Shown here piece by piece: positions 1 through 35,989 of a DNA stretch of 35,989 bases. Position 1 is the first letter of the stretch. The number at the start of each line of letters is the position of its first letter. The position numbers were made by a program, and so were the translations under genes. Origin of the DNA: an uncultured beta proteobacterium (GTDB taxonomy: Bacteria > Pseudomonadota > Gammaproteobacteria > Burkholderiales > Burkholderiaceae_B); NCBI GenBank assembly GCA_903958565.1, contig CAJBTJ010000244.1:1-35989 (forward strand). The letters run 5' to 3'. A model generated the notes under the pieces. That model was not told where the DNA came from. It saw only the letters and a list, made by a program, of their open reading frames with translations, and did not search any database.

Positions 1-1
1 T

Positions 2-595
2 GCACGCACCCGCGCGTTAGACGATTTCAAAAAGGGTAAGGTTGCCGTATTGGTCGCTACCGATATCGCGGCTCGCGGCCTCGATATCGATCAGCTTCCG
101 CAGGTCGTTAATTTTGAGCTGCCCAACATCCCCGAAGACTACGTACACCGCATTGGTCGTACGGGACGGGCGGGCGCTGCCGGTTCGGCCGTTTCATTAG
201 TCGATTCCAGCGAGATCAAATACCTCAAGGCAATCGAACGCGTCATCAAGAAGCAGATTCCTCAATTACCTGCGCCAACCGGATGGACGGCATCGCCCGC
301 CTCGTCCCACGGCGCAGACGACGATGCACGCGCAGCAGGTCGTCGCGATGCGCCACGTCGCCCTCCGCAACGCTCTGCTCGGCCCGGCGGTTCAACCGGA
401 TCGGGTTCAGGCCGGCCAGGGCAGGGTGCCGGCCAGGCAGCTCGCCGAGAGGGCTCTGGCTCCGCACGCACGCCGCACTCAAGCCCCCGCTCTGATGCTG
501 GCACACCACGAAGCGCCGGTGCACCAACACGTACCGGGTCGGGAGCGCCTGCCTCAGCCAATCGTCCACGCCGTCCGGCTCTTTTCAACAAGTAA
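2..595 (+). CDS. DEAD-box ATP-dependent RNA helicase, C-terminal part (RhlE-like), 5'-truncated by window edge
   Basis: Frame is open from base 2 ([58 protein letters not shown]): helicase motifs V ([11 protein letters not shown]) and VI ([10 protein letters not shown]), then a disordered R/G/S/P-rich tail. Confidence 0.93.
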
Positions 596-605
596 ATGCA
601 CGCAT

Positions 606-628
606 ACAGGCTGACACGCTCAGCCTGT
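606..628 (+). repeat. Perfect 9-bp inverted repeat (ACAGGCTGA-cacgc-TCAGCCTGT) in the helicase-prfC intergenic
   Basis: Read directly; no T-tract on either side, so not a canonical terminator. Confidence 0.75.
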
Positions 629-641
629 AAAATCCGCCACC

Positions 642-2252
642 ATGAGTATTCAAGCAGAAGTCGCGCGACGCAGAACGTTCGCCATCATCTCTCACCCCGA
701 CGCGGGTAAAACGACGCTTACCGAAAAGCTACTGCTTTTCGCAGGCGCGATTCAAATCGCCGGCAGTGTGAAGGCGCGGAAGGCGTCGCGTCACGCGTCT
801 TCGGACTGGATGGAAATCGAAAAGCAACGTGGCATCTCCGTGGCGTCCTCCGTGATGCAGATGGAGTACCGCGACTGCGTGATTAACCTACTTGATACGC
901 CTGGGCACCAAGACTTCTCGGAAGACACCTATCGCGTGCTAACCGCCGTAGATGCTGCATTGATGGTAATCGACGCAGCAAACGGTGTTGAGCCTCAGAC
1001 AATTCGTTTGCTGCAGGTTTGCCGTGCGCGCAACACACCTATCATTACGTTCATTAACAAAATGGACCGCGAAGTGCGTGACCCGCTCGAGCTCCTGTCG
1101 GAAATCGAGCAACACATCGGCATGGAGGCTGTTCCGTTCTCCTGGCCTGTTGGTATGGGCAAGGCCTTTGGTGGCGTGTTTGATATTCAACGCGACCGAA
1201 TGCGCTTGTTTCGTGCAGGACAAGAACGTCGCAATGACAGCGGCGATGATTTCATCGACGGTTTAGACAACCCAGAAATCGCCGCTCGATTTGGTGCGGC
1301 CTTCGAACAAGCCAAGGGCGAAATCGAGCTGATTCAAGCGGCAGCTCCCGCTTTTGATCGCGCTGCGTTTTTAGCGGGCAAGCAAACCCCTGTATTTTTT
1401 GGCTCGGCCATTAATAACTTTGGCGTGCAAGAGGTCCTTGACGCCTTGGTCGATCAGGCGCCCCCTCCTGGGTCGCGTCAAGCACTAGAGCGCATCGTTC
1501 ATCCCGAAGAGCCGAAGTTCACCGGTGTTGTATTTAAAGTACAAGCCAACATGGATCCCGCACACCGGGATCGCGTTGCCTTTGTGCGCGTGAGCTCTGG
1601 CCGTTTTGAGCGCGGCATGCGCCTGAAGGTGTCGCGTAACAACAAAGAAATTCGTCCTAACAACGTTGTGTCTTTCTTATCTCAGCGCCGCGAGCTCGTC
1701 GACGAAGCCTATGCAGGCGATGTGATTGGTATTCCCAACCACGGCATTCTCCATCTCGGTGATGTGCTGACTGAAGGTGAAGCGCTGCACTTCACGGGTC
1801 TGCCGTTCTTTGCCCCTGAACTCTTTCAGGCTGTCGAAACGAAAGATCCCCTGCGAACAAAGCAACTGCGTACCGGCCTCTTGCAGTTAGGCGAAGAGGG
1901 CGCAATTCAGGTATTTCGTCCCTTGGCGGCCGGTGGCGCACTGCTACTTGGCGCAGTGGGTCAACTCCAGTTTGAAGTGGTCGCACATCGCTTGCAGGCC
2001 GAATATGGGGCGGAAGCCAGACTGATGCCTTCCCGCTACAACATGGCGCGGTGGATCACTGCCGAAGACCCCAAAGAATTACGTAAATTCATCGATGCGA
2101 ATGCTGGTCATATCGCCTATGATGTGGTTGAAGCACCAGCCTTTCTTGTTTCATCCATTGCACAGTTACGAGTCGCCGAAGAGCGTTATCCTGCGATTCG
2201 TTTTCATGCAATGCGTGAACACGGCGGCCAGGTCTTCGCTGACAAGGTTTAA
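642..2252 (+). CDS. prfC: Peptide chain release factor 3 (RF3)
   Basis: GTPase motifs SHPDAGKTT, DTPGHQDFSEDTYR, NKMD; 536 aa RF3-like over full length. Confidence 0.97.
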   Translation: MSIQAEVARRRTFAIISHPDAGKTTLTEKLLLFAGAIQIAGSVKARKASRHASSDWMEIEKQRGISVASSVMQMEYRDCVINLLDTPGHQDFSEDTYRVLTAVDAALMVIDAANGVEPQTIRLLQVCRARNTPIITFINKMDREVRDPLELLSEIEQHIGMEAVPFSWPVGMGKAFGGVFDIQRDRMRLFRAGQERRNDSGDDFIDGLDNPEIAARFGAAFEQAKGEIELIQAAAPAFDRAAFLAGKQTPVFFGSAINNFGVQEVLDALVDQAPPPGSRQALERIVHPEEPKFTGVVFKVQANMDPAHRDRVAFVRVSSGRFERGMRLKVSRNNKEIRPNNVVSFLSQRRELVDEAYAGDVIGIPNHGILHLGDVLTEGEALHFTGLPFFAPELFQAVETKDPLRTKQLRTGLLQLGEEGAIQVFRPLAAGGALLLGAVGQLQFEVVAHRLQAEYGAEARLMPSRYNMARWITAEDPKELRKFIDANAGHIAYDVVEAPAFLVSSIAQLRVAEERYPAIRFHAMREHGGQVFADKV

Positions 2253-2274
2253 CGTTCCGCCTCAAAAAATCTCT

Positions 2275-2925
2275 ATGTCCTGGCGCATCCTCCTCTTAGT
2301 TTTGCTTATTGCTGGCGTTGGGGCCTGGCAGGGCGGGATACACCTCGGAACTTGGCTCGTCGCGCAAGCGCCTCTTTCGGTTGCTTCAGGGCCATCTTCA
2401 GGACCCACTGAGCGACTGGATGCCAATGGCAAACCGCTTGCCCCGCCGCCGCCCCAGCCACGCATAGATGGCACGCTTGGCGTCCCGCGCGAGATGACTC
2501 CAATCGAATGGTCTATTGAGGGTGTCATCGCTTCGTATGAAGATGCCAACTCAAGCGGTAAGAAGTCCGATGACGACGATGAAGATGACGATGACGAGAA
2601 CAAAGAGAAAAATTCAGAGCGTCGTGACTACGAAGCGAATGCTGCCGGACGCGGCTTGCCCACCGGGCCACGGGATATCGCAACAGTAGACCTCGGGTTA
2701 CCCGGCGTTAGCCCTGGCGCAAAATTGCAACCAACTCCCTCAGCCAATACAGGCGCTTGGCAACAAACGCTCAAAAAAGATTTGGAACAATGCGCGAAAC
2801 AAGGCTTTTTCCAACGCCCAAGCTGTATACAAAATGCACGCAATCGGCATTGCGCGCCCAATAATGCGTGGGGGAAAGTAGCAGACTGCCCTGCGGTCAA
2901 CTCAGAGCCGATCATTGGCGGCTAA
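2275..2925 (+). CDS. Hypothetical membrane-anchored/periplasmic protein with acidic low-complexity stretch and Cys-containing C-terminus
   Basis: In-frame ATG at 2275 inside the listed 2095 ORF avoids overlap with prfC; N-terminal hydrophobic segment MSWRILLLVLLIAGVGAW, DDDDEDDDDENKEK run, C-terminal CAKQGFFQRPSCIQNARNRHCAPNNAWGKVADCP. Confidence 0.75.
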   Translation: MSWRILLLVLLIAGVGAWQGGIHLGTWLVAQAPLSVASGPSSGPTERLDANGKPLAPPPPQPRIDGTLGVPREMTPIEWSIEGVIASYEDANSSGKKSDDDDEDDDDENKEKNSERRDYEANAAGRGLPTGPRDIATVDLGLPGVSPGAKLQPTPSANTGAWQQTLKKDLEQCAKQGFFQRPSCIQNARNRHCAPNNAWGKVADCPAVNSEPIIGG

Positions 2926-2939
2926 CCAACACACCCGCT

Positions 2940-4430
2940 CTAACCGACTCCAGCCTGCGACTTGCGCAACGGCGCGATCGGTATCCGTAATAACTCTCGA
3001 TATTTCGCAACAGTCCGCCTCGCGATCGTAATGCCATCCTGATCTAATAACTTTGCCAGTTGGCTATCGGACAATGGCCGGTTGCGGTCTTCCTGACTAA
3101 TTAAAACGCGTATGCGCGTTTGCACCGCAGTCGATGAGGTCGCCTCAGCACCTTCTGTTGCAAGTCCTGTGCTGAAAAACCGCTTTAATTCCACCGTGCC
3201 AAACGGTGTCACCATAAATTTTTGCGTCGTCGCGCGGGACACGGTCGACTCATGCATGCCCAGCTCGCCCGCCACATCTTTAAGCGTCAGTGGTCTGACG
3301 GCCGCCCAGCCTTTTGAAAAGAAACTCTGTTGGTGATGCACGATCACTTCTGATACGCGCAGAATCGTTTCAAACCGCTGCGCGACGTTGCGTATCATCC
3401 AGCGCGCCTCTTGTAGTTGTCCGTGCAGTGCGCTATTTGCCCCGCCGCGCGAACTACCTAACGCTTCGGCGTAAAGCACATTGACTCGCAACTTGGGCAT
3501 GATGGACTCGTTTAACGAAGCCACCCAGCCCTTTCGCGTTTTTCGCACAATGACGTCCGGCACGGCAAAATCAGCTGCTGGTTTATTCCATGCACTTCCT
3601 GGTCTAGGATTCAACCGCAAGATCACTGCGTGCACGCAACGCAGCTCTTCGGGCTCACAGTTGAGCAGCTCTCTGAGCTTTGTCATGTTGCCTGTTGCGA
3701 GTACGGCAAGATGCTGCTGACACAGCGTACGGGCAAGCGTTAGGGTCCGTACATCTAATAGCTCTGGAAATTTGTCCGGCTCTGCAAACTGCACCTGCAA
3801 CGCCAAGCACTCCGCCAGACTCCGTGCACCAACGCCCGCTGGGTCAAACGATTGCAACATCAGCAAAGGCGCGTTGAAGTCTTCAGCCTCGATGCCCAGC
3901 TCTGGCTTCATCCAACTCGCGATTTCATCAAGCGGCGAAGCAAGAAAGCCGTCTTCGTTGAGCTCCTCAATCAACAACTCAACCAACGCGGCGTCTTTAG
4001 GGGTTAATCGCGCTGTTCCTAACTGGCTCAGTAAGTGTTCACGCAAATTAGTTTCGCGTGCAGCCTCTGGGCGGTCCGGAAAGTCATCGTCCCGTGATGC
4101 GCGAGGCTCTGACGAAAACTCGACGCGATCCCGCTCGGAAGGGCGGCGATCGTCATAGCGCTCGTCGGAGGCAAAATCTGCCTCCGCCTGAGCTTGTTCC
4201 TTCGCGTCCCCCTCATAAACGGGCCCATCCCCTGGGTGGGCGATTGCCGCGGCCGCAGGGGTTTGCAAGCCCTCACCTTCCTGCTCAAGTAGCGGATTTT
4301 CAGCCAAGGCACGGGCTATTTCGGCCTCGAAATCAAGCGCCGACAGCTGTAACAGTTTGATGGACTGTTGCAGGGCGGGGGTTAATGTCAGGCTTTGGCC
4401 TAGACGAAGCTCGAGAAAATTGCGGCTCAT
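2940..4430 (-). CDS. rpoN: RNA polymerase sigma-54 factor
   Basis: N-terminal LRLGQSLTLTPALQQSIKLLQLS and C-terminal RpoN box variant ARRTVAKYRELLRIP; start at MSRNFLEL (4430) chosen, alternative ATG at 4448. Confidence 0.95.
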   Translation of the reverse strand: MSRNFLELRLGQSLTLTPALQQSIKLLQLSALDFEAEIARALAENPLLEQEGEGLQTPAAAAIAHPGDGPVYEGDAKEQAQAEADFASDERYDDRRPSERDRVEFSSEPRASRDDDFPDRPEAARETNLREHLLSQLGTARLTPKDAALVELLIEELNEDGFLASPLDEIASWMKPELGIEAEDFNAPLLMLQSFDPAGVGARSLAECLALQVQFAEPDKFPELLDVRTLTLARTLCQQHLAVLATGNMTKLRELLNCEPEELRCVHAVILRLNPRPGSAWNKPAADFAVPDVIVRKTRKGWVASLNESIMPKLRVNVLYAEALGSSRGGANSALHGQLQEARWMIRNVAQRFETILRVSEVIVHHQQSFFSKGWAAVRPLTLKDVAGELGMHESTVSRATTQKFMVTPFGTVELKRFFSTGLATEGAEATSSTAVQTRIRVLISQEDRNRPLSDSQLAKLLDQDGITIARRTVAKYRELLRIPIAPLRKSQAGVG

Positions 4431-4439
4431 AGGTACAAT
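4411..4439 (+). promoter_or_regulatory. Candidate sigma70-type promoter TCGAGA-N17-TACAAT for the divergent membrane-protein gene
   Basis: -10 TACAAT (5/6) at 4434-4439, -35 TCGAGA (4/6) at 4411-4416, 17-bp spacer; ATG only 7 nt after the -10. Confidence 0.5.
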
Positions 4440-4446
4440 ATTTTGC

Positions 4447-5073
4447 ATGATGATCACACAAAACACCGCCGACCTGCGAAAAGACGCCTATTTACTTGGT
4501 AACACCTTGTTGCGCCTTGCGCTACCAAGGCTATTAATACGAGTCACCGTGGTGCTTACTATCTCGGCAATCGCGCTCTTTTTTGTCCAAACAATCCTTG
4601 CACGAGGCAAGTCCTGGCTCGAGTTCGGACTACATGTCACAGGCCTCGCCGAAATTTTAGGCAAGACTGTCGTGGACTTCATCATGCAATACCAAAACTA
4701 TTTTTGGTGGGCCATTGCCTTCATTCTCGTCTTAATCGCATTCAGTCTGATCTCTAGCTGGCTTAAGGGGAGTCTAAAGCGTGGGCGCGCAGCACTCGTG
4801 CCGATTTCTGAGGCCAGAAAACTGTGCGCGGGCTTGAGTCCACAGGCGCTTGAGGTTCTCAATTGGGTCTGGAAAGACCAAAGCACACCCATCACCGTCG
4901 GTAATTTGCAAACCACTCTTTCACAAGTACGTAGCGGCCGCGTTCAAAAAATCGCGCTAGCCCGAGAGCAAAAGACGGCGCTCGAACAGGCCCTGCAAGC
5001 TCAAACGACCCCGACAGCACCGCACGCGCCAGCAAACAAAAACGGCCAACGCGAACCCACGATGTTGGCGTAG
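4447..5073 (+). CDS. Uncharacterised integral membrane protein (at least two TM segments, cytoplasmic-like C-terminal region)
   Basis: In-frame ATG 4447 within the ORF listed from 4357; hydrophobic segments VTVVLTISAIALFFVQTIL and YFWWAIAFILVLIAFSLISSWL. Confidence 0.75.
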   Translation: MMITQNTADLRKDAYLLGNTLLRLALPRLLIRVTVVLTISAIALFFVQTILARGKSWLEFGLHVTGLAEILGKTVVDFIMQYQNYFWWAIAFILVLIAFSLISSWLKGSLKRGRAALVPISEARKLCAGLSPQALEVLNWVWKDQSTPITVGNLQTTLSQVRSGRVQKIALAREQKTALEQALQAQTTPTAPHAPANKNGQREPTMLA

Positions 5074-5165
5074 TTCCACATATTGGCGGGGCAGGCTGGC
5101 CCCATTTTGGTGCTTTGCTGCCTCTAAACTTGCGCTTAGCCTCATTTTGTGTTCGACTACGGCTT

Positions 5166-5306
5166 ATGAACGCAACGATCGCGGGCCCTGCTCGCTCCCT
5201 CGCAAACCACAAGGCCTCTTCAGGCCTGTGTGTGCTCGTGCGTGGCGACTGCGCTGTAACGGCTGGCCTACAGCCGCTACTACTAGCGATCGGTTGCCGG
5301 GCCTAG
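5166..5306 (+). CDS. Putative leucine leader peptide upstream of leuA (46 aa; start codon uncertain)
   Basis: ORF MNATIAGPARSLANHKASSGLCVLVRGDCAVTAGLQPLLLAIGCRA*; CTA-CAG-CCG-CTA-CTA-CTA at 5268-5285; followed by strong hairpin and C-rich tract before leuA. Confidence 0.5.
   Translation: MNATIAGPARSLANHKASSGLCVLVRGDCAVTAGLQPLLLAIGCRA
5208..5230 (+). promoter_or_regulatory. Leader stem-loop CAC(A)AGGCCT-cttc-AGGCCTGTG
   Basis: 6-bp perfect stem extended by 3 bp across one bulged A, tetraloop CTTC. Confidence 0.45.
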
Positions 5307-5329
5307 TGCCCCGTGGCAGTCCGGCAACC
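5292..5329 (+). promoter_or_regulatory. Perfect 9-bp stem (GGTTGCCGG...CCGGCAACC) overlapping the leader-peptide stop codon; candidate attenuator element
   Basis: GGTTGCCGG 5292-5300 is the exact reverse complement of CCGGCAACC 5321-5329; no T-tract follows, but 5325-5357 has about 19 C and 3 G. Confidence 0.55.
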
Positions 5330-5451
5330 ACCCGCCACCTTGCAGTACCCCACCCCATTAAAAATTTCCGATAACGGATCGTTGGCTGAAACCAACACTA
5401 GACTGCAGTGATGTTCGCCCATCGCTGCGTCATGCAAAGAAACTGAGGACC

Positions 5452-7122
5452 ATGATGCTTTCGAATCCAGCCACCAAATACATCCCATTCAAGCCATTCG
5501 AGCGCGACTTTTCTGAGCGCACTTGGCCAACCAAGCGAATCACTCACCCTCCCGTGTGGATGAGCACAGACTTGCGAGATGGCAATCAGTCGTTGATCGA
5601 GCCCATGAGCGTCGAGCGCAAGCTGCGCTTTTTCAATATGCTGCTCAAAATTGGCTTTAAAGAAATCGAGGTTGGATTCCCCTCGGCATCACAAACCGAC
5701 TTTGACTTTGTCCGCACACTTGTTGATGACAAGCTGATTCCTGATGACGTCACCATTATCGCGTTGACGCAGGCGCGACCAGAGTTGATTGCGCGCACCG
5801 TTGAGTCCGCTGCGGGTGCCAAGCGCGCAATGATTCACCTGTACAACGCGTGTGCCCCAGGCTTTCGCCGCATCGTGTTCAACATGAATCGCGAAGAGGT
5901 CAAACAAGTCGCAACTGAAGGCACGCAATGCGTCATGGACAACATGGCGAAGTATCCACAAACAGAGTGGCTCTACGAATACTCACCAGAGGTATTCAGC
6001 ACCACGGAGCCTGACTTTGCACTCGAGGTCTGCAACGCCGTGACCCAGGTGTGGAAGCCAACGCCACAGCGCAAAATTATTTATAACTTGCCCGCAACGA
6101 TTGAAGCGACCACGCCCAACATGTATGCCGATCAAATCGAATACATGCACAACAATCTTAACAAGCGCGACAGCATTGTCATCAGCTTGCACCCGCATAA
6201 CGACCGCGGCACAGCTGTCGCTGCAGCCGAACTGGGCTTGATGGCCGGCGCAGATCGCGTTGAAGGCTGCCTGTTTGGTAACGGCGAACGTACGGGTAAC
6301 GTCGATATCGTTACGCTCGCTTTAAATCTTTACACCCAAGGGATTCATCCAGGCCTGGACTTCTCCGATATCGATGAGGTCCGTCGTTGCGTAGAATTTT
6401 GTAATCAGTTGCCTGTTCATCCACGTCACCCTTACGCAGGCGACTTGGTCTTCACTGCATTTTCGGGCTCACACCAGGATGCCATCAAGAAAGGCTTCGC
6501 TGTGCAGAAAGCCGATGCCATCTGGGAGGTCCCCTACCTGCCCATTGATCCGGCCGACCTGGGTCGCAACTACGATGCGGTGATTCGAGTCAACAGTCAG
6601 TCCGGTAAAGGAGGGGTGTCCTATCTGCTTGAACAAGAGCATGGACTGGCCTTGCCACGTCGTCTACAAATCGAATTCAGTCGCGCAATTCAACGCGTGA
6701 CCGATGAGACCGGTCGCGAAGTGACGGCCGCCGATGTCTACAACATCTTTAATACAGAATATCTAACTCAAACCAAACCTTGGTCACTGATCAAGCATCG
6801 TATTACTGGCGACCCGTCGGCCGCCGAGGGACAACACTTCACAATTGAGGTTGAGTTCGACGTTGACGGTAAGCGTCGCGCCCTCACGGGAACAGGAGAC
6901 GGCGCAATTTCAGCTTTCGTCAATTCGTTAGGTGAGCCCGTACGCATCATGGATTACCATGAGCACGCGATTGGCACAGGAACGGATACGCGCGCTGCAT
7001 GCTACGTTGAAGTTCGCATCGGTGACGCACCAACAGGCTTTGGCGTAGGGATTGATCGCGACATTGTGACGGCTTCTTTTAAAGCGGTTCTGAGCGCACT
7101 GAATCGTCACCTGAAAAACTAA
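5452..7122 (+). CDS. leuA: 2-isopropylmalate synthase (long LeuA form)
   Basis: [55 protein letters not shown]-terminal regulatory domain; SD-like gagg upstream. Confidence 0.97.
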
Positions 7123-7134
7123 TGCGTTTCAATG

Positions 7135-7166
7135 ATCGGGCTCTCAAATAGGAGCCCGATTTTTTT
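7135..7166 (+). terminator. Rho-independent terminator of leuA
   Basis: ATCGGGCTC-tcaaatag-GAGCCCGAT followed by TTTTTT. Confidence 0.92.
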
Positions 7167-7171
7167 GTCAC

Positions 7172-8734
7172 TTACCATTGCCCAAAAAAGACGCCTGCGC
7201 GTTTATGCGCGTGCGTCGCGCGGGCGACCTCCTCATCTGACATCGTGACACGCCTTTTACGTCGTGCCATCCAATCAAACAACTGGCTTCTGAGCTGTTC
7301 ACGCGTCGCAGTATGTCCCGCATCACGCCCAAGGTCATCGAACTCTTGCGGATCTTTTTCTAGATCAAACAATTGTTCTGGCTCATCGAGCCAATACACA
7401 TAGCGCCATCGATCCGTTCGCATCGAATAGGCGCGCGCCTGTTGCGGCGTTTTATTCAACAATAATCGTGCCTGTCTAAAACTGTAGTCCAACTCTGAAA
7501 ACGCCGCCTGGCGCCAAGCAGGTGAATCCCCGCGCAGCAAGGGTAATAAGCTCATTCCTTCGATTCGCTGCGATGCGCCTTCCACACCAAGCGCTTCTAA
7601 AAAAGTTGGTACAAAATCAACCGCTTCAACCATTCTTGCATCAACTGTGCCTCGCGTTGCATCCGCGCGGTGATCAGGGTCCACGACAATGCAAGGCACT
7701 CTCTGTATCGCATCGTAGAACAGTTCTTTTTCACCCAACCAATGATCCCCTAGAAAATCTCCGTGGTCTGATGTAAATACGATCATCGTATTCTTCATCA
7801 ACCCCGCAGCTTCCATGTAGTCAAACAATCTGCCCAAGTGATCGTCCAGCTGGTGTATCAAGCCCTGATAGGCGGGACGTACCGTGCGAATACATTCATC
7901 ACGACTGAAATTCTGTCCTTCCTCATGCTGTCGATAGGCTGCCACCACGGGGTGCGCGTCAATTTTTTCCTGCTCATTACGTACGACTGGCAAACACTGC
8001 TCGGCCGTATACATATTGTGATACGGCGCTGGCGCCATATAGGGCCAATGCGGCTTAACGTAGCTCAGGTGTAACACCCAAGGGGAGTCGCCCTTGCTGC
8101 GCATGAACGCCAAAGCCTGGTCTGTCATGTAGGCCGTTTCCGAGTGTGGTTCAGCGACACGCGCTGGGAGGTAAACATTCCGCATGTTCCAGCCGCTTAC
8201 GACCTCGCCCTTAGCATCAACGCCCGCGATAACGTAATCCGTCCAAGGATCTTCTGATACGTATCCGTGCTGCTTCAAGTATGCGGGGTATCCGCTTTCC
8301 TGCCCCGGCGGATGATGTCCATCATAACGATCGATTTCCTTGAAGCCGCCTCGTCTAAGCAAGTACGCAAGTTCGGACTGGCCATCAATGCCCAATCTCT
8401 GCAAAGCTGCCACATCCGGAATCACGTGGGTCTTTCCAGCTAATACAAGATCGCGCTTAGCACGCGCGAGGTACTCCCCTAGCGTGACCTCGCCGATTGC
8501 TAGTGGCACTCGATTCCATGTCGTACCGTGGCTTGAGGGGTAGCGGCCTGTGTAATAGCTCATGCGTGACGGCCCACACACGCCCGAGTTCACAAACGCC
8601 CGGCTAAACCGTACTCCTCGTTTTGCTAAGGCATCCAGGTTCGCCGTTTTTAAATACGGGTGGCCCTCGCATCCAAGATGGTCTGCGCGGAATTGGTCGG
8701 CCATGATGAAAAGGATATTTTGCACATCGGACAT
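7172..8734 (-). CDS. Sulfatase-family hydrolase (arylsulfatase / phosphonate monoester hydrolase-like)
   Basis: ILFIMADQFRADHLGC metal-binding N-terminus, VCGPSRMSYYTGR (C-x-P-x-R formylglycine motif), FTSDHGDFLGDH. Confidence 0.9.
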   Translation of the reverse strand: MSDVQNILFIMADQFRADHLGCEGHPYLKTANLDALAKRGVRFSRAFVNSGVCGPSRMSYYTGRYPSSHGTTWNRVPLAIGEVTLGEYLARAKRDLVLAGKTHVIPDVAALQRLGIDGQSELAYLLRRGGFKEIDRYDGHHPPGQESGYPAYLKQHGYVSEDPWTDYVIAGVDAKGEVVSGWNMRNVYLPARVAEPHSETAYMTDQALAFMRSKGDSPWVLHLSYVKPHWPYMAPAPYHNMYTAEQCLPVVRNEQEKIDAHPVVAAYRQHEEGQNFSRDECIRTVRPAYQGLIHQLDDHLGRLFDYMEAAGLMKNTMIVFTSDHGDFLGDHWLGEKELFYDAIQRVPCIVVDPDHRADATRGTVDARMVEAVDFVPTFLEALGVEGASQRIEGMSLLPLLRGDSPAWRQAAFSELDYSFRQARLLLNKTPQQARAYSMRTDRWRYVYWLDEPEQLFDLEKDPQEFDDLGRDAGHTATREQLRSQLFDWMARRKRRVTMSDEEVARATHAHKRAGVFFGQW

Positions 8735-8751
8735 GACTGACCTCGGTCCTA

Positions 8752-9543
8752 TTACTGTCTTTGCAGCGCGGCGATTTCCTCAGGCTCAAAGCCTGCGGCT
8801 AACCGCGCGTGCACATTGAAGGGCCCTTTGAGCTTAGGGGCACGATACGTTGAAGCGAGCGCAGCGTATTGCGCCACCGGATCGAAACCGCGCTGCGCAC
8901 AAAGCCATCTGTACCAATAATTTCCAATCGCCACATGCCCGATCTCTTCGCGCAAAATGAGATCGACGATCTCTGCACCACGACGATCTCCACCACTTGC
9001 GAGCTTATGCCTGACTGCGGGTGACGCATCCAAGCCGCGCGCCTCGAGCGTACGAGGCACGAGTGCCAAACGCGCCAACACATCCTCTTGTGTGCGCTGT
9101 GCCATCTCCCACAACCCATCGTGCGCAGGGAAGTCGCCATAGCAATAGCCCAGGTCGGCCAAATGCTCCGACAACAATCGATAGTGCTCTGACTCTTCCC
9201 GTGCCACTCCAATCCACTCACGGTAGAACTTTTCGGGCATCCCAGAAAATCGCCACACAACATCCAAGGCGAGATTAATTGCATTGAACTCAATATGTGC
9301 GAGGGCGTGGATCAGCACTGCGCGGCCCTCGAGCGTATGCACGCTGCGGGATAAGAGTCCAGCCGGCGGAACAAAGTTTAGGGTAGGGCGTCCGGGGATA
9401 TGCATAGCAAGCCCACCATGCCCTCCGAGGTCGGCTTCAATGTCGATCGGGACATTTACGTCAGCGCGTTCGAGCCACATGGCTTTTGCGTCCCAAGACT
9501 TTTCTTGGAGTGCGGCGAGGGCAATTTGTCTAATTTCGTTCAC
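8752..9543 (-). CDS. DUF455 family ferritin-like protein
   Basis: AHIEFNAINLALD, EESEHYRLL and REEIGHVAIGNYWYRWLC (ExxH pairs) typical of DUF455 proteins; GTG start. Confidence 0.88.
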   Translation of the reverse strand: MNEIRQIALAALQEKSWDAKAMWLERADVNVPIDIEADLGGHGGLAMHIPGRPTLNFVPPAGLLSRSVHTLEGRAVLIHALAHIEFNAINLALDVVWRFSGMPEKFYREWIGVAREESEHYRLLSEHLADLGYCYGDFPAHDGLWEMAQRTQEDVLARLALVPRTLEARGLDASPAVRHKLASGGDRRGAEIVDLILREEIGHVAIGNYWYRWLCAQRGFDPVAQYAALASTYRAPKLKGPFNVHARLAAGFEPEEIAALQRQ

Positions 9544-9587
9544 AGGTCTTCGCTCAGCGATCCGGCGCTCTTGGTAATATGGTGATT

Positions 9588-10070
9588 ATGTCTGATCTAC
9601 TCTCTTCCGCAAACAGCCAACTACCACCTGCCCGCATCCCTCGGGCCGCTTTGTTACCAGGCTTGCTTGGTCTGGCCCCTTTTTGGGTGCTTGCTTTATC
9701 AACCATCGTCGGAACGGGGTTAGATCCACTCATCGCGCTGACGGCACTCATCATGTACGGTGCCATCATCCTGAGCTTTGTGGGTGCCTTGTGGTGGGGG
9801 CTGGCTGTACATGCTTCGGCGGATGCGCCACGCGGCACGCTCTTTGTCTGGAGCGTCTTTCCCGCACTGATTGGTTGGTTCGCCACACTCGCGCTGCCCG
9901 ATGTCGGGCTGAGAATGCTCATGGCCGGCTTAGCCCTGCAATGGGTGCTTGACGGACTGCTTGCACGCAAGGTGCCAGGTCTTATCCCAGGCTGGATGCT
10001 TCGCTTGCGCACCATGCTAACCGGTGGCGCCGTGGGCGCCTTAGGCTTAGCGTGGTGGCAGCTCGTTTAA
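9588..10070 (+). CDS. DUF3429 domain-containing membrane protein
   Basis: Several TM segments, IMYGAIILSFVGALWWGLAVH; start either ATG 9579 or ATG 9588 (the latter 7 nt after a TAATAT hexamer). Confidence 0.85.
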   Translation: MSDLLSSANSQLPPARIPRAALLPGLLGLAPFWVLALSTIVGTGLDPLIALTALIMYGAIILSFVGALWWGLAVHASADAPRGTLFVWSVFPALIGWFATLALPDVGLRMLMAGLALQWVLDGLLARKVPGLIPGWMLRLRTMLTGGAVGALGLAWWQLV

Positions 10071-10089
10071 GCGCGTAATTGCTTAAACG
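10064..10089. terminator. Perfect 9-bp inverted repeat at the convergent 3' ends of the DUF3429 and SET genes; T-tract on + side
   Basis: CGTTTAAGC-gcgtaatt-GCTTAAACG, then gatttagttttttt on the + strand; both stop codons lie in the arms. Confidence 0.65.
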
Positions 10090-10589
10090 GATTTAGTTTT
10101 TTTCTTGGCCTTCTTGGCCTTTTTTTCCGGCACGCCTAGCATCGTCCCTCGGCAGCTCGGTGCACCACAACGACATTCGTACTGAAGCTTCAGCTCCTTG
10201 GTTAGCTTTTCATCCTCAATGACCAGGCCATAATCGTAGTTAAGCTCTTCGCCACGCTTGATATCACGTTTAGCCATGATGTAAACGCGTTTGCCGCCTT
10301 TACCTTCTGAGCTTTCACAGTTCGGCTCACAAGCGTGATTAATCCATCGAGCCTCGTTGCCATGATCATCACCATCAATGACCTTGCCCGAGCTTAACGA
10401 GAAGAAAAAAGTATGAAACGGGTCGTCAGGATTGGTCGGATGCCTACGATCAGCTTCCTTGTTGCTAATGGTTTTACCACCGTACTCAATGATGCGGGTG
10501 CCTTCAGGGATGTTGCGCGCCGCGAATACGCCATTACCGTGCACCTTGGAACGCCTAACGATATGCCAAGGTTTTTCTGCTGTTGTCAT
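10083..10589 (-). CDS. SET domain protein-lysine N-methyltransferase-like protein with post-SET Cys motif and Lys-rich tail
   Basis: VHGNGVFAARNIPEGTRIIEYGG, RWINHACEPNCE, ELNYDYG, CRCGAPSCRG, KKAKKAKKKTKSV. Confidence 0.93.
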   Translation of the reverse strand: MTTAEKPWHIVRRSKVHGNGVFAARNIPEGTRIIEYGGKTISNKEADRRHPTNPDDPFHTFFFSLSSGKVIDGDDHGNEARWINHACEPNCESSEGKGGKRVYIMAKRDIKRGEELNYDYGLVIEDEKLTKELKLQYECRCGAPSCRGTMLGVPEKKAKKAKKKTKSV

Positions 10590-10607
10590 GGATGATGCTT
10601 CTAAAGA

Positions 10608-11429
10608 TCAGGTGTTTTTCACACCAAAACAATGTTGAGGCTCAGGGAACGCTCCGCTGCGCACCTCGTCGGCATACTGCTCCACCGCCTTGCGCATCAT
10701 TGTATCGAGATCGGCATAACGTTTGACAAATTTCGGCGCGCGCTCGCCACTTAATCCCAAAATATCTTCTGTCACCAGAATTTGTCCATCGCAAGCTGGT
10801 GATGCACCGATGCCGATCGTAGGGATGGAAACCTGTGCAGTAATGTCCGCTGCCAGCGCTTCTTGCACCCCTTCCAGCACGATGCCAAACGCACCCGCGC
10901 GCTCGACCGCATGGGCATCAGCAAGAATACGTGCGGCATCCTCCGGTGTTTTACCCTGCGACAAATAACCGCCCATCGTATTGACATACTGCGGCATCAA
11001 ACCAATATGCGCCAACACAGGAACGCCCCGCGCAGACAGGTACTGAATCGTTTCCGCCATGATCGCGCCGCCTTCAAGCTTCACGGCATCTGCACCATGG
11101 CTCAATAAATGGCCTGCACTGCGAAAAGCTTGCGCAAGCGACTCCTGATAGCTGCCAAAAGGCAAGTCCGCCACAATGCACGCTCGCTGCGTGCTGCGTG
11201 CCACGGCAGCCGTGTGTTGCGCAATGGTCTCGAGCGAAATTGACAAGGTATTGGGCAATCCGTAGGCAACCATTGCCGTCGAATCGCCGATCAAAATAAA
11301 GTCAACGCACGGATCTATGGCGCGTGCCACCGGTGCGCTGTACGCGGTCAACGCAACGATTTTGCGCTGGCCCTTGCACGCTATTAATCGCGGGATCGTC
11401 ATCCGCTTCACTACTGACTGCACGCTCAT
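10608..11429 (-). CDS. panB: 3-methyl-2-oxobutanoate hydroxymethyltransferase
   Basis: FILIGDSTAMVAYGLPNTLSISLE, DAVKLEGG, PVLAHIGLMPQYVN, IPTIGIGASPACDGQILVTEDILGL. Confidence 0.96.
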   Translation of the reverse strand: MSVQSVVKRMTIPRLIACKGQRKIVALTAYSAPVARAIDPCVDFILIGDSTAMVAYGLPNTLSISLETIAQHTAAVARSTQRACIVADLPFGSYQESLAQAFRSAGHLLSHGADAVKLEGGAIMAETIQYLSARGVPVLAHIGLMPQYVNTMGGYLSQGKTPEDAARILADAHAVERAGAFGIVLEGVQEALAADITAQVSIPTIGIGASPACDGQILVTEDILGLSGERAPKFVKRYADLDTMMRKAVEQYADEVRSGAFPEPQHCFGVKNT

Positions 11430-11438
11430 TTACAGCCT

Positions 11439-14105
11439 TTATTCGCTTGCAGTCGTTTTAGCCGCTTTTTTTGCAACCTTCTTCACAGCTTTTTTAGCCA
11501 CTTTTTTCACGGCAGCTTTTTTGGCTGGTGTTTTTGTTACGGCTTTTTTGACTGTCTTGGTCGCTGTTTTCGTCGCCGTTTTGGTCGCTTTCTTAGCGGG
11601 GGTTTTGGCAGCCGTCTTGCTCGCGGTCTTACCTGCTGTTTTGCGGCCAGGCTTATCCGGACGCGCCTCAAACTCAAAGCTCACTTTGCCCTCTGCACCA
11701 CGAGAAAGGTAGGCCTTGAACTTACGATTGGTGCGGCTCGACACAAACCCCTCTAGCAAATCTGTTTTCCCAGTCGCTAGCAACTTAACCATTTGATCAG
11801 GGCCGACTTCCTGCTGGAGAATCACTTTTCCAGAACGGAAATCGCAATTGCGCTCAGGGCCGACCGATTTTTCGCAGATGTAGCTCATGCCGTGCTCGTA
11901 CACCGGTGCCGTGCATTTCGGGCAGGGGCCTAGCGCGGTGCGACCCGAAAAATCAACCGGTTCATTGGACTCTTCATCTCGCTGACCAAAATCGAATTCC
12001 AACTTTGAATCAGGATCAAGCTTCAAAATAGCAGCAAACGGACGTCCCATTTTGCTGATGAAACCCTGCAAAGGTCCAATGTGTTTGTCCGTGATTAAGG
12101 TCTCGACCTCAACAGGCTCAAACGTGCGGCCTCCAGGGTGTTTGCCAATCGAGAAATCACATTTTGTACACGCATAGCGCCGATAATTTTCTTTTACCTC
12201 TGCGCCGCATTTCGGGCAGGGTGTCTGCAGGCTCACATAGTCGCCTGGCACCGTATCGCGGTCGTATTCCTTCGCGCGCTTCACAATTACTTGTGTCATC
12301 TGTGCAATTTCTTGCATAAACGCGAATCGCTCAAGCTCGCCTTGTTCGATTTGTTTAAGCTTGTGCTCCCACTCGCCTGTCAACTCAGGAGAGGTCAGTT
12401 CTTTAACGTCCAGCCCATTGAGTAGCGTCATCAATTGACGCGCCTTAGCGGTTGGAACCAAGTCACGGCCTTCGCGGCGTAAATAGTTTTCGTTGAGCAA
12501 GCCTTCGATAATTGACGCGCGCGTGGCCGGCGTGCCTAAGCCACGCTCTGACATCGCCTGCGCGAAATCGTCATCGTCCACAAGCTTTCCAGCGCCTTCC
12601 ATCGCTGACAGCAACGTGCCCTCGTTATAGCGGGCCGGCGGCTTCGTCACCAAGGGAACGCTCTCGACTTCCTCAGTGCGGACCTTCTCGCCTTCAGCCA
12701 CCGCAACAAGGGTCGCATCCTCACCTTGTACTTCACGACCCCAAACGGCTAACCAACCGGGGGACACCAACACCTTGCCCTCTGACTTAAATTGATGTGA
12801 CTGCACGATGGTCGTACGCGTCGTCAGACGGAACTCAGCCGCTGGGAAAAATATCGCCAGAAACCGTTTCACCACTAGGTCATATAGCTTGGCTTCGGCC
12901 TCACTCAGTTCTTTCGGAATCTGAAGCGTTGGGATAATCGCAAAGTGATCCGACACCTTTTTGTTGTCGAAAATTCGCTTGTTAGGTTTGACCCAACCAT
13001 TTTTTTTGATCGTCGCGGCATGCGGTGCTAAGCCTTTGCTTACGCCACCACCCTCGGCGAGCGCATCCATCGTTGCCTTCACGGTGTTGATGTAGTCCTC
13101 AGGCAAATGCTTGGAGTCCGTACGCGGATAGGTTAAGGCCTTGTGACGCTCGTAAAGACTTTGCGCCAGAGACAGTGTCGTCTTCGCAGAAAAACCAAAA
13201 CGACCGTTTGCCTCACGCTGCAACGACGTCAAATCAAACAATGCCGGGGCAGCTTCCGTTTTTGGCTTCGCCACTTCATTGACAATGCCAGACTGTCCAC
13301 GACATGCGGCAACAACACTTTTTGCAGCCGCTTCGACCCATAAACGCGATTCATGCTGCGCGGGGTCTTCAGGGTTTTTCTTGAAATTCGAATCAAACCA
13401 ACGACCTTCATACAAACCACCAGCTGCGACAAACGTCGCGCGGACTTCCCAATAATTGCGCGGCTCGAAGCGTCGAATTTTTTCTTCGCGCTCAAACACA
13501 ATGGCCAACGTAGGCGTCTGGACACGTCCGACAGGTGTTTTAAAAAATCCACCGTCCTTGCTGTTGAACGCGGTCATCGCACGCGTACCGTTGATGCCCA
13601 CCAACCAATCAGCCTCGGCGCGCGAACGCGCAGCGGCCTCGAGCGGCTTCATGGTGTCGTCGGACCGCAATTGCGTAAACGCTTCGCGAATCGCGTCTTG
13701 CGTCATCGACTGCAACCACAGGCGCTGCACTGGTTTTTTTTGCGAAGCGTATTGCTCGATGTAGCGAAAGATCAGTTCGCCTTCGCGCCCAGCGTCACAA
13801 GCATTAATGAGCGCTGAGACATCTTTACGCTTAATCAGTCGCACCAACATTTTGAGTCGTTCGGCTGACCGCTTATCACTTGGCCCGAGCTCAAACTGGG
13901 GAGGAATCACCGGAAGGTGGTTAAAACTCCACTTTCCCTTAACTGGGTCGTTCGGTGCGACCAAGCTCAAAAGGTGACCCACGCTTGAAGACAACACATA
14001 TTTGTCGTTTTCAAAGTAGTCGCCCTCGCGCGTGAAACCGCCTAGCGCTCTAGAAATATCAAGGGCGACCGAGGGTTTCTCAGCAATTATTAGTGTCTTA
14101 GTCAT
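11439..14105 (-). CDS. topB: DNA topoisomerase III with C-terminal K/A/T-rich histone-H1-like tail
   Basis: TLIIAEKPSVALDISRALGG, DAGREGELIFRYI, GRVQTPTLA, YPRTDS; zinc-type CPKCG repeats; about 65-aa basic tail. Confidence 0.95.
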   Translation of the reverse strand: MTKTLIIAEKPSVALDISRALGGFTREGDYFENDKYVLSSSVGHLLSLVAPNDPVKGKWSFNHLPVIPPQFELGPSDKRSAERLKMLVRLIKRKDVSALINACDAGREGELIFRYIEQYASQKKPVQRLWLQSMTQDAIREAFTQLRSDDTMKPLEAAARSRAEADWLVGINGTRAMTAFNSKDGGFFKTPVGRVQTPTLAIVFEREEKIRRFEPRNYWEVRATFVAAGGLYEGRWFDSNFKKNPEDPAQHESRLWVEAAAKSVVAACRGQSGIVNEVAKPKTEAAPALFDLTSLQREANGRFGFSAKTTLSLAQSLYERHKALTYPRTDSKHLPEDYINTVKATMDALAEGGGVSKGLAPHAATIKKNGWVKPNKRIFDNKKVSDHFAIIPTLQIPKELSEAEAKLYDLVVKRFLAIFFPAAEFRLTTRTTIVQSHQFKSEGKVLVSPGWLAVWGREVQGEDATLVAVAEGEKVRTEEVESVPLVTKPPARYNEGTLLSAMEGAGKLVDDDDFAQAMSERGLGTPATRASIIEGLLNENYLRREGRDLVPTAKARQLMTLLNGLDVKELTSPELTGEWEHKLKQIEQGELERFAFMQEIAQMTQVIVKRAKEYDRDTVPGDYVSLQTPCPKCGAEVKENYRRYACTKCDFSIGKHPGGRTFEPVEVETLITDKHIGPLQGFISKMGRPFAAILKLDPDSKLEFDFGQRDEESNEPVDFSGRTALGPCPKCTAPVYEHGMSYICEKSVGPERNCDFRSGKVILQQEVGPDQMVKLLATGKTDLLEGFVSSRTNRKFKAYLSRGAEGKVSFEFEARPDKPGRKTAGKTASKTAAKTPAKKATKTATKTATKTVKKAVTKTPAKKAAVKKVAKKAVKKVAKKAAKTTASE

Positions 14106-14164
14106 TCTTATCCATTCTGACCCACACCTAAAAATAGGCGGTCGGGTCCATGCGTTAATTCAAG

Positions 14165-15097
14165 CTAGCGCGGATCATAAGGGCGCCGGGGAGTGCCGTG
14201 CAAGTTAGCACGAGTCGGCCCTTGTGCCCAAACCGATAAGGCTGAGGACCAAAATGTCTCTATATTAGTGGCAACCACTCTTTCAAACCCTAAGTCTACC
14301 CACGCCTGCTGCAAGACTTCAAGCGGTCGGCCCTGGTCAAGCGCCTTCGCCCCATTTTGTTTTGAAAGCTTCAGACCCTGTTGATCGACCACCAGCGGCA
14401 CATGTAAGACGGTCGGCTGCAGGTATCCAAATACTTCTCGAAGCATGTTTTGCCTAGCTGTGCTAGTAAGTAAGTCTTCACCTCTAACGATGGCTGTAAT
14501 CTGTTGTGCCGCATCATCGACGACTGCAGCAAGCTGATAGGCCCAAACCCCATCTGCACGCTTCACGACAAAATCGCCCACTGCATGCGCGACATCCTGC
14601 TCCAGCCAGCCTTGCCAGCGGTCCTCGAACCGATAGGTGCCCTCCGGTACTCGAACCCTCCAGGAAAGCGGCTGGCGGCCTATTGGTAGCCCCAGACGAC
14701 AGGTTCCGGGGTAGGGGTACTCTCCATCCGCGCGCCTTAAAGGGCCTTGGACAGCCGAGTCCGCGATTTCTCGACGCGTACATCCACAGGGATAAACGAG
14801 ATTTAACGACTGAAGGCTATCAAATGCCGACTGGTAGGCAGACATTCGACGAGATTGAAAGACAATGTCCTCATCCCATGCCATGCCAAGCGCTCGCAGT
14901 TGGCTCAAAATCGTCTCAACGGCGCCAGGAGCGTTGCGCGGGGCATCCAAATCCTCAATGCGCAGTAGCCACTTGCCACCATTGGCGCGCGCGTCTGCGT
15001 AGCTCGCGATCGCGGCCACCGCGGACCCCGCATGAAGCGGCCCGCTTGGGCTGGGCGCAAAGCGTCCACGGTAGGAAGACAAAGCAGGGGCCAACAA
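14165..15097 (-). CDS. gluQRS: Glutamyl-Q tRNA(Asp) synthetase
   Basis: [15 protein letters not shown], zinc site CGCTRREI...[19 protein letters not shown] start 5 nt beyond smg stop. Confidence 0.94.
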
Positions 15098-15102
15098 GCT
15101 AA

Positions 15103-15561
15103 TCAGTGCAGCAAACGGTCGCCGTCATCACGTAGGAGCTCTTCGAGTATCAAGTGGTCGACTTCGGCCTCCTGACTCCAGAGCACCATCAAAGCGATGA
15201 TTTTTATTTTCTGCAACGAAACCGGCCCTTCCGTAGTCGCCATCGCGCGGTCAATCACAATCTCTCGCAACACGGGGGACAAAGCCTCGGTGGCCTCTAA
15301 AAACGTGATGAACCCAATCGCTATCGCGCCAAGATGTTGCTGCTCAGACTCGGCGTAGACCCGCGTGCCGTTGCCGGGTGTATGGGCAAGCTCTACACAT
15401 TGCTCGGTCGTTTCCGCCAAGCCGACTAGCCAGCCGAGCGCATCGTCAATGTCGGTGTGCTCAAACCCGGCAGCCGCGAGGCGCTTGGCCAACACCTCGG
15501 CCGAAGGACAGGCCTCGGGGGTGTAGTAGTTCTCAAACAGGTAAACCAGGATATCGAACAT
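15103..15561 (-). CDS. smg: Smg/DUF494 family protein
   Basis: [13 protein letters not shown]... start; 152 aa; adjacent to topB/gluQRS. Confidence 0.92.
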
Positions 15562-15660
15562 AGTAGCTACGGGCTCCTGTTTTAACCGGGGCAACCATCG
15601 CCCCACGTTGTGATTCCACTTTACCCCTAAAAAACAAAAACGACAATCGCCACAGCAAAT

Positions 15661-17673
15661 TTATTTTGCGGGTGTTCGCCAGCGCATAAATTGCGTGGCA
15701 ACGGCCGGTGAGGCAAGCAACAGCCCAGCCAAACCGCTTTTCCAACCAGGAGCAATAAACAACAGGGCAGCAATCGCAAACACCCAGCGCTCCCATGTGC
15801 GCATCCCGGTCAAGAAATAAGCCGAGAACGATGCTGACAACAATACCAAACCAACCATGCAACCACTCAAGGTAATCACAAAGTCTTCCCACGTGAAGCC
15901 CTTCAGAACCAACAGCAACGAAGGCGAAAATACAAATACGAACGGTACAAGCAATTTACTGATGCCCAACCTAAATGCCGTATTACCTGTCTGGAACGGA
16001 TCGCTTCCGGCCATGCCCGCTGCGGCATACGCCGCAAGTGCTACGGGCGGGGTTAAGTCGGCAAGAATCCCGAAATAAAACACAAACATGTGCGCGGCAA
16101 GCGGCTGCACTCCAAGCTGAACGAGCGTTGGGGCCGCGACAGCCACCATGATGATGTAGTTCGCGGTCGTTGGGATCCCGCATCCCATCAAGATGCAAAC
16201 AATGCCTGTCATCGTCAAGGCAGCGATTAAGGTCAGCGTTTGCATATTTGCCATGAAGTCTGGCAGCACCGCAGACAAGGTGCCAGCAATCGCCTGCGAT
16301 GCGGCGATCACAATAAACGACACCTTGAACCCTACGCCCGTCAGCGTGACCACACCGATCACGATGCCAACCGTACCCGCCGCCGCGCCAACTGCCAGCG
16401 CATACTTCGCGCCAATCTCGAAGGCATCGTAGAGATCGCGCCAGCGCAGCCGCTGGGCCGGATTAAGCATGCCCACCACGATACATGCCGTGATGCCCGC
16501 GAACGCCGCCATGTAAGGCGTACGACCACTCACCAACACCCCAATCAAAACAAACAGAGGGATCAACGTAGGCCACCGCTTACGGAACGACTCTTTAAGC
16601 TTCGGCATCTCTTCTTCTGTCAGGCCACGCAAATTTTGTCGCTTGGCCTCAAAGTGCACTTGCATAAACATGCCGAAAAAATACAAGAAGGCAGGAAAGG
16701 CGGCTGCCATTGCAATATCTTGATAAGGGATATTAAGAAACTCAATCATCAAGAACGCAGCTGCGCCCATGATAGGCGGCGTAATCTGCCCACCCGTGCT
16801 TGAGGCGGCCTCAACCGCCGCGGCGAAATGTCGCGGGTAGCCCACCCGGATCATCGCTGGAATCGTCAAGGATCCCACAGTCACCGCGTTCGCGATCGAA
16901 GAGCCGGACAGCATCCCGAACATCGCCGAGCCCACAACAGAGACCTTGGCCGGCCCACCTGCATAACGCCCAGCAACGGCCGAGGCCACATCCAGAAATA
17001 ACTGGCCAAGCCCAATCCGCGTCGCGAGTACACCGAACAACACAAAATGAAAGACGTACGTCGCGACAACGCCTACCGCTACACCATAGACGCCCTGACT
17101 CGTGAGGTACATATGGTTAACAATTTGCGGCCACGTATTACCCGCATGCTGCAGTAATCCTGGGAACGCTCTGCCGTACATGGCATAGGCCATAAAGACG
17201 ATCGCGATGACTGGCAGAGGCCATCCCATTGCACGCCGTGTGCCTTCGAGCAAGCCCACCATCAAGATCGTGCCCATCACCACGTCGAGCGTAGAGGGGT
17301 TTCCGACCTTGAAAGCAAGGTCTTCAAAAATGTATGGGATATATAAAACGGTCAAGGCCAATGCGATGGCAACAATCCAGTCAAAGAGCGGCACCCCCCC
17401 TGGTGCAAGCCATGTCGATTTTGGTGTTCGGTTGTATGCACTCTTATTAAAACCAAAGACCAAGAAAATCAAACTCAATACAAACGCCAAATGCACGCCT
17501 CGATGCGTTGACTCTCTGAGCAAACCGAAACCCGCGGTGTAATAGTGAAACGCAGACAAGGAGACCAACAAAATAGACACGATCCAGGCAGCGACTGGCG
17601 TGACAGGTCGAAACCGAATGTCCGGATCAAATTTTTCTGTTAGTGCCTGTGCCTTGGCTTCATCTATTTGCAT
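15661..17673 (-). CDS. TRAP transporter permease, fused 4TM/12TM (DctMQ-type)
   Basis: 670 aa, many TM segments; GSSIANAVTVGSLTIPAMIRVGYPRHFAAAVEAASSTGGQITPPIMGAAAFLMIEF typical of TAXI-associated TRAP permeases. Confidence 0.95.
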   Translation of the reverse strand: MQIDEAKAQALTEKFDPDIRFRPVTPVAAWIVSILLVSLSAFHYYTAGFGLLRESTHRGVHLAFVLSLIFLVFGFNKSAYNRTPKSTWLAPGGVPLFDWIVAIALALTVLYIPYIFEDLAFKVGNPSTLDVVMGTILMVGLLEGTRRAMGWPLPVIAIVFMAYAMYGRAFPGLLQHAGNTWPQIVNHMYLTSQGVYGVAVGVVATYVFHFVLFGVLATRIGLGQLFLDVASAVAGRYAGGPAKVSVVGSAMFGMLSGSSIANAVTVGSLTIPAMIRVGYPRHFAAAVEAASSTGGQITPPIMGAAAFLMIEFLNIPYQDIAMAAAFPAFLYFFGMFMQVHFEAKRQNLRGLTEEEMPKLKESFRKRWPTLIPLFVLIGVLVSGRTPYMAAFAGITACIVVGMLNPAQRLRWRDLYDAFEIGAKYALAVGAAAGTVGIVIGVVTLTGVGFKVSFIVIAASQAIAGTLSAVLPDFMANMQTLTLIAALTMTGIVCILMGCGIPTTANYIIMVAVAAPTLVQLGVQPLAAHMFVFYFGILADLTPPVALAAYAAAGMAGSDPFQTGNTAFRLGISKLLVPFVFVFSPSLLLVLKGFTWEDFVITLSGCMVGLVLLSASFSAYFLTGMRTWERWVFAIAALLFIAPGWKSGLAGLLLASPAVATQFMRWRTPAK

Positions 17674-17691
17674 ACAAACTCTCTTTAAATG

Positions 17692-17729
17692 TTAAGGGCG
17701 GTATCACGCTCGCGCGATCACCGCCCTAA
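17692..17729 (-). promoter_or_regulatory. Stem-loop in the TAXI-permease intergenic (AGGGCGGT...ACCGCCCT)
   Basis: 8-bp perfect stem (17695-17702 / 17720-17727), weak T-rich sequence following on the minus strand. Confidence 0.6.
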
Positions 17730-17784
17730 GATCTACCTATTTATCTCGATACAGCGCACTATCGTGCCTGCGCTGCACATCAAG

Positions 17785-18747
17785 CTACTTCAACAAACCA
17801 ACTTCTTTATAAAACTTTTCTGCGCCGGGGTGAAAAGGAATGCCTGCACCAACGACCGCATTAGCTGGCGTGATGAACTTGCCTTTTGCATGGCCAGCTG
17901 CCAACGTCTTTTGTGCTGCGTCAGAGTAAACAGCTTTAACAATTTGATAGACAACCGACTCTGGCTGCTTAGCGGATGTCACCCACTGCGCATTCACCGA
18001 GATCGTCTTAACTTCGCCTATACCTTGGTACGTACCTCCTGCAATGGTATCTGGCGTGAAGAAACGCTGCTGACTGAGCAGCTTATCGATCTGCGGGCCA
18101 ACGATCGGCACCAACTCAACACCGCCTGCTCCCGTTGCCAATTCTGCAATGGCTGCAATCGGCGCTCCACCCACGACAAAGAAGGCATCCAGCCCGCCGT
18201 CTTTCATCTTCTCACCAGCCTGGCTGTGCTTCAGGTATTCAGCCTTCACATCCTTGTCAGTCATGCCGTAGGCGCCCATAATCAAACGCACGTCGACCAA
18301 GGTTCCCGAGCCAGGCTCATCCATCGAAACGCGCTTACCGCGCAGATCAGCGACGGATTTGATTCCCGAACCCTTTTTAACCACGAGGTGAATGCTTTCT
18401 GGATAAAGCGTACCGATCAAGCGCAGATCAGCGGCCTTGGGCTTACCTTCGAATGTTCCTGTTCCGCTAAACGCCCAAAAAGCGACGTCTGATTGACTAA
18501 ATCCAGACTCAAGGGAACCGCCCACGATGCCGTTTACGTTTGCGACAGACCCGTTTGTTGCTACCGCCGACGCAACAAGCTTTCCAGGCTGCGTGACTAA
18601 GTTACCAATCATGCCGCCCACTGGGTAGTATGTACCGCCTGTTCCGCCCGTACCAATACGGAAAAACTGTTGCGCCTGTACAGGCGCCGCAACGGCAGCT
18701 ATGACAGCAGCCGCGCTTAAAACTTTGATCCAGGATTTAAATGACAT
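17785..18747 (-). CDS. TAXI family TRAP transporter solute-binding protein
   Basis: Signal peptide MSFKSWIKVLSAAAVIAAVAAPVQAQ; FFRIGTGGTGGTYYPVGGMIGNLV. Confidence 0.95.
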   Translation of the reverse strand: MSFKSWIKVLSAAAVIAAVAAPVQAQQFFRIGTGGTGGTYYPVGGMIGNLVTQPGKLVASAVATNGSVANVNGIVGGSLESGFSQSDVAFWAFSGTGTFEGKPKAADLRLIGTLYPESIHLVVKKGSGIKSVADLRGKRVSMDEPGSGTLVDVRLIMGAYGMTDKDVKAEYLKHSQAGEKMKDGGLDAFFVVGGAPIAAIAELATGAGGVELVPIVGPQIDKLLSQQRFFTPDTIAGGTYQGIGEVKTISVNAQWVTSAKQPESVVYQIVKAVYSDAAQKTLAAGHAKGKFITPANAVVGAGIPFHPGAEKFYKEVGLLK

Positions 18748-18793
18748 GAGAGAACTCCCCGTTAAAGACATCTAATTGTGACATAAAAATTCC

Positions 18794-20791
18794 TTACTGC
18801 TCTAAGCTAATTAACACTGCGCCCTCGGCCACCTGCTCACCCACGCCAAAATGGATGTTTTCTACTATCCCATCCACCCCAGCCACAATGGTGTGTTCCA
18901 TTTTCATGGCCTCCATCACTAAAAGCGCTTGCCCACGCTTGACTTTGTCGCCCGCCTGCACCTCGATTGCGATGATTTTCCCAGGCATTGGGGCCGTTAA
19001 GCTCCCAGCGTGATCGGCCTCGGCCTGCCCCGCGCTTGCCAACGCATCTTTCAAAAACAGCGTCTCGCACTTGCCCATCACAAACACATCGATTCGTGTA
19101 CCTTGGCGCACAACCGTGCCGGCAAGTTGGCCATTTCCCATCAAGAGCGTCACTCTCTGGGCATACGGATTACCCGCGGCTTGCGACACCACCTCGACCG
19201 TTGCGCGATGCGTTGCAACAGCCAAGGTCAATTGTCTCTCGACAATCTCCACCACAACATCTTGTGTGCTCTCTGCATCCTGAAAGCTCAAGGTGCGGGC
19301 GTATTTCCCATCAACCCGCCAACCATTGCGCTCAGCCCAGGGGTCCTGGGTTCCGGTCTCTCTTTCTTGTTCTAGAACAGCGGCGGCAGCAAGGAGTAAA
19401 GATTCTCGCGATGCGGGTGTCGGGGCTGGCAATAACGTTTCGCGTCGTCGTTCAATCAAGCCCGTATCTAAGTCTGCTTGCGCAAACGCCTCGTCACCCA
19501 TCAAGCGACTCAAGAAGGCAACGTTCGTATGCACACCAACAATTTGCGTCGCCGCTAGGGCACGTAACATCCGAGCACGCGCCTGCTCCCTGTCTGCCCC
19601 GCGCACAATGAGCTTGGCAATCATCGGGTCGTAATAGGGCGAAATCGTATCGCCTGCACGTACACCACCATCCACCCGTACATCCGCATTCACAAAGGCA
19701 TCATGCGTCGGAAATTCTAGATGCATTAACCGTCCAATCGACGGCAAAAAATCCTTGTCTGCATTTTCGGCGTAGATCCGTGCTTCGATTGCATGACCGC
19801 AACGTTGCAGCTCTTGTTGGGTCTTAGGCAACCGCTCACCCGATGCCACACGCAACTGCCACTCGACCAGATCCAATCCAGTGATCATTTCTGTCACCGG
19901 ATGTTCGACCTGTAGACGAGTGTTCATTTCCATGAAATAAAACTTACCATCAGGCTCGGCAATAAACTCTACCGTCCCCGCGCCAACGTAATTAACCGCA
20001 CGCGCCGCCGCAATCGCCGCCTCGCCCATCGCCTGGCGACGCGCGTCTGTCATGCCCGGGGCAGGCGCTTCTTCGATCACCTTTTGATGTCGACGCTGTA
20101 CCGAACAATCACGCTCAAACAAATAGACATGCTGATTGTGCGTATCAGAAAAAACTTGTATTTCAATGTGGCGCGGCTTTTGAAGATAACGTTCAATTAA
20201 GACCTTGTCGTCGCCAAAGCTCGCGCTCGCTTCGCGCTTACACGACGTCAACGCTGCGATGAAATCTTTGGATGCCGTCACCACGCGCATCCCCTTGCCC
20301 CCGCCGCCCGCGCTCGCCTTGATCAAAACGGGGTACCCCATCGCATCGGCTTGTTGTCGCAAAAAATCGGGTGCTTGTTCATCGCCGTGGTAGCCCGGCA
20401 CAAGCGGCACGCCAGCTTTCTGCATCAGCGTCTTCGCTGCGGATTTACTGCCCATCGCTGCAATCGCCGACGCGGGGGGTCCAACAAAGCAAATGCCGGC
20501 TTTCGTACACGCCTCGGCAAACGCTTCGTTTTCAGACAAGAAACCATACCCCGGATGGATCGCCTGTGCGCCCTGCTCAAGCGCGACCCGCAAAATATCA
20601 TCGGCCTTAAGGTAGCTTTCACTCGCAGACGCCGGGCCTAGACGCACCGCCACATCGCATGCAGCGACATGCTTTGATTCAGCATCCGCATCGGAATACA
20701 CGGCAATGGTCTTAATGCCAAGACGGCGCGCCGTCGCTGCCACACGGCAAGCAATTTCACCACGGTTAGCAATCAATAAAGTAGTAAACAC
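18794..20791 (-). CDS. mccA: Biotin-dependent acyl-CoA carboxylase alpha subunit, probably methylcrotonyl-CoA carboxylase
   Basis: GTG start at 20791 gives VFTTLLIANRGEIACRV; biotin carboxylase motifs; AMKMEH biotinylation site; next to mccB. Confidence 0.9.
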   Translation of the reverse strand: MFTTLLIANRGEIACRVAATARRLGIKTIAVYSDADAESKHVAACDVAVRLGPASASESYLKADDILRVALEQGAQAIHPGYGFLSENEAFAEACTKAGICFVGPPASAIAAMGSKSAAKTLMQKAGVPLVPGYHGDEQAPDFLRQQADAMGYPVLIKASAGGGGKGMRVVTASKDFIAALTSCKREASASFGDDKVLIERYLQKPRHIEIQVFSDTHNQHVYLFERDCSVQRRHQKVIEEAPAPGMTDARRQAMGEAAIAAARAVNYVGAGTVEFIAEPDGKFYFMEMNTRLQVEHPVTEMITGLDLVEWQLRVASGERLPKTQQELQRCGHAIEARIYAENADKDFLPSIGRLMHLEFPTHDAFVNADVRVDGGVRAGDTISPYYDPMIAKLIVRGADREQARARMLRALAATQIVGVHTNVAFLSRLMGDEAFAQADLDTGLIERRRETLLPAPTPASRESLLLAAAAVLEQERETGTQDPWAERNGWRVDGKYARTLSFQDAESTQDVVVEIVERQLTLAVATHRATVEVVSQAAGNPYAQRVTLLMGNGQLAGTVVRQGTRIDVFVMGKCETLFLKDALASAGQAEADHAGSLTAPMPGKIIAIEVQAGDKVKRGQALLVMEAMKMEHTIVAGVDGIVENIHFGVGEQVAEGAVLISLEQ

Positions 20792-20811
20792 GCTGATTCC
20801 TTTTGAATGCC

Positions 20812-22419
20812 TTACATGCGGAACACGCCAAAGCGCGTGTCGGGAATAGGCGCGTTCATCGCGGCGGACAAGCCCAAGGCCAAGACACGGCGCGTATCGG
20901 ACGGCGCAATCACTCCGTCGTCCCAAAGCCGAGCGCTCGCATAGTATGGGTGACCCTCTCGCTCATACTGATCACGAATCGGCGCCTTAAAGGCAGCCTC
21001 TTGTTCCGCACTCCACACCTCACCCTTCGCCTCCATCCCTTCACGTCGTACGGTTGCAAGCACGCTTGCTGCCTGCTCACCGCCCATCACGGAAATGCGC
21101 GCATTCGGCCACATCACCAATAGGCGCGGCGAGAATGCTCGCCCGCACATGCCATAGTTTCCTGCACCAAACGAACCACCAATAATGACAGTAAATTTAG
21201 GCACGGCTGCCGTCGCTACCGCGGTAACCAATTTCGCGCCATGCCGCGCGATCCCTTCATTTTCGTATTTTCGCCCTACCATGAACCCAGTGATGTTCTG
21301 CAAAAATACCAGTGGGATCTTGCGTTGTGCGCACAGCTCGATGAAGTGCGCGCCCTTTTGAGCGGACTCAGAAAACAGAATCCCATTGTTCGCAACGATG
21401 CCGACGGGCATGCCATGGATGTGCGCGAACCCTGTTACCAGCGTTGCGCCAAAGCGCGCCTTGAATTCATCAAACGCTGAGTCATCCACAATACGCGCGA
21501 TGATTTCGCGAACATCGTAGGGCTTGCGCGTATCGAGCGGCACGATGCCATCGATTTCGCTCGGGTCATAGCGCGGCGGCTTAACGGGCAACACAATCTG
21601 ATCAGCGGGCTTTTTACGATTAAGGTTTTTGACCGCGTCCCGCGCAAGCTGTAGCGCATGATGATCATCTGCCGCGAGATGGTCTGCAACTCCCGACAAG
21701 CGAGTATGCACATCACCGCCACCTAAATCTTCTGCGCTGACTTGTTCGCCCGTCGCCGCCTTAACCAAAGGGGGTCCACCCAAAAATATCGTCCCTTGAT
21801 TGCGCACGATGATTGACTCGTCGCTCATCGCGGGCACATATGCTCCACCCGCCGTGCACGAGCCCATCACAACCGCGATTTGCGCGATACCCTGCGCGGA
21901 CATATTGGCCTGGTTATAAAAGATCCGGCCAAAGTGGTCGCGGTCCGGAAACACCTCCTCTTGTTGAGGCAAGTTGGCGCCGCCAGAGTCGACCAGATAA
22001 ATACACGGCAAGTTGTTCTGCATCGCAATTTCTTGTGCGCGCAAATGTTTTTTGACGGTAAGTGGGTAATACGTGCCGCCTTTCACCGTTGCGTCGTTAC
22101 ATACGATTACGCACTCTATGCCTGACACCCGCCCAATTCCAGTGATGATGCCCGCCGCGGGCGCATCACCGTTATACATCTCATGGGCGGCAAGACCAGA
22201 TAGCTCTAAAAATGGCGTCCCAGGATCAAGCAGTTTTTCAACCCGCTCTCGTGGCAACAACTTGCCTCGGGCGATATGCTTTTGCCGTGCAGCGTCGCTG
22301 CCGCCACGTGCCGTTTGTTGAAGTACCCGTTGCAGGTCTTTGACTTTTGCCTGCATGGCCGCCGCGTTTTCCGCAAAAGCCGGTGAGCGGGTATCAATTT
22401 GAGATTCGATGATGGGCAT
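20812..22419 (-). CDS. mccB: Methylcrotonyl-CoA carboxylase beta (carboxyltransferase) subunit
   Basis: 535 aa; [51 protein letters not shown] typical of MccB. Confidence 0.93.
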
Positions 22420-22517
22420 ACACTGCCTTTATTCGGTTGTGTTGGCGCATGACAGTTTAAGTCAATGTAACTTATGATGCCTGCTATAACGCCTAAAAGT
22501 CCGGAGACTCTCGCAAT

Positions 22518-23573
22518 ATGAACCCTCTTGAACATCAACTGCAATATCCGTTCGGCGACACACTGCCTGCACCCGGCTCAACCATGGAGCTTGCGCCGGG
22601 GCTCCGGTGGATCCGCATGCCCCTGCCCTTCGCGTTGGATCACATTAATTTATGGCTACTCCGCGACTGCATTGAAGGCAAGCAAGGATGGACCATTATC
22701 GACTGCGGTATCAGCCGCGACGAGGTTAAAACGCTTTGGACGGAACTGTTTAAAACGCAGCTTGAAGGCTTGCCCGTCTTACGCGTGATCGTCACCCACA
22801 TGCACCCTGATCATACGGGCTTAGCGAGCTGGCTATGCGAACAATGGAACGCGCCGCTCTACATGAGTATGACGGACTACATGACAGCCAAACTTTGGAC
22901 GATTAGTAAAGGCGGGGCCTCCGGCGGTGAAAGTGCAGCGCGACACCTCGGCCGCCATGGCATGGTCGATCCCGACGCCTTGCAGCAAGTCCGCGAACGC
23001 GCAGGCTACTACCCCAGCCTTGTGCCAAGCATGCCCCCGTCCTACATCCGTTTGCTTCATGGCAGTGCGCTCACGATTAATGGTCATCGTTGGGAGGCGA
23101 TCGTCGGCTACGGTCATGCGCCTGAGCATATTTCGCTTTATTGCGAAGACCTGAATGTACTTATTTCAGGCGACATGGTGTTACCCCGCATTTCGACCAA
23201 TGTCAGCGTCTTTGACTACGAGCCCCTCGCCAACCCCCTACCGCTTTATTTGAATTCACTCAATGCATTTAATCACTTACCCGTCGACACCCTTGTTCTG
23301 CCCTCACACGGCAAAGTGTTTACAGGCCTGCACGAACGCATCGCCCAACAACATGCCCATCACGCCGATCGTTTGGACGAAGTGCTCACAGCATGTATCA
23401 CCCCACAGTCGACCACCGACATTCTGCCTGTGCTGTTTAAACGTAAGCTCGATTTACACCAAACAACCTTTGCCATGGGCGAGGCGATCGCACACTTACA
23501 TGCGCTGTATTTTGAAGGAAAGCTCTCCCGCTCGCTTGATGCCGATGGCATCATTCGTTTCAAACAAATCTAG
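22518..23573 (+). CDS. MBL-fold metallo-hydrolase
   Basis: THMHPDHTG metal-binding motif, further His/Asp (GYGHAPEHI, ISGDMVLP, LPSHGKVF). Confidence 0.93.
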   Translation: MNPLEHQLQYPFGDTLPAPGSTMELAPGLRWIRMPLPFALDHINLWLLRDCIEGKQGWTIIDCGISRDEVKTLWTELFKTQLEGLPVLRVIVTHMHPDHTGLASWLCEQWNAPLYMSMTDYMTAKLWTISKGGASGGESAARHLGRHGMVDPDALQQVRERAGYYPSLVPSMPPSYIRLLHGSALTINGHRWEAIVGYGHAPEHISLYCEDLNVLISGDMVLPRISTNVSVFDYEPLANPLPLYLNSLNAFNHLPVDTLVLPSHGKVFTGLHERIAQQHAHHADRLDEVLTACITPQSTTDILPVLFKRKLDLHQTTFAMGEAIAHLHALYFEGKLSRSLDADGIIRFKQI

Positions 23574-23603
23574 CTTATTCGCTCATTAATAAAAGGACGC
23601 GTC

Positions 23604-24791
23604 GTGACTACGCATCATCTCGATACCAAATTACTTCATATCGGTAGTGCCCCGTTTGATCCTGAAACAGGCACTGCACCCGTCAATTTGCCGTCCATGC
23701 GGACCAGTACCGTTCGCTTCGAAAATCTCGCCGCACTCGAGCGTGTATTCGCCAAACGCGCCGCTGGTGAGCGTGCGATCAGCTACGGTCGCTCAGGCAT
23801 GGACACGCACCGCGCGCTCGAAGAAGTGTTTATGCAACTTGAGGGTGGAACGTACTGCGTGCTCGCTCCTTCGGGCATGGCCGCAATCAACATCGCCTTC
23901 TTGGGTATTCTGAAGTCGGGCGACCACGTCCTCGTGTGCGACGGGGTCTACGGCCCTGTTAAAAATCTTGATCGCGCATTACTCAAGGGCTTGGGAATCT
24001 CCGTCACGTACTTCTCGGCACAAGACGATCTCGACGCTCTCATCACTCCCAATACGAAAATGATTTATGTTGAGTCGCCCGGGTCCTTGCTTTTTGAAAT
24101 GCTCGATCTGCCCGCGATGGCCGCCATTGCAAAAAGCCATGGCGTGTTGCTGGCGGCAGACAACACCTGGGGCTCTGGATATATCTACCGCCCGTTAGCG
24201 TTGGGCGCGGATATCTCGGTGGTCGCTGGAACAAAATATGTTGCGGGCCATTCCGACGTCATGCTCGGTGCGGTCATCGCTAAGGATGAGTCCGTCGCCG
24301 CACGCTTGCACTCGGCACAATATGCGATGGGCAACTCGCTTAGCGCCGATGACGCTTGGCTAGCGCTACGCGGTGTCAAAACGATGGCTGTTCGCATGCC
24401 TCAGCACGCGATCAACGCCTTGAAGATCTGTACGTTTTTTGATGCACAACCTTACGTCGCCAAGATCTTTCATCCTGCATGGCACAAGGATGCAGGACAT
24501 CCGCTTTGGCAACGAGACTGCACCGGATCAAATGGTATGTTATCTGTCGAGCTCAAATGCTCGCCTGAGGCCGCCAAAGCCTACGTCGATGCGCTAACGC
24601 TTTATGGCATTGGATTTTCGTGGGGGGGCTACGAAAGTCTCGTGCAGTGGGTCGATCCTGGCACGCTTGCATCGCACAGCTATTGGAAGCACAGCCCCAA
24701 CGCCTTGCTGCGATTTCATATTGGGCTTGAGGACGTCGATGATTTAATCAACGACCTCAAGCAAGCTGCAAATTACTTACCGCGCGCCTGA
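23604..24791 (+). CDS. metC: Cystathionine beta-lyase
   Basis: PLP Cys/Met metabolism family: [36 protein letters not shown] start with aagga SD. Confidence 0.93.
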
Positions 24792-25411
24792 GTGATCAGC
24801 GCGTTCGCCACATCAATCGTTTCCTGGTATCCACCGGCCTCGGAGGGTGAGGTCACAAACCGACCGGCCACCGACATCGTCGGTGTGCCTTGCACACGAT
24901 AGGCTGTCACCAACTGGTCTGCACGACCCGCTTTTGAAGACACGCCAAAGGATTCAAACGCAGCCTCAAACTTTGCACGATCCACGCCTTGTGAAACGAC
25001 CCACGTCGTAATTTCTGCTTTTGAAAACAGCCGCTTTTTTTGCTCATGGATCGCCTCAAATACTTTCATATGTAAGTCCAGACGATCCATCGCCTCCAGC
25101 GTGAAATACAAACGCTGCAGAGGCTTCATGCTGGCATTGAATGCCACGGGCACATGTTTAACCACGACATCCGCGGGTACCGTCTTCATCCATTTTTGCA
25201 ATAGCGGTTCAATCACCGCACAGTGTGAGCACGCATAAGAGAAAAACTCTTGAACTTCAATTTTTCCGGGTTCGGTGGGTTGCGCTGGGCTGAGCTCAAC
25301 ATATTTTGTTTGTGCGGGCGCGGCACTTTGCGCCATACTTACCGAAGTAAAAGATACCAACATCAAGCTAGTAAGCGCGAGGAGTACTTTTGAAAACATT
25401 GTGACTTTCAT
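24773..25411 (-). CDS. dsbA: Thiol:disulfide interchange protein DsbA
   Basis: Signal peptide; [17 protein letters not shown] (CxxC), cis-Pro QGTPTMSV. Confidence 0.93.
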
Positions 25412-25432
25412 GTCTGACCGATCCTTAAAAAT

Positions 25433-26095
25433 TTACTGTCTGACCACTGCTGTAGGTATCTTTTCTTGGCCTAACTTTGTGCGAATTTGATTCATATCGT
25501 CAATTCGCGCGAAGGGGCCCACACGCACGCGATTGACTTGCAGTCCATTAACTTCGGCCCGTTGAATTTCAACCGGCATACCTAACAGTAAAATCCTCGC
25601 TCGCAATGACTCGGCGTCTTCCAGTACACGAAACGATCCGACTTGAAGGAAATAAGGTCCACCGGCTGCAGGCGCTGCTTGTGGTTGGCTCGGCGGTGGC
25701 GCAAGTGGTTCAGCCTTCGGCCGTGGATTCACAGTTGCACCACCTCCAGCGGCGGGCGCGGTCGGTGTTAGGGTCGCAATCAAGGACCCTAAGGCATCCC
25801 CACTTCCTTGCGCGGGCGTGCTGGCTGCTGGCGCAGATCCTGCGGCGGGTGCAGCCGACTCAGGCGTTGCGGCCGTCGTTCCGGTATCGCGGCCGCCCAT
25901 TCCCGCGTTCGGGTCGGGTGCCTGCCGTGGATCAGGTGCGCCGGGCGCATCGGGGGTGCGGCTCGCCTTGTCATAAAAAGGCATTGGCGCTTTAACAACG
26001 TAATAGGCAACACCGGCTGCAACCATCAAGCCAATGACCAACCCTGCTAATAGCCCGTATAACGTGCTTCCACCAGACGATTTATGTTTTGCCAT
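25433..26095 (-). CDS. SPOR domain-containing (FtsN-like) membrane protein
   Basis: Single N-terminal TM, Pro/Ala/Gly linker, C-terminal YFLQVGSFRVLEDAESLRARILLLG...VNRVRVGPF. Confidence 0.9.
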   Translation of the reverse strand: MAKHKSSGGSTLYGLLAGLVIGLMVAAGVAYYVVKAPMPFYDKASRTPDAPGAPDPRQAPDPNAGMGGRDTGTTAATPESAAPAAGSAPAASTPAQGSGDALGSLIATLTPTAPAAGGGATVNPRPKAEPLAPPPSQPQAAPAAGGPYFLQVGSFRVLEDAESLRARILLLGMPVEIQRAEVNGLQVNRVRVGPFARIDDMNQIRTKLGQEKIPTAVVRQ

Positions 26096-26105
26096 GTTGT
26101 GTCGC

Positions 26106-27791
26106 TTACATCCTCTGAGGTGCAGATACGCCCAACAACTCTAAACCATTTGCAATCACCTGACGCGTCGCATCCGCAAGGCGCAATCTTGCATGCTTGA
26201 GTGCCACATCATCGACGAGTACGCGCTCTGCGTTATACCAGCCATGAAAATCCGCAGCACAATCGCGCAACCAGAATGCCACCAAATGGGGTGAAAGCTC
26301 AAGTGCGGACTGCGATACCACGGCGGGAAACTCTGCCAACCGCTGCATCAGCGCAAGCTCTGACGGTGCCTGCAACACCTCAACCGATGCCGCATGTAAC
26401 TGCGCTGGCGAAAGACCTGCTTGGGACAGCATGGAACAAATCCGCGCGTGTGCATACTGAATATAGTAAACGGGGTTTTCTTCGCTTTGTGATCGCGCAA
26501 GGTCCACATCAAACACGAACTCCGTATCGGCACGGCGTTGGATCAGAAAGAATCGCACCGCGTCACGGCCGACCCATTCGATCAGGTCACGCATGGTGAC
26601 GTAACTGCCCGCCCGCTTAGAGATCTTGACCTCTTGCCCACCACGCACGACCTTGACCATTTTGTGTAGAACATACGCGGGGTAGTCCGACGGAATGCCC
26701 AGATTCAGCGCTTGTAGTCCTGCGCGCACCCGCGCAATCGTGCCGTGGTGATCGCTGCCCTGAATATTGATCGCCCGTGTAAAACCGCGCTCCCACTTCG
26801 TGACATGGTAAGCCACATCTGGAACGAAATAGGTGTATCCGCCCTCGGACTTACGCATCACGCGATCTTTATCATCGCCCGTGCCCAACTCCGTTGTACG
26901 CAGCCATAAGGCACCATCGCTTTCGTAGGTGTGCCCACTTGCAACCAGCTGGGTCACCGTGTTTTCTACACGGCCCGAGGTGTAGAGCGAACTCTCAAGA
27001 TAATAGCGATCAAACGCCAAGCCAAATGCTTGCAGATCTAGATCCTGCTCATGGCGCAAGTACGAGACAGCAAATCGCCGAATATTATCCAGGTCCGCCA
27101 CATCGCCATTGGCCTGTACCGGCTCACCGTCACTCGCATTGGCGCTCGCCCCAGCCAGGAATTCTTTCGCGATATCCGCGATGTACTCGCCCTTATACCC
27201 ATCAGCAGGATAATCAGGCGAGTCCGTATTCAGGCCTCTCGCGCGGGCTTGCACACTGATTGCAAGGTTATGAATCTGGTTGCCTGCGTCGTTGTAATAA
27301 AACTCGCGGCTCACTTCAAAGCCGCTTGCATCGAACAACCGACACAACGCATCACCGAGCGCGGCTTGGCGTGCATGGCCGACGTGCAACGGCCCAGTTG
27401 GATTGGCCGACACAAACTCCACCAATACTTTTTGCTCTTTACGCGGTGCGCGGCCGTATGCATCACCTTGCTGCGCGATGAGGGGCAGCACGGCGCTGCG
27501 GGCAGCGTGCGTCAGTCTGAAATTAATAAAGCCGGGGCCCGCGAGCTCGGCCTGCGCAATAATGGCTGTAGCGACAGGGTCGCTCATCAAGGCATCGACG
27601 ATCGCCTGTGCCAATTCGCGCGGATTACGTTCCGCAGGTTTGGCAAGCTGCATCGCGACGTTAGTCGCTAAATCGCCGTGGGTCGCCACTTTAGGGCGCT
27701 CAAGGACAATCGTTGGCTGCGCATCTGGCAGAACGGCGGCTACGGCCTTTTTTAGGCAGGTGGTTAGCGTGTTTTGTTGCTCGAGGAGCAT
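26106..27791 (-). CDS. argS: Arginyl-tRNA synthetase
   Basis: [41 protein letters not shown]. Confidence 0.96.
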
Positions 27792-27876
27792 GGGGATAAT
27801 AGACGACAGGTTGAAGCCTCAAATCATAGCCTGAATTATGGTTTACATTGACTCAACACTTAATAAAGGAATCGTG

Positions 27877-28212
27877 ATGCTTGTTACCTTCAGCAGCAAG
27901 GCTGGTGCGGATGTCCTAATGCTATCCCAACATGCCAAGCCTCTTTTGAAGATCATCGGCAAACTCAATGGGCCTGAGCTTGAAACTCGCGGGGTTTGGA
28001 TGCCCGAACAGCTTGGGGACGCCATCGCACTGCTCGAGGCAGCCATCGCCCAAGAGAAAACAACCCATCCAGACGAAGACCCAGACGAACCGATACATCC
28101 GCTCGCTCAACCAGTGAGTTTGCGCCAGCGATCCTTCACCTTGCTCGACCTATTTCGACGTGCACAGCAAAAAAAACTTCCGGTGCTGTGGGAAGCTAGT
28201 TCAGCTTGGTAA
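27877..28212 (+). CDS. DUF1840 family protein
   Basis: MLVTFSSKAGADVLMLSQHAKPLL...RQRSFTLLDLFRRAQQKKLPVLWE; aagga SD before ATG 27877. Confidence 0.88.
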   Translation: MLVTFSSKAGADVLMLSQHAKPLLKIIGKLNGPELETRGVWMPEQLGDAIALLEAAIAQEKTTHPDEDPDEPIHPLAQPVSLRQRSFTLLDLFRRAQQKKLPVLWEASSAW

Positions 28213-28243
28213 GGTGCTGTCGGCACAACGTGACGGCGCGCCC

Positions 28244-28277
28244 GATCGAATAGCTTTAATAAGCTTGATCGAATAGC
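28244..28277. repeat. 11-bp direct repeat GATCGAATAGC (28244-28254 and 28267-28277) spanning the ADH gene 3' end
   Basis: Read directly. Confidence 0.8.
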
Positions 28278-29407
28278 AATCTAAAGTCTGCGGCCGTTGT
28301 GTGGCGCGGATTCCAGCGGTTATAGTTCGCGGCGAAGCACGCCTGTGCCATGTCGTCAAAGCATTCTTGCTTTGCACCCACATCTCGCAAACGAGATGGT
28401 ATCGACAAGTCCGCACACAAAGCAGTGATCGCCTGAACTGCGACGTGCGCTGCTTGCAACGTAGGCTGACCTTGGACGCTACAGCCCATTACCTCGGCCA
28501 CGCGCGCAAACTTTTCTGGAACCGCCAGCAAATTAAATCGAGCCACGTGTGGCAAACACACCGCATTGGACAGTCCGTGGGACAGATGGAACTCCGCACC
28601 GACAAATCGCGCCATGCAGTGCACGTTCCCGAGACCCGTTTGACCAAACGTAATACCTGCCAACGCAGACCCACACAGCATGTTTAAGGCCGCCGTCGTA
28701 TTCTGTCGGTTCGCGACAAACTGCCGAATGTTTCCAGCAAGCAAAGCCATCGCTTGTAAATTAATCGCATCGGTCATGAGGTTCGACCCGAGCGAAATAT
28801 ACGATTCAAACGCATGCACAAAGGCATCGATGCCAGAATGTGCGGCAACGTGTGCGGGAACCGTGCGTAAGGCGATTGGGTCAAGGATCGCGAATGTTGC
28901 AGGGTTAAGTGCTGCATGGCGAATCGACATCTTGAGGTTTTTCTCTGTGTCTGTAATGACACAAGACCCAGACACCTCAGACCCGGTACCCGCCGTGGTA
29001 GGGATCGCAATCAAAGGAAGGGGAGGGGTCAGAAATTTTTCGATGCCCTCGTAATCGTGGATCCTGCCGCCATTTGTCGCCAAAATTCCAACCGCCTTGG
29101 CCACATCAATGGTGCTACCACCACCTATCGCCAAGATCGCCGTCGCTTGGTGCGCCTGACAAACGGCGAAGGCCTTCTCAACAGTTAGCGCACTCGGGTC
29201 AGGTTCGATCTCTGTGAACAGCGCGGCGGAGACCTTCGCATCGCGCAACAAAATCGCAATGCCTGCGTAAAACTCAGTTTTCAACAACGCCGCATCCAGC
29301 GCGATGAAGATGCGCTGGCATGCGAGCTTAGCAATCACTTCAGCAATTTTTCTATATGAACCTTCGCCCATATAAATGGTTGTCGGACAAAAGAAGCTGG
29401 TGATCAT
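28256..29407 (-). CDS. Iron-containing (group III) alcohol dehydrogenase
   Basis: AIGGGSTIDVAKA, PTTAGTGSEVS, DAFVHAFE, NVHCMARFVGAEFHLSHGLSNAVCLPH. Confidence 0.93.
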   Translation of the reverse strand: MITSFFCPTTIYMGEGSYRKIAEVIAKLACQRIFIALDAALLKTEFYAGIAILLRDAKVSAALFTEIEPDPSALTVEKAFAVCQAHQATAILAIGGGSTIDVAKAVGILATNGGRIHDYEGIEKFLTPPLPLIAIPTTAGTGSEVSGSCVITDTEKNLKMSIRHAALNPATFAILDPIALRTVPAHVAAHSGIDAFVHAFESYISLGSNLMTDAINLQAMALLAGNIRQFVANRQNTTAALNMLCGSALAGITFGQTGLGNVHCMARFVGAEFHLSHGLSNAVCLPHVARFNLLAVPEKFARVAEVMGCSVQGQPTLQAAHVAVQAITALCADLSIPSRLRDVGAKQECFDDMAQACFAANYNRWNPRHTTAADFRLLFDQAY

Positions 29408-29415
29408 GTGCTGAG

Positions 29416-32993
<3,578 letters not shown>

Positions 32994-32996
32994 GGA

Positions 32997-34412
32997 TTAT
33001 CCCTTTAAAGTTTGTTCAAGCACATGCAGCGTATGGTTCAAGTCTGCCTGTTTGGCGCGCAAGTCCGAAATCTTGCGAACCGCGTGCAAAACAGTCGTGT
33101 GATCACGCCCACCAAACATGTCACCAATGTCAGGCAAGCTTTTTTGCGTCAGTTCTTTGGCAAGATACATCGCAACCTGACGCGGCATTGCAATGTTGGC
33201 AGGTCGCCGTTTTGAATACATATCGGCAACCTTAATTTTGTAAAAGTCAGCAACGGTCTTTTGAATGTTCTCAACCGTGACTTGACCACTAGAGACAGAC
33301 AACAAATCCTTTAGTGCATCTTTGCACGTGTCAACGTTGGCAACGTCCCGTCCATGAAACCTTGCATAGGCGACGACTTTTTTCAAAGCGCCCTCGAGCT
33401 CACGAACATTGCTGCGTAAATGCTTGGCAATAAAAAATGCGACCTCTTCGGGCATTGCGATGCCTTCTAGTTCCGCTTTGCGCAGCAAAATTGCGACGCG
33501 CATCTCCAGTTCTGGGGGTTCAATGGCAACCGTCAAACCAGAGTCAAAGCGCGAGATCAGCCGCGTGTCGATGCCCTCCAGCTCTTTTGGATAGGTATCA
33601 CTTGTAATGATGATTTGCTTACGCTGCGCAACCATCGCCTCAAACGCGTAAAAAAACTCTTCCTGTGTTCGGTTCTTTCCAGAAAAAAACTGGATGTCAT
33701 CAATCAGAAGTAGGTCTAGCGAATGGTAGTAACGCTTGAAATCATCAAACGCTTTGCGCTGATATGCTTTGACAACATCCGACACATACTGATCCGCGTG
33801 GACATAACGTACACGCACGCCACGGCCTGCGGCGACCATCGCGTTGCCGATCGCATGGATCAAGTGTGTTTTTCCGAGTCCGACCCCGCCATATAAGAAG
33901 AGCGGGTTATATGAAATGCCAGGGTTCTCGGCAACCTGCAGGGCCGCGGCACGCGCCAACTGGTTCGCTTTGCCTGTGACAAAGTTATCGAACGTTAACT
34001 CTACATTGAGTCTAGAGCGGTTATCAATTATTCCCGAGAGCGTCGCATCCGTAACATTGTCCGCCGGTGACGAGGCCACTGGTGGTGATAGTGTGTTCGC
34101 GGAAACGCTGTGCGTTGAGTTGGATGCTGCAACGTGCGCAGCTGAGGACTTGGGTCGCTCAACAGCGCTCGCTGATAACTCAAGATGTAAGTGCACCGGC
34201 CTCTTGAACCAGGTGGTGGCGAACGTTTCTATTTGGTGTGAAAAATTTTTGCGGACCCAATCCAACTTAAAACGATTAGGTGCGGCGAGCCGTAGTTGCG
34301 AGCCGGTTTCATCAAAGGCGAGCGGAACCAGTGGACGTATCCACGCGCTGATTTGCTGAGGGGGAAACTCCTGCTCCAGATGTGCGATGCAGGACTGCCA
34401 GAACTCGTTCAT
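32997..34412 (-). CDS. dnaA: Chromosomal replication initiator DnaA
   Basis: [20 protein letters not shown] Walker [10 protein letters not shown] Walker [16 protein letters not shown] DnaA-box binding motif. Confidence 0.98.
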
Positions 34413-34434
34413 GTGACTCGCTATGTAAACCCTG

Positions 34435-34463
34435 ATTCTACCCTGTCAGACGCTAGGTTATCC
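34435..34463 (-). promoter_or_regulatory. Candidate dnaA promoter (-10 TAGAAT, 17-bp spacer, -35 overlapped by DnaA box)
   Basis: Minus strand TAGAAT = + attcta 34435-34440; -35 position 34458-34463 falls in TTATCCACA. Confidence 0.5.
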
Positions 34464-34466
34464 ACA
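34458..34466 (+). promoter_or_regulatory. DnaA box, perfect consensus TTATCCACA
   Basis: Exact TTATNCACA match in the dnaA-rpmH intergenic. Confidence 0.9.
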
Positions 34467-34505
34467 GGCTGTTGCCAACCTATTTCGTATTTTTACGGTA
34501 AACAT

Positions 34506-34534
34506 TTGACTTACTTCACGTTTTTTGATGAAAT
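34506..34534 (+). promoter_or_regulatory. Candidate rpmH promoter TTGACT-N17-TGAAAT
   Basis: -35 5/6, -10 4/6, spacer 17 bp. Confidence 0.55.
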
Positions 34535-34589
34535 GGAGGGCTTTTCGGGAATACCCTAAACTTTTTCGCTCTTTGTTGGGCCATACATC

Positions 34590-34724
34590 ATGAAACGTAC
34601 CTACCAGCCATCCGTCACCCGCCGCAAGCGCACGCACGGTTTTCGCGTCCGCATGAAAACCCGTGGTGGTCGCGCTGTCATCAACGCTCGTCGCGCCAAG
34701 GGCCGCAAGCGTTTAGCCGTCTAA
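34590..34724 (+). CDS. rpmH: 50S ribosomal protein L34 (44 aa, below the ORF-track cutoff)
   Basis: [44 protein letters not shown]. Confidence 0.98.
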
Positions 34725-34781
34725 ATCGGCTTGTGGCGACTGTTGCCGGCCGTTTTACCCGTGCACACCGCCACCTCTAAA

Positions 34782-35168
34782 ATGCCTCGCGCCACGTTTC
34801 CCGCGGCGGCGCGCCTGCACCGCCCCACTGAATATGCTGCCGCCCTGTCTGGACGGCGGGTTGCTCGTGGGGCGTATTTCATTGTCACGGCACACCGTGC
34901 CGTCTCGACGGATGAGCAAAATACTGCGTCGAGCGGTCCACAAGCTCGCTTAGGTCTTGTAATGGCTAAGCGCCACGCACAGTTAGCAAGTACTCGCAAT
35001 GCTCTTAAGCGGGTTGTACGTGAAGCCTTTCGTGCTCAGCGCTTGGCGTTGCCCACTGCCGACTATGTCGTGCGCCTGCATCGCCGCATTGAAAACATTT
35101 CCCTAACCGCGCTCAAGTTGGCGGCACGCCAAGAAGCCGACGCACACTTTGCGCGGGCACAAAAATGA
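34782..35168 (+). CDS. rnpA: Ribonuclease P protein component (start uncertain: ATG 34782 or TTG 34731)
   Basis: [29 protein letters not shown], positioned between rpmH and yidD. Confidence 0.9.
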
Positions 35169-35443
35169 TTAAGATTCTTTTAGTGGTGCCGATTAAGTTT
35201 TACAAGTTTTTCCTTAGTCCTTGGGTGGGTCAAGATTGTCGATTTACGCCAACCTGCTCTTCCTATGCAATCGAGGCGATCGAGACGCAAGGTGCGATCC
35301 GCGGCACCTACCTCGCCACAAAACGCCTGTGCCGATGCCATCCTTGGGCCGCTGGCGGACACGATCCCGTCTGCCCCGACGACCCGGCACACGCTCCGTC
35401 AACCAACACTTCTAATGTTGCTGAGCCCCCGCGGCCTCTGTGA
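35165..35443 (+). CDS. yidD: Membrane protein insertion efficiency factor YidD
   Basis: [59 protein letters not shown]; overlaps rnpA by 4 nt (ATGA). Confidence 0.97.
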
Positions 35444-35494
35444 TTAACGCTAAACTGCGAGCCTCACTTCGCTAGCATCTTTATTTAGGTAAGA

Positions 35495-35989
35495 ATGGAT
35501 ATCCGACGCACCATCCTCTTAATGATTTTTTCGTTTTCACTGCTCATGCTGTGGAACAGCTGGCAAGTTCACCAGGGGAATCCCCCGTTATTTGGTGCGC
35601 CGCCACCCAAAGCTGCGCCTGCCGCGACAGCCCCCCCTGCCGACCCTGGAGCAGCCTCTAGTCAAGCGGGCGTACCCAATGCACCGGCTCAGGCATCGAC
35701 GCCTGGCGCCGCGTCAACGGTCCCTGGCACAAGCCCAGCACCTGCCACTCAAGCACAAACCGTTACTGTTAAGTCGGATGTATTAGCGCTCACCTTCGAT
35801 CTTCAAGGCGCTCAGCTTATACGCGCCGACTTGCTTATGGTTCCTGGCAAAGACGACAAAAAACAACCCTTCGTGTTATTGAGTCGTGACGCGGGTCATA
35901 CCTATGTCGTCCAATCTGGCCTGACTGGCGCGCCTGCGGGCTCGCTTTATCCAACACATTTAGCCAACTATACGCTGGTGACCGACGCA
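35495..35989 (+). CDS. yidC: Membrane protein insertase YidC, 5' part, truncated by window end
   Basis: MDIRRTILLMIFSFSLLMLWNSWQVHQGNP...; Pro/Ala linker then start of periplasmic domain; follows yidD. Confidence 0.95.
   Translation, partial: MDIRRTILLMIFSFSLLMLWNSWQVHQGNPPLFGAPPPKAAPAATAPPADPGAASSQAGVPNAPAQASTPGAASTVPGTSPAPATQAQTVTVKSDVLALTFDLQGAQLIRADLLMVPGKDDKKQPFVLLSRDAGHTYVVQSGLTGAPAGSLYPTHLANYTLVTDA

Follow-up and report, generated by a model that had tools for sequence, protein, structure and literature searches.

A conserved leader lies upstream of leuA in Alcaligenaceae and Cupriavidus and, as judged from sequence comparison, occupies this position wherever its surroundings can be checked. 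We analyzed it in a 35,989-nucleotide stretch of DNA (hereafter the window; GC content ~54%) from an uncultured betaproteobacterium, whose family is Alcaligenaceae and whose genus is probably Zwartia in the GTDB sense. The initial annotation of this stretch had proposed a leucine-sensing leader open reading frame with an all-CTA leucine block and a perfect hairpin, but no poly-U terminator, ahead of leuA. The comparative data support such a leader, with selected CTA codons, a conserved hairpin, no U-tract terminator, and a fixed association with leuA. We lean toward the view that the element is a cis-acting, leucine-responsive, and ribosome-mediated leuA leader, in which a ribosome at the CTA codons leaves a pseudoknot intact and the off-state most likely involves Rho. 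Neither the pseudoknot, nor the probable leaderless start, nor the kinship with the actinobacterial LEU element was part of that annotation.

Layout and distribution of the leader

All features of the locus are on the + strand. A terminator-like hairpin of the upstream gene (5088–5110; GGGGC-AGGCTG-GCCCC-ATTTT) parts that gene from the leuA unit. Downstream lies a predicted promoter (5130–5158) with a −35 element TTGCGC (5130–5135), a −10 element TCGACT (5153–5158), and an extended −10, TGTGT (5148–5152), within the 17-nt spacer. The leader open reading frame (5166–5306) begins with an ATG 7 nt past the −10 and encodes a peptide of 46 residues, MNATIAGPARSLANHKASSGLCVLVRGDCAVTAGLQPLLLAIGCRA. 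It includes a hairpin (5208–5230; CACAAGGCC-tcttca-GGCCTGTG) and a block of leucine codons (5268–5285; CTACAGCCGCTACTACTA) with CTA at 5268, 5277, 5280, and 5283. The last of these, the sensor codon (5283–5285), is 6 nt ahead of the stem P1, formed by GGTTGCCGG (5292–5300) and CCGGCAACC (5321–5329), and the leader stop TAG (5304–5306) is inside the P1 loop. The stop codon is also flanked by an inner stem, P1b (5299–5311; GGGC 5299–5302 / GCCC 5308–5311), which competes with the top of P1. A candidate second helix, P2, pairs GTGGC (5313–5317) with GCCAC (5334–5338). The 3′ arms of P1 and P2 overlap a C-rich, G-poor tract (5325–5357; 19 C, 3 G, 8 A, and 3 T), a putative Rho loading site. The gene itself, leuA (5452–7122), encodes a 2-isopropylmalate synthase of the TIGR00970 / NF002991 type. 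The leader at this locus is far beyond chance, and its RNA has a better fold energy than dinucleotide shuffles (z = −4.1, matched by 0 of 200). The first description agrees with the letters throughout in its stems, codons, and base counts: the four leucine codons of the block are all CTA, the 9-bp stem and the two stems further upstream (5208–5230 and 5260–5276) are present, the base count of the tract is reproduced, and nothing terminator-like is found on the + strand between 5110 and leuA.

The start of the leader had to be revised. It had been placed at TTG 5115, which we rejected because the promoter lies downstream of this codon; the likeliest start is ATG 5166, just 7 nt after the end of the conserved promoter. 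An invariant TTGC...TRTGnTYGACT precedes the leader ATG among relatives, corresponding to TTGC-N17-TYGACT with an extended −10. Of 128 relatives, 97 have the motif TNGACT 6, 7, or 8 nt ahead of an in-frame ATG; of the 529 ATGs of the window, two are preceded in this way. Because the leader ATG falls 6–8 nt past the −10, this promoter geometry predicts that transcription starts at or beside the ATG, yielding a leaderless mRNA. The leader peptide varies from 39 to 68 residues across the betaproteobacterial leaders, and its stop is TAG in 124 of 128 family members. In three leaders (L108, L076, and L064), TCG replaces the TAG and the stop is found a few codons downstream, with P1 and P2 kept.

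The distribution of the leader was defined at three levels. Within the genus of the window, leuA is present in 31 of 32 genomes, and all readable leuA upstream regions have the same leader, with a peptide ending in LLLAIGCR[A/T/S] in all but a few and the nucleotides YGYCCCGTGGC.GTCCGGCARCC...GCCAC after the peptide end. Within the family, a covariance model built on the 96-nt leader core from this single genus matches 168 of 201 Alcaligenaceae genomes, representing 39 of 43 genera; it also matches a few genomes of other Burkholderiales families. Finally, a pattern scan of named genomes returned, among the matches listed, Achromobacter, Bordetella, Cupriavidus, Pusillimonas, Castellaniella, Pigmentiphaga, Pelistega, Lautropia, Pollutimonas, Candidimonas, Paralcaligenes, and Zwartia. 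A LeuA signature follows within 700 nt of the leader in 113 of the 118 distinct pattern matches listed, which are all of those with enough flank; the other five lie at sequence ends. One family member (G064/L148) lacks the leader, and its LeuA is merely 58% identical to that of the window; taken together, these two observations suggest that its leuA was replaced and that leader and resident leuA move together. A leuA of the same type without this leader is also found on two records of ~13–14 kb listed as plasmids, p2Vster of Vitreoscilla stercoraria (NZ_CP091514.1) and pVA681-14 of Klebsiella pneumoniae (NZ_CP093469.1).

The sensor codon and the structures around the stop codon

The initial annotation let its reading stand or fall with conservation of the CTA block in relatives, and the outcome is decisive: of 128 distinct family members, 127 have CTA and one has CTT at the codon that precedes the stem by 6 nt. 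The same codon is CTA in all 118 of the named matches listed, found with a search pattern that left this codon free. We took the genes of the window and the leuA genes of relatives as the baseline for CTA usage. The codon had been expected to be rare in a GC-rich genome, which is accurate for the relatives' leuA genes, where CTA accounts for 1.0% of leucine codons (26/2507), but too strong for the window, which has ~54% GC and in which CTA is merely uncommon (7.5%; 73/977). Codons −3 and −5 are held as leucine (codon −5 in 126 of 128, with CTA, CTG, CTC, and CTT all occurring) and codon −7 is mostly leucine, whereas the residues at −4 and −6 vary freely among Leu, Tyr, His, Gln, Arg, Ser, and Pro. 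Since leucine is held at fixed positions between variable codons, selection acts on the leucine codons there and, at the last position, on CTA itself. This pattern of conservation indicates that the leader very probably lets a ribosome gauge the leucine supply.

The structures past the sensor codon are equally constrained. P1 displays covariation, with four pairs altered on both sides, and P1 and P2 together have 99% of cells paired, a combination that neither any of 500 shuffles nor any slid version attained. P1b is paired in 87.5% of cells, with moderate covariation support. P2 (GTGGY/GCCAC) is pairable in 128 of 128 family members, 127 of them at the counted register and one shifted by an inserted base, and its 3′ arm lies 4–11 nt past P1. 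Taken alone, the five pairs of P2 are no better than shuffles (165/500 for the window), and they lack covariation inside the family because the helix is nearly invariant; the case for P2 comes from conservation and from analogy with other lineages. P1 and P2 can pair as an H-type pseudoknot with the leader stop in the P1 loop, and we predict that this fold forms.

Other stems have a narrower range. Of the two upstream stems described at first, that at 5208–5230 shows compensatory changes at four of five core pairs in the genus (alignment columns 68–83), and that at 5260–5276 is unconserved beyond the nearest relatives. The latter and a CGCTA/TAGCG hairpin spanning the CTA codons extend at most across the genus, because the sensor codon is followed by CCG in half of the family; both were set aside as general components. 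Also rejected was an alternative that RNAalifold suggested for the genus, in which GCCAC pairs with a TGGC further downstream: across the remaining family it exceeds expectation only weakly (49 observed versus 36.6 expected). In the genus alignment (columns 220–223 / 280–283; window 5334–5400), the GCCA of P2 could pair with a conserved TGGC ~55 nt downstream, which adjoins a hairpin, GTTGG..CCAAC.

A model for leuA control and its alternatives

The favored model proceeds in two branches. Transcription would start at or beside the leader ATG, allowing a ribosome to engage the 5′ end of the RNA immediately, translate the 46 codons, and meet the CTA codons that need a leucine tRNA reading CUA. 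When the charged tRNA is scarce, the ribosome would wait with the last CTA in its A site, which puts the first P1 pair 6 nt ahead, at the mRNA entrance. This spacing is that known for frameshift-stimulating pseudoknots, in which the pseudoknot sits at the mRNA entrance of the ribosome. Owing to the 6-nt spacing, P1 and P2 would stay folded under leucine shortage and mask the P1 3′ arm, GCCAC, and the first part of the C-rich tract, and leuA would be expressed. With ample leucine, the ribosome would reach the TAG in the P1 loop, melting P1 and covering GTGGC; the C-rich tract would be exposed just past the end of translation, and elongation toward leuA would be cut short, most likely by Rho. 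P1 could also refold after release at the stop codon, which would hide the tract again.

The choice of Rho is a guess that follows from the lack of an intrinsic terminator before leuA in 126 of 127 leaders. Rho loads on C-rich, G-poor RNA. The 30 nt after P1 have 39% C and 15% G, compared with ~33–38% C and 23–25% G in the flanking coding DNA; the tract after P1, which overlaps P2, is C-rich in nearly all relatives, and its C enrichment is moderate. Folding of the leaders in two ribosome states gave a slight mean change of +0.06 in the exposure of the C-rich tract, with an increase in 112 of 127.

Control could alternatively be translational, with the leader gating the ribosome binding site of leuA, as has been proposed for the LEU element of Actinobacteria. 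The two systems have the same leader and pseudoknot architecture, and a duplex between leucine codons and the Shine–Dalgarno (SD) sequence was found in Microbacterium. In the 127 betaproteobacterial leaders, however, complementarity between the leucine block and the leuA SD resembles that of shuffles (median 0.605 as good), the predicted SD accessibility is alike with a stalled or a terminated ribosome (0.50 versus 0.48), and the spacer is inconstant in length (61–182 nt). We therefore view this explanation as unlikely. The mechanism first put forward, in which the left arm of the hairpin lies under a ribosome stalled at CTA, with loss of the hairpin under starvation and altered access to a Rho site, draws on a CTA block, a hairpin, and a C-rich tract that are all present. 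It is less probable still because the stem begins 6 nt past the sensor codon family-wide, and with standard ribosome geometry the stalled ribosome would abut P1, held at the mRNA entrance, rather than cover it.

Nascent-peptide arrest at the stop codon, as in TnaC, would account for the strong conservation of the peptide C-terminus (the LLL[AP]IGCRA tail) and of the stop position. The conserved tail, however, coincides with the P1 5′ arm, and the exceptions hold the pairing and alter the peptide (GGRA, GYRA, GRRA, GCWASR, and moved stops). Compensated P1 changes turn GCR into GGR in one leader (L087) and into GYR in another (L088). As P1 is compensated while the peptide is altered and stops are displaced or changed, selection acts on RNA pairing and not on the peptide tail, and arrest by the peptide is very improbable. 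A conserved RNA without a leucine response, such as a stability or processing element, would fit the nucleotide-level conservation of much of the core, yet it is the least credible reading, leaving the conserved leucine codons between variable ones, the exclusive use of CTA, and the fixed frame unexplained.

Kinship with other leuA leaders

The closest known counterpart of the leader described here is the actinobacterial LEU element, which is located upstream of leuA and combines leucine codons, a pseudoknot, and a proposed pairing between the leucine codons and the leuA SD (Seliverstov et al. 2005, PMC1262725). Mutations in the Streptomyces coelicolor leuA leader, according to the account cited in PMC1262725, had some effect, in a manner inconsistent with classical attenuation. 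In S. lividans, the leader peptide leuL1, MRFGLLLLSCRGEGL, is supported by RNA-seq and is encoded on a leaderless transcript with no typical terminator (PMC8079986). The betaproteobacterial leader resembles the LEU element in its position upstream of leuA, its short open reading frame with a leucine run, its pseudoknot topology, a stem 3–6 nt past the last leucine codon with the stop in the loop, a peptide end of the form LLL..GCR or CR, and, with reference to leuL1, a predicted leaderless start and the lack of a typical terminator. It differs in having no stem that joins the leucine codons to the leuA SD, in using CTA instead of CTT/CTC, in a longer peptide (39–68 versus ~12–16 residues), in an entirely unlike P2 sequence, and in phylum (Alcaligenaceae and Cupriavidus versus Actinobacteria). 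Because the SD stem is present in Microbacterium and absent from the betaproteobacterial family, we describe the window element as one that would work in a LEU-like way and do not class it as a LEU element.

The same arrangement recurs in other leaders. The leuA leader peptides of Nocardia, Microbacterium, Nonomuraea, and Tsukamurella end in ALLLGCRGGV, GLLLLSCRDESSD, and similar sequences. These actinobacterial leaders are the published LEU element (PMC1262725). In these four genera, as well as in Sinorhizobium, Rhizobium, and Shinella of the Rhizobiales, leucine codons are followed after 3–6 nt by a GC-rich stem with the stop in its loop; the P2 candidates differ in sequence from that of the window and are GACCGGC/GCCGGTC in Nocardia and Tsukamurella and GAGGAGC/GCTCCTC in Sinorhizobium. 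We tentatively raise the possibility, which we hold with considerably less confidence than the model for the window leader, of a terminator-free attenuator class common to Actinobacteria, Alphaproteobacteria, and Betaproteobacteria. In such a class, a rare sensor codon would lie a few nucleotides before a pseudoknot that encloses the stop, a waiting ribosome would leave the knot intact and the transcript protected, and the off-state would result from Rho or from lost coupling.

The classical leuL attenuator of E. coli and Salmonella shares the consecutive rare CUA leucine codons in a leader peptide ahead of leuA. The CUA leucine codons of the Salmonella leu leader have reportedly been the subject of rare-codon work. 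The window leader differs from leuL in lacking an intrinsic terminator or an exclusive terminator/antiterminator pair, in preceding a different LeuA type, and in having no detected sequence similarity: Rfam searches of the window and ten related loci, including Leu_leader and using gathering as well as permissive E-value thresholds, returned nothing relevant. Rho-dependent leader attenuators, such as E. coli tnaC and the suggested Mycobacterium cys leaders, also have a leader open reading frame, no intrinsic terminator, and C-rich RNA after the stop; the window leader differs from them in its predicted pseudoknot around the stop, and the role of Rho is a conjecture here.

The LEU element, described in 2005, combines leucine codons and a pseudoknot with the lack of a terminator and with ambiguous mutant data. 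A betaproteobacterial counterpart without the stem between leucine codons and SD separates the essentials (sensor codon, spacing, and pseudoknot at the stop) from lineage-specific parts, and it opens the mechanism to experiments in tractable hosts such as Cupriavidus; transcription start sites of C. metallidurans have been reported (PMC7563307). Although the element is kept across Bordetella, Achromobacter, Cupriavidus, and relatives, we found no report of it in the open-access literature searched, and Rfam has no entry for it or for the LEU element.

Two further sets of leaders were encountered. Five leuA leaders (L113, L162, L166, L168, and L169), found on a Sphingomonas plasmid and in several further genomes of the phylum, have CTT CGA CTT and then a long perfect stem that holds the stop codon, and their peptides end in LLRLTRP or similar (CGCCCTTAGGCG); they form a related but distinct leader type. 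Three leuA genes (L111, L156, and L193), one of them from Burkholderia, have different leaders that contain CTA codons too, in the motifs CTA CGA CTA CTA GCC CGC and CTA TCG CTA CGT CTA.
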